Source: Flavobacterium soli DSM 19725 (GTDB taxonomy: Bacteria; Bacteroidota; Bacteroidia; Flavobacteriales; Flavobacteriaceae). From it: DNA of 64,000 nucleotides. Below are positions 1 to 64,000 of this stretch, in pieces. Positions within the stretch are counted from its first letter, which is position 1. The number at the start of each line of letters is the position of its first letter. A program made the translations under genes and the position numbers. The DNA lies in NCBI RefSeq assembly GCF_000422705.1, contig NZ_KE383907.1:62001-126000 (forward strand), given 5' to 3'. The notes beneath the pieces are model-generated. The model saw only the letters and a program-made list of their open reading frames with translations, made no database searches and was not told the DNA's origin.

Positions 1-1781
1 GGGATTTTTGCGTTTCCTTTTAGGGTTAGCTCTTGACCGTCGCGTTTCATTTTAAAGGTTAGTGGGTCGCCTTCCTTGATGGCCATGCTCATCATGATCA
101 GATCGTTGACGTTATCGAGGTTGTATTTTACGTCGTTGATGGCGAGTAGAACGTCGCCTCCTTTGATGCCGATGGTGTTCATGAAATCGTTCAATTCGGC
201 TCCTGGGATGATTAGTAATTCCTTTGTTGAAGGGTCGAGAACTGTGATAACGGGTGCTTGATTGTGGACAAAAATATTCCCTGGAACTTGCATTGTGGTT
301 TTTGTAACGCCCATTTTTGCAAAGTATTTTTCGTATGGAATTGGAGTTGGTCCTGCAACATACGTGTTTAGGAATTCGCCCACTTCTGGGTAGGTGAGCT
401 GTGTTATTTTTGCAAAAAGATCTTTGTCGTCAAATGCTTTTTGAGTTCCATATTCGTTGGAAAGTTTTTGCATCAGGTCGAGAATTCCTCTTTCGCCATT
501 GCTTTTTTCTCTGATTGTGATGTCGATGCACATTGCGATTAATGCTCCTTTTTCGTAAACGTTTAGGTATTGGTCCTTGTAGGGCTTTTTCAAGACTTCG
601 GCACTCATTTTTGTGAAGGGCATCGTGTCGTCCATTTGCAGTGAATTGGCAATTTTCCCGTTCATTCTTTGGTAGAATTGTTCTTCGGTGATGAGGCCTT
701 GATTGACTTGGAACAGATTTGCAAAATATTCTGTCACTCCTTCATACATCCATAAGTGTTGTGACATCTTTGGTGTGTTGTAGTCGAAGTTTTGGATTTC
801 TTTTGAGTGGATCGTAAGCGGTGTTACGATGTGAAAAAATTCGTGGGAAACGACATCTTTTAGTTGTTCTGCCAGTTGTTCTTTTGGCATCATTTCCGGC
901 ATGACTACGGTTGTAGAAGTTGGGTGTTCCAAAGCTCCAAAGCCATTTGCATCGGCACGGTTCATGTCTGACAGGTATAGCAATACTGCATATTTTTTAG
1001 TTGAATTGAATTTGCCCAAGAAATTTTTTTGAGCGGTCATCATGGTTTTCATCTCTGGGGTGATGCTTTCGGCCGTTATAAGTCCGTTTGGAGAATAGAC
1101 CGCGATGATGATTTCCATTCCGTCTACTGTAAATGTGGTGTAGTCTGGTTTAGAATACATGATAGGATTCTCTACCAATTCGGCATAACGGGAGGTGTTG
1201 AACGTGTCTTTTGTGTCGCTGGCGTCCTTATCGACCATTGCCGTAGCTCCCCAAAGTGTTGCTGGGTGTGCAATATTCACTTTGTAGGGAAACTCGATCA
1301 TGTCTGAAAAATAGCCTACGAAAGCATGGGTGTTGATCATGAAGTTTTTGCCTTCCTCGATATTGGTTCCGGCTGGTGAAAAGATGTCGTGGGTGTCTTC
1401 GATATCATAAGTATCGTTTACATAATAGGTAATCTTGCTGAGCTTTTTTGCATTGCTGATTTTCCATGAGTTGTCCTCTAGTTTTGCAACAGTCAAGGCT
1501 GTTCCTTTGGCATCATAGGCTTTTAAGTTTTCTATGAATTTGCCATAATCGTCTTCAGAATAGGTGCCTGGGATGATCTTTGGAACGTGATAGGTGACTT
1601 CGTTACTGCTGATTTTTGGTGGGGTAACGGTGACCATGACTTGATCGTCTTTTACTACATTCAAGTCGATATCTACTTGTATTTGCTTGTCTTTTGATTG
1701 TGCCGTAGCATTGAAGTTTAAAAATGACATTGTTATTGCCAAAAAGTAAAAACTTTTGAGATTCTGAACTCTTAATTTCAT
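1..1781 (-). CDS. M61 family metallopeptidase with PDZ domain (3' end outside window)
   Basis: The reading frame is open from an ATG at 1781 to the window edge, so 593 codons are visible and the C-terminus is missing. It begins with a signal peptide ending near NATAQS (residues 1-28), so the protein is exported. An M61 N-terminal beta domain is followed by the zinc motif HEFFH at residues 313-317, and a downstream EGVTEYF motif supplies the usual glutamate ligand. The last visible part resembles a PDZ domain (IKGGDVLLAIND). M61 peptidases are glycyl aminopeptidase-like exopeptidases acting outside the cytoplasm. The motifs make the family secure; the substrate is unknown. The gene is divergent from the small membrane protein at 1928. 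Confidence 0.9.
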   Translation of the reverse strand, partial: MKLRVQNLKSFYFLAITMSFLNFNATAQSKDKQIQVDIDLNVVKDDQVMVTVTPPKISSNEVTYHVPKIIPGTYSEDDYGKFIENLKAYDAKGTALTVAKLEDNSWKISNAKKLSKITYYVNDTYDIEDTHDIFSPAGTNIEEGKNFMINTHAFVGYFSDMIEFPYKVNIAHPATLWGATAMVDKDASDTKDTFNTSRYAELVENPIMYSKPDYTTFTVDGMEIIIAVYSPNGLITAESITPEMKTMMTAQKNFLGKFNSTKKYAVLLYLSDMNRADANGFGALEHPTSTTVVMPEMMPKEQLAEQLKDVVSHEFFHIVTPLTIHSKEIQNFDYNTPKMSQHLWMYEGVTEYFANLFQVNQGLITEEQFYQRMNGKIANSLQMDDTMPFTKMSAEVLKKPYKDQYLNVYEKGALIAMCIDITIREKSNGERGILDLMQKLSNEYGTQKAFDDKDLFAKITQLTYPEVGEFLNTYVAGPTPIPYEKYFAKMGVTKTTMQVPGNIFVHNQAPVITVLDPSTKELLIIPGAELNDFMNTIGIKGGDVLLAINDVKYNLDNVNDLIMMSMAIKEGDPLTFKMKRDGQELTLKGNAKI

Positions 1782-1904
1782 CTTTTTTAGATTTGATTTG
1801 AATGTAAGACTGTGGTTTAACAAAATTGTTACATGTTGCAAAGAAAGTTAATTTAAAAAAGGGTGGGAGTTATAGAGTTGTTAATTTAAAACAAGTTTTT
1901 TATC

Positions 1905-1912
1905 TACATTTG
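1905..1912 (+). promoter_or_regulatory. Putative -7 promoter element TACATTTG
   Basis: The sequence TACATTTG matches the Bacteroidota -7 consensus TAnnTTTG. A TTG lies at 1878-1880, 24 bases upstream, slightly further than usual. It sits 15 bases before the ATG at 1928, which supports that start over the ATG at 1826. Confidence 0.55.
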
Positions 1913-1927
1913 AGATTAAAATGCGAT

Positions 1928-2131
1928 ATGCAAATTGTTTCCCTTCTACTTATCATAATAATTGTATTGTATGGTATCAAAGAATTGAAAAATTCTAATA
2001 AGTTGCCAAATGATAGTGCATATAATATGTATCAAAATTCTAGATATTATCGTCTATTGATAATGGTGATTGTAGTTGTATGTGGATTAATTATATTCTT
2101 GTTTCGTTGTTTTTTGAATAATAAGTGTTAA
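1928..2131 (+). CDS. Small membrane protein, function unknown
   Basis: This is a 67-codon frame whose product has two predicted membrane segments, near residues 3-15 (VSLLLIIIIVLYG) and 43-60 (LIMVIVVVCGLIIFLF), joined by a polar loop rich in Asn, Ser and Tyr. An in-frame ATG at 1826 would give 101 residues, but a TACATTTG promoter element at 1905-1912 lies inside that extension, so the shorter start is preferred. The family is not recognised. It lies between the divergent M61 peptidase and the convergent TonB receptor, whose stop codon is only 2 bases away. The hydrophobic segments argue that it is translated, but there is no functional clue. Confidence 0.5.
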   Translation: MQIVSLLLIIIIVLYGIKELKNSNKLPNDSAYNMYQNSRYYRLLIMVIVVVCGLIIFLFRCFLNNKC

Positions 2132-2133
2132 TA

Positions 2134-4206
2134 TTAAAACACGTATTCAAATGAAACATTCCCATAATAATTGACAGGAAGCCCTGGGTAATAATATCTT
2201 GGAGTGGCATTTCCAAAAGCGGTAGCATTGACCAAAACCATCGAGGCATATTTTTCGTTGGCGATGTTGTTGATTCCAAAAGCAATTTTAGAGGTAAATC
2301 CTTTAAATACTTCAAAATTATAACCTGCTTTTAGATTGATGATCTCATAGCTGTCGCTGTAAACAGAATTAGCATCGTTTAGTGGAATCTCATCCACAAA
2401 TTGATAGTCGGCAGAAAGGTAGAGGCCAAATTTTGTATTGAAGCTTATTCCGGCATTTGCTTTATTTGACGGAACTCCAGTGAGTTCATTTCCTGAGAAA
2501 TCATTGTCAATAAATTCTTTGAACTCATATTTTCCAATCGATGCTGCAACAAACGGATTCAGTGTCAGGAAATGGTTTATTCTAAGGGTATAGTCTGCTG
2601 AAAATTCTATTCCTTGATGGAGTGTTTTGCCAGCATTTATGCCAACATATTGGTCGTCGCCAATTCTTTGAGCAACTAGTAAATCGTTGATTTGCATAGA
2701 ATAGATTGAAAATTCTGTGTATAAATTCTTGTTTAGCAGATAGAACTTCCCGCCGATTTCAAAATTATAGCCACTTTCGGGCTTGATGTTAGAATTGATG
2801 GTGCCGTTTGCTGTCAAGGTTTCTTCGACGCTTGGAAGCGAAAAACCTCGGCTTGCCGAAATATAAAGTGTTTTTAAAGAACTTGGTTTGTATAAAAACG
2901 AAAGTTGAGGCGACCAAATGGCGCCATAGCTATAACTTTCGGTAAAAGCATCTTCTATTGGAAACGTTGAGTCTAATTCAAATTGGGTCTTGTTGACATT
3001 CAATCCCGTTTGGAATTCGAATTGATTGGAAAAGGCAAAACGTAGTTGTGCAAAAGCATTGTAGAAATTGCGTTTCTGGTAGTTTTGCGTGAGTTGATTG
3101 CCTTGCAAACTGCCTAAATCATTATTTTCTTCATAAAGGTTTTCGAATGTTTTTCCGGTATAATCATCCCGAAAATATTCTGCTCCAAAATTGAAATTGC
3201 TTTTAATTGTTCCGATAGCAAAACTTCCTGTAAAGGCTGTTCTAGCACCATAAGCAAAATTATATTGTCGCAACACATCAAAAGGACGAGGTTCGTTATT
3301 GTCCTTGTAATTGATGAAAACCGAAGAGGCATTTTTTAAGTTTTTGCTGATTTCAAACTCATACGAAAGTCCTCCCAAAACCGATTTGTATTGCTTGAAG
3401 CCTTTTGAGTCAACCCAAGTGGGGGCTCCGGCTTGCGGATTATTGTCAAACATTTCCTTGTTGATAGAGCTCGGAATAAACGCTTTTAGATAGGTATGAT
3501 TAAAGAAATAACTGAACTTGCTTTTTTCCTTTCGGAACAATTCGCCGGCAAGTGTGATTCCTTCTCGATTGTAGGAGCTGTTTTCCCGCCAACCGTCGGT
3601 TTTTAGATGGTGATAACTGATATTGAGACTCGAAGTGTTAGTGTTTAATCCGTAATTCAAGGTGTTTTTTACCAATCCGAACGAGCCGTGAACGGTACTG
3701 ATTGAAGCTGTGTTTTGATGCAGATTGTTTTTCGGGGTAATCAAAATGGCACCACCCAAACCTGCTCCATAAATGCTGGAAAGTGGCCCTTTGATGATTT
3801 CCACTTGGCTGATGTTTTCCAGATCGATGTCTTCGATGGTGGTTTCGCTATTGCCGGAAGTTAGTGGAATGTTGCCGTAGAAAGCTCGGATTTTGTTGGT
3901 TCCGTAAGGTGTTCTCGCTCCAATTCCACGAATGGAAATTCTGTTGGTCGTCACGTTTGCCGATTGCATATAAACACCAGGAATTCGGTTTAAGGCAACG
4001 GAAATATCGGTGTTGTTATTGGCTTGCAGTTCCTTTTCGGAGAGAATCCCTATTGAAGCTGGAGCATTGAGCAAACTGTCGTTGATATGGAAATTGCTTA
4101 TTGTTACTTCCTTGAGGATCTCACCTTTGAAAATGGTATCAGATTGAGAAAATGATTTTAAAGAGAAAGAGAAGAGGATTATTAATAGAAAATAATTCTT
4201 TTTCAT
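2134..4206 (-). CDS. TonB-dependent outer membrane receptor
   Basis: The product is 690 residues from the ATG at 4206, which opens a clear signal peptide (MKKNYFLLIILFSFSLKSFS). A 10-residue longer frame exists but places charged residues before the signal. An N-terminal plug domain (about residues 40-165) carries the motifs NRIPGVYMQ, RISIRGIG, VEIIKGP and GAGLGGAILITPK. A 22-strand-type beta-barrel follows and ends in the aromatic-rich NVSFEYVF. There is no SusC-type carboxypeptidase-regulatory domain, so it resembles siderophore, metal or cofactor receptors (FecA/BtuB-like) more than glycan receptors. The substrate cannot be told: no SusD, transporter or regulator adjoins it. The transcript leader contains the 29-bp perfect inverted repeat at 4223-4293, which starts 16 bases upstream of the start codon. 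Confidence 0.9.
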   Translation of the reverse strand: MKKNYFLLIILFSFSLKSFSQSDTIFKGEILKEVTISNFHINDSLLNAPASIGILSEKELQANNNTDISVALNRIPGVYMQSANVTTNRISIRGIGARTPYGTNKIRAFYGNIPLTSGNSETTIEDIDLENISQVEIIKGPLSSIYGAGLGGAILITPKNNLHQNTASISTVHGSFGLVKNTLNYGLNTNTSSLNISYHHLKTDGWRENSSYNREGITLAGELFRKEKSKFSYFFNHTYLKAFIPSSINKEMFDNNPQAGAPTWVDSKGFKQYKSVLGGLSYEFEISKNLKNASSVFINYKDNNEPRPFDVLRQYNFAYGARTAFTGSFAIGTIKSNFNFGAEYFRDDYTGKTFENLYEENNDLGSLQGNQLTQNYQKRNFYNAFAQLRFAFSNQFEFQTGLNVNKTQFELDSTFPIEDAFTESYSYGAIWSPQLSFLYKPSSLKTLYISASRGFSLPSVEETLTANGTINSNIKPESGYNFEIGGKFYLLNKNLYTEFSIYSMQINDLLVAQRIGDDQYVGINAGKTLHQGIEFSADYTLRINHFLTLNPFVAASIGKYEFKEFIDNDFSGNELTGVPSNKANAGISFNTKFGLYLSADYQFVDEIPLNDANSVYSDSYEIINLKAGYNFEVFKGFTSKIAFGINNIANEKYASMVLVNATAFGNATPRYYYPGLPVNYYGNVSFEYVF

Positions 4207-4222
4207 TGAACGCGGTTTTATG

Positions 4223-4293
4223 AACACAGATTTCACAGATTATCACAGATTCGCCACCTCCAAAAATCTGTGATAATCTGTGAAATCTGTGTT
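4223..4293. repeat. Perfect 29-bp inverted repeat with 13-base loop
   Basis: Left arm 4223-4251 and right arm 4265-4293 are exact reverse complements. Each arm is built from three near-identical 9-10 base units of the form CACAGATT(T/A). It lies in the leader of the TonB receptor gene, without a following T-run. The remaining gap to hpt (4294-4506) is AT-rich and shows nothing else. It resembles dispersed short palindromic repeats of Bacteroidota genomes; a single copy occurs here. Confidence 0.85.
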
Positions 4294-4506
4294 AGAATTT
4301 TTATTTATTTGCTCTGATTTGCCAAATTGTGTTTCCGCTTTCGTTATAGCTTGTGGGGATTTAGAGGTTTGTTCTTTTTCAAGTTTGAAATTACGGCTTT
4401 TATTTTTTTCTACCTCTTTAATTTATTGAATATTAGAAATTTTTTAACATTAATAAAATTATAATAAATGTGAAATTAATTATAAAATAGCTGTTGGGGT
4501 TTTTAG

Positions 4507-4514
4507 TATATTTG
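4507..4514 (+). promoter_or_regulatory. Putative hpt promoter -7 element TATATTTG
   Basis: TATATTTG followed by CACC matches the TAnnTTTG consensus, 25 bases before the GTG start of hpt. No well-spaced -33 TTG is visible. Confidence 0.5.
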
Positions 4515-4539
4515 CACCTTATACTTAAAACGATTTATT

Positions 4540-5070
4540 GTGATACAAATCCACGACAAGCACTTCGTTCCGTTTATATCGGCAGAAGAAATTGATTTTG
4601 CATTGGTGAACATGGCAAAACAAATGGATGATGATTTTTTTGATGAAATTCCAGTATTCATAGGTGTTTTGAACGGTTCTTTTATGGTTTTGGCCGATTT
4701 GATGAAGCATTACAGAGGCATGTGTGAAGTTAGTTTTGTGAAAATGGCTTCGTATGAGGGAACTCAAACGACAAATTCTGTAAATGAATTGATTGGTTTG
4801 AACCAAGATTTGACGGGAAGAACAGTCGTAATCGTAGAAGATATTGTGGATACAGGCAACACAATAGAAGTTTTGAAAGATATTTTGAAGGCTCAAAATG
4901 TGAAGCATTTCAAGATTGCAACCTTGTTCTTCAAGCCTGAAGCTTATAAAAAAGACATCAAGCTGGATTATGTAGGAATCAGAATTCCGAACAAATTTAT
5001 CGTTGGTTATGGATTGGATTATGATGGACTAGGAAGAAATTTATCTGATGTTTACCAACTTGCGGAATAG
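4540..5070 (+). CDS. hpt: Hypoxanthine phosphoribosyltransferase
   Basis: The product is 176 residues and starts at a GTG codon. It salvages hypoxanthine (and usually guanine) with PRPP to make IMP or GMP in the cytoplasm. The PRPP-binding loop is clear at residues 97-108 (VIVEDIVDTGNT), preceded by the substrate-side segment VLNGSFMVLADL and followed by the purine-binding FIVGYGLDYDGLGRN near the C-terminus. Length fits the bacterial family. It is followed 49 bases later by adk, and the pair forms a purine nucleotide unit common in Flavobacteria. The spacer is rich in AAC repeats and has no terminator, consistent with co-transcription. Confidence 0.95.
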   Translation: MIQIHDKHFVPFISAEEIDFALVNMAKQMDDDFFDEIPVFIGVLNGSFMVLADLMKHYRGMCEVSFVKMASYEGTQTTNSVNELIGLNQDLTGRTVVIVEDIVDTGNTIEVLKDILKAQNVKHFKIATLFFKPEAYKKDIKLDYVGIRIPNKFIVGYGLDYDGLGRNLSDVYQLAE

Positions 5071-5119
5071 TAATTAGAATAACAACAACACAAATAACAA
5101 CAACAACTTTTTAGAAAAA

Positions 5120-5692
5120 ATGATTAACATAGTTTTATTCGGGAAACCTGGAGCTGGAAAAGGAACACAAGCAGAATTTTTAAAAGGAAAATACAATTTA
5201 GTGCACCTTTCTACAGGAGATATTTTCAGGTTTAACATCAAAAACGATACAGATTTAGGAAAATTGGCAAAAACCTTTATGGATAAAGGAGATTTGGTTC
5301 CAGATGAAGTAACTATTAAAATGTTGGAAAGTGAAGTAGATAAAAACCCAGCAGCAAAAGGATTTTTATTTGATGGTTTTCCTAGAACAATTGCACAAGC
5401 TGAAGCATTAGATGCTTTTTTGAGTTCTAAGCAACAAGAAATTACAGCCACAATTGCTTTGGAAGCCGATGATGAAATTTTGGTAAAGCGATTGTTAGAA
5501 AGAGGAAAAACTTCTGGTAGAATTGATGACCAAGATGAGGAAAAAATCAGAAACCGTTACCAAGAATACAACGAAAAGACAGCTCCTTTGATGGATTATT
5601 ACAAAGGACAAAATAAATTCTATCCTGTAAACGGAATAGGTTCAATCGAAGAAATTACAGAAAGATTGAGCAATGTGATTGAAAAATTATAA
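5120..5692 (+). CDS. adk: Adenylate kinase
   Basis: The product is 190 residues and catalyses ATP + AMP to 2 ADP in the cytoplasm. The P-loop GKPGAGKGT lies at residues 8-16. The AMP-site motif LSTGDIFR, the FDGFPRT motif and the lid arginines (LLERGKTSGRIDD) are all present. The lid is short and lacks the four-cysteine zinc site, so this is a short-lid, zinc-free enzyme. The start ATG at 5120 follows an A-rich stretch. The next gene starts 38 bases downstream, suggesting a shared transcript with hpt and the CorC-like gene. Confidence 0.97.
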   Translation: MINIVLFGKPGAGKGTQAEFLKGKYNLVHLSTGDIFRFNIKNDTDLGKLAKTFMDKGDLVPDEVTIKMLESEVDKNPAAKGFLFDGFPRTIAQAEALDAFLSSKQQEITATIALEADDEILVKRLLERGKTSGRIDDQDEEKIRNRYQEYNEKTAPLMDYYKGQNKFYPVNGIGSIEEITERLSNVIEKL

Positions 5693-5730
5693 TTCAGCAC
5701 AAACACTAGTACTAACGAACACTCCATACA

Positions 5731-7005
5731 TTGGAAATACTTATAATTCTTTTCTTGATCATTCTAAACGGCGTTTTCTCGATGTCGGAGATTGCACTGA
5801 TTTCTGCCCGAAAGAACCGTTTGGAGAATGCTGCAAAAAAAGGAAATGCAAGTGCGAAAGCTGCATTGGAATTAGCCAATTCGCCAAATAAATTTTTATC
5901 GACCGTTCAGATCGGAATTACGTTAATCGGAATTCTGACGGGTATTTTTTCTGGAGATAAAATTACTACTGATGTTCAAGTTTTTGTAGAAGGATTTGCA
6001 TCTTTAAAACCTTATGCAGATTCAATCGCAGTGGGAATTGTTGTGGTAATTCTTACTTTTTTCTCCCTTGTTTTAGGAGAGTTATTGCCTAAACGAATCG
6101 GTTTGAACCATCCAGAAGCCATTGCAAAAGCAGTAGCTCTACCAATGAAGGTGATCTCAATTATTACTGCTCCTTTTATTTGGTTGCTAACGATTTCTAC
6201 GGAGTTTTTATTGAAAGTATTAATGATCAAGCCATCTGCCGAAGGAAAAGTAACCGAGGAAGAAATTAAGGCCATCATTAAGGAAGGAACCGAAGGTGGA
6301 GAAGTTCAGGAAATTGAACAGGACATTGTGGAACGTGTTTTTCATATTGGGGATAGGAAAGTAAATTCGCTGATGACGCACAGAAAATCAGTTGTTTTTC
6401 TTCCGCTAAATTCTGATAAAAATCAGGTTAGAGATATGATGTTGAAGGAATTGCATTCGATTTATCCAGTTTATGGCGATAATTATGATGATATTGTTGG
6501 GGTTGTAAATCTTAAAAATATTTTCGCCAATATCGAAAAAGACAATTTCAATCTGAACGAGATAATGACCGATGCTCCATTTATTATGGAACAAACCACG
6601 GCTTACAAAGCGTTAGAGAATTTCAAGAAAAGCGGTATTCATTATGCTTTTGTGTCAGATGAATATGGTGTTTTTCAGGGTGTTATAACATTGAATGATA
6701 TTTTGGAAGCGTTGGTTGGAGATGCTTCAGATTTTTATAAAGAAGATTTTCAACTTGTGGAAAGGGAAGACGGAACATGGCTTGTGGACGGACATTATTC
6801 GTTGCACGATTTCCTTACCTATTTTGAATTAGACGAGCTCATTAATGATTATGAAGTAACAACCGTTAGTGGTTTGATCATGACTGAACTATCCTATATC
6901 CCAAAACAGGGAGAAAAACTAATATGGAACCATTTTGAACTCGAAGTTATCGATATGGATGGTGTAAAGATTGACAAAGTAATGGTGAAATCATTGCAGA
7001 AATAA
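5731..7005 (+). CDS. CorC/HlyC-family membrane protein (DUF21, CBS pair)
   Basis: The product is 424 residues, read from a TTG start that leads directly into the first membrane helix (MEILIILFLIILNGVFSMSEIAL). The N-terminal DUF21 (CNNM) domain has several membrane segments to about residue 150. A pair of CBS domains (about 200-330) and a C-terminal CorC_HlyC domain (about 345-424) follow. The family is linked to magnesium or cobalt efflux and is often annotated as hemolysin-like, but transport specificity cannot be read here. The frame an ATG would use begins inside helix 1, so the TTG start is preferred. It follows adk in the same direction. Confidence 0.88.
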   Translation: MEILIILFLIILNGVFSMSEIALISARKNRLENAAKKGNASAKAALELANSPNKFLSTVQIGITLIGILTGIFSGDKITTDVQVFVEGFASLKPYADSIAVGIVVVILTFFSLVLGELLPKRIGLNHPEAIAKAVALPMKVISIITAPFIWLLTISTEFLLKVLMIKPSAEGKVTEEEIKAIIKEGTEGGEVQEIEQDIVERVFHIGDRKVNSLMTHRKSVVFLPLNSDKNQVRDMMLKELHSIYPVYGDNYDDIVGVVNLKNIFANIEKDNFNLNEIMTDAPFIMEQTTAYKALENFKKSGIHYAFVSDEYGVFQGVITLNDILEALVGDASDFYKEDFQLVEREDGTWLVDGHYSLHDFLTYFELDELINDYEVTTVSGLIMTELSYIPKQGEKLIWNHFELEVIDMDGVKIDKVMVKSLQK

Positions 7006-7085
7006 ATAGTTATTATTCACAGTTGTAAAACTGAGATGAAAACTGAAAACTAAAAAAATGACATAAGATTTGAAATTAAAAGGAG

Positions 7086-7102
7086 GACAGCCAGTGGCTG
7101 TC
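7086..7102. repeat. Short palindrome upstream of obg
   Basis: GACAGCCA and TGGCTGTC are exact inverted arms around a single G. Five T residues follow a few bases later, so it could act as a weak terminator between the CorC-like gene and obg, or be a short repeat relic. The 143-base spacer holds nothing else recognisable. Confidence 0.5.
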
Positions 7103-7148
7103 AGGTATTTTTAATCAGAGTTGTTTTGAAAAAGCAAAAATAGAAAAG

Positions 7149-8162
7149 ATGACAGAGGGGAACTTCGTAGATTACGTTAAGATATATGTTTCATCCGGAA
7201 AAGGAGGGAAAGGTTCAACGCATTTGCATAGAGAGAAATTTATTGAAAAAGGTGGTCCAGATGGTGGAGATGGTGGTCGTGGTGGTCACGTTTATTTGGT
7301 TGGAAACAAAAGTTTGTGGACGTTATTTCACTTGAAATTCGCCCGACATATCAAAGCTGGTCACGGTGGTGATGGTGGTGGCGATAGAAGTACAGGTCAC
7401 GACGGAGAAGATAAATTTATCGAAGTGCCATTGGGGACTGTGGTTCGCGACAAGGAAACGAATGAAATTTTATTTGAAATTACCGAACACGGCGAGAAAA
7501 GAATTGTAGCTCAAGGTGGGAAAGGTGGTTTGGGGAACTGGCATTTTAGAAGTTCGACGAACCAAACACCAAGATATGCACAACCTGGAATGCCTTCTAT
7601 TGAGATGGATATGATTTTGGAATTGAAAGTCTTGGCAGATGTTGGTTTGGTTGGTTTCCCAAACGCTGGAAAATCTACTTTGCTGTCGGTTCTAACTTCT
7701 GCAAAACCAAAAATTGCCGATTATCCGTTTACAACCTTGAAACCGAATTTAGGAATTGTGGCCTATCGTGATTATCAATCGTTTGTGATTGCCGATATTC
7801 CTGGAATTATTGAAGGTGCTGCCGAAGGAAAAGGTCTTGGACATTATTTCTTGCGTCACATCGAAAGAAATTCAACTTTGTTGTTTTTAGTTCCTGTTGA
7901 TACTCCGGATATTAAGGCAGAATATGATATCTTGGTAAACGAATTGACAAAATATAATCCTGAAATGCTCGATAAGGAGCGAATGCTGGTGATTTCAAAA
8001 TGTGACATGCTCGATGACGAGTTGAAAGCTGAATTGAAAACACAGTTGGATAAGGATTTTAAGGATATTCCGTATATGTTTATCTCCTCGGTTGCCCAGC
8101 AAGGGTTGACGGAATTGAAAGATAAATTATGGAAAATGTTGAATGAAGAAAACAACCAATAA
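7149..8162 (+). CDS. obg: GTPase Obg/CgtA
   Basis: The product is 337 residues. It is a large-subunit ribosome-assembly GTPase also tied to stringent and stress responses. The glycine-rich Obg fold occupies residues 1-160 with runs such as [14 protein letters not shown]. The G domain has G1 GFPNAGKST (169-177), switch residues YPFTTLKP, G3 DIPG (216-219) and G4 SKCD. There is no OCT C-terminal extension, as in many short Obg proteins. It is followed within 2 bases by the small secreted-protein gene at 8164, so the two are probably co-transcribed. Confidence 0.96.
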
Positions 8163-8163
8163 T

Positions 8164-8532
8164 ATGAAAAAGCTAATCGTATTGTTTTTATTGTTTGCTG
8201 GTTTAGCAGGACATTCTCAAAATGTCTCAGATTCTACCTATTTTAAAATTGCACCTTCAAAATACGATTGGAGCAAGCTTGATATTTCGGATATTACTTT
8301 TTCGATTGACATGAAGCAGTTCAAAGATGTTTCGGTGGTTTCATTTTATGATTTGAACAGTATTTTCAAATATGATTACATCCAAAATCAAGGATTTTAT
8401 ACTTCTCAAAGAGTAACAGCAAATCCTGGAGGAAGTTATTTGGCAGTTGATAGGGATTTTTATTATCCAAGCAGTGCCGAATCATTGGCTGGTGCTTTTG
8501 TGACCGGTTTGTTTAATACTATATTCAAGTAA
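8164..8532 (+). CDS. Small secreted protein, function unknown
   Basis: The product is 122 residues from the ATG at 8164, which opens a good signal peptide (MKKLIVLFLLFAGLAGHSQ). An in-frame ATG at 8143 overlaps obg and would put charged residues ahead of it. The mature part is rich in aromatic residues and has no domain I recognise. Its mature N-terminus (QNVSDSTYFKIAPSKYD) resembles that of the secreted protein at 24787 (QNVNDYPYLIVPTKFD). It ends at the terminator near 8555, so it is the last gene of the obg unit. Confidence 0.7.
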   Translation: MKKLIVLFLLFAGLAGHSQNVSDSTYFKIAPSKYDWSKLDISDITFSIDMKQFKDVSVVSFYDLNSIFKYDYIQNQGFYTSQRVTANPGGSYLAVDRDFYYPSSAESLAGAFVTGLFNTIFK

Positions 8533-8554
8533 ATTTTTTTTTAAGATTTATACT

Positions 8555-8581
8555 AAAACCATCCAATCGGGTGGTTTTTTT
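8555..8581 (+). terminator. Rho-independent terminator after the obg unit
   Basis: Arms AAACCATCC and GGGTGGTTT pair around AATC (one G-U) and are followed by a T-run. Confidence 0.85.
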
Positions 8582-8619
8582 GTGCTTTTTAGGAAGGGTT
8601 TTCTTTTGGAAATAAATCT

Positions 8620-8712
8620 TGATTATAGCAAGAACCGCGATAGGGATTGAAGTGGCATCCTTTTCCCTCTTTCTTTAAGAGGGAAAAGATAGAACGGACA
8701 GCCTGGCCATTC
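8620..8712. repeat. Probable dispersed intergenic repeat with central hairpin
   Basis: A GC-rich segment contains a perfect 12-bp hairpin (arms 8660-8671 and 8677-8688, loop TCTTT). It is flanked by GCGATAGGGATTGAAGTGG on the left and AACGGACAGCCTGGCC on the right. Its composition differs from the surrounding AT-rich spacer and it codes for nothing. I recall similar segments from intergenic regions of other Flavobacterium genomes, which is memory and not a search. The rest of the gap 8533-8877 holds only the terminator and the leader of the next gene. Confidence 0.6.
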
Positions 8713-8829
8713 GCCCAAATGCTGCATATTCTAAAAGAAACGTTAAATGTCAACTATAACGTTTTAGTTTGTATGTTTTTATAGGAATCGGGTTCTCAAA
8801 AAGAGGTATATTAGCACCCTTAAAAAAAT

Positions 8830-8851
8830 AGGCTTTAATTTTTTAAAGCCT
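8830..8851 (+). promoter_or_regulatory. Leader hairpin of the S46 peptidase gene
   Basis: AGGCTTTAA and TTAAAGCCT are inverted arms in the leader, 27 bases before the ATG at 8878. A weak -7-like element TATATTAG followed by CACCC lies just upstream at about 8808-8815. Confidence 0.4.
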
Positions 8852-8877
8852 GTCGATTAACTAACTAATTTATAAAA

Positions 8878-11028
8878 ATGAAGAAAATTATTTTATTCCT
8901 TACCCTTTCGTTAGTGGCTCTTCCAGCCAGTATGAAGGCAAATGAGGGAATGTGGTTCCTGATGTTTATTGAAAGATTGAACCATAGGGATATGGAAAAA
9001 ATGGGACTGCAACTAACTGCAGAAGAAATTTATAGTATTAACAACCACAGTTTGAAGGATGCAATTGTTCAATTTAATGGTGGTTGTACGGCTGAAATCG
9101 TGTCGAAAGATGGTTTGGTTTTAACGAATCACCACTGTGGATATGATGCTATCGCTGAACTTTCTACTGAAGAAAAAAATTATTTAAAGAATGGTTTTTG
9201 GGCAGCTGACAGAAAAGCTGAGATGAAGCCAAAATCATTGTATGTTCGTTTCTTTGTTCGTATGGATGATGTTTCGAAAAGAATTTTGGGTGTTGTGAAC
9301 GACCAGATGACGGAGTTGGAACGCGAAAAAGCAATCAATCAAGAGATTGCAAAAATTCAGAAAGAGAATGATGAAGGCGGAAAATATACTGTTTCTGTTC
9401 GTCCGTTTTTTCAAGGAAATGAGTACTACTATTTCGTGTACCAAGATTATAAAGACGTTCGATTGGTAGGTACTCCTCCTGAAAGTGTTGGAAAATTTGG
9501 TGGTGACACGGATAACTGGGAGTGGCCACGTCATACAGGGGATTTCTCGATGTTTAGAGTCTATGCCGATGCGAGCGGAAATCCTGCTGAATATTCTACT
9601 GATAATGTGCCGTTGAAACCAAAACACCATTTGCCCGTTAGCTTGAAAGGTGTGAAGGAAAATGATTTTGCTATGATTCTGGGTTATCCTGGAAGAACCA
9701 ACCGCTGGATGCCAGCTGGCGGAATAGATCAGAACGTGAAGTATGCTTATCCTGCATGGGTTGAAGGAGCAAAAACAGGTATGGATGTGATGAAAAAGTA
9801 TATGGACAAGGACGAAAAAGTAAACTTGATGTATGCTTCAAAATATGCTTCGACAGCGAATTACTGGAAAAACCGTCAAGGAATGATCGATGCTTTGTCG
9901 AAATTTGGAACTGCAAAAACGAAGGCTGCACAAGAAGCTAAGTTTGAAAAATGGGCCAATAAAAAAGCTAACAAGGCAAAATATGGTAACGTAGTTTCGA
10001 CTATCAACAACTATTATAACACTACAAATGTAAAATCAGGACATGATAGCTATTTGCAACAATTGATGAGAACGGCAACTTTAGGGATGCTTCCAGCTAA
10101 CTTAGGAACCGGATTACTGGCTTATCAAAAGGAAAATGACGCTAAGAAAGCCGAAATGCTTCCTAGAATCGAAGCTGCATTAGATGCTTATTATGGAGAA
10201 TTTTATGCTCCTTTGGAAAAAGACGTTTTGATTGCCCAACTGAATTTATACAGCTCGAAAGGTGCTGCTTTTGGTTTGCCTACTTACATTGCACAATTGA
10301 AAAAAGCAAACAATGGTGACTTTACAAATGACATCAATGAGGCTTTCGCCAAAAGTATCTTTGCTTCGAGAGCGGCAGTTGAGGCTTTCATGAAAGACCC
10401 AAAACCTGAACTAATCACGAATGATCCTTTGTACTTGATTTCTACTGATCTGCAAACGAAAATGAGAGCCAAATCAGACGAACTTGCCAAGATGGAAAAC
10501 GATTTTGGTAGATCATACCGTTTGATGGTGGAAGGTTTACGTGAGTCTAAATTGAATGCGATCGAATATCCAGATGCAAATTCAACTCTTCGTTTGACAT
10601 ACGGAAAAGTTAGAGCTTTGCCAGCTGATAAACGTAACGATGCTAAGATTAACAACTATACCACAATGGATGGAATGGTGAAAAAATATGTTCCAGGTGA
10701 CGACGAATTTGACATGCCAAAGAAAATTGTGCAAATGAACGAAGCTAGAGATTATGGTCAATATGCAGATCCTGCAGGTTATATGCCTGTTAACTTCTTG
10801 ACTGATAACGATATCACAGGAGGGAACTCAGGTTCGCCAGTATTGAACGGAAAAGGAGAATTGATCGGTTTGGCATTTGATGGAAATATCGAAGCAATGG
10901 CGGGAGATGTAATCTTCGATCCAAATTTGCAAAGAACCATCAACGTTGATATTCGTTATGTGCTTTGGATCATCGATAAATTTTCGGGTGCAAAACATAT
11001 TATTGATGAAATGACGATCATCAAATAA
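8878..11028 (+). CDS. S46 family dipeptidyl peptidase, DPP7-like
   Basis: The product is 716 residues with a signal peptide (residues 1-21), so it is periplasmic. S46 enzymes remove dipeptides from the N-terminus of oligopeptides and feed amino acids to asaccharolytic or proteolytic Bacteroidota. The catalytic His lies in TNHHCGYD (83-90) and the catalytic Ser is Ser651 in GGNSGSPV. Eighteen residues after that Ser is Gly669 (FDGN). Asp/Glu-specific DPP11 enzymes carry Arg at this place, so a DPP7-type preference for hydrophobic P1 residues is inferred. The gene converges on the macroglobulin gene and shares a bidirectional terminator with it. Confidence 0.93.
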   Translation: MKKIILFLTLSLVALPASMKANEGMWFLMFIERLNHRDMEKMGLQLTAEEIYSINNHSLKDAIVQFNGGCTAEIVSKDGLVLTNHHCGYDAIAELSTEEKNYLKNGFWAADRKAEMKPKSLYVRFFVRMDDVSKRILGVVNDQMTELEREKAINQEIAKIQKENDEGGKYTVSVRPFFQGNEYYYFVYQDYKDVRLVGTPPESVGKFGGDTDNWEWPRHTGDFSMFRVYADASGNPAEYSTDNVPLKPKHHLPVSLKGVKENDFAMILGYPGRTNRWMPAGGIDQNVKYAYPAWVEGAKTGMDVMKKYMDKDEKVNLMYASKYASTANYWKNRQGMIDALSKFGTAKTKAAQEAKFEKWANKKANKAKYGNVVSTINNYYNTTNVKSGHDSYLQQLMRTATLGMLPANLGTGLLAYQKENDAKKAEMLPRIEAALDAYYGEFYAPLEKDVLIAQLNLYSSKGAAFGLPTYIAQLKKANNGDFTNDINEAFAKSIFASRAAVEAFMKDPKPELITNDPLYLISTDLQTKMRAKSDELAKMENDFGRSYRLMVEGLRESKLNAIEYPDANSTLRLTYGKVRALPADKRNDAKINNYTTMDGMVKKYVPGDDEFDMPKKIVQMNEARDYGQYADPAGYMPVNFLTDNDITGGNSGSPVLNGKGELIGLAFDGNIEAMAGDVIFDPNLQRTINVDIRYVLWIIDKFSGAKHIIDEMTIIK

Positions 11029-11050
11029 AAGGTACTGTTATTAATTCAAG

Positions 11051-11084
11051 AAAAACCGTTTCAAGTGATTGAAACGGTTTTTTT
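11051..11084. terminator. Bidirectional terminator between convergent genes
   Basis: Arms AAAAACCGTTTCAA (11051-11064) and TTGAAACGGTTTTT (11069-11082) enclose GTGA. An A-run on one side and a T-run on the other let it serve both the S46 gene and the macroglobulin gene. Confidence 0.88.
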
Positions 11085-11085
11085 A

Positions 11086-14000
11086 TTAGTTTACTTTCAC
11101 TTGGATTGCTTTAGAATGCACACTAAATTCTGGAGCATACATGCTTTGAAGCGTAGATATTCCGTCGTTGAAGTGTCCCACATTGTTGACCCTCACATCA
11201 TATTCTAGCACATAAATTCCTTTTTTAATTTCGTCAAAAAAGAAATGAGTTGCAGCATCTTTCGTGCTTCTGTAATAGCTAAGACGGTCATGCCATTCAT
11301 ATTTCGAAATCACATCAACTGGCTCAAAACAGGAGGCTCGAAGATCTTTTAGATGGACAAATTGCAAATCAGTTTCAGTAGTTACAATCAATCGGATGGT
11401 AATGAGATCGCCCGTTTTCAGGGTTTCTTCGGCTACTTCCACCAATTCATTTCCTTGAGTGGTTTTGATTTTTTTGTATAGATTTTTTGTAACCGATAAG
11501 GCAGCCGTACTGTCGGTTTTGATGTTTTCTAGATCTTCAAAATACTGCCAATACACACCACCATAACCTGGAACTTCGGATTTGTTTTGTATCGAAATTG
11601 TTCCCATATCATTGGTAATTTCATCGGCTTTCCAGTTCATTTTGATATAACCAGTATTTGCTTCTTTCTCTTTTGAGGATAGCTTCTTGGTCAATACTTT
11701 TTCATCACCCATTTTAAAAACCGTGTTGTCTTTGATACTGGTCCAATCATTTCCTTGGAGGAGCAAAGCATAAACGGCTTCGGTGGTTGCTTTTGTGGTA
11801 GGCCAATGGTTGGCCTGTTTGTTTTTGAGCAGCCAGGCTTTCATTTCATTTGCATAGGTCTTGTCTTTTTCTATTTCTGTAAACGCCTCAATTAGCAAAG
11901 CTTGGGTTTCAATAGCCGAATTGTACCAATAATAACCATTGGTATTTTCAATCCAATACATGCCATAATCATCGTTTCGTGCGGAAGTTTCCTTTAGATG
12001 ATTGATGATTTTTTTAGCAAAATCTTGATCCCCAAAACGGTGCATTGTCAAGGCTAAAAGTGCTTTTTTATAAAGTGAATAATGTATCCAATTGGCCTTG
12101 AATTCTACCTTTTGAATAGTGATAATCGAATCAATTTTGGTGGAAACTGGCATTTTTTCTTCGTAAAAACTTCGAGCATAGAGGTAATGCAAATTTGAAT
12201 AAGCATAATAATCGATTTGATGGTTTTTTATCGTATTGTTTTGGATGAATTTTTGATCTAAATAAGGGATCGCCTTGGCTGTGATGGTCTCCAGTTGTGA
12301 AGTTTTTTCGGGAAACATTTTGTTCAAATGACCAAGACCTGCCACAATATGTTGGGTGATGTACACATTCTCGTTTCCGCCGTCAAACCATGAAAATCCG
12401 CCCGTCGGCATTTGTTTTTCGGTTATTTTTTTGAAAGTAGTTTCCATCGATTCTTTCATCGTGTTCAAGTCCATCAACAATGCCAAACGCTTGTTTTTCA
12501 GTTCGTCATTTTCGACGTCAAGCAACCATGGCGTTTCACTCAACACGATGGATTTTAGCTCTTCATTCAGATTTAATTTTGAAGTAGAAGCTGGATTGTT
12601 TTTCCAACTTTCGAATAAAGCCGCTACTTTTGGACTGCTATTGAGCAATTCCGTAGCGATAAAATTGGCATAATATCGTGAGAAAGTTTGTTCTGCACAT
12701 TCATGTTCATATTCCATCAAATAGGGCAGGGATTGCAAAGCAAACCAAACAGGATTTGAAGTATATTCTAACGTAAATTGATGATTTTTAAGGGTTTTAG
12801 ATGTGTTGTTTTTCAGATTCTCAAATACAAATTCTTTCTTCGTGTTACCTTTCATCCAAATCGGAATACTTTCGGTAATCAAAACTTTGTTGGATAAAAC
12901 CGGCAAAATGTTTTCTTCTCCATCACTAAAGTTACCAGATTTGGCTACGATTTTATACTGCAAGCCTTGTAAACCTTCGGGAATGGTTATCGTCCAGTTT
13001 ACCGCCACACTTTCCTTTGGCTTGCAAACGAAGTTTCGGGTGTTTTGGGTGTTGATTGAAATGCTGTCAATCGGTTGCATGTTGGTGGCGTCATAAAGCA
13101 GTAACATTGCGATTCCAGCTTTGGTTTCATTGGTCATGTTTACCACTTTTGCCGAAATGTTTAGGGTATCTTTTTCTCGAACAAATCGTGGCATATTGGT
13201 TTGTACCATCACGTCTTTTTGCGAAATCACATCGGTTTGAAAATAGCCCGATTCTGCTTTCTTGTTATGACCATACAAACGCAATTTCCATCTTGTTAAC
13301 GATTCTGGATTGGTAAATTGGAATGAAAAATGTCCGTTAACATCGGTTTTTAAATGGGGGTAAAAGAATGCGGTTTCGTTGAAGTTGGTTCTAGTTTTTA
13401 CTTGTGCGAGTTCTTTTAGGGTGTTTTTTGTGGTGATAATAACAACGCCATTTGATCCTCGAGAGCCATATAAAGATACAGCTGATTTGTCTATTAATAC
13501 CGATAGCGATTCAATATCACTTTGATTTATATCCATAAGTTCGCCTTCAAAAGGAACACCGTCAATAATAAATAAGGGTTTGTTCTTGTCGGAAACGGAA
13601 GAAGTGCCTCGTATTTGAATGGTTGGATTATTACCGGGCTGTCCTCCAGCAGTAGTCATGCTAACTCCTGATACAGTTCCTATTAGCATTTTTAATGGAG
13701 ATTGATTTTGTTGGATTGCTAAGTCGTCTGCACTAATAACACCTATAGCACCCGTAACAGATTCCCTTCTTTGAGTTCCATAAGCAACCACAATCACTTC
13801 TGAAAGACCCATAGCATAATCTTCTTCCAACACAATTTCATATTTTTTATTTTTAGTAACTGGCATTTCAACCGTCTTCATTCCTATGTATGAAAATTGC
13901 AAGACTTCCCCTTTTGCTACTTCAAGTTCAAAACGACCATCAAAGTCGGTTTGAGTCCCTCGTGTTGTTCCTAAAACTGAAACGGTAACTCCCGGTAGTG

Positions 14001-17000
14001 GCAAGTCGCTTTCGATAACAGTTCCAGAAACCAATTTTGAATTTTGAGGAATTTCAGTTTTGGGTTTTATTTTGTCTAAATATTTTTTGCGTAAATATTC
14101 ATTTTTTGGATTGTTGAAATCAAATCCAAACCAACTAATTTCTGGATTATAAGTGGGTGTTGGAAAAAAGATGCTTGGCATTTCAAAATTGGAAATGCGT
14201 TTAAAACTGTTTGATTCGATGTTAAGATTCGGAAAATTGGGTTGGTTGTACCGTTCATAAAAATCAATATCGGACCAATTTCGTTGTGCAAACTCATCAA
14301 GTGAACTGTCATACATACTGGCCAAAATTTCGGCTTCGAGTTTAGGATTGGTGATCTTAAACGACCAATTTTCTAAACTTCCAGGTTCGATTTTATTGCG
14401 TAAACTGATGACTTCAAAATTTAGTTTTTCTTGTAAGAGCTCTTTTTTTATGGTGTGAGTTCTCACTTCGGTTTTGTTTTCCCAAACGGTAGCAAAATGA
14501 AAATACAAGTTGTTTTGATAGTCTTTTTTCTTTAAGAGTTTAAAAAGGGTTTTACCATTTTGAAGTTGCTGAACTTGTTCGCTTTCAACATATTTTTCAT
14601 CTTCATAAAAACGTGAAGTGACATACAAGTCTGGAATTGCCGATTGAATCAAGATTTCAAAATGGGTTGAATTTGGTTTAGAAACATCTGTAAAAATGAA
14701 CAATTCTTCATTGCCGTTTGGTTGTTGAACTGAATTTAGGGTAATATAATTTTCAACTGTAATTTGATTGTTGTTGCTATCGGTAGCGGTTGTGGTAATT
14801 TTATATCGACCCTTTTCGCTATTTTTCAAGAAATCTAAACTCACGTTTTGACTTTCTTTAGTGTCGAATGCAATTGTTTTTACAGGTATTATTTGTTCCT
14901 CATTATCGGTTGCATCATAGGGTTCATAGGGAAATTGTTGCTCGAATTCGGCACGCGAAATGGTTTGAATTTCTGGAAATTGAAATAATCGGTTTTTTAG
15001 AAACTTTTTCTTCTCAATTTTTTCAATTTTAATTTCACCCGAAGCATTTATGGAATATCCGTTTAAAGTAGTTGCTTGAATCGAAAGTTTATTTTCGTTT
15101 TCTACAAAAAGTTCGGGAAGTACATTCACTTCGAGCGACATAGTTTCTTTACCAACGTTCACGTTTTGTTTAGCCGTTCGGGTTTCCCCATTGGTGTCGG
15201 TCACACTAACATCAATCGTAAAATTAAAAAGTTTGATGCCTTGTGACTTTTTATCTTCGTTTTCGCCCTCTTCCTCTTCCAAATAATTGTCCTCAAAATC
15301 TTCATCTGTCGCCGAAAAACTAATGGTGAAGTTCCCGTTTTCATCGGTAAAGATTTCTTCCATAATATAGTTTGTATCGTCATCATACCCGCCATTTATT
15401 CCTCGAACATATTTTGATATAGAATAAGAAACTTTTGCATTTATCAAATTATTTCCTGCCAAAGCCTTAGCATTTCCTCGAATTTTGATCGAATCGCCAA
15501 TGGTGTAATTTTCCTTGATTTGATCAAATTTTACTTCAAATGTAGGACGCTTGTATTCTTCAACTTGAAACGTAAACTTTTCATCACTATAATTGATTCG
15601 GTCCCAAAAACGGTGTTCTTCTTCTTTTTTGTCATAATAGTTGCTGTCGTTTTCATAATCATCTCCTTCATCAACCGTCAAAGTAAACTGTCCTGTCAAG
15701 GTGTTTTTTGGCAAATCAAACTCACCCGAAAACGATCCGAATTCATTGGTTTGAACATCAAATTCGTTCAATACCGATGCATTCACATCTTCGATCGTGA
15801 CATGAACGGTCACAAATGGAACCACGCTTTTTTCTTTGTCGAGCTTCTTAACCAGAATACCTTTGTAGAACACTTTTTGTCCAGGACGGTAAATCGCGCG
15901 GTCGAAATACACCATCGCTTTGGCTTCGTAGTTTTCATAATCAAGCTTCTCTTCATCACTGTCGTAACGAAAAGCCCTATCATAATAGGATCGAAGCGTG
16001 TCGTTGCCTTTCGACACAATAATAAAGTTGTCATATCTTTTATTTTCTAGACGTTCCCTGATCTTGAACGAAGCTTTTCCAACTGTATTGGTTTGTGTTT
16101 TTTCCTGATCGTTTTTGATTTCAGCATTCGCTATCGGTTGTCCAGTTTTTCTATTCAGGACTTGAAACGTGTTGAATTTTGCATCTCGGTCGGTAACCAC
16201 ACTAAAGTTTGAAACCGTTATTTGGTCATACGTAAAAGCATTATTTTCCGGGTCATTTGGTGTTTCTATAAATATCAAATAATTCCCGATATCCATTTTC
16301 TTCAATAAGATTTCTGTCGAATATTCAAAATGATCACCTTTTTCCGGTAATTTTTGAGTGTATGTTTTTACAGGAATATTTTTTATTTTAAAATCTAAAA
16401 ACAGCGAATCTTTGTTGATGTTTCTTCGACTTTCGTCGTAATAGTTATAGGTGTTGTCGAACCACTCATTGTATTTTACAGGAAGTTTATAATAACTGAT
16501 GGTAACCGAATCAACATTTCGAAAATGCACCAAAGCTCGCGTGTTTTCATTTGGATATAACAGCTTTTGAAAGTTGATGCTAAGTGTTTTTTTCAAAATA
16601 TTGTTTTTAACGACTTCGGATTCATACAAAGCATTCGGATTGATTTTTATCGTTAAAATAGTATCAATCAAAGCCAAAGCTTTTTGATGATAATTGATTT
16701 TTGACTTCTTTGTAGCTTCTTGCATATAAACTTCTGCTCGATCGGCTCGAAGCTGCTGTTTCAAAAATAGTGAAGCAGTTTTGAGTTCTAAAGCTTGGAT
16801 GCTTTCTTGGTATAAATCTTCATCTTCATAAATAGAATGTATGTCTTGAAGTCGTTCATAATAAGCCCAATCTGCCTTTTCAGGATTTTTTTCTAGATAG
16901 TATCGTTCATTATTTTGAAGCAATTTCAAATATTTTTTTAAGTTTTCATCTGTCAGTTTTTCAATTTTTAGTTGGTCGAAAACTTTTGAATCTTGGTAAA

Positions 17001-17655
17001 ATATTTGATAAAGAGCTTTGCTGTCGGGATTGTTTCTGTAGTTCCAAGACGCTATTTTTGATTTGTAAAATTTTAAATTTTTATCAATCAAAAAATCATA
17101 AAGGGAGAAGTTTTTACCATCAGTATAAGCGGGAATTTCAAAAATTTCTTTGTAGGTTGTGATAGGAGTTTCGCGTAAAAGCGTTTCGTTTTTCATTACT
17201 TCTTCAAACGCTTTTTCTATGTTTTCATCAAAATCTTTCGCTGTCCAGGTTAGAAAATCATTGCTTTTTTGGTTTTTTAAATCTGTTCTTTTATTGATAA
17301 TATACCTATGACTTGATTGATACTTTTCAAGAATATCAGCATAGAGGTAATTCAAAATTGCTTTCGAAACAGGTTTTGCCTCCTTAATCTCGTTTTTGAG
17401 ATTGTTGATGATGGTGGTTTGAGCTTTCTCGTCAAAAACCTGCTCAAACTTCGAGAGGTAGAAAAAGCACTTGATGATTTGTGGTTCATCCTTTTTTTTC
17501 TTGGCCTTTTTATAAATCGATTGCACTTCTTCTTGAGCCGATTTTATTTGCCCATCAAGCTCAAATTGATAGACAGTCTTCCAATTTTTATCAAAATCTT
17601 GGGCATAGAAGATAGTCGAAAATAACAACAGCGCGAGTAAGTATATTTTTTTCAT
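11086..17655 (-). CDS. Alpha-2-macroglobulin family protein with inserted SusC-like regulatory and TonB-plug module
   Basis: The product is 2189 residues from the ATG at 17655, which opens a signal peptide (MKKIYLLALLLFSTIFYAQ). A longer frame to 17718 is unlikely. The first ~1190 residues are helical and macroglobulin-type beta domains (for example AIYRPGQKVFYKGILV). Residues about 1200-1285 form a carboxypeptidase-regulatory-like domain (SGTVIESDLPLPGVTVSVLG), and about 1275-1412 a TonB plug (PLFIIDGVPFEGEL, SLYGSRGSNGVVIITTKN) with no beta-barrel after it. Macroglobulin sequence then resumes (NETAFFYPHLKTD, PESLTRWKL). The thioester motif CAEQ is intact at Cys1653 (12688-12699), followed by a helical thioester domain and a C-terminal MG8-like domain. 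Such proteins are thought to trap proteases in the periplasm. The insert sits where eukaryotic macroglobulins hold the bait region. No pbpC gene adjoins it. Confidence 0.93.
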   Translation of the reverse strand: MKKIYLLALLLFSTIFYAQDFDKNWKTVYQFELDGQIKSAQEEVQSIYKKAKKKKDEPQIIKCFFYLSKFEQVFDEKAQTTIINNLKNEIKEAKPVSKAILNYLYADILEKYQSSHRYIINKRTDLKNQKSNDFLTWTAKDFDENIEKAFEEVMKNETLLRETPITTYKEIFEIPAYTDGKNFSLYDFLIDKNLKFYKSKIASWNYRNNPDSKALYQIFYQDSKVFDQLKIEKLTDENLKKYLKLLQNNERYYLEKNPEKADWAYYERLQDIHSIYEDEDLYQESIQALELKTASLFLKQQLRADRAEVYMQEATKKSKINYHQKALALIDTILTIKINPNALYESEVVKNNILKKTLSINFQKLLYPNENTRALVHFRNVDSVTISYYKLPVKYNEWFDNTYNYYDESRRNINKDSLFLDFKIKNIPVKTYTQKLPEKGDHFEYSTEILLKKMDIGNYLIFIETPNDPENNAFTYDQITVSNFSVVTDRDAKFNTFQVLNRKTGQPIANAEIKNDQEKTQTNTVGKASFKIRERLENKRYDNFIIVSKGNDTLRSYYDRAFRYDSDEEKLDYENYEAKAMVYFDRAIYRPGQKVFYKGILVKKLDKEKSVVPFVTVHVTIEDVNASVLNEFDVQTNEFGSFSGEFDLPKNTLTGQFTLTVDEGDDYENDSNYYDKKEEEHRFWDRINYSDEKFTFQVEEYKRPTFEVKFDQIKENYTIGDSIKIRGNAKALAGNNLINAKVSYSISKYVRGINGGYDDDTNYIMEEIFTDENGNFTISFSATDEDFEDNYLEEEEGENEDKKSQGIKLFNFTIDVSVTDTNGETRTAKQNVNVGKETMSLEVNVLPELFVENENKLSIQATTLNGYSINASGEIKIEKIEKKKFLKNRLFQFPEIQTISRAEFEQQFPYEPYDATDNEEQIIPVKTIAFDTKESQNVSLDFLKNSEKGRYKITTTATDSNNNQITVENYITLNSVQQPNGNEELFIFTDVSKPNSTHFEILIQSAIPDLYVTSRFYEDEKYVESEQVQQLQNGKTLFKLLKKKDYQNNLYFHFATVWENKTEVRTHTIKKELLQEKLNFEVISLRNKIEPGSLENWSFKITNPKLEAEILASMYDSSLDEFAQRNWSDIDFYERYNQPNFPNLNIESNSFKRISNFEMPSIFFPTPTYNPEISWFGFDFNNPKNEYLRKKYLDKIKPKTEIPQNSKLVSGTVIESDLPLPGVTVSVLGTTRGTQTDFDGRFELEVAKGEVLQFSYIGMKTVEMPVTKNKKYEIVLEEDYAMGLSEVIVVAYGTQRRESVTGAIGVISADDLAIQQNQSPLKMLIGTVSGVSMTTAGGQPGNNPTIQIRGTSSVSDKNKPLFIIDGVPFEGELMDINQSDIESLSVLIDKSAVSLYGSRGSNGVVIITTKNTLKELAQVKTRTNFNETAFFYPHLKTDVNGHFSFQFTNPESLTRWKLRLYGHNKKAESGYFQTDVISQKDVMVQTNMPRFVREKDTLNISAKVVNMTNETKAGIAMLLLYDATNMQPIDSISINTQNTRNFVCKPKESVAVNWTITIPEGLQGLQYKIVAKSGNFSDGEENILPVLSNKVLITESIPIWMKGNTKKEFVFENLKNNTSKTLKNHQFTLEYTSNPVWFALQSLPYLMEYEHECAEQTFSRYYANFIATELLNSSPKVAALFESWKNNPASTSKLNLNEELKSIVLSETPWLLDVENDELKNKRLALLMDLNTMKESMETTFKKITEKQMPTGGFSWFDGGNENVYITQHIVAGLGHLNKMFPEKTSQLETITAKAIPYLDQKFIQNNTIKNHQIDYYAYSNLHYLYARSFYEEKMPVSTKIDSIITIQKVEFKANWIHYSLYKKALLALTMHRFGDQDFAKKIINHLKETSARNDDYGMYWIENTNGYYWYNSAIETQALLIEAFTEIEKDKTYANEMKAWLLKNKQANHWPTTKATTEAVYALLLQGNDWTSIKDNTVFKMGDEKVLTKKLSSKEKEANTGYIKMNWKADEITNDMGTISIQNKSEVPGYGGVYWQYFEDLENIKTDSTAALSVTKNLYKKIKTTQGNELVEVAEETLKTGDLITIRLIVTTETDLQFVHLKDLRASCFEPVDVISKYEWHDRLSYYRSTKDAATHFFFDEIKKGIYVLEYDVRVNNVGHFNDGISTLQSMYAPEFSVHSKAIQVKVN

Positions 17656-17776
17656 AAAAAGGATATTTCTTTTATAGAGTATAGATTTGATAAAAAGGTT
17701 GGAACACTTGTCAAACATTTTCTAAAAATAAATCTTTTCTCTCAGCATTTTCCTATTTTTGAATCAAATTAAGGCT

Positions 17777-18460
17777 ATGCAATTTATAAAGATTTTTATT
17801 TTACTGTTTTCAATTCAAATGGTGGCTTCCGATTTTGAAAAGGCCGAAAAACTTTTCAAGCAGGAAAAATATTCGCAGGCCGAACTGCTTTTTGAAAAAC
17901 ACCTTTCTTCACATCCGAATCATACCAAGACCTTAGAATATTTGGGCGATATAGCCGGACATGAAAAAAAATGGGATAAGGCAATTTTGTATTATGAGAA
18001 AATAAAAAATCAATTCCCTAGAAATGCCGACTATCAATATAAATATGGTGGTGCAATGGGAATGAAAGCTAAAGATGCTAATAAATTCAAGGCTTTAGGA
18101 ATGATTGATGACATCGAGAATGCTTTTTTGATGGCTGCAAAACTGGATCCGAAGCATGTTGATTCCCGTTGGGCATTGGTTGAATTGTACTTGCAATTGC
18201 CTGCAATTGTTGGCGGAAGCGAAAAAAAAGCTACAAAATATGCCGAAGAGCTACAAAAGATTTCTCCCGTTGATGGTTATCTCGCAAAAGGAAAAATTGC
18301 GGAATACTTTAAACGTTATACTCTAGCCGAGAAAAATTATACACAAGCCCACGAAATTGGAAATTCAAAAACCACTTTTCAAAGGTTATATGATTTATAT
18401 TTGAACAAGCAAAAAAACGCGACTAAAGCAAAGAAATTAAAAGAACAATTTGACAAATAG
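17777..18460 (+). CDS. Exported TPR-repeat protein
   Basis: The product is 227 residues from the ATG at 17777, which begins a short signal peptide ending near MVASDF. An upstream in-frame TTG at 17759 adds only six residues and is less likely. Tandem tetratricopeptide units are visible (KAEKLFKQEKYSQAELLFEKHL, WDKAILYYEKIKNQFPRNADY, RYTLAEKNYTQAHEIG), giving a protein-interaction scaffold in the periplasm. No enzymatic motif is present. It is divergent from the macroglobulin gene across 121 bases, and mpl follows 69 bases downstream in the same direction. The specific partner is unknown. Confidence 0.75.
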   Translation: MQFIKIFILLFSIQMVASDFEKAEKLFKQEKYSQAELLFEKHLSSHPNHTKTLEYLGDIAGHEKKWDKAILYYEKIKNQFPRNADYQYKYGGAMGMKAKDANKFKALGMIDDIENAFLMAAKLDPKHVDSRWALVELYLQLPAIVGGSEKKATKYAEELQKISPVDGYLAKGKIAEYFKRYTLAEKNYTQAHEIGNSKTTFQRLYDLYLNKQKNATKAKKLKEQFDK

Positions 18461-18529
18461 GTTAAAAGTTTTTGAGATTAACAAGCATTGATTATACCTC
18501 ATAAACTTCTAAACTCATAAACAACAAAG

Positions 18530-19888
18530 ATGAGAACACATTTTATAGCCATCGGCGGAAGTGCGATGCACAATCTAGCATTAGCATTACACAATAAAGG
18601 ATACAAAGTTACAGGAAGCGACGATGCTATTTTCGAACCCTCCAGAACACGATTAGAAAAAAAAGGAATTCTACCGGAAGAAATGGGATGGTTTCCAGAA
18701 AAAATAACGTCCGATATTGAAGCTGTAATTCTCGGAATGCATGCCAAAGCTGATAATCCTGAACTTTTGAAAGCTCAGGAATTAGGACTAAAAATTTATT
18801 CTTATCCTCAATTTCTATACGAACAATCAAAGAATAAAACCCGTGTTGTTATTGGTGGTTCTCATGGAAAAACTACGATCACTTCGATGATTTTGCACGT
18901 GATGCATTATCATAATATCAATGTGGATTATATGGTTGGAGCTCAACTAGAAGGTTTTGACACGATGGTGCATCTCACAGAAGAAAACGATTTTATGGTG
19001 CTTGAAGGCGATGAATATTTGTCTTCGCCAATAGACAGACGCCCAAAGTTTCACTTATACCAAGCCAATATCGCCTTGATATCAGGAATCGCTTGGGACC
19101 ATATCAATGTTTTTCCAACCTATGAAAACTATGTAGAGCAGTTTGAAATTTTTATTCAGAAGATCACAAATGGCGGAATATTAGTGTATAATGAAAACGA
19201 TCCAGAAGTCAAGAGAGTAGCTGAAGCTGCTACAAATCCGATTAGAAAACTTTCCTATTCAACTCCAGCCTATAAAGTTGAAAACGGAACCACGTTGCTT
19301 GAAACCCCAGATGGTGACATGCCAATCGAAGTTTTTGGAGCACACAATCTCAATAATCTTGCAGGAGCAAAATGGATTTGCCAAAATATGGGTGTCGATG
19401 AAGCCGATTTCTACGAAGCCATTGCAAGTTTCAAAGGAGCATCAAAGCGTCTCGAAAAAATTGCTTCAAATGCAAATAACGTTGCCTATAAAGATTTTGC
19501 ACATTCGCCAAGCAAAGTTTCGGCTACGACCAAAGCTGTAAAACAACAGTATCCAGATAAGAAACTCATAGCTTGTCTAGAACTTCATACCTACAGCTCG
19601 CTAAATGCTGAATTTCTAAAAGAATATGAAGGAGCTCTTGATGCTGCAGATGTTGCCGTGGTTTTTTATTCGCCAGATGCAGTAAAAATCAAGCAACTCG
19701 AAGAAGTAACTTATGAGCAAATCGCACAATCTTTTAATCGTAAAGATTTGGTTATCTATACCAATCCAGATGCTTTCAAAGAATTTTTATACCATTTGAA
19801 ATTTGATACCGAGAAAATTGCCCTGCTTTTAATGAGTTCTGGGAACTATGGAGGGTTGAATTTCGATGAAGTTAAAAATCTTATTTAG
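18530..19888 (+). CDS. mpl: UDP-N-acetylmuramate:L-Ala-gamma-D-Glu-meso-DAP ligase
   Basis: The product is 452 residues and belongs to the Mur ligase family. It attaches the recycled tripeptide L-Ala-gamma-D-Glu-meso-DAP to UDP-MurNAc in peptidoglycan recycling. The N-terminal MurC-like Rossmann part starts HFIAIGGSAMHNLA. The ATP P-loop is GGSHGKTT (109-116). The central-domain motifs LEGDEYLSSPIDRRPKF and ISGIAWDHINVFPT and the C-terminal KDFAHSPSKV segment follow. MurC proteins share the fold, but the GSAMHN start and EGDEY...DRRPKF pattern are typical of Mpl. The stop codon touches the dispersed repeat at 19887-20030. Confidence 0.93.
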   Translation: MRTHFIAIGGSAMHNLALALHNKGYKVTGSDDAIFEPSRTRLEKKGILPEEMGWFPEKITSDIEAVILGMHAKADNPELLKAQELGLKIYSYPQFLYEQSKNKTRVVIGGSHGKTTITSMILHVMHYHNINVDYMVGAQLEGFDTMVHLTEENDFMVLEGDEYLSSPIDRRPKFHLYQANIALISGIAWDHINVFPTYENYVEQFEIFIQKITNGGILVYNENDPEVKRVAEAATNPIRKLSYSTPAYKVENGTTLLETPDGDMPIEVFGAHNLNNLAGAKWICQNMGVDEADFYEAIASFKGASKRLEKIASNANNVAYKDFAHSPSKVSATTKAVKQQYPDKKLIACLELHTYSSLNAEFLKEYEGALDAADVAVVFYSPDAVKIKQLEEVTYEQIAQSFNRKDLVIYTNPDAFKEFLYHLKFDTEKIALLLMSSGNYGGLNFDEVKNLI

Positions 19889-20030
19889 GAGCGAAACACT
19901 AGGCATTTGTTCAATCCATGTTCCCGCTGGAGCCACTCGCTTTGCAACAGCTCTTACGGCAGTTGCAAGAGCTCAAACAATGGCACCATCGGGGCTATTG
20001 GAAAACCTATTTGCATTTTTGGGAACTTTA
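19887..20030 (+). repeat. Dispersed repeat, copy A
   Basis: This copy fills the whole gap between the convergent stops of mpl and the DUF1287 gene. Its flanks match copies B and D: AGGAGCGAAAC at the left, GCTGGAGCCACTCGC before the core, and CAAACAATGGCACCATCGGG after it. The core hairpin pairs TTGCAAC (19942-19948) with GTTGCAA (19962-19968), extended by GC/GC after an A-A mismatch. The same core occurs in copy B. Confidence 0.85.
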
Positions 20031-20609
20031 GGGTTTTTCAAAACGATAATGACCCGTGATCTCATATCGAAATAAACAATCCTCCAAGACTTGTCCACTA
20101 CCAACGTTGTGAACAATAAGATTTCTTTTTCCATCAACAGATTTTCGATTTGTTGCAATGCCAATATGTGGCAATTTACCACCAATCATCCATGTTACCA
20201 AATCGCCCGTTTTATAATCCGAAGCCTTCTTGGAAACTCCTAAGCTTTTCCCTTTTCGCGTAAAATAGACTTGCAAATTAGGAACCCTTCGATGATCGAT
20301 ATTGGTGTCAGGTCTTTTTAGACCCCATGTTTTAGGATACAATGAAAAGTTTTTTTTCATGTCAAGATGCACTTCCTTTTGAAGGTCTATTCCAAGTTTC
20401 CGATAAGCCCGAATCACAACATCGGTACAAACTCCTCTGTCTTTTGGCACATCGACATTTGGGTAAGGAATCGAAACATATTTTGGATCATAAACAACCT
20501 TGTCTTTCGTTAAAGAAATCGCAGCTTCAGAAAGTTTTTCAGCAAAACTTTTTTCCAAAACAAATGAAGAAAAACCAACAAAAAGAAAGAAGATATAAAA
20601 GGATTTCAT
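20028..20609 (-). CDS. DUF1287 family exported protein (NlpC/P60-like)
   Basis: The product is 193 residues with a signal peptide (MKSFYIFFLFVGFSSFVLEKSFA). The DUF1287 core follows. A cysteine in GVCTDVVIRAYRKLG (Cys61) and a histidine in LPHIGIATN (His148) are placed like the catalytic Cys and His of NlpC/P60-type peptidases, and DVPKDRGVCTDV is the family hallmark. A cell-wall peptidase or amidase role is inferred from the fold; no substrate is known. The gene is convergent with mpl, and its stop lies at the end of repeat copy A. It is divergent from radC across 90 bases. Confidence 0.85.
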   Translation of the reverse strand: MKSFYIFFLFVGFSSFVLEKSFAEKLSEAAISLTKDKVVYDPKYVSIPYPNVDVPKDRGVCTDVVIRAYRKLGIDLQKEVHLDMKKNFSLYPKTWGLKRPDTNIDHRRVPNLQVYFTRKGKSLGVSKKASDYKTGDLVTWMIGGKLPHIGIATNRKSVDGKRNLIVHNVGSGQVLEDCLFRYEITGHYRFEKP

Positions 20610-20699
20610 ATTTTAGTATTTGATATTCAAACGAAGAAAGTTTGGTTTAAGTATCAACGTGTTATAAAAACCATTTCAATAACTAAATGCCATAAAATC

Positions 20700-21392
20700 A
20701 TGGAAGACAATACTCCTTTTTCAATAAAATATTGGGCAGAAGACGATAAACCTCGTGAAAAACTAATGCTCAAAGGCAAAAGCGTTCTCAGTGATGCCGA
20801 GTTAATTGCAATACTCATAGGTTCTGGAAGTCGAAGCGAAAGTGCTGTTGATTTAAGCAAACGTATTTTAGCAAGTGTCGAAAACCTTAATGCTTTAGGG
20901 AAATTATCCTTGCAGCAACTCACAACTTTCAAAGGAATTGGCGAAGCTAAAGCCATTACCATAATAGCAGCAATGGAACTGGGAAGAAGACGTGGTTCTG
21001 AAGAAACGGTAGAACTTACAAAAATTACTTCAAGTAGGGTCGTTTTCAATATCATGCAACCTATAATTGGAGAACTTCCACATGAGGAATTTTGGGTTTT
21101 ATACCTTAATAATTCCAACAAAGTAATCTATAAATCGCAACTTAGCAAAGGCGGAATTACAGGTACAGTTGTCGATGTAAGGATCATCTTCAAAGCCGCT
21201 TTTGAGCACAATGCAACAGCATTAATTTTGGTGCACAATCATCCTTCGGGAGTGCTTCAAGCAAGTGATGCCGACAAGCAAATTACTCAAAAACTAAAAG
21301 AAGCGGGTAAAAACTTAGATATAAGTGTTTTAGATCATATCATTATTACAGAAAAAAGCTATTATAGTTTTCGTGACAATAGCATTTTTTAA
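20700..21392 (+). CDS. radC: RadC family protein (JAB/MPN domain)
   Basis: The product is 230 residues. An N-terminal helix-hairpin-helix part (LTTFKGIGEAKAITIIAAMELGRR) precedes a JAB-type metalloprotease fold with the metal motif HNHPSG at residues 179-184 and a downstream Asp in QASDADKQIT. The complete domain pair is present. RadC is historically called a DNA repair protein, but a direct repair role is not established. It stands alone, divergent from the DUF1287 gene and 81 bases ahead of the ABC operon. Confidence 0.93.
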   Translation: MEDNTPFSIKYWAEDDKPREKLMLKGKSVLSDAELIAILIGSGSRSESAVDLSKRILASVENLNALGKLSLQQLTTFKGIGEAKAITIIAAMELGRRRGSEETVELTKITSSRVVFNIMQPIIGELPHEEFWVLYLNNSNKVIYKSQLSKGGITGTVVDVRIIFKAAFEHNATALILVHNHPSGVLQASDADKQITQKLKEAGKNLDISVLDHIIITEKSYYSFRDNSIF

Positions 21393-21473
21393 AATCGTTT
21401 AACCCAATTTTAAGGAATTATTTTTTTCAGTTTTACTATCTTGCAGCTTTTACTGATAAAATAGAAATTCAGC

Positions 21474-22100
21474 ATGATCACTACAAAGAATTTAAAGTTC
21501 AACTATAATTCAACTATAGGATTTGACTTTCCAGATTTAAATTGCAATCCCGCCGAAGTACTCTTGATAACTGGAGGTTCTGGAAAAGGAAAGACTACAC
21601 TTTTGCATTTGCTAGGAGGTTTGTTACGACCTGTTTCGGGCAAAATTAATATTGATAGTGTGAATCTGGATACGTTATCAGAAAAAAAATTGGATCACTT
21701 TCGCGGAAAAAATATTGGTTTGGTTTTGCAACAATCGCATTTTATATCGTCTTTAAATGTTCTCGAAAATGTAGAACTCGCTTCCTGGTTATCTGATAAA
21801 AAAAAGAAATCCGAAAAGGCCCAAAATTTATTGGAACAACTCGATTTGAAAGACCAACTATATAAATTGCCTTCACAATTGAGTATTGGACAACAGCAAA
21901 GGGTTTCAATTGCAAGAGCTTTGATCAATGAACCAAAACTCTTATTGGCAGACGAACCAACGTCTAGTTTAGATGATGAAAATGCAATAATAGTAGCCAA
22001 TCTCCTTTCGGATTTATCAAAAAAGTACAATGCAGCATTGGTTATTGTTACCCACGACCAAAGATTAAAAGAGCGTTTCACCAATATAATTTCATTATGA
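21474..22100 (+). CDS. ABC transporter ATP-binding protein (MacB/LolD-like)
   Basis: The product is 208 residues, a single nucleotide-binding domain. Walker A is GGSGKGKTT (34-42), the signature is LSIGQQQRVSIARAL, Walker B is LLLADEPTSSLD and the switch His lies in VIVTHDQR. Its closest relatives by pattern are LolD/MacB-type ATPases that pair with FtsX-like permeases. Its stop overlaps the permease start by 4 bases (22097-22100), so they are translated together. With the His-rich permease and the DUF3299-like protein it forms a set resembling the zinc-linked ZrgB-E group of Vibrio. That parallel is inference. Confidence 0.9.
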   Translation: MITTKNLKFNYNSTIGFDFPDLNCNPAEVLLITGGSGKGKTTLLHLLGGLLRPVSGKINIDSVNLDTLSEKKLDHFRGKNIGLVLQQSHFISSLNVLENVELASWLSDKKKKSEKAQNLLEQLDLKDQLYKLPSQLSIGQQQRVSIARALINEPKLLLADEPTSSLDDENAIIVANLLSDLSKKYNAALVIVTHDQRLKERFTNIISL

Positions 22101-23437
22101 TTCTAAAAATAGCCTGGAAAAATATTTGGTTTAAACCTTTAAATACCATTTTGAGTGTCATTTTGTTAACGGCAAGTGTGGCGATAATTTCACTTTTAAT
22201 TTTATTGCAGGAACAATTCGAAAAGCAATTTTCAAGCAATATTGATGGAGTAGATTTAGTAATAGGTGCTAAAGGAAGCCCGTTGCAACTAATACTTTCG
22301 TCTGTTTATCAAGTGGATGCTCCAACAGGAAATATAAGTTATGAAGAGGCTAAAACTTGGATGAAACACCCTTTTGTCAAAACGGCAATTCCGTTAGCAT
22401 TTGGCGACAATTATCGGGGATTTAAAATAGTTGGAACAACTCCAGATTATCTCGAAAAATTTGGAGCAAAAGTCGAAACAGGAAAAATATTCAGTAAAGA
22501 TTTTGAAGTTGTTATTGGAAGTGAAATTGCTAAAAAGTTAAACATTAAAATAGGTGACAAATTTTTTGGATCACATGGAGATGCAGAACAGGGAGAAGTA
22601 CACGAAGAATTTGCATATATCGTTTCAGGAATTGCAAGTCCAACGGGAAAAGTGATTGATAATTTGATTTTATCTAATATTCCAAGTGTTTGGGCGATGC
22701 ATGATAGTCATGACCATGAAGCCCATACCGAAAATCCTGCACATGGAGAGGAAGGACATGTTCATGAAGAAGGAGAAGAGCATCATCATGATCATGAAGA
22801 AGCTCTAGTTGAAAATCCGCCACATGGTGAAGAAGGTCATGTTCATGAAGAAGGCGAAGAACTTCATCACGACGAAATTAGCGAAGAAGGAAAAGAAATC
22901 ACAGCGGTTTTGATCAAGTTCAAAAACAAGATGGGATTTGTTTTATGGCCTAGACTCATTGCCCAAAATACTGATATGCAAGCTGCATCTCCAGCTGTCG
23001 AAATCAACAGATTGTTCTCTTTGTTTGGAATTGGTTTACAAGCTTTGCAGTATTTGGCCTATGGAATTATGTTGATTTCGGGTATCAGTATTTTTATCGC
23101 TTTGTATAACACTTTGAAGGAAAGAAAATACGAATTTGCCTTGATGAGGGTTAGTGGAGCGAGTAGATTGCAGCTTTTAGGACTCGTGCTTTTCGAAAGC
23201 CTTTTGCTTTGCATCACAGGATTTATTCTTGGTACAATTCTTGGTAGAATAGGGCTGTGGCTGATTTCTTCCACAACCGAACAGGATTATAAAATGGCTT
23301 TCGATCCTTTTGCTTTTGCATTAGAAAAAGAAGGAGTTTTATTTATAGTAACTATCTTTGTAGGTATAATTGCGGCATTAATTCCCGCAATCAAGGCCTA
23401 CAGATTAAACATTTCAAAAACTTTAGCAAATGCGTAA
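22097..23437 (+). CDS. FtsX-like ABC permease with histidine-rich insert
   Basis: The product is 446 residues. One membrane helix lies near residues 16-36, followed by a large extracytoplasmic MacB-like domain and three C-terminal helices (about 305-440) of the FtsX type. Residues 202-259 (22700-22876) are a His/Glu/Asp-rich segment made of two near copies of ENPxHGEEGHVHEEGEE, with about 16 histidines. Such stretches bind Zn, Ni or Co, so metal handling is inferred for the system. The start overlaps the ATPase stop and the end overlaps the next gene by 8 bases. No DUF2796 zinc-binding partner is encoded nearby; the insert might stand in for one. Confidence 0.88.
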   Translation: MILKIAWKNIWFKPLNTILSVILLTASVAIISLLILLQEQFEKQFSSNIDGVDLVIGAKGSPLQLILSSVYQVDAPTGNISYEEAKTWMKHPFVKTAIPLAFGDNYRGFKIVGTTPDYLEKFGAKVETGKIFSKDFEVVIGSEIAKKLNIKIGDKFFGSHGDAEQGEVHEEFAYIVSGIASPTGKVIDNLILSNIPSVWAMHDSHDHEAHTENPAHGEEGHVHEEGEEHHHDHEEALVENPPHGEEGHVHEEGEELHHDEISEEGKEITAVLIKFKNKMGFVLWPRLIAQNTDMQAASPAVEINRLFSLFGIGLQALQYLAYGIMLISGISIFIALYNTLKERKYEFALMRVSGASRLQLLGLVLFESLLLCITGFILGTILGRIGLWLISSTTEQDYKMAFDPFAFALEKEGVLFIVTIFVGIIAALIPAIKAYRLNISKTLANA

Positions 23438-23978
23438 AATATATTTTATAGGTTTTTTATTGGTAGTATTAATTGCCGTTGAAAAAGCAATTATTTCAAA
23501 TAAAAAAGTAATTCCAAATTCAAAAAAGCCGGTTGAGAGACTCGAAACTGCTTCGTTTTTCCCAACACATTTTGGCAACGAACAAGTTTATATGCCAACA
23601 GCAATTGACACGTTAAACTGGAAACTTTTAGGCATGATTAAATTCGTGAAAAAGCCAGACAAGGAATATGGCGAAGTGATGTATCCGGTTATCAGTCCGT
23701 TGTTGAAACAAAAAAACAAGAAGAGGATTGCCATGACGGGTTTTATCGTTCCGATTGACAATGTTTCTTTTGCCTTGAGCAAAAATGTATTTGCATCTTG
23801 CTTTTTTTGCGGAGCTGCAGGACCCGAAACTATCATGGGAATCAAATTTAGAGGAGCAACTCCGAAGCTAAAAACCGACCAATATGTTACACTTGAAGGA
23901 AATTTCAGGGTAAATGAAACCGATGTAGAGGATTGGATTTACCATATCGAAGATGCAGTAATCGTTAAAGGAAAATAA
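23430..23978 (+). CDS. Exported or anchored DUF3299-like protein
   Basis: The product is 182 residues with an N-terminal hydrophobic segment (MRKIYFIGFLLVVLIAVEKAII) that could be an anchor or uncleaved signal. The C-terminal half has the pattern MTGFIVPID...CFFCGAAGPETI...VTLEGNFRV, which resembles the DUF3299 family found beside zinc-linked ABC systems. The paired cysteines at CFFC could bind a metal or form a disulfide. Assignment to DUF3299 is from pattern memory and should be treated as likely, not certain. It overlaps the permease gene and precedes the HAD gene by 2 bases. Confidence 0.65.
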   Translation: MRKIYFIGFLLVVLIAVEKAIISNKKVIPNSKKPVERLETASFFPTHFGNEQVYMPTAIDTLNWKLLGMIKFVKKPDKEYGEVMYPVISPLLKQKNKKRIAMTGFIVPIDNVSFALSKNVFASCFFCGAAGPETIMGIKFRGATPKLKTDQYVTLEGNFRVNETDVEDWIYHIEDAVIVKGK

Positions 23979-23980
23979 TT

Positions 23981-24667
23981 TTGGAAGCAAAAATTTCAGA
24001 CGTTTTTTTTGATTTGGACCATACTTTGTGGGATTTTGAAAAAAATTCTGCTTTGGCATTTAAAACGGTTTTGTCCAAACACAAGATAGAAGTTGATATT
24101 GACCAGTTCGTTTCACATTATGTTCCAATCAATATCAAATATTGGGAACTTTATAGAAATGACGAAATTACCCAAACCCAATTGCGATACGGTAGGTTAA
24201 AGGACACTTTCGACTTGCTTTCGTATGAAATCGATGATGAGAAAATCTTTTTTCTCTCAGATGAATACATTCATTATTTGCCACAATTTAACCATCTTTT
24301 TGAAGGGACAATTGAGATTTTAGAATATCTGAAACCCAAATATAATCTTCATATTATTACCAATGGATTTCATGAAATTCAAAGTAATAAATTAAAAAAC
24401 TCTAATATTGGTGGTTATTTTCAAACGATCACCAATTCAGAATCGGCTGGAGTGAAAAAGCCAAATCCTATGATTTTTGAATATGCAATAACTTCGGCTA
24501 AAGCCAAAAAAGAAACTTCCATAATGATTGGCGATTGTATCGAAGCCGATGTAAAAGGAGCTTTAAATTTTGGTTTGGATGCCATTTTGTTCAATGAATG
24601 CAATGCCGAAGTACCTGAAAATATTAAGCACATCAACACTTTATTAGCATTAAAAAATTATTTATAA
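23981..24667 (+). CDS. HAD-superfamily YjjG-type nucleotidase
   Basis: The product is 228 residues from a TTG start 2 bases after the preceding stop. HAD motif I is DLDHTLWDF, motif II is ITNGF and motif III/IV is KPNPMIF...MIGDCIEADV. The helical cap and LDHTLWDF...N pattern fit YjjG-like nucleotidases that dephosphorylate noncanonical pyrimidine nucleotides; that specificity is by family. It closes the ABC operon but probably has an unrelated housekeeping role. No terminator is clear: only a weak ATTGGT/ACCAAT hairpin at 24690-24708 follows. Confidence 0.85.
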   Translation: MEAKISDVFFDLDHTLWDFEKNSALAFKTVLSKHKIEVDIDQFVSHYVPINIKYWELYRNDEITQTQLRYGRLKDTFDLLSYEIDDEKIFFLSDEYIHYLPQFNHLFEGTIEILEYLKPKYNLHIITNGFHEIQSNKLKNSNIGGYFQTITNSESAGVKKPNPMIFEYAITSAKAKKETSIMIGDCIEADVKGALNFGLDAILFNECNAEVPENIKHINTLLALKNYL

Positions 24668-24786
24668 TTTGAAATGAGCATGACCTAAAATTGGTCGCAA
24701 AAACCAATCAAGATATGCGACACGAGCTTACGAATTGGCGAAGCAATTACATATGACCAATAAAAAAAAACAATAAATATTTACAT

Positions 24787-25521
24787 ATGAAAAAATATAT
24801 CCTTCTTCTTTCGGTTTTATTGAGTTTTTCAAGTTTTGCACAAAATGTGAATGATTATCCTTACTTGATTGTTCCAACAAAATTTGATTTCCAAAAAAAG
24901 GAAAACGATTACCGCTTAAATACCTTAACAAAATTCAATTTAGAAAATCTTGGATTTAAAGCTTTCTACTCCAATGATAATGCAAATATTAATTTTAATG
25001 AAAGATGCAGTTATCTAAAAGTTGATGTGAAAGAGCCAGGAGGTGGTTTTTTGATTACTAAATTAGAAATAACTTTTACCGATTGTAATAATAATGTGAT
25101 ATTTACGTCACAGGTTGGAAAAAGCAAAAGTAAAGATCGAAAAGATGCCTACACTGAAGCTCTGAATGAAGCATTTGAATCTGTTAAAGATTTGAATTAT
25201 AAATATAACGGCAACAAACCCGCTGTAGTTACAGAAACAAAAACAGCTCCAGTTGCTACAGCACAGCCAGTTGAAGTAACGAAGCAAGAAGTGATTGTAA
25301 ACCCAAACCAACTTTTTGCACAACCCATAACAAACGGTTTTCAGTTGATTGATACTACTCCAAAAGTTATTCTAAAAATGTTTAAAACTTCGCAAGCTGA
25401 TTATTACACTGCTGTTTCGGACGCCAAAAACGGTGTGGTTTTCAAGAAAAATAACGAATGGTTTTTTGAATATTATAAAGATGATAAATTGATTTCAGAG
25501 AAATTAGATATTAAGTTTTAA
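24787..25521 (+). CDS. Secreted protein of unknown function
   Basis: The product is 244 residues with a signal peptide (MKKYILLLSVLLSFSSFAQ). The mature N-terminal part (about 20-145) contains NVNDYPYLIVPTKFD, then a beta-rich region with a Cys pair and a KSKSKDRKDAYTEALNEAF helix. A Pro/Val/Thr linker and a C-terminal part with WFFEYYKDDKLISEK follow. I do not recognise the family, though similar proteins are common in Flavobacteria. The TKFDFQ start resembles the mature end of the protein at 8164. Its stop lies 7 bases from the convergent rarA stop, with no terminator between. Confidence 0.7.
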   Translation: MKKYILLLSVLLSFSSFAQNVNDYPYLIVPTKFDFQKKENDYRLNTLTKFNLENLGFKAFYSNDNANINFNERCSYLKVDVKEPGGGFLITKLEITFTDCNNNVIFTSQVGKSKSKDRKDAYTEALNEAFESVKDLNYKYNGNKPAVVTETKTAPVATAQPVEVTKQEVIVNPNQLFAQPITNGFQLIDTTPKVILKMFKTSQADYYTAVSDAKNGVVFKKNNEWFFEYYKDDKLISEKLDIKF

Positions 25522-25528
25522 TCTCAAA

Positions 25529-26806
25529 TCAGTATCCATATTTATCTTTCCAGCGATTCTTCAAGAACTCCCGTGTTCCATTTTCCCTTGAATTATTTCC
25601 AGGAACATAAATTGGCGTGTTAGAAATGGCATCCGGTAAAAATTCCTGTTCGGCAAAATTGTTCTGGTAGTCGTGTGAATATTTATACTCTTCGCCATAA
25701 CCCAATTCCTTCATCAATTTTGTTGGGGCATTTCTCAAATGAATCGGAACCGGCAAGTCGCCTGTTTGTTTCACAATTTGTTGGGCGGTTCCAATAGCCA
25801 AATAGGAAGAATTGCTTTTAGGAGAAGTCGCCAAATAGACAGCACATTGGCTCAGAATAATCCTACTTTCGGGATAACCGATTGTGGAAACCGCTTGAAA
25901 AGTATTGTTTGCCATTACAAAAGCTGTCGGGTTTGCATTTCCGATATCTTCACTTGATAGTATCAGCATTCGTCTGGCAATGAATTTCACATCTTCGCCA
26001 CCTTCAATCATTCTGGCCAACCAATACACCGCTCCATTAGGGTCGCTTCCTCGAATCGATTTTATAAATGCTGAAACAATATCATAATGCTGTTCGCCAG
26101 TTTTGTCATATAAAACGGTGTTTTGTTGAACCAATTGCAAAACCAAATCATTCGTAATGATAATTTCTTCAAGATTAGAAGCATTGACAACTAGCTCAAA
26201 AATATTCAGTAATTTTCGTCCATCGCCACCTGAAAGTCGTAACAAAGCCTCGGTTTCCTTGAGTTGGATATTTTTTTCTTTCAGATAAACATCTGTTTTC
26301 ATCGCTCGTTCAAGCAAGGCTTCCAAATCCTGTTTCGAAAATGCATTCAAGATGTAAACCTGACAACGCGACAGTAAAGCAGGAATTACTTCAAAACTCG
26401 GATTTTCAGTCGTGGCACCTATCAAGGTAATCCATCCTTTTTCAACTGCTGCTAAAAGTGAATCCTGTTGTGATTTGCTGAAACGATGAATCTCATCAAT
26501 AAACAAAATTGGGTTTTTGGTTGTGAAAATTCCGCCACTTTGCTTGGCTTTTTCAATCACGTCACGAATATCTTTCACGCCCGAATTGATAGCACTCAAA
26601 ATATAAAAAGGCCGTTTTGATTCCTGTGCTATGATTTGAGCCAAAGTGGTTTTCCCAGTTCCAGGAGGTCCCCAAAAAATTAAAGAAGGAATAATTCCTT
26701 TTGATATTTGATGAGTCAACGAGCCATTTGGGCCAACCAAATGCGACTGACTAACATAATCTTCTAATTGCTGAGGACGAATTCTTTCTGCTAAAGGTGC
26801 TTCCAT
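25529..26806 (-). CDS. rarA: Replication-associated recombination ATPase RarA/MgsA
   Basis: The product is 425 residues from the ATG at 26806 ([12 protein letters not shown]). A TTG at 26824 would add six residues. It is an AAA+ ATPase of the clamp-loader type acting at stalled forks. Walker A is GPPGTGKTT, Walker B is [10 protein letters not shown], sensor 1 is [10 protein letters not shown] and the arginine finger lies in [10 protein letters not shown]. The C-terminal tetramerisation domain has [27 protein letters not shown] and [15 protein letters not shown]. Length fits the family. It is monocistronic, convergent with the secreted protein gene. Confidence 0.95.
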
Positions 26807-26998
26807 GGTTGTAAAATTACTCAAATATTTTTTTTAGAAATAATGTATGTTGTGAAAATAAATGTAAAATTAGGGTTGACTGTTTTAATGGAATTTACGC
26901 TAATTTTTGTGAACTTCTGCCAAAATTGCATTAAAAAATTTTTGGTTACATTCTTGATTTGAAATCCTATATCGCAATTCTTAAATCCTAAATTCCCA

Positions 26999-27796
26999 AT
27001 GAACGATAACCATTTTAAGTTTTCACTTTCCGTTTTTGTATTGCCGCTTTTATTGGTGTTGTCACTTTGGGTTATCTTTTGGTTTGAAATTACCTATAAG
27101 GTCAATTTGACGGAATATGGAATTTATCCCAGGACTTTTACGGGTTTAAGAGGAATTGTCTTCAGTCCGTTTTTGCATGGAAGTATGGAACATTTGTATA
27201 ATAATTCGATTCCGATTTTCTTACTGGTTGCTGCTTTGCGGTATTTTTACCGCGAACATTTTTTTAAGATAATGGGATATGGAATATTGCTTTCGGGATT
27301 GTTGACTTGGATTATCGCTCGCGAATCCTATCACATCGGAATCAGCGGATTGATTTATGTTCTGGTAAGTTTTATATTCTTTAAAGGAATCAGGACGAAA
27401 TATTACCGATTAGTAGCGCTTTCGCTTCTGATTGTAATGTTGTATGGAAGTTTGATTTGGTATGTTTTTCCTGACGTTGAAGACGGGATTTCATGGGAAG
27501 GGCATTTGGCTGGTTTGATAACAGGTTTTGTTTTCGCAGTGATTTTCAAAACACCAGAATACCAAAAAATGATCAAATATGAATGGGAGAAACCTGATTT
27601 TGACCCAACAGGAGATAAATTTTTAGAACGTTTTGATGAAAATGGAAACTTTGTAAATCCGCCAAAACCCGAACCGGAACTTGAAATTGATCCTGAAATT
27701 TCTTCAACTTCGAATTTCAGGATAACCTATCATTTTGTTGAAAGCAAAAATGTTCAGGATAAGGGAAATCCCGAAGATAAAAAGGATGCCTTTTGA
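26999..27796 (+). CDS. Rhomboid family intramembrane serine protease
   Basis: The product is 265 residues with six predicted membrane segments. The catalytic Ser lies in GISGLIYVL, the catalytic His in WEGHLAGLITG, and HGSMEHLYNNSIPIF is the conserved loop-1/helix-2 motif. Rhomboids cleave membrane proteins within or near their helices. A charged, Pro-rich cytoplasmic tail (about residues 190-265) follows the last helix and ends in KDKKDAF-like polar sequence. Substrates are unknown. It faces the convergent rlmB gene across repeat copy B. Confidence 0.9.
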   Translation: MNDNHFKFSLSVFVLPLLLVLSLWVIFWFEITYKVNLTEYGIYPRTFTGLRGIVFSPFLHGSMEHLYNNSIPIFLLVAALRYFYREHFFKIMGYGILLSGLLTWIIARESYHIGISGLIYVLVSFIFFKGIRTKYYRLVALSLLIVMLYGSLIWYVFPDVEDGISWEGHLAGLITGFVFAVIFKTPEYQKMIKYEWEKPDFDPTGDKFLERFDENGNFVNPPKPEPELEIDPEISSTSNFRITYHFVESKNVQDKGNPEDKKDAF

Positions 27797-27804
27797 TTGT
27801 TTTT

Positions 27805-27921
27805 TTAGCCCTGATGGAGTCATTGTCTGAGCTCTTGCAACTGCCGTAAGAGCTGTTGCAAAGCGAGTGGCTCCAGCAGGAATATGGATTCCAAATACAA
27901 ACCAAGCGATTCGCTCCTGAG
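27805..27921 (-). repeat. Dispersed repeat, copy B
   Basis: This copy lies in reverse orientation between the convergent stops of the rhomboid gene and rlmB. It shares the TTGCAAC...GTTGCAA core of copy A and the flanks AGGAGCGAA, GCTGGAGCCACTCGC and CCATCAGGGCTA. It lacks the extra ~35 bases seen at the right end of copies A and D. Confidence 0.85.
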
Positions 27922-27938
27922 AAAGAAATCTAAAATTA

Positions 27939-28673
27939 TTATTGTCTTTGTCGCACCGTTTCATAAAGAAAAGCGCCACAGGCCACGGAAACATTCAGAG
28001 ATCCGATGGTTCCGAACATTGGAAGCTTCGCTTTCTCATCTACAATTTTAAGTACAGAAGGATTGATTCCTCTATCTTCCGATCCCATGATGATCGCTAA
28101 AGGTTCGTTGAGCGATAAATCATAGATATTTTCGTCGGTTTTTTCGGTTGCCGCAATTGTCTTGATTCCAGAACCTTGAAGGAAGAAAATAGCATCCTTG
28201 ATGTGTTCAACTTTACAAATAGGCACGTTGAAAACGGCTCCTGCAGAAGTTTTTACTGTATCACCATTAACGGGTGCTGAACCTGCTTTTTGAACGATAA
28301 TTCCGTTAACTCCGGTACATTCGGCAGTCCGGATAATGGCTCCAAAGTTTCGTGCATCCGAAATTTGATCGAGGATTAAAAATAGGGGAGTTTTTCCGCT
28401 TTCGAGTACTTTTTCTACCAAATCTTCCAACTTTTGAAAGGCAATTGGAGCGATTGTGGCAACGGCACCTTGGTGATTATTTGGTGTTAATCTATTTAGT
28501 TTTTCGATTGGAACATAGGAGAAATTGACGTTGTTGCGTTTCATGACTTTCATCAAATCCTTCATCAATTCGCCTTGTGCGTCTTTTTGAAGAAATACTT
28601 TGTCAACCTCTTTTCCAGCCTGAATTGCTTCGATAATGGCTCTAATCCCAAATATTTGATGCTCTTTTTCCAT
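27939..28673 (-). CDS. rlmB: 23S rRNA (guanosine-2'-O-)-methyltransferase, TrmH/SpoU family
   Basis: The product is 244 residues from the ATG at 28673 (MEKEHQIFGIRAIIEAI). The upstream frame to 28733 overlaps the preceding gene and looks non-coding. An N-terminal SpoU substrate-binding domain precedes the SPOUT knot with motifs LDQISDARNFGAIIRTAE, IMGSEDRGINPSVL and IGSLNVSVACGAFLYE. RlmB methylates G2251 of 23S rRNA. TrmH-like tRNA enzymes share the fold, but the HQIFGIRAIIEAI start is typical of RlmB. It sits 28 bases downstream of the BamA-like gene in the same direction. Confidence 0.9.
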   Translation of the reverse strand: MEKEHQIFGIRAIIEAIQAGKEVDKVFLQKDAQGELMKDLMKVMKRNNVNFSYVPIEKLNRLTPNNHQGAVATIAPIAFQKLEDLVEKVLESGKTPLFLILDQISDARNFGAIIRTAECTGVNGIIVQKAGSAPVNGDTVKTSAGAVFNVPICKVEHIKDAIFFLQGSGIKTIAATEKTDENIYDLSLNEPLAIIMGSEDRGINPSVLKIVDEKAKLPMFGTIGSLNVSVACGAFLYETVRQRQ

Positions 28674-28701
28674 GGTGCAAATGTAATAAAAAATCTGCCA
28701 A

Positions 28702-30354
28702 TCAAAAGGTGGTCTTGAAACTGATGTGAACAATTGAATTAGAGAGCTTTATGGTTTGGCCTTTCGTGCTTCCATTAGCATACACCAAATTCAAAAGTCC
28801 GTTTTTTGTGAGTAGTCCAAATCCGAAACCAATTCCGAGTAGCCTGTCGTTAATGTCCGAAGTTTTGTCTTGGTAATAACCGTAATCAATTATAGAATGC
28901 ACATAAATGTTTGGGGCCAAAACATAGCGGTATTCCGTCAGGATAGAAGTCAATAAGTTTCCCTGAAGACTATTTTCGTTGAAACCCCGAATCGAGTTGA
29001 TGCCTCCAAAGCGATACAATTCATTGATGATGTAATTTTCGCTTTGCAAATAAAAATTCTGACTCTTGAGGTTGAAGCTGTTCTTTTCGTTCAGATAAAC
29101 ATTGTGTTTGATATTGAAATCAAAAAAAGATTGGCTGTTAGATTCCAGTTTCGAACTCCTTTTTCCCAAACCGGCTTTCAAGCTGATTCTGGTTTTCTCT
29201 GGAAATAAAAAATCATCTACTTTGAAATCCAAAAATTCAAAGGTGCTCGTTACAAAAGAATTTTCAAAATCGCTGATGCTGAAATTATTGGTATTTTGAA
29301 TATCGCTTGATTCAGTTGATTGATAACCAACATAAAGACGGGTGTTGTAATTAAAGTAATACCCTAGGTCAATTGCGGTTTTTGTGTTTTGAAAAGTACT
29401 GTCTTGTTTGAAAATATTCAAATTCGCCTTCAAACCAAACGGACTCTTGAAAATATAAGGCAATTCAATACCAACATTAAAAGTACGTTGTTCGTTTCCA
29501 TCGCTTTTCCAATATAGCGTAAATTCCTCGCCAACGTTTAAAGAATTCACTAAAAGCAAATCCAAATAACCATTAAAATTGACTTTATCTTCGTCGTCAT
29601 TCGTAAAACCGATGTAGCCGTCAAATTTGTTTGGCTTCGATTTTTCCAAATACACATATACTTTGGTGGTGTCTTTTGTAAACAAAATTTCAGGATAACG
29701 CGTCTGGTTTACAAATCGGAATTTATTGAAATCATCATACACTTTCTTCAAATTTTCCTGATTGAACGTCTTGTTGCGGTACAAACGCTTGATATTTTTT
29801 TTATGACCTTCTGGGAATTTCTCATAACCGTTAATCACAATGTCGTTCAACTGCCGTTGATTGCCAGTTTCCAAAAATAATTCGGCAAATAAAGTATTTT
29901 TTTCTTTCCTAAAATTAATCAGTTTCAATCGTGCCAAAGAAAAACCTTTTCGTTCCAATTGGTTCAAGGTCGCATTCAGGAAGCTTTCGGTTTCTTCAAA
30001 ACGAATCTTCAAGGTGTCATTTTTATTGTCAAAGTAACTCGAAAATTCACTACCTATATGTATATGTATAAATTCAGTTTTTTTTCCAACTAGAAAATTG
30101 AAGTTAAATGTTGTGTCGTTGATCTTTTTAGTCTCTAGAATTTCATTTTCAATAAAACCAAGCTTAGTAAGTCTGTCCGAAACCAAATTTCCCTCGTCAA
30201 TTACTGATTTTGCATTTTCGTGTTCTTTTTTATAGCTCAGAGAATCTATGGTTTTTTTTGCCTTTTCATTTTCTGCATCAATTGTCAAACGCAAATTCTG
30301 TCCGAAAGAATTCAGGTAAAAAAAGGTAAAAATAAAAAGCAGAATTTTTTTCAA
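28702..30354 (-). CDS. BamA/TamA-like outer membrane protein (POTRA + Omp85 barrel)
   Basis: The product is 550 residues from a TTG at 30354, which opens a normal signal peptide (KKILLFIFTFFYLNSFGQ). The only ATG (30390) would add 12 residues, of which the first part lies inside repeat copy C. POTRA-like repeats occupy about residues 20-250 (for example VINGYEKFPEGHKKNIKRLYRN). A 16-strand-type barrel follows, with the Omp85 lid-loop motif FGGINSIRGFNENS and an aromatic C-terminus SIVHISFKTTF. It probably inserts or exports outer-membrane proteins, or is a patatin-less relative. It is shorter than BamA, so it is not the essential BamA. No partner gene adjoins it. Confidence 0.8.
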   Translation of the reverse strand: MKKILLFIFTFFYLNSFGQNLRLTIDAENEKAKKTIDSLSYKKEHENAKSVIDEGNLVSDRLTKLGFIENEILETKKINDTTFNFNFLVGKKTEFIHIHIGSEFSSYFDNKNDTLKIRFEETESFLNATLNQLERKGFSLARLKLINFRKEKNTLFAELFLETGNQRQLNDIVINGYEKFPEGHKKNIKRLYRNKTFNQENLKKVYDDFNKFRFVNQTRYPEILFTKDTTKVYVYLEKSKPNKFDGYIGFTNDDEDKVNFNGYLDLLLVNSLNVGEEFTLYWKSDGNEQRTFNVGIELPYIFKSPFGLKANLNIFKQDSTFQNTKTAIDLGYYFNYNTRLYVGYQSTESSDIQNTNNFSISDFENSFVTSTFEFLDFKVDDFLFPEKTRISLKAGLGKRSSKLESNSQSFFDFNIKHNVYLNEKNSFNLKSQNFYLQSENYIINELYRFGGINSIRGFNENSLQGNLLTSILTEYRYVLAPNIYVHSIIDYGYYQDKTSDINDRLLGIGFGFGLLTKNGLLNLVYANGSTKGQTIKLSNSIVHISFKTTF

Positions 30355-30369
30355 ACTGTTCGAATTATC

Positions 30370-30480
30370 AGGAGCGAAGGGCTCGGGCATTTTTGGAAAC
30401 CATTTTCCCGCTTTCCACTACTATCTTTTTGTTCTGAACCCCAGAACAAAAAGGATAGTAGCTCCAATCGGGGCTAGAGG
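30370..30480 (+). repeat. Dispersed repeat, copy C (variant core)
   Basis: The flanks match the family (AGGAGCGAAG, GGGCATTTTTGGAA, CCCGCT and AATCGGGGCTAGAGG). The core is an unrelated hairpin: CTACTATC-TTTTTGTTCT (from 30418) pairs with its complement ending at 30461, with one bulged base. It lies between the BamA-like gene and rpsL. The rest of the gap to rpsL is AT-rich and holds the rpsL promoter. Confidence 0.8.
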
Positions 30481-30589
30481 ATAAATTATTTGCCCTCTTT
30501 AAACCATTGTAAAAATAACGCAAAAAACCATTTTCTATTCTATAAAAATGAAATGAATATTAATCTATTTGAAAATTAATGTATTATGA

Positions 30590-30620
30590 TTTGTTTCAAT
30601 AAAAATAATTACTACATTTG
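30590..30620 (+). promoter_or_regulatory. rpsL (str operon) promoter
   Basis: TTTG at 30590-30593, a 19-base spacer and TACATTTG at 30613-30620 match the Bacteroidota promoter consensus almost perfectly. CAACC follows. The transcript leader has a small CCCG/CGGG hairpin at 30625-30639. Confidence 0.85.
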
Positions 30621-30675
30621 CAACCCCGTAAAAAGCGGGAAATTTAAAAAACATAAGAAATTTTTAGTATTAATT

Positions 30676-31059
30676 ATGCCAACAATTCAACAATTAGTAA
30701 GAACTGGAAGAACTCAGATAACTAAGAAGAGTAAATCGGTTGCTTTAGATTCTTGTCCTCAAAGAAGAGGGGTTTGTACGCGTGTTTACACTACAACACC
30801 AAAAAAACCAAACTCTGCAATGCGTAAAGTAGCGCGTGTACGTTTGACAAATGGTAACGAAGTAAATGCTTACATCCCTGGAGAAGGACACAATCTACAA
30901 GAGCACTCGATAGTATTAGTTAGGGGTGGAAGGGTAAAAGATTTACCAGGAGTTAGATACCACATCGTTCGTGGAGCACTTGATACATCAGGTGTTGCAG
31001 GAAGAACGCAAAGAAGATCTAAGTATGGTGCTAAACGCCCAAAAGAAGCAAAAAAGTAA
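30676..31059 (+). CDS. rpsL: 30S ribosomal protein S12 (uS12)
   Basis: The product is 127 residues from the ATG at 30676 ([12 protein letters not shown]). An upstream frame to 30586 runs through the promoter and is not coding. S12 lies at the decoding centre and affects translational accuracy. The streptomycin-determining residues are wild type: Lys43 in TTPKKPNS and Lys88 in GGRVKDLPG. It is the first gene of rpsL-rpsG-fusA-rpsJ. Confidence 0.98.
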
Positions 31060-31131
31060 TCTTAAACACGTTATGAGTTAAAAGCTACACGTTTTACGAT
31101 GGGCTTTAACAACTAACAAAAAAACGAAGAA

Positions 31132-31608
31132 ATGAGAAAAAGACAGGCCAAGAAAAGACCTCTTTTGCCAGATCCAAGGTTTAATGACCAATTGGTAACA
31201 CGTTTTGTGAACAACTTAATGTGGGATGGTAAAAAATCAACAGCTTTCAAAGTATTCTATGATGCAATGGATATCGTAGAAGCTAAAAAGCAAGACGCTG
31301 AGAAATCGTCAGTAGAAATCTGGAAAGATGCTTTGACAAACGTTATGCCTCACGTAGAAGTACGTAGCCGTAGAGTTGGTGGAGCTACATTCCAAATTCC
31401 AATGCAAATCAGACCAGATCGTAAGATCTCTATGGCAATGAAGTGGATGATACTTTATGCTCGTAGAAGAAACGAGAAATCTATGGCTCAAAAACTAGCT
31501 TCTGAAGTTTTAGCTGCTGCTAAAGAAGAAGGTGCTGCTGTTAAAAAGAGAATGGATACTCACAAAATGGCTGAAGCAAACAAAGCATTCTCACACTTTA
31601 GATTTTAA
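31132..31608 (+). CDS. rpsG: 30S ribosomal protein S7 (uS7)
   Basis: The product is 158 residues starting [16 protein letters not shown]7 nucleates assembly of the 30S head and binds the 3' major domain of 16S rRNA. The conserved [16 protein letters not shown] segment and [13 protein letters not shown] end are present. A 72-base spacer separates it from rpsL. fusA follows after 10 bases. Confidence 0.98.
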
Positions 31609-31618
31609 TACATAGGAA

Positions 31619-33775
31619 ATGGCTAGAGATCTAAAATATACAAGAAATATTGGAATTGCAGCTCACATTGATGCTGGTAAAACAACAACAACGGAGCGTA
31701 TCCTTTTTTATACAGGAAAATCACATAAAATAGGTGAGGTGCACGATGGTGCTGCAACTATGGACTGGATGGCACAAGAGCAAGAAAGAGGTATTACCAT
31801 TACATCTGCTGCTACAACTTGTGAGTGGAATTTTCCAACTGAACAAGGTAAAGCCTTGCCAGAAACATTAGCTTATCACTTTAATATTATCGATACTCCT
31901 GGACACGTGGATTTTACTGTAGAGGTAAACCGTTCATTAAGAGTATTAGATGGTTTGGTTTTCTTGTTTAGTGCTGTTGATGGTGTTGAACCTCAATCAG
32001 AAACAAACTGGAGACTTGCTGATCAATATAGAGTTCCACGTATGGGATTCGTTAACAAGATGGACCGTCAGGGTTCTAACTTCCTGAACGTTTGTCAGCA
32101 GGTTAGAGATATGCTAAAATCAAACGCAGTTGCAATCACTTTGCCAATTGGTGAGGAAAATGATTTCAAAGGTGTTGTGGATTTGGTGAAAAACCAAGCT
32201 ATCGTTTGGCATGATGCAACTCAAGGAGCTACTTTCGATATTATCGAAATTCCAGCTGATATGGTGGATGAAGTAAAAGAGTACAGAGATATCCTTATTG
32301 AGGCAGTTGCTGATTATGATGAAAACTTGCTTGACAAGTACATGGAAGATCCGGATTCTATCACAGAAGAGGAAATCAATGTTGCTTTGAGAGCTGCTAC
32401 AATCGATATGGCGATCATCCCTATGATTGCTGGTTCTTCTTTCAAAAACAAAGGAGTTCAATTCATGTTAGATGCTGTATGTAAATACTTGCCATCTCCA
32501 TTGGATAAAGAAGGTATCGAAGGAATTCACCCTGATGATGCTGAATTGTTAGAAGAAGATCAAGCTAAAATCCTACGTCGTCCTGATGTAAAAGAGCCTT
32601 TCGCGGCTCTTGCATTTAAGATTGCAACTGACCCATTCGTAGGTCGTTTGGCTTTCTTCCGTGCATATTCAGGTCGTTTGGATGCGGGTTCTTATATCTT
32701 GAATACACGTTCTGGGAACAAAGAAAGAATTTCTCGTATCTACCAAATGCATGCTAATAAGCAAAATCCAATCGAATATATCGAAGCAGGTGATATTGGA
32801 GCAGCAGTTGGATTTAAAGATATCAAGACTGGAGATACAATGTGTGATGAAAAACACCCAATTATTCTTGAGTCAATGAAATTCCCTGCACCGGTAATTG
32901 GTATCGCTATTGAGCCTAAGACAAAAGCTGACGTAGATAAAATGGGTATGGCTTTGGCTAAATTAGCTGAAGAGGATCCAACGTTTACAGTTAGAACTGA
33001 CGAGGCTTCTGGGCAAACCATTATCTCGGGTATGGGTGAGCTTCACTTGGATATCCTTGTAGATCGTATGAAACGTGAATTTAAAGTTGAAGTAAACCAA
33101 GGTGAGCCTCAAGTTGAATATAAAGAAGCGTTTACAAAATCTGCAACACATAGAGAAACTTATAAAAAACAATCAGGTGGACGTGGTAAATTCGGTGATA
33201 TCGTATTTAGATTAGAGCCAGCTGATGAAGTTGACGGTAAAGTTCCAGTTGGATTGCAGTTCGTAAATGAGGTTAAAGGTGGTAATGTTCCTAAAGAATA
33301 TATTCCATCTGTAGAAAAAGGTTTCAGAGAAGCTATGAAAACGGGTCCTTTAGCAGGTTATCAAGTAGATAGTTTGAAAGTAACTTTATTGGATGGGTCT
33401 TTCCACCCGGTGGATTCAGATGCGCTTTCTTTTGAATTAGCGGCAAGAATGGGTTATAGAGAAGTAGCTAAAGCTGCTGGAGCTGTAATTCTTGAGCCAA
33501 TCATGAAAATGGAAGTAATCACACCAGAAGAAAACATGGGAGATATCGTTGGTGATATCAACCGTCGTAGAGGTCAGGTGAATGATATGGGGGACAGAAA
33601 TGGTGCTAAAACAATTAAAGCTGATGTGCCTTTGTCTGAAATGTTTGGATATGTAACTACATTGAGAACATTGTCATCAGGTAGAGCAACTTCAACAATG
33701 GAATTTTCACACTATACTGAAACGCCTTCTAATATATCTGAAGCGGTAATCAAAAAAGCAAAAGGTAACGCTTAA
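31619..33775 (+). CDS. fusA: Elongation factor G
   Basis: The product is 718 residues. It is the translocase GTPase moving tRNA-mRNA through the ribosome and acting in recycling. The G domain has the P-loop [15 protein letters not shown] near residues 15-29, DTPGHVDF, and NKMDR. Domains II-V follow, with RGITIT in switch II context and [14 protein letters not shown] in domain IV. The length is slightly longer than E. coli EF-G. tuf, which follows fusA in many bacteria, is not here; rpsJ comes next after 11 bases, as usual for Bacteroidota. Confidence 0.98.
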
Positions 33776-33786
33776 TTCTAAAGAAA

Positions 33787-34092
33787 ATGAGTCAAAAAAT
33801 CAGAATAAAACTAAAATCTTACGATCACATGTTGGTGGACAAGTCTGCTGAAAAGATTGTAAAAACCGTAAAAAGTACGGGTGCAGTAGTAACTGGTCCA
33901 ATTCCGTTACCAACTCACAAAAAACTTTTCACTGTATTACGTTCTCCACACGTTAACAAAAAAGCGAGAGAACAATTTGAAGTAATGTCATACAAGAGAT
34001 TGATTGATATTTACTCTTCATCTTCAAAAACTATTGATGCTCTAATGAAATTAGAGTTGCCAAGTGGTGTTGAAGTTGAAATCAAAGTATAA
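33787..34092 (+). CDS. rpsJ: 30S ribosomal protein S10 (uS10)
   Basis: The product is 101 residues, with the conserved [11 protein letters not shown] start and [27 protein letters not shown] segments. S10 is in the 30S head and is also NusE of the antitermination complex. It is the last gene of the str transcript: a strong terminator follows at 34115 and rplC has its own promoter, so it is transcriptionally separated from the S10 operon proper. Confidence 0.98.
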
Positions 34093-34114
34093 TTATATTT
34101 TGAACTTTATAGAG

Positions 34115-34149
34115 GCGAAACATAGGTTTTACTTATGTTTCGCTTTTTT
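34115..34149 (+). terminator. Terminator after rpsJ
   Basis: Arms GCGAAACATA (34115-34124) and TATGTTTCGC (34134-34143) are perfect complements and a run of six T follows. Confidence 0.9.
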
Positions 34150-34204
34150 ATTTTTTCTTTTTTTGGTCTTGAAATAAGATTTTCAAAAAAAGAAGCATAA
34201 CGTA

Positions 34205-34235
34205 TTGTTAATCAAAAAAAAAAACGATACATTTG
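34205..34235 (+). promoter_or_regulatory. rplC (S10-spc-alpha operon) promoter
   Basis: TTG at 34205-34207, 20 bases, then TACATTTG at 34228-34235 followed by CAACC. The element is the same as at rpsL. A leader hairpin (TTTTGGG/CCCAAAA, 34242-34265) begins right after the expected transcription start. Confidence 0.85.
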
Positions 34236-34293
34236 CAACCTTTTTGGGGCGAAAATTACCCAAAAGTAATTGTTTAATTAATAAATGTTTAAT

Positions 34294-34911
34294 ATGTCTG
34301 GGTTAATCGGAAGAAAAATTGGCATGACTAGTATCTTTGACGAGAATGGAAAAAATATTCCATGTACTGTTATTGAGGCTGGGCCATGTGTTGTTACCCA
34401 AGTCAGAACCAAAGGTGTTGACGGGTACGAAGCGTTGCAACTTGGTTTCGATGACAAAACTGAGAAACATTCCACTCAAGCGGCCGTAGGTCACTTTAAA
34501 AAGGCTGGAACTGTAGCGAAGAAAAAAGTCGTTGAATTTCAAGAATTTGCAACTGAACAAAAATTAGGTGACATCATCGATGTTTCCATTTTTGAAGAAG
34601 GAGAATTTGTAGATGTACAAGGTGTCTCAAAAGGTAAAGGTTTTCAAGGGGTTGTAAAACGTCACGGTTTTGGTGGTGTTGGACAGGCAACTCACGGTCA
34701 ACACAACCGTTTAAGAGCGCCAGGTTCTGTAGGAGCTTCTTCTTATCCATCTAGAGTATTCAAAGGAATGCGTATGGCTGGAAGAATGGGAGGAGATAAT
34801 GTGAAAGTACAAAATCTTAGAGTTTTAAAAGTAGTTGCTGATAAGAATCTACTTGTGATCAAAGGATGTGTTCCTGGGCATAAAAACTCTTATGTAATCA
34901 TTCAGAAGTAA
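34294..34911 (+). CDS. rplC: 50S ribosomal protein L3 (uL3)
   Basis: The product is 205 residues from the ATG at 34294 ([19 protein letters not shown]). The frame also has an ATG nine bases earlier. L3 is an early-assembling protein near the peptidyl transferase centre. The conserved loop [18 protein letters not shown], which contains the usual methylated Gln region, is intact. It is the first gene of the long operon, and the stop overlaps the start of rplD by one base. Confidence 0.98.
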
Positions 34912-35540
34912 TGGAAGTAAAAGTTTTAAATTTCAACGGAAAAGAAACTGGCAGAACGATCACTCTTTCTGATTCAGTATTCGCAATCGAGCCAAACAAT
35001 CACGCAGTATATCTTGATGTAAAGCAGTACCTTGCCAATCAAAGACAAGGAACGCATAAAGCTAAAGAAAGAGCTGAAGTTGCTGGATCAACTCGTAAGA
35101 TTAAAAAGCAAAAAGGTACTGGTACAGCTCGTGCTGGTAGCGCAAAGAACCCTTTGTTTAAAGGTGGAGGTACAGTATTCGGTCCAAGACCAAGAAGTTA
35201 TTCATTCAAATTGAATAAAAGCTTGAAAAGATTGGCAAGAAAATCAGCTTTCTCTATCAAAGCAAAAGAGTCAAATATAATCGTTTTAGAAGACTTCAAT
35301 TTTGAAACTCCAAACACTAAAAATTTCATTAACGTTTTGAAAGCTTTAGGGTTAGAGAATAAAAAATCATTATTTGTGTTGGGTGAATCGAATAAAAATG
35401 TATATTTGTCGTCACGCAATTTAAAAGCTTCTAACGTTGTAAGTAGCTCAGAATTAAGTACTTATGCCATTCTTAACGCTAATAATTTAGTGCTTTTGGA
35501 AGGTTCTTTAGAAGGAATTGAAGAAAATTTAAGCAAATAA
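34911..35540 (+). CDS. rplD: 50S ribosomal protein L4 (uL4)
   Basis: The product is 209 residues. L4 binds 23S domain I and its loop lines the exit tunnel (here QKGTGTARAGSAKNPLFKGGG). In E. coli it autoregulates the S10 operon; whether that holds here is unknown, though the operon leader carries a hairpin at 34242. It begins one base inside the rplC stop. Confidence 0.98.
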   Translation: MEVKVLNFNGKETGRTITLSDSVFAIEPNNHAVYLDVKQYLANQRQGTHKAKERAEVAGSTRKIKKQKGTGTARAGSAKNPLFKGGGTVFGPRPRSYSFKLNKSLKRLARKSAFSIKAKESNIIVLEDFNFETPNTKNFINVLKALGLENKKSLFVLGESNKNVYLSSRNLKASNVVSSSELSTYAILNANNLVLLEGSLEGIEENLSK

Positions 35541-35547
35541 TAGGAAT

Positions 35548-35838
35548 ATGAGCATCATAATTAAACCTATAGTAACTGAAAAAGTAACCAAAGAAAGTGA
35601 AGTTTCTAACCGTTTCGGTTTCGTTGTAGATAAAAAAGCAAACAAAGTGCAAATTAAGAAAGCAGTTGAGGCTACTTACGGAGTAACGGTTACTGCTGTT
35701 AATACAATGAATGTGAGACCCGACAGAACTACAAAATACACTAAAAGTGGTTTGATCAGTGGAAAGTCTAATGCTTTCAAGAAAGCAATGGTACAAGTAC
35801 AAGAAGGAGAAACAATAGATTTTTACAATAATATCTAA
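35548..35838 (+). CDS. rplW: 50S ribosomal protein L23 (uL23)
   Basis: The product is 96 residues with [13 protein letters not shown] and [17 protein letters not shown] segments. L23 sits at the tunnel exit and is the docking site for SRP and trigger factor. It lies 7 bases after rplD. Confidence 0.98.
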
Positions 35839-35855
35839 TAAATTTAGGCAGCATT

Positions 35856-36680
35856 ATGTCAGTTAGAAAATTAAAACCTATTACCCCAGGTCAGCGATTT
35901 AGAGTTGTGAATGGTTATGACGCCATTACAACTGATAAGCCGGAACGCTCTTTGATAGCACCGATAAAAAACTCTGGAGGTAGAAATAGTCAAGGAAAGA
36001 TGACCATGCGTTATACGGGTGGTGGTCACAAGCAGAGATATCGTATCATCGATTTCAAAAGAACTAAAGATGGAATTCCAGCTTCAGTGAAATCGATTGA
36101 ATATGATCCAAATCGTACTGCATTTATCGCTTTGTTAGCTTATGCTGATGGAGAGAAAACGTATGTTATTGCTCAAAACGGATTGCAAGTAGGTCAGAAA
36201 TTAGTTTCTGGTGCTGATGCTCAACCGGAAATTGGTAATACACTTCCATTAAGCAAGATTCCTTTAGGAACTGTTATCTCTTGTATTGAGTTACGTCCAG
36301 GTCAAGGAGCTGTAATTGCTCGTTCTGCTGGAACTTTCGCTCAATTAATGGCAAGAGATGGAAAATATGCTACAATCAAAATGCCTTCAGGTGAAACAAG
36401 ATTAATCTTGCTTACTTGTTCAGCAACAATTGGAGCAGTATCTAATTCTGATCATCAATTGGTCGTATCTGGAAAAGCAGGTAGAACAAGATGGTTAGGT
36501 AGAAGACCTAGAACAAGACCAGTTGCAATGAACCCTGTCGATCACCCAATGGGTGGTGGTGAAGGTCGTTCATCAGGAGGACACCCTCGTTCAAGAAACG
36601 GAGTTCCTGCTAAAGGTTATAGAACTCGTTCTAAGAAAAACCCGAGTAATAAGTATATCGTAGAACGTAGAAAGAAATAA
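35856..36680 (+). CDS. rplB: 50S ribosomal protein L2 (uL2)
   Basis: The product is 274 residues. L2 is required for subunit association and peptidyl transfer. The C-terminal [19 protein letters not shown] segment with the functionally important His is intact, and [18 protein letters not shown] is in the N-terminal half. It is followed 6 bases later by rpsS. Confidence 0.98.
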
Positions 36681-36686
36681 TAAGAT

Positions 36687-36965
36687 ATGGCACGTTCATT
36701 AAAAAAAGGACCTTTTGTACATTATAAATTAGATAAGAAAGTTCAAGAAAATATTGAAAAAGGTAATAAAGGAGTTGTAAAGACATGGTCTAGAGCTTCA
36801 ATGATTACTCCAGATTTTGTTGGACAGACTATCGCAGTTCATAACGGTCGTCAGTTTGTACCAGTTTACGTAACAGAAAACATGGTAGGTCACAAATTAG
36901 GAGAATTTTCACCAACAAGATCTTTTAGAGGTCACGCTGGAGCAAAAAATAAAGGTAAAAAATAA
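36687..36965 (+). CDS. rpsS: 30S ribosomal protein S19 (uS19)
   Basis: The product is 92 residues, starting [15 protein letters not shown] and ending in [20 protein letters not shown]19 is in the 30S head near the A-site finger. The gene lies in the usual rplB-rpsS-rplV order. Confidence 0.98.
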
Positions 36966-36971
36966 GAAGCA

Positions 36972-37385
36972 ATGGGAGTTCGTAAAAGAGAAAGAGCTGA
37001 AGGCATCAAAGAAGCTAACAAGCAGATTGCCTTCGCAAAATTGAATAACTGCCCTACTTCACCTAGAAAAATGCGCTTAGTAGCAGATCTAGTAAGAGGT
37101 CAGAAAGTGGAAAGAGCTTTGAATATATTAAGATTCAGCTCTAAAGAAGCTTCAAGAAAGTTAGAAAAACTTTTGTTATCTGCAATCAACAATTGGGAAC
37201 AGAAAAATGCAGAAGGTAACGTAGCTGAAGCAGGCTTAATCGTTAAAGAGATCAGAGTAGATGGTGGAATGATGTTGAAAAGACTTCGTCCAGCTCCACA
37301 AGGTCGTGCACACAGAATTAGAAAACGTTCTAACCACGTGACAATCGTGTTGGGACAATTAGATAACACACAAGCAAATAATTAA
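36972..37385 (+). CDS. rplV: 50S ribosomal protein L22 (uL22)
   Basis: The product is 137 residues. L22 contacts all 23S domains, and its beta-hairpin (here [20 protein letters not shown]) lines the exit tunnel, the site of macrolide resistance changes. No deletion or insertion is seen in that loop. An N-terminal extension rich in Arg and Lys is longer than in E. coli. Confidence 0.97.
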
Positions 37386-37386
37386 G

Positions 37387-38151
37387 ATGGGACAAAAGAC
37401 AAATCCAATTGGAAACAGACTTGGTATCATCAGAGGATGGGATTCAAACTGGTATGGTGGAAATGATTACGGTGATAAACTTGCCGAAGATTATAAAATC
37501 AGAAAGTATATCCATGCTCGTTTATCAAAAGCTAGTGTATCAAAAGTAATCATCGAGAGAACTTTGAAACTTGTAACCGTTACTATCACTACTGCTAGAC
37601 CTGGTATCATTATCGGAAAAGGTGGTCAAGAGGTAGACAAGTTAAAAGAAGAACTTAAGAAAATTACTGACAAAGAGGTTCAAATTAACATCTTTGAAAT
37701 TAAAAGACCTGAGTTAGATGCTTTTTTAGTTGCAACAAGTATCTGTCGTCAAATTGAAAGCCGTATTTCTTACAGAAGAGCTATTAAAATGGCTATCGCT
37801 GCATCTATGAGAATGAATGCAGAAGGAATTAAAGTTTTGATTTCTGGTCGTTTGAATGGGGCTGAAATGGCACGTTCAGAAGGTTTCAAAGAAGGTAGAA
37901 TTCCTCTATCAACTTTCAGAGCTGATATTGATTATGCTTTGGCAGAAGCTCATACTACTTATGGTAGAATGGGAATCAAAGTGTGGATCATGAAAGGTGA
38001 AGTTTACGGAAAGAGAGATCTTTCTCCACTTGTTGGAATGGATAAAAAACAATCTGGTACTGGCGGTGGTAAAGGTGGTGATGCTCCAAGAGGAGATCGT
38101 AAGCCTTTCAATAAAGACAGAAAACCAGGCGGAGACCGTAAAAGAAAGTAA
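37387..38151 (+). CDS. rpsC: 30S ribosomal protein S3 (uS3)
   Basis: The product is 254 residues. It contains the KH domain motif [15 protein letters not shown] and the C-terminal S3 domain with [22 protein letters not shown] low-complexity Gly/Lys/Arg tail (about 218-254) extends past the E. coli length. S3 forms part of the mRNA entry channel. It starts 1 base after the rplV stop. Confidence 0.98.
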
Positions 38152-38170
38152 ACTTTTAAACTAAAGAAAA

Positions 38171-38596
38171 ATGTTACAGCCTAAAAGAACAAAATACCGT
38201 AAGGTACAAAAAGGTAAAATGAAAGGTAACTCTCAAAGAGGGCACGAACTTTCAAATGGAATGTTTGGAATTAAATCTGTACATGAAGATGGAATGTTCT
38301 TAACTTCTCGTCAAATCGAAGCAGCTCGTATTGCGGCTACTCGTTTTATGAAGAGAGAGGGACAATTATGGATTAAAATATTTCCGGACAAACCTATCAC
38401 AAAGAAGCCTCTTGAAGTACGTATGGGTAAAGGTAAAGGTGCAGTTGAATATTGGGCTGCCGTTGTTAAACCTGGAAGAATTATGTTTGAAGTTGGAGGA
38501 GTACCTTTGTCAGTTGCAAAAGAGGCATTACGTCTTGCGGCTCAAAAGCTTCCAGTGAAAACTAAATTCGTCGTTGCTAGAGATTTCGAAGCATAA
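38171..38596 (+). CDS. rplP: 50S ribosomal protein L16 (uL16)
   Basis: The product is 141 residues ([19 protein letters not shown]). L16 helps position A-site tRNA. The conserved [22 protein letters not shown] segment is present, including the Arg region usually hydroxylated. Spacing to rpmC is 11 bases. Confidence 0.98.
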
Positions 38597-38607
38597 TCTA
38601 TATTATT

Positions 38608-38799
38608 ATGAAACAATCAGAAATAAAGAATCTTTCTGTAACTGAATTACAGGAAAAGCTAAGCCAATCTAAAAAAGCGTATGCTGATTTGAAAATGGCT
38701 CACGCTATTTCTCCAATTGAAAATCCGCTTCAAATTAGAGGTGCTAGACGTACTGTTGCAAGATTAGCAACTGAACTAACTAAAAGAGAGTTGCAATAA
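38608..38799 (+). CDS. rpmC: 50S ribosomal protein L29 (uL29)
   Basis: The product is 63 residues, a helical hairpin (SEIKNLSVTELQEKL and RRTVARLATELTKREL). L29 sits beside L23 at the tunnel exit. The order rplP-rpmC-rpsQ is standard. Confidence 0.97.
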   Translation: MKQSEIKNLSVTELQEKLSQSKKAYADLKMAHAISPIENPLQIRGARRTVARLATELTKRELQ

Positions 38800-38816
38800 T
38801 TGTATTCTACTGAAAG

Positions 38817-39077
38817 ATGGAAGAAAAAAGAAATTTAAGAAAAGAAAGAATTGGTGTGGTTACTTCAAACAAAATGGATAAATCTATTGTTGTTGCTCAA
38901 GTAACTAAAGTAAAACACCCATTATACGGTAAGTTCGTGTTGAAAACAAAGAAATTTGTTGCACATGACGAAACAAACGACTGTAACATTGGAGATACTG
39001 TGAGAATTAGCGAAACGCGTCCTTTGAGTAAATCAAAATGTTGGAGATTAGTTGAAATCTTAGAAAGAGCTAAATAA
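38817..39077 (+). CDS. rpsQ: 30S ribosomal protein S17 (uS17)
   Basis: The product is 86 residues, an OB-fold 16S-binding protein with [18 protein letters not shown] and [20 protein letters not shown]. It starts 17 bases after rpmC and is followed after 2 bases by rplN. Confidence 0.98.
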
Positions 39078-39079
39078 TT

Positions 39080-39448
39080 ATGGTACAACAGGAATCAAGA
39101 CTAAAAGTAGCAGATAACACGGGAGCAAAAGAAGTTTTAACTATCCGTGTTTTAGGAGGTACCAAAAGAAGGTATGCCTCTGTTGGTGACAAGATTGTAG
39201 TATCTATTAAAGATGCAACTCCAAACGGGAACGTGAAAAAAGGAGCTGTTTCAACTGCAGTTGTGGTACGTACCAAAAAAGAAGTGAGAAGAGCTGATGG
39301 TTCTTATATCCGTTTCGATGACAATGCATGTGTTCTTTTGAACGCTGCAGGAGAAATGAGAGGAACTCGTGTTTTTGGTCCGGTAGCAAGAGAACTTCGT
39401 GAAAAACAATTCATGAAAATTGTATCATTAGCACCAGAAGTGCTTTAA
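39080..39448 (+). CDS. rplN: 50S ribosomal protein L14 (uL14)
   Basis: The product is 122 residues ([19 protein letters not shown]). L14 lies at the subunit interface and binds the silencing factor RsfS. The end [19 protein letters not shown] is typical. It is the first gene of the spc part of the operon, with no internal promoter visible. Confidence 0.98.
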
Positions 39449-39459
39449 TTATTTGCAAG

Positions 39460-39774
39460 ATGATAAAGCTAAAAATAAAAACAGGAGATATCGTTAGAGT
39501 TATTGCTGGAGACCATAAAGGTGCTGAAGGTAAAGTTGTAAAGGTAGATCGTGAGAAGAACAAAGCGATTGTTGAAGGTGTAAACATGGTTTCGAAACAT
39601 ACAAAACCAAGTGCAAAAAGCCCTCAAGGAGGAATCGTTAAGAAAGAGGCTCCAATACAAATTTCTAACATTGCTCTTATAGATCCTAAAACAAAGGAAA
39701 CTACAAGAACAGGAGTTAGAGTAGAAGGAGATAAGAAAGTAAGATTTTCAAAAAAATCTAATCAAGTACTATAG
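39460..39774 (+). CDS. rplX: 50S ribosomal protein L24 (uL24)
   Basis: The product is 104 residues with a KOW motif ([24 protein letters not shown]). L24 starts 50S assembly. The stop TAG is at 39772-39774, and rplE begins at the ATG two bases further. Confidence 0.98.
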
Positions 39775-39776
39775 TG

Positions 39777-40328
39777 ATGGCATATACACCTAGACTAAAA
39801 GATGAATATAAGAACAGAGTTATCTCTGCTCTTAAAGAAGAGTTCGGTTACAAAAACGTAATGCAAGTTCCTAAACTTGAAAAAATCGTTTTGAGCCGTG
39901 GAGTTGGTGCAGCAGTATCTGACAAAAAATTAATTGACTATGCAGTTGATGAATTAACTAAGATTACTGGACAAAAAGCAGTTTCTACAATCTCTAAGAA
40001 AGACGTTGCGTCATTCAAATTGAGAAAAGGAATGCCAATTGGAGCAAAAGTTACTTTACGTGGAGAAAGAATGTATGAGTTTTTAGATAGGCTTATTACT
40101 TCTGCTTTGCCGCGTGTTAGAGATTTCGGTGGTATCAAAGCTACTGGTTTCGACGGAAGAGGTAACTACAACTTAGGAGTTTTAGAGCAAATTATCTTCC
40201 CTGAAATCGACATTGATAAAGTGAACAAGATTTCTGGAATGGATATTACCTTTGTTACTACTGCACAAACAGATAAGGAAGCAAAGTCATTATTGGCTGA
40301 ATTAGGATTACCTTTTAAAAAGAATTAA
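39777..40328 (+). CDS. rplE: 50S ribosomal protein L5 (uL5)
   Basis: The product is 183 residues from the ATG at 39777; a GTG overlapping the rplX stop is a less likely start. L5 binds 5S rRNA and contacts P-site tRNA. Conserved segments are [14 protein letters not shown] and [20 protein letters not shown]. rpsN follows after 3 bases. Confidence 0.97.
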
Positions 40329-40331
40329 GAC

Positions 40332-40601
40332 ATGGCTAAAGAATCAATGAAAGCCCGTGAGGTGAAAAGAGAAAAAACGGTAGCGAAATATGCTGAGAAA
40401 AGAAAAGCTTTGAAAGAAGCTGGAGATTTCGAAGGTTTGCAAAAATTACCGAAAAATGCTTCACCAGTTCGTATGCACAATCGTTGCAAATTAACAGGAA
40501 GACCAAGAGGATATATGCGTCAATTCGGTATTTCTCGTGTAACTTTCCGTGAAATGGCCAATAATGGATTAATTCCAGGAGTTAAAAAAGCAAGTTGGTA
40601 A
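40332..40601 (+). CDS. rpsN: 30S ribosomal protein S14 (uS14), zinc-free form
   Basis: The product is 89 residues ([20 protein letters not shown]). It contains the core [20 protein letters not shown] but lacks the CxxC pairs of the short zinc-binding S14, so it is the C-minus long form. A 158-base gap with candidate RNA structure separates it from rpsH, unusually large in this operon. Confidence 0.97.
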
Positions 40602-40627
40602 AATTTATTTATCAATTTTGATATTTC

Positions 40628-40681
40628 AACAGATAGTTGTATGTTTGCCGGATTTTTGTCGGCAACGTACAATTATCTGTT
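40628..40681 (+). ncRNA. Candidate mRNA hairpin between rpsN and rpsH
   Basis: A ~23-bp imperfect stem pairs 40628-40652 (AACAGATAGTTG...GCCGGA) with 40659-40681 around a T-rich loop. The mismatches are mostly G-U or single bulges, as expected for an RNA. No T-run follows, so termination is unlikely; processing or regulation is possible. Confidence 0.65.
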
Positions 40682-40702
40682 AATTAATTTGTAGAGTTTA
40701 AT

Positions 40703-40745
40703 GGTTTCAGGTTCTGCTGGAGAGTCCGGTACGAATACCAAAACC
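40703..40745 (+). promoter_or_regulatory. Candidate structured leader of rpsH (three-way junction)
   Basis: GGTTT (40703-40707) can pair with AAACC (40741-40745) around two stems. One is GG..TCT/AGA..CC (40710-40727) and the other is GGTA-CGAA-TACC (40728-40739). It ends 14 bases before the rpsH start, suggesting control of rpsH translation, possibly by S8, which regulates the spc operon in E. coli. The regulator is inferred. Confidence 0.5.
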
Positions 40746-40759
40746 GCAATTTCAATTAT

Positions 40760-41158
40760 ATGTACACAGATCCTATTGCGGATTATTTGACAAGGGTGAG
40801 AAACGCTGTGGCTGCAAACCACAAAGTCGTTGAAATTCCTGCATCTAATCTAAAAAAAGAGATTACCAAGATCTTATTTGATCAAGGGTATATCTTGAGC
40901 TACAAGTTTGAGGACAACGCCGTTCAGGGTTCAATCAAAATTGCTTTGAAGTATGATAAAGATACTAAAGAGCCAGTAATCAAAGATATCCAAAGAATTA
41001 GTAAACCAGGTTTACGTAAGTATGCAGGTGCTTCTAAATTGCCAAGAATCCTTAACGGATTAGGTATTGCAATTGTTTCTACATCAAAAGGTTTGATGAC
41101 AGGAAAACAAGCCAAACAACTTAATGTTGGTGGTGAAGTAATTTGTTACGTATACTAA
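40760..41158 (+). CDS. rpsH: 30S ribosomal protein S8 (uS8)
   Basis: The product is 132 residues (MYTDPIADYLTRVRNAV). S8 binds helix 21 of 16S rRNA and in E. coli represses the spc operon by binding its mRNA. Conserved RISKPGLRKYAG and STSKGLMTGKQAKQLNVGGEVICYVY are present. It is the first gene after the structured 158-base spacer. rplF follows 14 bases on. Confidence 0.98.
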   Translation: MYTDPIADYLTRVRNAVAANHKVVEIPASNLKKEITKILFDQGYILSYKFEDNAVQGSIKIALKYDKDTKEPVIKDIQRISKPGLRKYAGASKLPRILNGLGIAIVSTSKGLMTGKQAKQLNVGGEVICYVY

Positions 41159-41172
41159 TAAAAAGCTAAGAG

Positions 41173-41715
41173 ATGTCAAGAATAGGTAAAAATCCCGTTA
41201 CAATTCCTGCTGGAGTGACTGTTTCAGTTGCCGAAGGAGTAATTACGGTAAAAGGAAAATTAGGTCAACTAACACAGGAATATTCAGATGTTACTGTGAA
41301 CGTTGAAGGTGATCAGGTTCAAGTTGAAAGATCATCTGATCATAAAGACCAGAGAGCAAAACACGGATTATACAGATCTTTAATCAATAATATGATTGTG
41401 GGTGTATCTGAAGGTTTTACTAAAGAATTGGAACTAGTTGGAGTAGGTTACAGAGCTTCTAATCAAGGGCAAAAACTTGATTTGGCTTTAGGATTTTCTC
41501 ACAACATCGTTTTGGAAGTTGCTGATGAAGTAAAATTGGAAACAATTTCTGAAAAAGGTAAGAATCCAATCGTGAAATTAACTTCTTTTGATAAGCAATT
41601 GTTAGGAGCTGTAGCTGCGAAAATCAGAGGTTTCCGCAAACCAGAACCTTACAAAGGAAAAGGTGTTAAATTCGTAGGTGAAGTATTAAGAAGAAAAGCA
41701 GGTAAATCCGCTTAA
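41173..41715 (+). CDS. rplF: 50S ribosomal protein L6 (uL6)
   Basis: The product is 180 residues, with [15 protein letters not shown] at the start and [14 protein letters not shown] near the end. L6 lies near the sarcin-ricin loop. Two homologous domains are present as usual. Confidence 0.98.
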
Positions 41716-41729
41716 TAAAATATAAGATT

Positions 41730-42080
41730 ATGTCATTAACAAAATCTGATAGAAGACAGAGAATCAAATTCAGAATTAGAAAGATTGTTAGCGGTACTGC
41801 TGCTAAGCCAAGACTTTCTGTATTCAGAAGCAATAAAGAAATCTACGCACAACTTATTGATGATGTGAACGGAGTAACTTTATTGGCTGCATCTTCAAGA
41901 GAAAAAGAAGTAGGTAAAGGTACAAACGTAGAAGTTGCATCTTCAGTTGGAAAACTAGTTGCAGAAAAAGCGTTAAAAGCTGGGATCGAAACAGTAACTT
42001 TCGATAGAGGAGGATACTTATATCACGGTCGTATTCAATCATTAGCAGAAGGCGCGAGAGCAGCTGGACTTAAATTCTAA
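41730..42080 (+). CDS. rplR: 50S ribosomal protein L18 (uL18)
   Basis: The product is 116 residues. It binds 5S rRNA with L5. [21 protein letters not shown] and the terminal [20 protein letters not shown] are typical. Spacing to rpsE is 6 bases. Confidence 0.98.
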
Positions 42081-42086
42081 TATATT

Positions 42087-42608
42087 ATGTCTAAATACAA
42101 AAATGTAGAATTAGTGAAACCAAGTGGTCTTGAATTGAAAGATCGTCTGGTAAGTGTGAATCGTGTTACTAAAGTTACAAAGGGTGGTAGAGCTTTCGGT
42201 TTTTCTGCTATTGTAGTGGTTGGAGACGAGAACGGTGTTGTAGGACATGGTTTAGGGAAATCTAAAGACGTTTCTGAAGCAATTGCGAAAGCAGTAGAAG
42301 ATGCTAAGAAAAATCTAGTAAAGATTCCTTTGAATGGACAATCAGTTCCTCACGAACAAAAAGGTAAATTTGGTGGTGCACGTGTATTCTTAATCCCTGC
42401 ATCTCATGGTACAGGAGTTATTGCTGGTGGAGCTGTTCGTTCGGTTCTTGAATCAGTGGGTATTCACGATGTATTATCAAAATCTCAAGGATCATCAAAT
42501 CCTCACAACGTAGTTAAAGCAACTTTTGATGCTTTGCTTCAAATGAGAAGCGCTCATACTGTTGCAAGACAAAGAGGAGTTTCTTTAGAAAAAGTTTTTA
42601 AAGGTTAA
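42087..42608 (+). CDS. rpsE: 30S ribosomal protein S5 (uS5)
   Basis: The product is 173 residues. S5 takes part in mRNA helicase activity and decoding fidelity. The double-stranded RNA-binding domain ([19 protein letters not shown]) and the segment [19 protein letters not shown] are intact, with the spectinomycin-linked loop unaltered as far as can be judged. Confidence 0.98.
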
Positions 42609-42620
42609 TTCAAGGAAATT

Positions 42621-42803
42621 ATGGCTAAGTTATTAGTAAAACAAGTTAGAAGTAAAATCAACTGTCCTCTTACACAAAAGAGAGGTTTGGAAGCTTTAGG
42701 ACTTCGTAAAATGGGCCAAGTTGTAGAGCATGATTCAAATCCTGCAATCCTTGGAATGATAAACAAAGTTAAACACTTAGTTTCTGTTGAAGAAGCTAAA
42801 TAA
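42621..42803 (+). CDS. rpmD: 50S ribosomal protein L30 (uL30)
   Basis: The product is 60 residues ([21 protein letters not shown] with TLEALGLRK-type core [14 protein letters not shown]). It lies in the standard rpsE-rpmD-rplO order, 12 bases after rpsE. Confidence 0.97.
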
Positions 42804-42815
42804 CAAATTATAGTT

Positions 42816-43268
42816 ATGAATTTAAGTAACTTACAACCTGCTGAAGGTTCTACACACAATCAAAATAAAAGATTAGGTAGAGGAGAAGGTTCTGGTAAAG
42901 GTGGTACTTCTGCAAGAGGTCACAAAGGAGCAAAATCTCGTTCTGGTTATTCTAAAAAGATTGGTTTTGAGGGTGGACAAATGCCGCTTCAAAGACGTGT
43001 GCCTAAGTTTGGTTTCACGAACATCAATCGTAAAAACTACGAAGGTGTTAATCTTGATACGCTTCAATTACTTGTTGATAACGGAGTAATTACAGATACT
43101 GTAGATATGTCAGTTTTTGTAACTAACCGTTTGGCTACCAAAAATGAAATCGTTAAGATTTTAGGTAGAGGTGAATTGAAAGCAAAATTAAAGGTAACTG
43201 CTCACAAATTTACTGCTACTGCAAAAGCTGCTATCGAAGCTGCTGGAGGAGAAGCTGTAACATTATAA
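42816..43268 (+). CDS. rplO: 50S ribosomal protein L15 (uL15)
   Basis: The product is 150 residues, starting [20 protein letters not shown], with the glycine-rich [20 protein letters not shown] and [18 protein letters not shown]15 is a late 50S assembly protein. secY follows after 13 bases. Confidence 0.98.
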
Positions 43269-43281
43269 TTTTTCTAGTAAG

Positions 43282-44631
43282 ATGAAGAAATTTATTGAAT
43301 CATTTATTAATGTTTGGAAAATTGAAGAACTGAAAAACAGAATCCTAATTACTTTAGGTTTGTTATTAGTTTATCGTTTTGGAGCTCAAGTAACTCTTCC
43401 AGGTATTGATGCGACACAATTAGCAAATTTGGCTGGGCAAACAGAAAACGGAATTGGTTCAATTCTAGACATGTTTACTGGTGGTGCTTTTTCTCAGGCA
43501 TCAGTTTTTGCCTTGGGAATTATGCCTTATATTTCTGCATCTATTGTTGTTCAGCTTATGGGAATTGCGGTTCCTTATCTGCAAAAACTTCAAAAAGACG
43601 GAGAAAGTGGTAGAAAAAAAATCAATCAGATTACACGTTGGTTAACAATTGGTATTACTTTAGTTCAAGCTCCAGGTTACATTTATAACCTTTACAGAAC
43701 TATTCCAAATGCTATCATTGCTTCAACAAACCCTGAATTGATTTCTCAATTTTCATTCTTATTTTCTTCTGTTACGATATTAGTTACAGGAACAATCTTT
43801 GCAATGTGGTTGGGTGAAAAAATTACTGATAAAGGTATCGGAAATGGTATTTCATTATTGATCATGGTTGGTATCTTGGCAAGACTTCCTCAAGCGTTTA
43901 TACAAGAATTTACTTCTACAATTACCAATAATGGTGGTGGACCGATGTTGCTTGTTCTTGAGATAATCATTTGGTTACTTGTTATTATAGCCTGTATCTT
44001 ATTGGTTATGGCAGTAAGAAGAATTCCAGTTCAATATGCAAGAAGAACAGTTTCTGGTGAGTTTGAACAAGACGGTAACAGACAGTGGATTCCATTAAAG
44101 CTTAATGCATCGGGTGTAATGCCAATCATTTTTGCACAAGCGATTATGTTTATCCCGGCTGCTGTTGCAGGATTGTCAGATTCAGAAACTTCTCAATCTG
44201 TGGCAGGAGCTTTCAGTAATATGTTCGGATTTTGGTATAACTTAGTGTTTGCAACTTTAATTATAGTCTTTACTTATTTTTATACAGCAATCACAGTTCC
44301 TACCAATAAAATGGCAGACGACTTGAAAAGAAGCGGTGGATTTATTCCAGGTATCAGACCAGGAGTAGAAACATCTGACTTTTTAGACAAAGTGATGTCT
44401 TTAATTACTTTCCCAGGATCTTTATTCCTTGCTTTAATCGCTGTGTTCCCAGCAATTCTTGTAAGTGTTATGAATGTTCAGCAGTCTTGGGCAATGTTTT
44501 TTGGTGGTACATCATTGATTATTATGGTTGGAGTTGCTATAGATACAATACAGCAAATCAATTCGTACTTGTTGAACAAACACTATGACGGATTGATGAA
44601 AAGTGGTAAAAACAGAAAAGCAGTAGCTTAA
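43282..44631 (+). CDS. secY: Protein translocase channel subunit SecY
   Basis: The product is 449 residues with ten predicted membrane helices. It forms the SecYEG channel in the inner membrane that exports the many signal-peptide proteins encoded in this window. Conserved segments include FGIMPYISASIVVQL-like ALGIMPYISASIVVQL, KITDKGIGNGISLLIMVGI, the plug region after helix 1 and the cytoplasmic RRIPVQYARR. It is in the usual place between rplO and infA. Confidence 0.98.
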   Translation: MKKFIESFINVWKIEELKNRILITLGLLLVYRFGAQVTLPGIDATQLANLAGQTENGIGSILDMFTGGAFSQASVFALGIMPYISASIVVQLMGIAVPYLQKLQKDGESGRKKINQITRWLTIGITLVQAPGYIYNLYRTIPNAIIASTNPELISQFSFLFSSVTILVTGTIFAMWLGEKITDKGIGNGISLLIMVGILARLPQAFIQEFTSTITNNGGGPMLLVLEIIIWLLVIIACILLVMAVRRIPVQYARRTVSGEFEQDGNRQWIPLKLNASGVMPIIFAQAIMFIPAAVAGLSDSETSQSVAGAFSNMFGFWYNLVFATLIIVFTYFYTAITVPTNKMADDLKRSGGFIPGIRPGVETSDFLDKVMSLITFPGSLFLALIAVFPAILVSVMNVQQSWAMFFGGTSLIIMVGVAIDTIQQINSYLLNKHYDGLMKSGKNRKAVA

Positions 44632-44634
44632 TTT

Positions 44635-44850
44635 ATGGCTAAACAATCAGCAATAGAACAAGACGGATCAATCATTGAAGCATTGTCAAATGCAATGTTC
44701 CGTGTAGAATTAGAGAATGGACATATTGTAATCGCACACATTTCTGGAAAGATGCGTATGCACTACATCAAGTTATTACCAGGTGATAAAGTCAAACTGG
44801 AAATGAGCCCTTATGATTTGTCAAAAGCAAGAATTACTTATAGATATTAA
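44635..44850 (+). CDS. infA: Translation initiation factor IF-1
   Basis: The product is 71 residues, a single OB fold with [36 protein letters not shown] and [12 protein letters not shown]-1 blocks the A site during initiation. It begins 3 bases after secY and is followed by rpmJ. Confidence 0.97.
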
Positions 44851-44855
44851 AGGAT

Positions 44856-44972
44856 ATGAAAGTTAGAGCTTCAGTAAAAAAGAGAAGTGCCGAGTGCAAG
44901 ATTGTACGTAGAAAAGGCAGATTATATGTGATCAACAAAAAGAATCCTAGATTTAAACAAAGACAAGGATAA
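44856..44972 (+). CDS. rpmJ: 50S ribosomal protein L36 (bL36), reduced zinc site
   Basis: The product is 38 residues from the ATG at 44856 to the TAA at 44970-44972, starting [19 protein letters not shown]. Canonical L36 carries three Cys and one His that bind zinc. Here only the Cys in SAEC remains and the others are replaced ([14 protein letters not shown]). It is therefore a zinc-independent C-minus variant. It sits 5 bases after infA and 2 before rpsM. Confidence 0.95.
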
Positions 44973-44974
44973 TT

Positions 44975-45349
44975 ATGGCAAGAATAGCAGGGGTAGACAT
45001 CCCGAAAAACAAAAGAGGAGTTATCGCTTTAACTTATATCTTCGGAATAGGAAGAAGTAGAGCTATTGAGATTTTAGAAAAAGCTCAGGTAAGCCAAGAT
45101 AAAAAAGTTCAAGATTGGAATGACGACGAAATCGGAGGAATTCGTGAAGCCGTATCATTCTTTAAAATTGAAGGTGAACTACGTTCAGAAGTTTCATTGA
45201 ACATCAAACGTTTAATGGATATAGGATGTTATAGAGGAATCCGTCACAGATCTGGTCTTCCATTGAGAGGACAAAGAACTAAGAACAACTCTAGAACTAG
45301 AAAAGGTAAAAGAAAAACTGTTGCTAACAAGAAAAAAGCAACTAAATAA
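44975..45349 (+). CDS. rpsM: 30S ribosomal protein S13 (uS13)
   Basis: The product is 124 residues ([19 protein letters not shown]). S13 forms intersubunit bridges in the head. The [21 protein letters not shown] segment is conserved and a Lys-rich tail follows. Confidence 0.98.
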
Positions 45350-45357
45350 TAAGTAGT

Positions 45358-45741
45358 ATGGCTAAAGCAAGTGTAAAAAAGCGTAAAGTTATCGTTGAAT
45401 CAACAGGTGAAGCTCATATTAGTGCTACTTTTAACAACATCATCATTTCTTTGACAAACAAAAAAGGTGAAGTTATTTCTTGGTCTTCTGCAGGTAAAAT
45501 GGGTTTCAGAGGTTCTAAAAAGAACACTCCGTATGCAGCTCAAATGGCAGCCGAAGATTGTAGTAAAGTGGCTTTAGAGGCTGGATTGAAAAAAGTGAAA
45601 GTGTATGTAAAAGGACCAGGAAACGGACGTGAGTCTGCAATTCGTTCTCTACATAACGGTGGAATCGAAGTTACAGAAATCATTGACGTAACTCCAATGC
45701 CTCACAATGGATGTCGTCCTCCTAAAAGACGTAGAGTTTAA
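45358..45741 (+). CDS. rpsK: 30S ribosomal protein S11 (uS11)
   Basis: The product is 127 residues. S11 lies on the platform near the mRNA exit. Conserved are [28 protein letters not shown] and [17 protein letters not shown] at the end. A 125-base structured gap separates it from rpsD. Confidence 0.98.
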
Positions 45742-45796
45742 TTTTTGTTTGTTCACCAAACATCAATAAACATAAATAAGTAAATAGTATAATCAA

Positions 45797-45850
45797 AAGG
45801 TAGAACTAAGATTATCGGAGGATATGACCTGAATTCATAATCTCTACCTT
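45797..45850 (+). promoter_or_regulatory. Candidate structured leader of rpsD
   Basis: AAGGTAGA (45797-45804) pairs perfectly with TCTACCTT (45843-45850). Inside, GATTAT (45810-45815) pairs with ATAATC (45837-45842), and AGG can pair with CCT at the top. A 5-base bulge (ACTAA) separates the two lower stems. It ends 16 bases before the rpsD start. S4 represses its own operon in many bacteria, so an S4-binding element is plausible but inferred. Confidence 0.6.
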
Positions 45851-45866
45851 AATTTAATTTTAAGAA

Positions 45867-46472
45867 ATGGCAAGATATACTGGTCCTAGTACAAGAATCG
45901 CTCGTAAATTCGGTGAAGCGATCTTCGGAGATGATAAATCTTTCGAAAGAAGAAACTACCCTCCTGGACAACACGGGATGGCAAAAAAAAGAGGTAAAAA
46001 ATCTGAATATGCTGTCCAGTTGATGGAAAAGCAAAAAGCTAAATATTCTTACGGAATTTTAGAAAAACAATTCAGAAACCTTTTTGAAAAAGCATCTGCT
46101 TCAAAAGGAGTTACAGGTGAAATCTTATTACAATTATGTGAAGCAAGACTTGACAACGTAGTATTCAGAATGGGAATTGCTCCATCTAGAAGAGGTGCTC
46201 GTCAAATCGTATCTCACAGACACGTTACCGTTAATGGAGAAATCGTAAACATTCCTTCATACCACCTAAAACCAGGTGACGTTGTTGCTGTTCGTGAAAA
46301 ATCTAAATCTTTAGAAGCTATCGAACGTTCTTTATCAAATTCTAGTCATGTTTACGAGTGGATTACTTGGAATAACGATACCAAACAAGGTACTTTTGTT
46401 TCTGTTCCTGCAAGATTGCAAATTCCAGAAAACATTAAAGAACAATTAATCGTCGAATTGTACAACAAATAA
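45867..46472 (+). CDS. rpsD: 30S ribosomal protein S4 (uS4)
   Basis: The product is 201 residues ([19 protein letters not shown]). S4 starts 30S assembly. The S4 RNA-binding domain is clear ([24 protein letters not shown]...HVTVNG). No zinc Cys cluster is present in the N-terminus, so it is the C-minus type. The preceding leader forms a stable stem. Confidence 0.98.
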
Positions 46473-46492
46473 TAATTGACTTAGTCGAAATT

Positions 46493-47485
46493 ATGGCAAT
46501 ATTTAATTTTCAGAAGCCCGATAAAGTTATCATGATCGATTCAACCGATTTTGAAGGTAAATTTGAATTTAGACCTTTAGAACCTGGTTACGGATTGACC
46601 GTTGGTAATGCACTTAGAAGAGTTTTGCTATCTGCTTTAGAAGGATATGCAATAACATCTGTTAGAATTGAAGGTGTAGACCACGAATTTTCTACTATCT
46701 CAGGAGTTGTTGAAGACGTTACAGAAATTATTCTTAATCTTAAGCAAGTACGTTTCAAACGTCAGATTGAAGATATAGATAATGAATCAGTTACAATATC
46801 TGTATCTGGTAAAGACCAACTTACTGCTGGAGATTTTCAAAAGTTTATATCAGGTTTCCAAGTACTAAATCCAGAACTAGTTATCTGTAATTTAGACAGC
46901 AAAGTAAACCTTAATATAGAACTTACTATCGAAAAAGGTAGAGGTTACGTTCCTGCAGAGGAAAACAAAAAACAAAATGCAGCGATAGGAACAATTTTTA
47001 CTGACTCAATCTTTACTCCGGTAAAGAATGTGAAGTATGCAATTGAAAACTTCCGTGTAGAGCAAAAAACAGATTACGAAAAATTAGTTTTTGAAATCAA
47101 AACGGATGGTTCAATCAATCCAAAAGATGCACTTACTGAAGCAGCAAAAGTTCTAATCCACCATTTCATGTTGTTTTCTGACGAGAGAATTACACTTGAG
47201 GCTGACGAAATCGCACAAACTGAATCATACGATGAGGAATCATTGCACATGAGACAATTGCTTAAAACTAAGCTTGTTGACATGGATCTTTCAGTTAGAG
47301 CATTAAACTGCTTGAAAGCGGCTGAAGTTGATACACTTGGAGATCTAGTATCTTTCAATAAAAATGACCTGATGAAATTCCGTAATTTCGGTAAAAAATC
47401 TTTAACTGAACTTGATGAACTTGTTGCAGTGAAGAATCTAACCTTCGGAATGGATTTGGCAAAATACAAATTAGATAAAGAATAA
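46493..47485 (+). CDS. rpoA: RNA polymerase alpha subunit
   Basis: The product is 330 residues. The N-terminal domain (about 1-230) has [20 protein letters not shown] for dimerisation and assembly. The C-terminal domain has [20 protein letters not shown] and [13 protein letters not shown] for contacts with promoters and regulators. Position between rpsD and rplQ is standard. Confidence 0.98.
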
Positions 47486-47547
47486 AGCACTTCATATTTT
47501 GCTCTCCAAAGCGGATTGAAGCAAGATGAAGTCAAAAAACAAACGTC

Positions 47548-48054
47548 ATGAGACACGGAAAAAAATTCAATCACTTAAGCAGACAGAAAGGGCATAGAGC
47601 CGCAATGTTGTCTAATATGGCTTGTTCTCTAATCGAGCACAAACGTATCAACACTACTGTTGCTAAAGCAAAAGCACTTAAACAATTTGTTGAGCCGCTT
47701 ATAACAAAATCAAAAGAAGATACAACTCACAACCGTCGTATCGTTTTCTCTTACCTACGTAGCAAATATGCCGTAACTGACTTGTTCAGAGATGTAGCAG
47801 CAAAAGTGGGAGATCGTCCAGGTGGTTATACACGTATCATCAAAGTTGGAAATCGTTTGGGAGATAATGCTGATATGGCAATGATCGAACTAGTAGATTT
47901 CAACGAACTATACAACGGTGGTAAAAAAGAAGTTAAGAAAGCAAAAAGCCGTCGTGGTGGTAAAGCAAAGAAAGATGCTGTTGAAGCAACTCCTGAAGCT
48001 AAAGCACCAGAAGCTCCAGCTACTGAAACTGAAAACACTGAGTCAGCTGAATAA
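47548..48054 (+). CDS. rplQ: 50S ribosomal protein L17 (bL17)
   Basis: The product is 168 residues. The L17 core ([21 protein letters not shown], to about residue 125) is followed by a Lys- then Ala/Pro/Glu-rich tail absent in E. coli but common in Bacteroidota. It is the last gene of the operon; a terminator follows at 48080. Confidence 0.97.
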
Positions 48055-48079
48055 TGAAATTCACTATTCAATAAAAATC

Positions 48080-48115
48080 AAGGATAAACTTTTAGTAGTT
48101 TGTCCTTTTTTTTTG
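48080..48115 (+). terminator. Terminator of the S10-spc-alpha operon
   Basis: AAGGATAAACT (48080-48090) pairs with AGTTTGTCCTT (48097-48107, one G-U) and is followed by a long T-run. Confidence 0.9.
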
Positions 48116-48118
48116 TTC

Positions 48119-48263
48119 AGAAGCGAAACGTTTGGGCATTTTTGGACCCCATGTTCCTGCTGGAGCCACTCGCTTTAAAACTGTTGGTCACAGTTTTAAG
48201 AGCTCAAACAATGGCACCATCAGGGCTAAGTGAAAATCTTTCCGCATTTTGGAAACTTTCGGG
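48119..48263 (+). repeat. Dispersed repeat, copy D
   Basis: The flanks match copy A over the full length, including the right extension ending GGAAACTTTCGGG. The core is a different perfect 10-bp hairpin, TTAAAACTGT (48175-48184) and ACAGTTTTAA (48190-48199), with loop TGGTC. It follows the terminator of the ribosomal operon. The remaining part of the gap to carA carries a promoter and a short upstream ORF. Confidence 0.85.
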
Positions 48264-48335
48264 ACAATCTTTGGCGACAAAAAGGATTTGTAAATTAAAG
48301 AGAAAAAGAAATTTTCAAATGCCCAGAAATTGAGT

Positions 48336-48343
48336 TAAATTTG
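48336..48343 (+). promoter_or_regulatory. Putative carA promoter -7 element TAAATTTG
   Basis: TAAATTTG followed by CACACC fits the TAnnTTTG consensus. No well-placed -33 TTG is seen. It would give a leader of about 90 bases that includes the 19-codon ORF. Confidence 0.5.
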
Positions 48344-48386
48344 CACACCGTAACTGCAACTACACAAACAACAACTATTATTTAAC

Positions 48387-48446
48387 ATGAAACGACGCAT
48401 AGCGGAGTTCCATGAGACTTATAAAAACAATAACTACGACGAATGA
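48387..48446 (+). CDS. Putative 19-codon leader peptide of carA
   Basis: The frame reads MKRRIAEFHETYKNNNYDE then TGA. Its stop overlaps the carA start as ATGA (48443-48446), so ribosomes finishing it could restart on carA. Two consecutive Arg codons are at positions 3-4. Fungal arginine CPSase genes have a regulatory upstream peptide; whether this one regulates is speculative. The short length alone gives modest coding support. Confidence 0.45.
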   Translation: MKRRIAEFHETYKNNNYDE

Positions 48447-49543
48447 AATATACAACACGACAAAAGGCCATTCTTTTACTAAGTGACGGAACCATCTTTC
48501 ATGGAAAATCAATCGGAATCAGCGGCACAACCTTTGGTGAAGTTTGCTTTAATACGGGAATGACAGGTTATCAGGAAATCTTTACCGATCCCTCTTATTT
48601 CGGTCAGATTATGGTTGCTACAAATCCACACATTGGAAACTATGGTGTGAATGAAAAGGAAGTTGAATCAGATTCGATCAAGATTTCAGGATTGGTTTGC
48701 AAGAACTTCAGCTTCAACTATTCGAGACCAGATGCTTCTGAAAGCTTGGAAGACTATTTCAAGAAGCAAAATCTTATTTGTATCTCAGATGTCGACACAA
48801 GAGCTTTGGTGAGCTACATCCGTGACAACGGAGCCATGAATGCCGTAATCTCTACTGATGGAAAATCCATAGAAGAATTAAAAGCTTTGTTGGCAGATGT
48901 TCCAGATATGAAAGGTCTTGAATTGGCTTCAAAAGTTTCCACAAAAGCACCTTATTTCTACGGAGATGAAAATGCAAAATATAAAATATCAGCACTCGAT
49001 TTAGGCATCAAGGAAAATATCCTTCGCAACTTCGCCAAGAGAGATTGCTACATCAAGGTTTTTCCTTTTGATTCAACTTATAGCGATTTGGCAGAATTCA
49101 ATCCGGACGGATTTTTCCTTTCCAACGGTCCTGGTGATCCAGAACCATTAGAGGGAGCCATCCAAGTGGCAAAAGAAATATTGGCCAACGAAAAACCTTT
49201 ATTCGGGATTTGTTTAGGACACCAAGTAATTGGATTAGCAAATGGAATTTCGACTTTCAAGATGTTCAACGGTCATAGAGGGATCAACCATCCAGTTATG
49301 AATACTATTTCTGGAAAAGGAGAGATCACTTCTCAAAACCACGGTTTTGCTGTAAACAGAGAAGAATTGGAAAAACATCCAGATTTCGAAATCACACACC
49401 TTCACATCAACGACGGTACGGTTGCCGGGATGCGAATGAAAAACAAGAATTGTTTTTCGGTACAATACCATCCAGAAGCAAGTCCTGGGCCACACGATTC
49501 AAGCTATTTGTTTGATGAGTTTATCGAAAGAATACAACGCTAA
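48443..49543 (+). CDS. carA: Carbamoyl-phosphate synthase small (glutaminase) subunit
   Basis: The product is 366 residues. It hydrolyses glutamine and passes ammonia to CarB for carbamoyl phosphate, used for arginine and pyrimidines. The N-terminal CPSase domain (AILLLSDGTIFHGKSIG) is followed by a class I amidotransferase with the nucleophile motif LFGICLGHQVIG and the His/Glu motif YHPEASPGPHD. carB is not adjacent in this window. A strong terminator follows, so it is transcribed alone with its leader. Confidence 0.96.
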   Translation: MKYTTRQKAILLLSDGTIFHGKSIGISGTTFGEVCFNTGMTGYQEIFTDPSYFGQIMVATNPHIGNYGVNEKEVESDSIKISGLVCKNFSFNYSRPDASESLEDYFKKQNLICISDVDTRALVSYIRDNGAMNAVISTDGKSIEELKALLADVPDMKGLELASKVSTKAPYFYGDENAKYKISALDLGIKENILRNFAKRDCYIKVFPFDSTYSDLAEFNPDGFFLSNGPGDPEPLEGAIQVAKEILANEKPLFGICLGHQVIGLANGISTFKMFNGHRGINHPVMNTISGKGEITSQNHGFAVNREELEKHPDFEITHLHINDGTVAGMRMKNKNCFSVQYHPEASPGPHDSSYLFDEFIERIQR

Positions 49544-49553
49544 AAAAATAGTG

Positions 49554-49587
49554 AAACCTGCAAGTCGATGATTTGCAGGTTTTTTTA
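49554..49587 (+). terminator. carA terminator
   Basis: AAACCTGCAA (49554-49563) and TTGCAGGTTT (49573-49582) are perfect arms followed by a T-run. The remaining spacer to 49768 shows nothing recognisable. Confidence 0.9.
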
Positions 49588-49768
49588 TTTAAAAATTATA
49601 ATTTTTGATTTCTTTATTTAGACCTGTAAGTCATAAATAACTGATGATTGATTGTTTTGTCAAGACGAAATCATTTAGCTGTAATTGTTGCAAGAAAAAC
49701 GGATACGAACATTTTATTAGGTAAGTGAACCAAGGATTGATAGTGTTCATCCTAAAAATGGGGCCAGA

Positions 49769-51124
49769 TTATTTTCTCCTAAAAGTAGTCCTAATGATGT
49801 CGTTAGGAAAAACCACCACGCTTTCATGGCCTGATTTGGAAACAGAGGCTACACCAAAATAATAATTGTCAATTACAATACCTTTTAATTCAAAATTATC
49901 CACATCTCCAACAAAACGGCTGAACTCCCATTGTGGAGAAGTAGTAAGCCGCCAATAGATCTTATATCCGCTGATTGCTGTGTCCTCAGATTTGTCCCAT
50001 CTCAGCTTTGTGTTAGGCTCTACAATTCCTCCTATTTTTACGTTTTTAGGTTCGGGTGGTGCCCAAGCCAGAGAAGCTAAACTAATTGCATTTACAGCAG
50101 TTAACTTATTTGCGTAATCAAAATTAACACCTTCGATTACATCACCATATTTAATTCCATTTTCAGTTCTCAAATCTTGGTGTTGGCGGTTGTAATTTTC
50201 ATGAGCTTCCATGATTCTAACTCCTGCAAAACCGAGGTCATTAAAGGGACGATGGTGGCCACCTCTACCAAAACGGTCGAGTCGATACACCATCATAGGA
50301 TTCATTTCTGGCATATAGGTTAGGGTTGTTTTATGGATATAGCGAGCGAGTTGTCTGGAAATTCCATCTACTTCTCCTCCATAAAAACGCCTATTCGATT
50401 TTTCTTTTTCGGTTTCTGTAATTGGAGTGGGTTCCGAGAAAATGCGAAAGGTTCGGTTGTCGATGACGCCATCGACACCTTCAATATTTCCGATCATGTC
50501 GTTGTTGAGGACTCCAATAATGTCCCAATTATTTTTTTTGGCAAACTCCGCAAAGCCTTTTCCTCCAAACAAACCTTGTTCTTCGCCTGACAAACCCAGA
50601 TAGACAATGTTGTAGTCAAATTTATATTTTGATAACACTCGGGCGGCTTCAATTGTTCCTGCCATTCCCGAGGCATTGTCGTTAGCTCCGGGAGCATCTT
50701 TCTGGAAATCGATCGGGTCTGAATTTCGGGAATCGATATCCCCTGTCATAATCACATAACGGTTGGAGTTTTTTGTGCCTTTTTGTAGGGCAACAACATT
50801 TACAATCCAAGTGTCTTTTGGAACACGTTCGCCATCGTTGGTGGTTACAAAATCTTTTTGATAAAAAACATCCAGGCAGGAATTGCAATCTTTTGAAATT
50901 TTTTCAAACTCGGTTTTAATCCAGCGTCTTGCGGCACCAATTCCTCTTTTTGTTGAAACGGTATCGCTGAATGTATTCCTTGTGCCAAAGTTGGCCAAGG
51001 TTTTAATATCGTTTTCGATTCTTTGTGTTGAAATGTCTTCTATAATAGCGTAAATCCGTTCGTCGGTTTGAGAAAATAGGAGGGTAGTTGAAAGTAATAG
51101 GAAAAGTATAAGAGTGGCTCTCAT
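49769..51124 (-). CDS. Secreted M28-family peptidase with C-terminal Fn3-like domain; altered metal ligand
   Basis: The product is 451 residues with a signal peptide (MRATLILFLLLSTTLLFSQ). The M28 (aminopeptidase Y/S) fold shows PGANDNASG with Asp149, the catalytic Glu pair in GLSGEEQGLFG (181-182), NNDMIGN with Asp209, and a His-containing EAHENYNRQHQ. The first zinc ligand, usually His in GHxDS, is Asp129 here (GDIDSR). The change is in the DNA and not at a frame edge. A fibronectin-III-like domain covers about residues 355-447. Activity may be changed, or the family may use Asp. It stands alone. Confidence 0.85.
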   Translation of the reverse strand: MRATLILFLLLSTTLLFSQTDERIYAIIEDISTQRIENDIKTLANFGTRNTFSDTVSTKRGIGAARRWIKTEFEKISKDCNSCLDVFYQKDFVTTNDGERVPKDTWIVNVVALQKGTKNSNRYVIMTGDIDSRNSDPIDFQKDAPGANDNASGMAGTIEAARVLSKYKFDYNIVYLGLSGEEQGLFGGKGFAEFAKKNNWDIIGVLNNDMIGNIEGVDGVIDNRTFRIFSEPTPITETEKEKSNRRFYGGEVDGISRQLARYIHKTTLTYMPEMNPMMVYRLDRFGRGGHHRPFNDLGFAGVRIMEAHENYNRQHQDLRTENGIKYGDVIEGVNFDYANKLTAVNAISLASLAWAPPEPKNVKIGGIVEPNTKLRWDKSEDTAISGYKIYWRLTTSPQWEFSRFVGDVDNFELKGIVIDNYYFGVASVSKSGHESVVVFPNDIIRTTFRRK

Positions 51125-51195
51125 GTTTTTATTTCAAATTTAATGAAAATCAGGTGGTTTTTTGGTTTTTTTGAGTTTGATTTTGTAAAACAATA

Positions 51196-51233
51196 CCTAA
51201 CAGGTTTTGTCCCGAAGCTTCGGGACTGTTAGG
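51196..51233. repeat. Nested palindrome
   Basis: CCTAACAG (51196-51203) pairs with CTGTTAGG (51226-51233) around TCCCGAAGCTTCGGGA (51210-51225), itself a palindrome. A related CCCGAAGCCTCGGG hairpin is inside copy E 120 bases away. It resembles short palindromes common in Flavobacterium spacers. Confidence 0.6.
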
Positions 51234-51280
51234 ATATGACGAAAGATTGGGACAAGCGATTCCAGAACTCAATTCATTTT

Positions 51281-51405
51281 CCCTCTAACCCCGATGCTGG
51301 AATTGTTTGAGCTCTTAAAACTGTGACCAACAGTTTTAAAGCTCCCGAAGCCTCGGGACTACAGCGGGAATATGGTTTGCCAAAAAGCCCAAGCGATTCG
51401 TTTCT
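51281..51405 (-). repeat. Dispersed repeat, copy E
   Basis: It is in reverse orientation between the M28 gene and eno. The core hairpin (TTAAAACTGT/ACAGTTTTAA, 51315-51339) is the one of copy D. The left flank differs: GGAGCCACTCGC is replaced by a CCCGAGGC/TTCGGGA-type hairpin (51341-51360). The flank GAAACGAATCGCTTGGG is kept. The remaining part of the 413-base gap is AT-rich. Confidence 0.8.
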
Positions 51406-51489
51406 AACTATTTTGCTGATAAACAATCTACTAAATCGTTTGAGTTGATAAGATTCATAATTTTAGGTAAATGATTTCTAAACTTATAA

Positions 51490-52833
<1,344 letters not shown>

Positions 52834-52853
52834 TACCTTTGAGGTTTAGATAG

Positions 52854-52882
52854 AAACGCCTGGATGAAAGTCTAGGCGTTTT
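52854..52882 (+). terminator. eno terminator
   Basis: AAACGCCT and AGGCGTTT arms enclose a 12-base loop, followed by TTTTGTTTT. Confidence 0.8.
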
Positions 52883-52885
52883 GTT

Positions 52886-53377
52886 TTATAGGATATTTTT
52901 CTGAAAGGCATCCCTAGGAGTTCCATCGCTTACATAGATAATCCCACAATATTCAAAACCTATTTTCTTTAAAAAGTTTTGCATCGGTAAATTCTCATGA
53001 TGGGTATCTACTCGAATATTATTTATTTTTTCAAAAGCAAATTCAAATGCTTTTTGGGCAATTCCTCTTACTTTCCGGCCCGAAGCCAATCGGTGGATTA
53101 CGCCATAAGGTTTATCATTGAGCCAATTTCCTTCGATTTTACTATAATTTGGATCGGGATTATCGCCAATCATGAGGCAAAAGTAGCCTACTATTTCTTG
53201 TTCATTTACGCAAATATAGCCATGACCGTTGTGAATGTCTTCAAGAATTATTTCGCTTGACGGATAACCGTTGCTCCATTGTGTTAGGTTTCCGTTTTCA
53301 CGCATGATGGTTCTTGCCTGGTCAATTATGTTCAAAATTTGATCGACATCTTTTGGTGTAGCTAATTGTATTTGCAT
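52886..53377 (-). CDS. GNAT-family N-acetyltransferase
   Basis: The product is 163 residues from the ATG at 53377 (MQIQLATPKDVDQILNII). Upstream in-frame starts at 53386 and TTG 53398 are possible but less likely. The GNAT fold is visible: the beta4 segment IVGYFCLMIGD, then HRLASGRKVRGIAQKAFEFAF as the acetyl-CoA-binding motif A, and NFLKKIGFEYCGII at the end. The acceptor is unknown. It lies between eno and the lipoprotein gene and is transcribed toward eno. Confidence 0.85.
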   Translation of the reverse strand: MQIQLATPKDVDQILNIIDQARTIMRENGNLTQWSNGYPSSEIILEDIHNGHGYICVNEQEIVGYFCLMIGDNPDPNYSKIEGNWLNDKPYGVIHRLASGRKVRGIAQKAFEFAFEKINNIRVDTHHENLPMQNFLKKIGFEYCGIIYVSDGTPRDAFQKNIL

Positions 53378-53420
53378 TAGTATCATTTTAGAATTCAAAA
53401 ATAATAGTTTTCAAATAAAA

Positions 53421-53453
53421 AAACCGCCTCAAATTATGATATTGAGACGGTTT
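53421..53453 (-). terminator. Terminator of the PNGase F-like gene
   Basis: On the minus strand AAACCGTCTCAA pairs with TTGAGGCGGTTT (one G-U), followed by a T-run; it lies between the stop at 53476 and the GNAT start. Confidence 0.8.
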
Positions 53454-53475
53454 TCCTTTTTTATAATTTACTAAA

Positions 53476-55080
53476 TTAAAGATCTCCTTGAATATAAACT
53501 GAAACCGGAATATAACCCTGATCGTCTACAAACTCAGCATCTGGAACTTCAATCTTGAAGGTATGACTTCCTTGATTGACATTGTCTAGTTCATAAACTC
53601 TAATCGGAATAATGTCTCCAGGACACCAATTGCTAAAAGATTGCCATTGTGCAAGTGATCTCGGATTAGGACCATAAATTCCGTTTGGTTGTGTGTTATA
53701 CATCCTGAAAGGCTCACACGATTTTCCTCCTGGAACATACATGTCGGTCAAGCTTCCGTCGAAGTAAATGAAATGTTCTCTTCTATTGTATTCTTCACCA
53801 CCAGCATTTGCTCCATGATTTGAAGTGATTACATACAGCTTGGCATTTGTGATACTTGATGGTACATTGAAGGTATAAGTTCTAACAGTTTCTCCTAAAA
53901 TATCGGTTCCTGAAGTGTCATAATTTTTCAACTCTTTGTAGGTTACAATCGGAACCACAAGTTGGTTGGTATGTTCATAGGTTTCATCGGTAGAAATAAA
54001 TTTTAAAGTTCCTTCAAAAACATCATTTCTTCCTGAACATCCGGCAACTTGCTCGTTTGCAGCATAAGGAACACCGAAAACATTTAATTCAATCCAAAAA
54101 TCATACATATCATTTATAGCTGGATCATTAAATAACAAGGCTAAATTATCGGTTTCAAAAAGATAATCTACTTGTGTTGGAGAAATGTTTTTGTTCATAA
54201 AAGGGGTTATGAATCGGCCTACTTCTAGACGTTTGGCAACATTATCTTCTGAGAAAGCCTCTCCTTTATTGACCATGTTTACAAAAACACCACCAATCCT
54301 GTCGTAGTTGTCGCATAAAGCTCCAATCGTAACTTGCAGTTTCAACTTGTTGCTCAAAGAAGCGATATGTGTTGGTGTTAGTTTGGTTACATACGAAGCA
54401 TTGCTTTTACGGATCATTCCAGGTTGAACTGGTTCGTTTACGGTTGCTGCATACCCGTCATAAAATACAACCTCGTTAAAAATGGTAACTTCGGTCATAA
54501 CTGCGGTAACTGTTAATGTTACTTCTGGTGAAGTCAAGAGCTGACCGTCATTGTCAAAAGTTGCTTTTGCAGTATAAGTTCCAGTAGCGGTTGGTGTAAA
54601 AACATTTGAATCGAGTGGAGTATCGTTCACGAAATAAGTCACTCCTGTAGTCAATTGTGCTTGGTTACTCGCTACAACACTCAAGGTGAATGATTCTCCA
54701 ATTTCAATAATCTCTGGAGTTGCATTCAAGGTGATTCCAGTAATTGGAATAGCAGTGGCGGTAATAATTAGTGTGTTACTAACGATTGTTTCATCGCCAG
54801 AAAGGTATTTGGCAACAACCGTGTATTCACCAGCTTCGGTTGGCGAAAAAGTATTCGAAGGAATTTCGACATCATCAACGAAAAAAGTTGCCGTTGAAGT
54901 TACATCCTCATTTGTGTTTGCTAAAAGCGTGAAAGTAGTCATGTCGCCAACCTGAACAGTAGTTGCTGTAGCAGATAATACAACTGAGCTAATTCCAGCT
55001 TCGTCTTCGTCCTTACTGCAGGAAAGCAGGACCATGAATGCGGCAATAAAAGTAAAAAATCGTGTAGAAGTTATCTTCAT
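53476..55080 (-). CDS. Surface lipoprotein with PNGase F-like domain
   Basis: The product is 534 residues. The signal ends in the lipobox LLSC (Cys21), followed by SKDEDE, which matches the acidic signal for surface export of flavobacterial lipoproteins. Two Ig-like repeats cover about 30-190. The rest resembles peptide-N-glycosidase F: CDNYDRIGGVFV (Asp260, like the catalytic Asp60), GRFITP, HGANAGGEEYNRREHF (Glu429/430, near the place of Glu206), and NWCPGDIIPIRV. The third acidic residue of PNGase F (Glu118) is not clearly conserved. It may remove N-glycans from host or environmental glycoproteins; activity is inferred. It is divergent from the histidine kinase. Confidence 0.88.
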   Translation of the reverse strand: MKITSTRFFTFIAAFMVLLSCSKDEDEAGISSVVLSATATTVQVGDMTTFTLLANTNEDVTSTATFFVDDVEIPSNTFSPTEAGEYTVVAKYLSGDETIVSNTLIITATAIPITGITLNATPEIIEIGESFTLSVVASNQAQLTTGVTYFVNDTPLDSNVFTPTATGTYTAKATFDNDGQLLTSPEVTLTVTAVMTEVTIFNEVVFYDGYAATVNEPVQPGMIRKSNASYVTKLTPTHIASLSNKLKLQVTIGALCDNYDRIGGVFVNMVNKGEAFSEDNVAKRLEVGRFITPFMNKNISPTQVDYLFETDNLALLFNDPAINDMYDFWIELNVFGVPYAANEQVAGCSGRNDVFEGTLKFISTDETYEHTNQLVVPIVTYKELKNYDTSGTDILGETVRTYTFNVPSSITNAKLYVITSNHGANAGGEEYNRREHFIYFDGSLTDMYVPGGKSCEPFRMYNTQPNGIYGPNPRSLAQWQSFSNWCPGDIIPIRVYELDNVNQGSHTFKIEVPDAEFVDDQGYIPVSVYIQGDL

Positions 55081-55264
55081 AGTTTATAAGTAATTAGTTA
55101 AAGGTTTGACAAATCTATATAAAAATTATGGCCTAGGCAAAATATTCTAACGCTTTGAAGTTGAATAACACAAATCATTTAATTTGGGTTTTTAAATTTA
55201 AAATCAAATTCTCGTTGAAAACCATCAAATTCTAAATGACTAATTCTTTATGGAAAGTAAATGC

Positions 55265-55272
55265 TATTTTTG
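55265..55272 (+). promoter_or_regulatory. Putative promoter -7 element TATTTTTG
   Basis: TATTTTTG fits TAnnTTTG and lies 27 bases before the ATG at 55300, supporting that start for the histidine kinase over the ATG at 55261. Confidence 0.5.
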
Positions 55273-55299
55273 TTTGGCAATCTGCAGTTATTTTTCATT

Positions 55300-57273
55300 A
55301 TGAGAAAAAGTACCCTTGTTTTTTTATTCCTTTTCGGATTTTTATCAGTTGTGGGTCAAGCCCAAAAGACAACTGTCGATAGTTTGAAAGCCGTATTGTT
55401 ATCTGCTAAAAATGATATCGATAGAGCTCAACTACTCAATGCTATAGCCGTTGAATATCAATCATCCGACCCAAAACTGGTTTTGGAATATGCCAATAAA
55501 GCCCTAGGATTATCCAAGAAGATTAAGTATAAACTTGCCGAAGGAACTTCTTACCTGAACATCGGTAACGGAAATATCATCCTAGGGAATTATCCCGAAG
55601 CAAACCGAAATTTCAGTAATGCCCAAGCTATTTTTGAAAAGGAACTCGAAAGCAATTCATCTGAAAACAAGGAAGAAATCAAGAATGGTTTGGCAAGGGC
55701 TTATGGAAGTATCGGCATTGTTTTTTCTGAACAAAGTAGTTATGCCAAGGCTTTGCAGTATCATTTGAAAGCGGTGAAAATTTATGAAGAAAGTAATAAT
55801 TGGGCAAAATGTGCAAGAGTTTACAATAATATAGGTATTGTTTACAAAGCCCAAGGCGAAGATTTCAAGGCGTTGGATTATTACATCAAATGCTTGAAAA
55901 TTCAGGAAAAAATCAAGGATGAAACAGTTGGTATCACGACAACCAATATTGGAAATATTTATTTAGAACAAAAAAATTACGCGAAAGCGATCGAATATTA
56001 TACCAAGGCGAAATCACTTTTTGAAAAATACCCTAATGAAATAGGTATAGGAGAGTTGTATAATAATTTGGGGCTATACTACAAGCAAACTGGAAATCTA
56101 GACGAGGCTTTGGTAAATTACAACAAAGCCTTGACGATTTTTGATCGTGTCGGGAATAAATTTGGAGCATCAGATTCTTATTATTATCTGGGAGAAATTT
56201 TCGTTGAGCAGCAAAAGTTTGAACAAGCTTTGGTTGCCACAAATAGATCATTGGCTTTGGCAAAAGAGCTCAATGTGCTGGAACAAGTCAAGAATACTGA
56301 ACAACGGCTAAGTGAAATTTATGAAAAACTCAATCGTCCAGCAGAAGCATTACTGCATTATAAATTATTTACTATTGCGAAAGATAGCGTCAGTAATAAT
56401 GAAAGCATCAGAAATAGTGTTAAGGCCGAAATGAATTTTGAATTCGATAAAAAGGAAGCGCTTCAAAAAAAGGAACAGGAGAAACGGGAACTCATTTATA
56501 ATGAGCAATCGAAACGTCATCAGCAACAAATTGGTTTTATTATCCTTTTTATACTTTTGGTTTTTGGGATTGTATTCTTGTTCTATAACCGTTTGCAATT
56601 AAAGAAGACACTGACCTTGCAGAAGGAATTAGCCGAGTATGAACAAAAAGCCTTGCATTTGCAGATGAATCCCCATTTTGTATTCAACTGTTTGGGATCA
56701 ATTTCGAGTTTTATAGTACAAAACGGAACAGATTCAGCAATAAAATACCTTTCGAAGTTTTCTAAATTGATGCGATTGACGCTAGAATACTCAAAAGAAT
56801 CCCTTATTCCCGTTGATAAGGAAATAGAAAGCCTTCAAAATTATCTTGAATTGGAACAACTTCGGTTCAATAAAAAATTTGAATTTAATATTACAAAAAG
56901 CAGCGAACTCGAAGACGATATGGCTTTGCCTCCATTGTTATTGCAGCCTTTTGTTGAAAACGCGATCATTCATGGTTTGATCCCGAAAACTGGAAAAGGC
57001 TATATTGATATTGATTTTTCTATCGAAGAACAAAGCTTGGTATGTAAAATTATTGACAACGGAATTGGGTTTAATAAATCGAAAGAGCTGAAGGAAAATT
57101 TGGTTTCGGTTCACAAGTCGATGGCATTGGATATTACGCGAAAGCGATTGGAAATGATGGAAGCCATTACAACAAAAACTTCTCATGTAGAAATTGAAGA
57201 ACGAGTGGCTCCAAATGGGGAAATCATGGGAACGATTGTGGTGTTGAAATTGCCAATTCAGTATTTGAAGTGA
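55300..57273 (+). CDS. TPR-containing LytS-type sensor histidine kinase
   Basis: The product is 657 residues from the ATG at 55300, giving a signal-like start (MRKSTLVFLFLFGFLSVVGQ). Periplasmic tetratricopeptide repeats fill about 30-370 (for example YAKALQYHLKAVKIYEESNNWA). A coiled segment and one membrane helix (about 408-430, IGFIILFILLVFGIVFLFY) follow. The kinase part has the His_kinase motif QMNPHFVFNCLGSISSFI and a HATPase with QPFVENAIIHGL and DNGIGF. Such LytS-type proteins phosphorylate a LytTR regulator, which is the next gene. The signal sensed by the TPR part is unknown. Confidence 0.92.
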   Translation: MRKSTLVFLFLFGFLSVVGQAQKTTVDSLKAVLLSAKNDIDRAQLLNAIAVEYQSSDPKLVLEYANKALGLSKKIKYKLAEGTSYLNIGNGNIILGNYPEANRNFSNAQAIFEKELESNSSENKEEIKNGLARAYGSIGIVFSEQSSYAKALQYHLKAVKIYEESNNWAKCARVYNNIGIVYKAQGEDFKALDYYIKCLKIQEKIKDETVGITTTNIGNIYLEQKNYAKAIEYYTKAKSLFEKYPNEIGIGELYNNLGLYYKQTGNLDEALVNYNKALTIFDRVGNKFGASDSYYYLGEIFVEQQKFEQALVATNRSLALAKELNVLEQVKNTEQRLSEIYEKLNRPAEALLHYKLFTIAKDSVSNNESIRNSVKAEMNFEFDKKEALQKKEQEKRELIYNEQSKRHQQQIGFIILFILLVFGIVFLFYNRLQLKKTLTLQKELAEYEQKALHLQMNPHFVFNCLGSISSFIVQNGTDSAIKYLSKFSKLMRLTLEYSKESLIPVDKEIESLQNYLELEQLRFNKKFEFNITKSSELEDDMALPPLLLQPFVENAIIHGLIPKTGKGYIDIDFSIEEQSLVCKIIDNGIGFNKSKELKENLVSVHKSMALDITRKRLEMMEAITTKTSHVEIEERVAPNGEIMGTIVVLKLPIQYLK

Positions 57274-57327
57274 TTAAAAAAATTAAAAGGTTTAAGGATT
57301 AAAAGATCTCCAACAGATAAATATAAT

Positions 57328-58089
57328 ATGATTACAGCTTTATTAATAGACGACGACGAAAATTTACGCAATGGGATGAAAGGACTTCTGTCTCGTTATG
57401 CTCCAGAAATTCAAATTTTAGGTGAAGCCGATTCGGTAATGACGGGTGTGGAAGCCATTGATACATTAAAACCACAGGTTGTTTTTTTGGACATTCAACT
57501 AGGTGATGGAACTGGATTTGACATTTTAGAACAACTGGCATTGAAGAATGGAAAATCTACTTCGCATATTGTTTTTATTACGGCTCACGAACAGTATGCT
57601 ATAAAAGCATTCCGATTTAGTGCTTTGGATTTTTTGCTAAAGCCTGTTGATCCGGAGGAATTACAAAAAGTGGTCGAAAAAATAAAGAATGTGCTGAAGC
57701 AAAATGATGGTTATGCACATATTGATTTGTTGCTGGAAAATATCCGAAAAAAAGTAGATAACTTTAAACGAATTGCTCTTTCAACATCTGATGGTATTCA
57801 TCTTTTTGAAATTAGCGATATAATTCGATGTGAGAGTGAAGATAATTATACGAAGTTTTACATCAAGAACAGCAAGCCAATCATGATCTCAAAAACCTTA
57901 AAAGAATATGAAGAAATGCTAACCGAACATGGTTTTGAACGGATTCATCAATCGCATTTGATTAATCTTTCTTATCTAAAATCGTATATCAAGAAAGATG
58001 GCGGTTATGTCGTGATGGCCGATAATTCAAACCTCCCGATTTCGCAGCGAAAAAAGGAACGATTGCAGGAACTCTTGAAAACGATCTAA
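57328..58089 (+). CDS. LytTR-family response regulator
   Basis: The product is 253 residues. A receiver domain (about 1-125) has the acidic pocket LIDDDEN, phosphoacceptor Asp55 in VVFLDIQLGDG, Thr in ITAHE and Lys in LLKPVD. A LytTR DNA-binding domain follows (about 145-253) with IRCESEDNYTKFYI and FERIHQSHLINLSYL. It is 54 bases downstream of the kinase. Targets are unknown; the T9SS protein directly downstream and the divergent lipoprotein are obvious candidates. Confidence 0.93.
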   Translation: MITALLIDDDENLRNGMKGLLSRYAPEIQILGEADSVMTGVEAIDTLKPQVVFLDIQLGDGTGFDILEQLALKNGKSTSHIVFITAHEQYAIKAFRFSALDFLLKPVDPEELQKVVEKIKNVLKQNDGYAHIDLLLENIRKKVDNFKRIALSTSDGIHLFEISDIIRCESEDNYTKFYIKNSKPIMISKTLKEYEEMLTEHGFERIHQSHLINLSYLKSYIKKDGGYVVMADNSNLPISQRKKERLQELLKTI

Positions 58090-58197
58090 TTAAATTCTAA
58101 TTCAAAACCTGCTAATACTCATTGACAAAAGAATATTAGAAAAAGACAGATTACCTTTATAAAAACATTTTTTTAGCAATTATCAAATACCCTAAAT

Positions 58198-60882
58198 ATG
58201 AAAAAATTACTACTCTTAATGCTCTTGATTTCCAGTAGCATTTATGCCCAAATCGACATCAATCAGCCGAGTTTTTTGATTGCTTGTGATAGCGATAATA
58301 ATGGTACAGAAACACTTGATTTAACTGTAAAGATTCCAGAAATTCTAGGAACTTTATCGGAAACAGAATATGCTGTTACTTTCTATTTAACACTGTCTGG
58401 AGCTGAACTTGATGATAACAGTGTCAAGATTAATAATCCAACAAGTTTCGAAAGAGCAGTAGGTTCTCAAACATTGTATGTTAGGGTAGAAGAAATAGCC
58501 GATCCAATTAATTTTGCAGTAACCGAGCTTGTTGTAGGTACGGGTTCTTTGCCAAACTTTAGCATTCAGGATGTTACTATATGTCAAGGGTTTAGTACAG
58601 TGTTGAATTCAGGTTTAGAAGATGATTTTTACACTTTTCAGTGGTTCTTGAATACTACTATCATTCCAGGTGCTACTGGAAATAGTTTGACTGCTTCACA
58701 AGCTGGAACTTACACATTAGTGGTAACTTTTTCTCAATCGGGATGTAGTTTTGAAGATAGTGCAGTGGTAACAGTCTTACCAATGCCAACTGCTGAGATT
58801 ACGGGATATACTTTAGCAGATCAAACGGCAACTATTTCAGTTACAGGGACGCCTTCCGCTATTGTTTCCTATATCATCTATAGCGATTTGACACAAGGTA
58901 CCTTTGTATTGGATAGTTCTGGAAATGCTACTATAACAATTTCAAATTATACACCAAGTTCACTTTTTTGGTTATTGAATATTACAACTGATCAATGTAC
59001 AGCCTATTTGGATAATGCTGTTGCCTTAATAGAAAATCCATCAGGGATAGTGAATATTCCTGATGCCAATTTTAAAGCCGAATTAATAGACTCAGGAGTT
59101 GATAATAATAATGACGGTGAAATTCAATATGCTGAAGCAGCTTTGGAATATGAAATGTTGCAACTGCAATCTTCCAATATCGTTAATTTAACAGGTCTAG
59201 AAGCCTTTGTAAACATCGGAGGTTTAGACTGTTCTGATAATCAAATTGCAACTGTTAGTTTTGATGGGTTACTGAACTTAGGAATCATTTATGCAAGTAA
59301 CAATTTATTTACCACCATTGATTTGAGCGGAAATCCAAATATTTGTCTTGTAGATTTTAGCAATAATCCGCAATTGTTTGCTGTTTATATGAAAAATGGT
59401 ATGGAAGTTTGTAGCGAAACGCATGTATTTAACAATAATCCCAATTTAGAATTTTTCTGTACGGACGAAGCAGAAATAGCTTCGATGGTAGCTTATTTTG
59501 AACAAAATGAAATGGACGTCGTGGTAACATCGTATTGCGATTTTACACCAGGTGGAATTTACAACACCATCACAGGTTCAATTCTTTATGATTTTGATAA
59601 TAATGGCTGTGATGATAATGATGCTCAGCCTTTTATTAAAATGAACATCACCGACGGAACAGAACAAGGTGCTAGTTTTGCAGATTCCGAAGGAAACTAC
59701 AACTTTTATACCCAAGAAGGAAATTTCACAGTAACTCCACAACTCGAAAATCCGTCACTTTTTACAGTTTCTCCAGCAAATGCAATCGTGAATTTTCCAA
59801 TCAGTGATAATTCGGTTTCCACCAATAATTTTTGTATCACAGCAAATGGTGTTGTCGAAAATGCCGAAATTGTTATTGCACCAGTAACTCCAGCTCGACC
59901 AGGTTTTGATGCTGAGTACGTTATTGTCTATAAAAACACAGGTAATCAAATGCTTTCAGGTCAAGTGTATTTTTATTATGAAGATACTGTTTTGGATTTG
60001 GTTAGTACAAGCGTGCCAACGGCTGCTGAGGCTACAGGGTTTTTGACATGGAATTATACCGATTTGCAGCCCTTTGAATCCAGAAGCATTTATGTGACTC
60101 TGAATGTTAATGGTCCGATGGAAACTCCAGCAGTAAATATTGGAGACGAATTGATTTTTAATGTCGGAACAAATCCAATCAATTTAAATGAGATTATATT
60201 TTCTTATTTCCAAACTGTTGTAGGTTCTTTTGATCCAAACGATATCATTTGCCTTCAAGGCGATAATGCTGCACCATCCGAAATTGGAAATTACCTTCAC
60301 TACATCGTAAATTTTGAAAACACAGGAACCGCACCAGCCGAAAATGTAGTAGTAAAAATTGATATTGATGCAACTAAATATGATGTTTCGAGTATGCAAA
60401 TTTTAGACGGTTCACATCCGCTTGAAGCAAAAGTAAGTACAGATAATATCGCTGAATTTATTTTTAAGGGAATTAATTTAGATACAAACGGACACGGAAA
60501 TATTTTGCTAAAAATGAAAACTAAATCAACACTAGATGTTGGCGATACAGTTACCAAAAAAGCCAATATTTATTTTGATTATAATTTTCCAATCCTAACC
60601 AATGATGCCAACACTACTTTCCAAGATCTTTCGGTTGGAGATTATTTAAAAGATGAATCGATAAGAATATATCCAAATCCGGCTCAAAACCTAGTAAACA
60701 TTGAAGCCGATTCAACCCTCCATTCGGTTGAAGTATATGATGTTCAAGGTAGATTGTTGATGACACATTTGTCCAGCGAAATCAAGACAATGCTTGATAT
60801 CTCTGACAAAGCAAATGGTGTCTATTTCTTCAAAATAAAATCAGAAAAAGGAATTAAAGTTGAGAAAATAATCAAAAAGTAA
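58198..60882 (+). CDS. T9SS type A cargo protein with LRR and DUF11-like domains
   Basis: The product is 894 residues with a signal peptide (MKKLLLLMLLISSSIYAQ). Beta-sandwich repeats are followed by a short LRR-like region (LTGLEAFVNIGGLDCSDNQIA) near residues 330-380, a SdrD/Cna-B-like carrier segment (ILYDFDNNGCDDNDAQPF), and a DUF11-like tract (IGNYLHYIVNFENTGTAPAENV). The C-terminal sorting domain (IYPNPAQNLVNIEA...GVYFFKIKSEKGIKVEKIIKK) targets it to the type IX secretion system. It has no catalytic motif, so an adhesin or surface scaffold is likely. The two-component system lies just upstream. Confidence 0.88.
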   Translation: MKKLLLLMLLISSSIYAQIDINQPSFLIACDSDNNGTETLDLTVKIPEILGTLSETEYAVTFYLTLSGAELDDNSVKINNPTSFERAVGSQTLYVRVEEIADPINFAVTELVVGTGSLPNFSIQDVTICQGFSTVLNSGLEDDFYTFQWFLNTTIIPGATGNSLTASQAGTYTLVVTFSQSGCSFEDSAVVTVLPMPTAEITGYTLADQTATISVTGTPSAIVSYIIYSDLTQGTFVLDSSGNATITISNYTPSSLFWLLNITTDQCTAYLDNAVALIENPSGIVNIPDANFKAELIDSGVDNNNDGEIQYAEAALEYEMLQLQSSNIVNLTGLEAFVNIGGLDCSDNQIATVSFDGLLNLGIIYASNNLFTTIDLSGNPNICLVDFSNNPQLFAVYMKNGMEVCSETHVFNNNPNLEFFCTDEAEIASMVAYFEQNEMDVVVTSYCDFTPGGIYNTITGSILYDFDNNGCDDNDAQPFIKMNITDGTEQGASFADSEGNYNFYTQEGNFTVTPQLENPSLFTVSPANAIVNFPISDNSVSTNNFCITANGVVENAEIVIAPVTPARPGFDAEYVIVYKNTGNQMLSGQVYFYYEDTVLDLVSTSVPTAAEATGFLTWNYTDLQPFESRSIYVTLNVNGPMETPAVNIGDELIFNVGTNPINLNEIIFSYFQTVVGSFDPNDIICLQGDNAAPSEIGNYLHYIVNFENTGTAPAENVVVKIDIDATKYDVSSMQILDGSHPLEAKVSTDNIAEFIFKGINLDTNGHGNILLKMKTKSTLDVGDTVTKKANIYFDYNFPILTNDANTTFQDLSVGDYLKDESIRIYPNPAQNLVNIEADSTLHSVEVYDVQGRLLMTHLSSEIKTMLDISDKANGVYFFKIKSEKGIKVEKIIKK

Positions 60883-60912
60883 GTTTTAGTTAATCAATGT
60901 TTTTGTTTGGAT

Positions 60913-60950
60913 AACCCACGGAGCCATAACCGTGGGTTTTTTAATTTTTT
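60913..60950 (+). terminator. Terminator after the T9SS cargo gene
   Basis: AACCCACGG and CCGTGGGTT are perfect 9-bp arms (60913-60921, 60930-60938), followed by T-rich sequence. Confidence 0.88.
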
Positions 60951-61081
60951 GTGGTGTATATCAAATTTGCATTATTTATAGAATAATTAACGATATCATT
61001 GCACTATTCATTTTTTAATTCAATTGCAATTCCTTAAGTTTGTTAAATTATTATTTCAAAGATAAATTATACCAAACAATT

Positions 61082-62365
61082 ATGTCAAAAACAGCAATAT
61101 TAGAAATTGATGGCAAAAAATACGAGTTTCCTGTTATCGAAGGAAGCGAAGGAGAAGTTGCTATCGATATTAACAAACTACGTGATTTAACAGGGATTAT
61201 TACAATGGATCCAGGATATAAAAATTCAGGATCTTGTAAAAGTGACATCACATTTTTGGATGGAGAAGAAGGAATCTTGCGTTATAGAGGTTATTCTATC
61301 GAGGATTTAGCGGATAAAGCTGATTTTCTTGAGGTTTCCTATTTAGTGATTTTTGGAGAATTGCCAACCAAAAAGCAATTGGAGCAATTTGAAAATGATA
61401 TCAGAAAATATACTTTGGTAAACGAAGAAATGAAAAACATCATTGATGGTTTTCCTAAAACAGCTCACCCAATGGGCGTTTTATCTTCCCTGACAAGTGC
61501 CTTGACAGCTTTCAACCCAAAGGTGGTGAATGTTGATAATGAAAAAGAAATGTATGAGGCAGTTTGCAAAACCATGGGTAAATTCCTAGTTTTAGCAACT
61601 TGGACGTTTAGAAAAAGCTCTGGTTATCCTTTGAATTATTATGATAATACAAAAGGATATGTAGAAAATTTCATGCGTTTGATGTTCGAATTGCCAACAG
61701 GACCTTATACCATCAATCCAGTTGTAGTTTCTGCTTTAGATAAATTGTTTATCCTTCATGCAGATCACGAGCAAAACTGTTCTACCTCAACTGTAAGAAT
61801 GGTTGGTTCATCTCAATCAGGTTTATTTGCTTCTATTTCTGCTGGAGTTTCTGCACTTTGGGGACCACTTCACGGAGGTGCTAATCAAGCTGTTTTGGAA
61901 ATGCTTGAAGCGATCCAGAAAGACGGTGGAGATGCTGATAAATATATGGCGAAAGCTAAAGATAAAGACGATCCTTTCCGTTTGATGGGCTTCGGACATA
62001 GAGTTTACAAGAACTTTGATCCAAGAGCAAGAATCATCAAAAAGGCTGCTGATGAGGTTCTAGCAACTTTAGGCGTGAATGATCCAGTTTTGGCTATCGC
62101 TAAAAAATTAGAAGAATCTGCCTTGAATGATGAATATTTCAAATCAAGAAATCTATATCCAAACGTGGATTTCTATTCAGGAATCATTTACCGTGCATTA
62201 GGAATTCCAACCGATATGTTTACTGTAATGTTTGCCATCGGACGTTTGCCAGGATGGATTGCACAATGGAAAGAAATGCGTGTGAATAAAGAACCAATTG
62301 GAAGACCAAGACAAATTTATACAGGTCACGCTTTGAGAGAATTTAAAACAATGGATCAACGATAA
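61082..62365 (+). CDS. gltA: Citrate synthase
   Basis: The product is 427 residues from the ATG at 61082 (MSKTAILEIDGKKYEFPV); an upstream in-frame ATG at 61040 is not supported by family length. It condenses oxaloacetate and acetyl-CoA in the TCA cycle. It is the long type II (hexameric) form with an N-terminal beta region. Catalytic His are in HADHEQNCSTS and GFGHRVYKNFDPRA, and Asp is in the VDFYSG segment. A possible -7-like element lies near 60994. A terminator follows the stop. Confidence 0.97.
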   Translation: MSKTAILEIDGKKYEFPVIEGSEGEVAIDINKLRDLTGIITMDPGYKNSGSCKSDITFLDGEEGILRYRGYSIEDLADKADFLEVSYLVIFGELPTKKQLEQFENDIRKYTLVNEEMKNIIDGFPKTAHPMGVLSSLTSALTAFNPKVVNVDNEKEMYEAVCKTMGKFLVLATWTFRKSSGYPLNYYDNTKGYVENFMRLMFELPTGPYTINPVVVSALDKLFILHADHEQNCSTSTVRMVGSSQSGLFASISAGVSALWGPLHGGANQAVLEMLEAIQKDGGDADKYMAKAKDKDDPFRLMGFGHRVYKNFDPRARIIKKAADEVLATLGVNDPVLAIAKKLEESALNDEYFKSRNLYPNVDFYSGIIYRALGIPTDMFTVMFAIGRLPGWIAQWKEMRVNKEPIGRPRQIYTGHALREFKTMDQR

Positions 62366-62384
62366 TTTTTAAATTTTATAGATG

Positions 62385-62416
62385 AAAGCTCCACTGAAAA
62401 GTGGAGCTTTTTTTGT
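62385..62416 (+). terminator. gltA terminator
   Basis: AAAGCTCCACT (62385-62395) and AGTGGAGCTTT (62400-62410) pair perfectly around GAAA, followed by a T-run. Confidence 0.92.
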
Positions 62417-62435
62417 TTTATACTTTTTTTAGCGC

Positions 62436-62468
62436 TTTGTCGAAGTATTGATTTTTTTAGTACATTCG
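62436..62468 (+). promoter_or_regulatory. Putative promoter of the C25 protease gene
   Basis: TTTG (62436-62439), 21 bases, then TACATTCG (62461-62468) is one base off TAnnTTTG and 23 bases before the ATG. Confidence 0.5.
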
Positions 62469-62491
62469 TATAAAATAAAATCAGTAACCCT

Positions 62492-64000
62492 ATGAAGATA
62501 AATTACTTATCGTTTTTATTGTTAATAGTGAGTTGGAACAGTTTTTCTCAAGATTTGAGAATGTTGTCATCTCATCCAGAAAAGTTGATAATCCAAAATT
62601 CAACACCTCAATATACCTCTGTAAAGAAGTCCTACAATGGCATTCCATATGAAAATTTTAGTGCTGTGGCAAAAGCCAAAATGATGCAAACAACAGCGCC
62701 AGAATTACCCGTTTTTTCTGAATCGCTGATTGTTCCAAATACAGGAGATGTTTCAATTGAAGTTACATTTGATGGATTTCAGGATTTTCAAGACATCAAT
62801 ATTTTGCCTTCAAAAGGAAGTTTGAAACGAAATGTTAATCCAGAAGAGGTTCCTTATGTTTTTGGAGCTACTTATGAAGTGAATGATTTTTTTCCAAAAA
62901 AACTGGCAGATATTTCAGGTCCGTATATTTTTAGAGATGCAAGAGGTGTTACAGTAATTTTTTATCCTTATCAATACAATCCAGTTACAAAGGTTTTGCG
63001 AGTGTATCAAAACCTCAAAGTAACAGTTACAACTGATAAAACCAAAGCGGGTCACAACGAGAAACCTTCAAGAACAACAAGTAATAGCACTTTTCAATCG
63101 CTTTATACTTCGCATTTTCTAAACGCTGAAATATCTTCAAATTCAGTTACCGAGCCAGGAGAAATGCTGATTGTTTCAAAAAGTTCCTACAATACTTCAA
63201 TTCAACCATTGGTTACTTGGAAAAATCAAAGTGGTATCAAAACTACTGTTCTAACGCTTGCAAATGGAGCTACGACAACTTCCATTAAAAATAGCATCAG
63301 TAGCTTTTATACGGATAATCCAAATTTGACGTATGTTTTGCTAGTTGGCGATCATCAAGATTTGCCTGCTTATAGCTACGGAATTACAGGTGCCGATGAG
63401 CAACTTTGGAGTGATTCCTACTATGGACAACTTGAAGGAGACGATTATTATCCAGAATTGATGATTGGAAGACTTTCTGGAAATACCACCGAAGTACAAA
63501 AAATCGTAACCAAGATTATGGGATATGAAAAAAATCCTTTGACTGGAGATTGGATGACAAAAGCTGGTGGAATTGGTTCAAATGAAGGATATGGTTATGG
63601 TGATGATGGGGAGGCCGATTGGCAACATCTGCGAAACATTGGAACACAATTAACAGGTTTTGGATATACCAATATCTACGAATTTTATGATGATTCTCAA
63701 GGTGGAAATGATGCCGAGTTTAGTCCAGATGCTACCATGATTTCAGCAGCTATAAATGATGGAATTGGCTTGCTAAACTATACAGGCCATGGTGCTTTGG
63801 ATATTATGTCTACAGGATCTTACACCAATACGGATGTTAATAGTCTGACAAATGAGGGTAGTTTTCCTTTCGTAGTTTCGGTAGCTTGTAACAACGGAAC
63901 TTTTGTGGGAGGAACTTCTTTATGCGAGGCATTTTTGAAGTCAAATCATAATTCAAATCCAACAGGAGCTATTGCAAGTTGTGGTTCTTCTATCTTAATG
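62492..64000 (+). CDS. Gingipain-like C25 family cysteine protease (3' end outside window)
   Basis: The frame is open to the window edge with 503 codons visible. A signal peptide (MKINYLSFLLLIVSWNSFSQ) is followed by a propeptide-like region to about residue 215, and then a C25 catalytic domain. YVLLVGDHQDLPAYS and ADWQHLRNIGTQL fit the gingipain fold. The catalytic His is in NYTGHGALDIMSTG and the Cys in VSVACNNGTFVGG. Such enzymes are usually secreted by the type IX system with a C-terminal sorting domain, which would lie outside the window. Many relatives are not gingipains but T9SS-linked proteases such as PorU, so PorU must be considered as well. Confidence 0.85.
   Translation, partial: MKINYLSFLLLIVSWNSFSQDLRMLSSHPEKLIIQNSTPQYTSVKKSYNGIPYENFSAVAKAKMMQTTAPELPVFSESLIVPNTGDVSIEVTFDGFQDFQDINILPSKGSLKRNVNPEEVPYVFGATYEVNDFFPKKLADISGPYIFRDARGVTVIFYPYQYNPVTKVLRVYQNLKVTVTTDKTKAGHNEKPSRTTSNSTFQSLYTSHFLNAEISSNSVTEPGEMLIVSKSSYNTSIQPLVTWKNQSGIKTTVLTLANGATTTSIKNSISSFYTDNPNLTYVLLVGDHQDLPAYSYGITGADEQLWSDSYYGQLEGDDYYPELMIGRLSGNTTEVQKIVTKIMGYEKNPLTGDWMTKAGGIGSNEGYGYGDDGEADWQHLRNIGTQLTGFGYTNIYEFYDDSQGGNDAEFSPDATMISAAINDGIGLLNYTGHGALDIMSTGSYTNTDVNSLTNEGSFPFVVSVACNNGTFVGGTSLCEAFLKSNHNSNPTGAIASCGSSILM

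What the first reader, a model, noticed from the sequence alone, without database searches (positions are those of the whole stretch)
11086..17655. Macroglobulin with a SusC-like regulatory plus TonB-plug module at the bait-region position
The sequence shows a complete thioester macroglobulin (CAEQ at residue 1653) interrupted at about residues 1200-1412 by a carboxypeptidase-regulatory-like domain and a TonB plug with no barrel. Directly after the insert come NETAFFYPHLKTD and PESLTRWKL, which correspond to the segment following the bait region in eukaryotic alpha-2-macroglobulins. The inference is that a receptor-like plug sits where proteases would cut, possibly linking protease trapping to an outer-membrane partner or TonB.
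Basis: partly seen in the sequence, partly recalled or inferred. Interest (0 to 1): 0.75.

Follow-up and report, generated by a model that had tools for sequence, protein, structure and literature searches.

The report
Protease trap baited with SusC pieces
A bacterial protein related to the human protease trap alpha-2-macroglobulin carries, where proteases are expected to cut it, a stretch copied from the cell's own nutrient-import receptors, and related bacteria have done this repeatedly with different receptors.

Summary
Window 11086-17718(-) is one intact ORF: a thioester macroglobulin (CAEQ) with a SusC-type NTE domain, Ton box and plug, without barrel, at the bait position. Alignment to E. 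coli YfhM puts the bait segment over its mapped bait; an AlphaFold2 model matches A2M/C3/CD109 around it and a solved SusC NTE inside it.

It is neither an assembly error nor a one-strain fusion. Homologues occur in part of the genomes across the phylum, and the bait segment is their most variable part. Of 173 homologues, 40 carry a full NTE-plug module, 67 pieces, 66 none by a SusC profile. For 15 genomes compared with 172 SusC modules, the SusC nearest to the insert lies in the same genome in 12 (1.0 expected by share; P=5e-7 with a SusC-SusC control). One origin is rejected (AU p=9e-5). Shorter baits keep Ton-box, RVAGV and IRG motifs, mostly in non-SusC order.

Best reading: a periplasmic protease trap whose bait is repeatedly rebuilt from the cell's own SusC receptors, perhaps as an integrated decoy. 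Ten literature searches showed nothing on it.

The parts
11086..17718 (-). Gene of the macroglobulin; longest ORF 2210 aa. The likely start is the Met at 17655 (residue 22).
17599..17655 (-). Likely signal peptide MKKIYLLALLLFSTIFYAQ (residues 22-40), no lipobox cysteine
   Evidence: sequence; a simple pattern scan of 173 homologues SPI-like, 13 unclear, 1 lipobox-like
15655..15918 (-). MG2 domain (PF01835), residues 601-688
13387..14289 (-). Bait segment, residues 1144-1444, between the strand ...YDSSLDEF and ...NETAFF
   Evidence: aligned over the stretch of YfhM that holds its bait R923-L942
14122..14286 (-). Disordered linker at the N-terminal side of the bait segment (residues 1145-1199); the likeliest place for protease cleavage (inference)
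   Evidence: AF2 pLDDT 34-41 in blocks of ten
13789..14031 (-). SusC-type N-terminal extension (CarbopepD_reg_2), residues 1230-1310
   Evidence: model 320-400 matches the solved SusCdex NTE 9hfj, Z 14.7, rmsd 1.0 over 79 residues
13777..13806 (-). Ton-box-like segment LSEVIVVAYG, residues 1305-1314
   Evidence: aligns with SusC EVVVVGYG; the Ton box of SusC Bt1763 is VDEVVV (PMC7782687, passages); pLDDT 31-42 there
13444..13764 (-). TonB-dependent-receptor plug, residues 1319-1425, no barrel follows
13120..13374 (-). A2M domain (PF00207), residues 1449-1533, resuming the macroglobulin after the bait
   Evidence: model 541-704 matches C3/C4 chains, Z about 13
12688..12699 (-). Thioester motif CAEQ, residues 1674-1677
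   Evidence: a CxEQ motif found in 155 of 173 homologues
11128..11499 (-). bMG10 / C-terminal MG domain, residues 2074-2197, with QSMYAPEF
   Evidence: sequence

Best explanation
This is a periplasmic, thioester-type protease trap of the alpha-2-macroglobulin superfamily whose bait segment is built from the N-terminal part (NTE domain, Ton box, plug) of the cell's own SusC receptors. SHOWN (by sequence and model computation): the macroglobulin architecture, the bait position of the insert, its SusC origin, and its repeated, independent acquisition or overwriting from SusC genes of the same genome. INFERRED from the family: a protease that cuts the exposed bait breaks chain continuity, the bait retracts, the thioester is exposed and the protease is bound. 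INFERRED, less certain: the SusC-like bait is kept and refreshed because it resembles the periplasm-facing, cleavable part of the receptors, so that a protease which would damage them springs the trap (an integrated decoy). Macroglobulin baits tolerate very different sequences, which lets such modules in; the multi-copy, exported SusC genes supply them by ectopic recombination.
For: Bait position. SusC origin. Capture: the window insert is 57% identical to the SusC-like ORF at G000:C2:241139 of its own genome, but 45% to the insert of its relative G151, whose C-terminal backbone is 75% identical. The nearest SusC is from the own genome in 12 of 15 genomes (172 SusC modules; 1.0 expected by share, P=1.6e-13; with the rate at which SusC modules themselves have a same-genome nearest SusC, 51 of 172 overall, 3.35 expected, P=4.9e-7). 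Tree of 63 modules: 15 A2M inserts need 15 changes, starred branches force 11; seven inserts are starred direct sisters of one SusC of their own genome and one more of two such SusCs; one clade rejected, AU p 8.9e-5. Smaller sets agree. Turnover: 19 changes of full/not-full and 56 of five states on the backbone tree. SusC-derived sequence in 97 of 173 baits, 0 of 1730 shuffles, 1 of 865 backbone windows. Decoy: short baits keep Ton box 53 of 98, RVAGV 34 of 98, IRG 24 of 98 (1 expected at the threshold), while NTE, YVIDG and YGSRGANGV windows give 0-4. The stretch just after the Ton box is the part of TBDT plugs that unfolds first when TonB pulls (PMC11658791 and PMC5413942, passages; carrying this over to SusC is my step).
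Against: No protease, cleavage or trapping was tested. 66 of 173 homologues show no SusC signal by the profile, and 31 of 98 short baits have none of the three motifs, so a SusC-like bait is not required. 40 of 61 genomes of the genus have no match to the gene at all. Three of 15 genomes (G462, G113, G430) have no own-genome nearest SusC, and for three of the other twelve (G134, G470, G475) the identity is only 39-45%. Conservation of the Ton-box stretch in short baits is mild (50% against 40%, 16 of 23 pairs, chosen because both had the motif). No DNA-level donor was found for one recently changed bait (L314). In full modules the NTE and the plug core keep the SusC consensus, which suggests folded domains rather than a loose cleavable bait.
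Confidence: 0.45

Rival explanations
1. Tolerated filler: the bait needs only length and exposure, so any exportable sequence may land there. SusC N-terminal modules land often because SusC genes are numerous in these genomes; they are then eroded by deletion and replaced. There is no benefit in SusC likeness.
For: Human A2M stays functional with a bait made wholly of Gly and Ser (PMC9352918, abstract). 66 of 173 baits show no SusC signal by the profile. State turnover is high. The Ton-box stretch is only mildly more conserved than the rest of the bait.
Against: Under plain erosion the remnants should be random contiguous pieces in SusC order. Instead three short motifs are kept (53, 34 and 24 of 98; 1 expected) while equally strong SusC motifs are nearly absent (0-4 of 98), and of 34 short baits with two or three motifs 29 have a non-SusC order (in L123, L161, L168 and L287 the V and I hits lie within six residues and may be one stretch). 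NTE and plug core stay near consensus in full modules while other plug parts relax. I did not search systematically for other captured modules.
Confidence: 0.33
2. TonB tether: the Ton box in the bait binds TonB, so that the trap is held at or sensed by the TonB-ExbBD machine, and cleavage of the bait releases the tether.
For: The Ton box is the SusC motif most often kept in short baits (53 of 98); the L and second V of the LDEVVV core are kept in 39 full modules; the region is disordered in the model; no lipobox, so no lipid anchor is evident.
Against: RVAGV and IRG, which I do not know to bind TonB, are kept as well. The Ton box erodes within close pairs (L305 and L314, 96% backbone identity). 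45 of 98 short baits lack the best Ton-box window. No binding evidence.
Confidence: 0.13
3. One ancient capture of a SusC module, inherited and diverging since.
For: The insertion site is the same in all, and 18 of 19 proteins of the genus set carry at least part of a module.
Against: One clade rejected: AU p 0.0027 for four congeners, 0.0117 for the window and its relative G151, 0.0022 for 21 inserts, 8.9e-5 for 15. Inserts pair with SusC of their own genome. One ancient capture followed by repeated gene conversion from SusC genes would fit and is not excluded.
Confidence: 0.03

Closest known systems
Type I bacterial alpha-2-macroglobulin (E. coli YfhM/ECAM, Salmonella SaA2M)
   Same: Thioester CxEQ, MG domains, bMG10, bait segment at the same place; profile alignment E 5.3e-19, Foldseek E 3.4e-13 to 5a42.
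   Different: No lipobox (ECAM is a lipoprotein, PMC3328433 passages); direct neighbours here are an S46 peptidase and a TPR protein, not pbpC as in E. coli; in the family the bait segment is 110-371 aa (n=172) and often holds SusC-derived sequence.
SusC/RagA TonB-linked outer-membrane proteins (TIGR04056)
   Same: NTE, Ton box, plug and the TIGR04057 signature; NTE fold as in 9hfj.
   Different: No barrel; the module is embedded in a macroglobulin and many plug positions are relaxed.
Complement C3/C4/C5
   Same: Same superfamily; the ANA domain is the designated cleavage region of complement factors, as the bait is in the inhibitors (PMC9352918, outline page with abstract and start of introduction), so a folded domain in this part of the molecule has a precedent.
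   Different: The ANA domain is one fixed domain (recalled); here the module comes from a transporter family and is replaced again and again.
Integrated-decoy immune receptors of plants (recalled, not from a call)
   Same: A defence protein carries a copy of the attacked host protein.
   Different: Analogy of logic only; unrelated proteins, and no attacker is known here.

Membership tests
Alpha-2-macroglobulin superfamily, type I bacterial | MG2, A2M (PF00207) and bMG10 domains in order | tested here: met
   all above the Pfam cut-offs
Alpha-2-macroglobulin superfamily, type I bacterial | Thioester motif CxEQ | tested here: met
   CAEQ at 1674-1677; C, E and Q nearly invariant in 21 sequences; CxEQ in 155 of 173
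Alpha-2-macroglobulin superfamily, type I bacterial | Bait segment at the place of the YfhM bait | tested here: met
   bait segment over about YfhM 909-970, which contains R923-L942
Alpha-2-macroglobulin superfamily, type I bacterial | Largely disordered bait | tested here: inconclusive
   linker and Ton-box region pLDDT 31-42, but the inserted NTE 93-95 and the plug 55-87
Alpha-2-macroglobulin superfamily, type I bacterial | Fold of the MG domains around the bait | tested here: met
   Foldseek E 8.4e-16 to CD109 and 3.4e-13 to ECAM, with low whole-model TM-scores of 0.11-0.18, as expected if domain arrangement differs; VIA Z about 13 to C3/C4 for model 541-704 and 12.9 to TEP1 (4d94) over 98-707
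Alpha-2-macroglobulin superfamily, type I bacterial | Protease cleavage triggers covalent trapping | not testable with these tools
   needs protein
ECAM-type lipoprotein A2M | Lipobox cysteine after the signal peptide | tested here: not met
   no Cys in the signal region of the window protein (sequence); 1 of 173 lipobox-like by a simple pattern, 13 unclear
SusC/RagA TonB-linked outer-membrane protein | NTE, plug and SusC signature | tested here: met
   (TIGR04057 49.3 bits, cut-off 46.2)
SusC/RagA TonB-linked outer-membrane protein | Outer-membrane barrel; whole-model score | tested here: not met
   TIGR04056 266 bits against a cut-off of 368, model positions 3-221 of 981 only

The most novel reading that the evidence does not exclude
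Bacteroidota run an integrated-decoy protease trap: a periplasmic macroglobulin whose bait is kept looking like the cell's own SusC receptors by repeated recombination with that genome's SusC repertoire, so that proteases that attack the receptors' periplasmic face are caught. The SusC gene family thereby acts as a sequence reservoir for diversifying an innate-defence bait.
Probability: 0.35. Interest if true: 0.9.

Novelty: new variant of a known kind. Interest (0 to 1): 0.77.

Why it matters
[quoted passage not shown] If their bait is rebuilt over and over from SusC, the bait itself hints at the threatened protein and so at the proteases involved, which makes the question testable. It would also be a case of a bacterial defence protein whose sensing segment is diversified by recombination with a large unrelated gene family, and it warns that plug or SusC annotations in databases can mark a protease trap rather than a transporter.

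Tried and rejected
Assembly error or two joined genes: rejected, because the frame is open throughout and insert-bearing homologues occur in many genomes. A few homologues have shorter open frames (for example 1611 aa in G178, 1025 in G173); these were not examined further.

Identity drop alone as proof of replacement: rejected. Between the window and L077 the insert is about 33-48% identical per 70-aa bin, but much of the N-terminal half is 37-55% too, so I rely on trees and nearest-neighbour counts.

Clear purifying selection on the Ton box: only mild support. A DNA-level donor for a recent change in L314: none found. DNA match of the window insert to its SusC partner: 67% over 396 bases, so not a recent conversion.

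Sampling limits of the donor test: SusC modules were collected with the window insert as query in G000 (E<=0.001, best 30 laid), G151, G178 and G462 (E<=1e-20) and with profile A3, which contains some of these inserts, in the other 11 genomes (E<=1e-15 or 1e-30). Not every listed hit was fetched (for G134 and G470 a part), and modules covering under 165 profile positions, with stops, or over 330 aa were dropped; 172 were kept. The 63-row tree holds the 15 inserts, the best four SusCs of each and its best two own-genome SusCs.

Control: the three motif windows give 0.3-2.3 of 98 in backbone controls, but some other windows, mainly in the NTE part, give more hits in the controls than in the baits (up to 19.4 of 98).

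phmmer of the single protein against PDB found only SusC/TBDT chains; the family profile was needed to reach A2M structures. hhalign of A4 with YfhM gave only a 56-column match; A2 gave the full one. The regex anchors and the regex motif census were too strict and were replaced. Single-sequence AF2 was useless (pLDDT 32).

[quoted passage not shown] The CAGE preprint (PMC12485934, passages) proved unrelated.

Literature: ten searches. Searches asked for macroglobulin with TonB, plug, SusC or Flavobacterium. Searches returned no paper, one meeting-abstract book (not opened), and one search was swamped by 'susceptibility' (4,367 papers, 20 listed). Subscription papers are mostly not held.
Full report
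WHAT IS THERE. The ORF at window 11086-17718 (minus) is 2210 aa, intact, and the only match to its C-terminal part in its 4.0-Mb genome. It has a likely signal peptide without lipobox, MG2, a CarboxypepD_reg-like NTE, a TonB plug, the A2M domain, CAEQ and bMG10. The NCBIfam SusC model matches residues 1230-1448 with E 7.9e-79, using only positions 3-221 of 981: SusC without the barrel.

WHERE THE INSERT LIES. A profile of 21 sequences aligned with E. coli YfhM (E 5.3e-19) places the strand LEAEILASMYDSSLD over about YfhM 890-904 and the following bait segment over about YfhM 909-970, the SusC-like part over about 930-967; within this gappy stretch the match is rough. It holds R923-L942, the part of the bait without density in cleaved ECAM (PMC4498604, passages read). 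An AlphaFold2 model of residues 907-1634 with 79 sequences (mean pLDDT 75) has beta-sandwich MG-like regions on both sides, the NTE at pLDDT 93-95, the linker at 34-41, the Ton-box region at 31-42 and the plug at 55-87. The model's Foldseek hits include CD109, C5, TEP1, A2ML1 and ECAM (E 8e-16 to 3e-13; TM-scores only 0.11-0.18 over the whole model in the rows shown). VIA-align gives the NTE as 9hfj, the SusCdex NTE (Z 14.7, rmsd 1.0, 79 residues), and model 541-704 as the C3/C4 domain (Z about 13).

HOW WIDESPREAD. With the 776-residue C-terminal part as query, matches at E<=0.001 occur in 69 of 120 genomes of the family, one per genus (60 of 120 at E<1e-100, own genome included), in 21 of 61 genomes of the genus and in 88 of 296 genomes of the phylum, weak paralogues included. 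So it is common but often absent. I fetched 100 full-gene stretches (chosen by me from the listed matches) and 80 named loci, the best 80 of 590 (Flavobacterium, Algibacter, Winogradskyella, Tenacibaculum, Maribacter and others). After dropping 7 duplicates and one truncated gene, 173 proteins remain, the window's included. They are homologues; not all need be orthologues. CxEQ was found in 155 of 173. The bait segment is 110-371 aa long (n=172). In the alignment of 101 proteins it is the most variable stretch: mean majority frequency (gaps counted against it) 0.17-0.20 over residues 1201-1400, against 0.32-0.73 in the other 100-residue bins.

WHAT FILLS THE BAIT. A profile built from SusC proteins only (31 modules) hits 97 of 173 baits at i-E<0.01, none of 1730 shuffled baits and 1 of 865 backbone control windows. 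Classes at i-E<0.1: 40 full NTE-plug, 19 NTE without plug C-half, 15 plug C-half without NTE, 33 short fragments, 66 none. On a backbone tree that leaves the bait out, full/not-full needs 19 changes (14 forced by starred branches) and the five states 56 (FastTree).

WHERE IT COMES FROM. The window insert is 57% identical to a 1050-aa SusC-like ORF of its own genome; the insert of the relative G151, whose C-terminal backbone is 75% identical, is only 45% identical to it. In a tree of 52 modules the inserts of G000 and G151 are starred sisters of a SusC of their own genome; one clade for four congeners is rejected, AU p 0.0027. Enlarged to 15 genomes and 172 SusC modules, the nearest SusC is from the same genome in 12 of 15 (1.0 expected by share, P=1.6e-13), with at least 50% identity in 9. 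SusC modules themselves have a same-genome nearest SusC in 51 of 172; with those per-genome rates 3.35 are expected and P=4.9e-7. In the tree of 63 modules the 15 inserts need 15 changes (shuffled mean 13.6, so the inserts do not cluster at all), starred branches force 11, and one clade is rejected with p 8.9e-5. Seven inserts are starred direct sisters of one SusC of their own genome (G000, G109, G132, G151, G471, G472, G473) and G474's is sister of two; in these seven pairs the A2M branch is longer than that of the SusC partner, which fits SusC to A2M as the direction (my inference). Five donors compared directly share 37-50% identity, so different SusCs have been used; some donors belong to related SusCs. 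Exceptions: G462, G113 and G430; and for G134, G470 and G475 the own SusC is nearest but only 39-45% identical. The limits of the SusC sample are told under Tried and rejected.

WHAT IS KEPT. In 39 full modules the NTE keeps most of the SusC consensus score (ratio 0.80-0.97 over windows 6-60; 0.64 at its first window and 0.39-0.59 at its end), the Ton-box windows 0.64-0.71, the YVIDG and YGSRGANGV windows 0.81-0.87, while the N-terminal plug part, the loop before the DIES motif and the NPNDIES/VLKDAS windows fall to between -0.45 and 0.53. Of 98 short baits, 53 keep the best Ton-box window, 34 RVAGV and 24 IRG (1 expected at the threshold; backbone controls 0.3-2.3 for these windows), whereas the NTE, YVIDG and YGSRGANGV windows printed give 0-4. 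Of 34 short baits with two or three of these motifs, 29 have a non-SusC order (IVT 9, VT 9, IT 7, VIT 2, VTI 1, IV 1; T Ton box, V RVAGV, I IRG) and 5 the SusC order (TV 4, TVI 1); 31 of 98 have none. I have no full explanation for the permuted order; stepwise duplication and deletion or serial small captures could make it. Within 23 close pairs the Ton-box window is 50% identical, the rest of the bait 40%, the part before it 58% (P=0.003 for the first two, but both members were chosen for having the motif), so purifying selection is at best mild. Two Maribacter relatives with 96% backbone identity differ in exactly this stretch while the flanking DNA is nearly the same; no donor was found in the L314 genome.

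MECHANISM. From the family: a protease cuts the bait, chain continuity is lost, the bait retracts from its channel, the thioester is exposed and couples to the protease (PMC9352918, outline page with abstract; PMC4498604, passages). Human A2M works with an all Gly/Ser bait (PMC9352918, abstract) and E. coli A2M with part of its bait exchanged (PMC9918453, passages), so a foreign module is plausible. Complement factors carry the ANA domain as their cleavage region (PMC9352918), a precedent for a folded insert. My preferred reading is that the SusC module is kept as a decoy of the receptors' periplasmic face; this step is inference. Neutral filler is a close rival, and TonB binding is possible and untested.

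NOVELTY. The protein is a member of the macroglobulin superfamily by the features that I could test; it lacks the lipobox of the ECAM type, and whether its bait is disordered throughout is open. New, as far as ten literature searches of an open-access library show, are the SusC-derived bait and its repeated same-genome capture.

Noticed in passing
window 8878-11028 (+): An S46 peptidase (PF10459, 5.7e-226) lies directly beside the macroglobulin, 3' ends facing each other. An S46-like motif occurs in 20 of 172 homologue loci; those with a known genus belong to the window's genus or are named Flavobacterium.
   Followed up: partly
window 7149-8162 (+): ObgE-like GTPase nearby; an ObgE-like motif is found in 62 of 172 homologue loci of about 9-16 kb, so the macroglobulin sits at a partly conserved chromosomal place.
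   Followed up: partly
L200 (own genome, C10 about 106153-106865): Two neighbouring short ORFs (227 and 322 aa) hold an NTE-like domain and a plug C-half-like end without barrel (LYVING...AAYGEKGKKGVVIISTKNG); barrel-less plug pieces also occur outside macroglobulins.
   Followed up: no
L179 (own genome, C5:242104): A SusC-like gene reads as a 399-aa ORF followed in another frame by a 349-aa ORF (cut by the locus end) that looks like its barrel part; probably a frameshift or sequencing error.
   Followed up: no
L085 and L086 bait segments: Two homologues in the genus have an extra unidentified stretch before a plug part (baits of 346 and 371 aa; only a weak NTE hit in L085).
   Followed up: no
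short baits, e.g. L102, L117, L275, L281: SusC motifs IRG, RVAGV and Ton box occur in reversed order, at similar distances from the bait start (about 63-64, 77-78 and 92-106 in these four) across several genera.
   Followed up: partly
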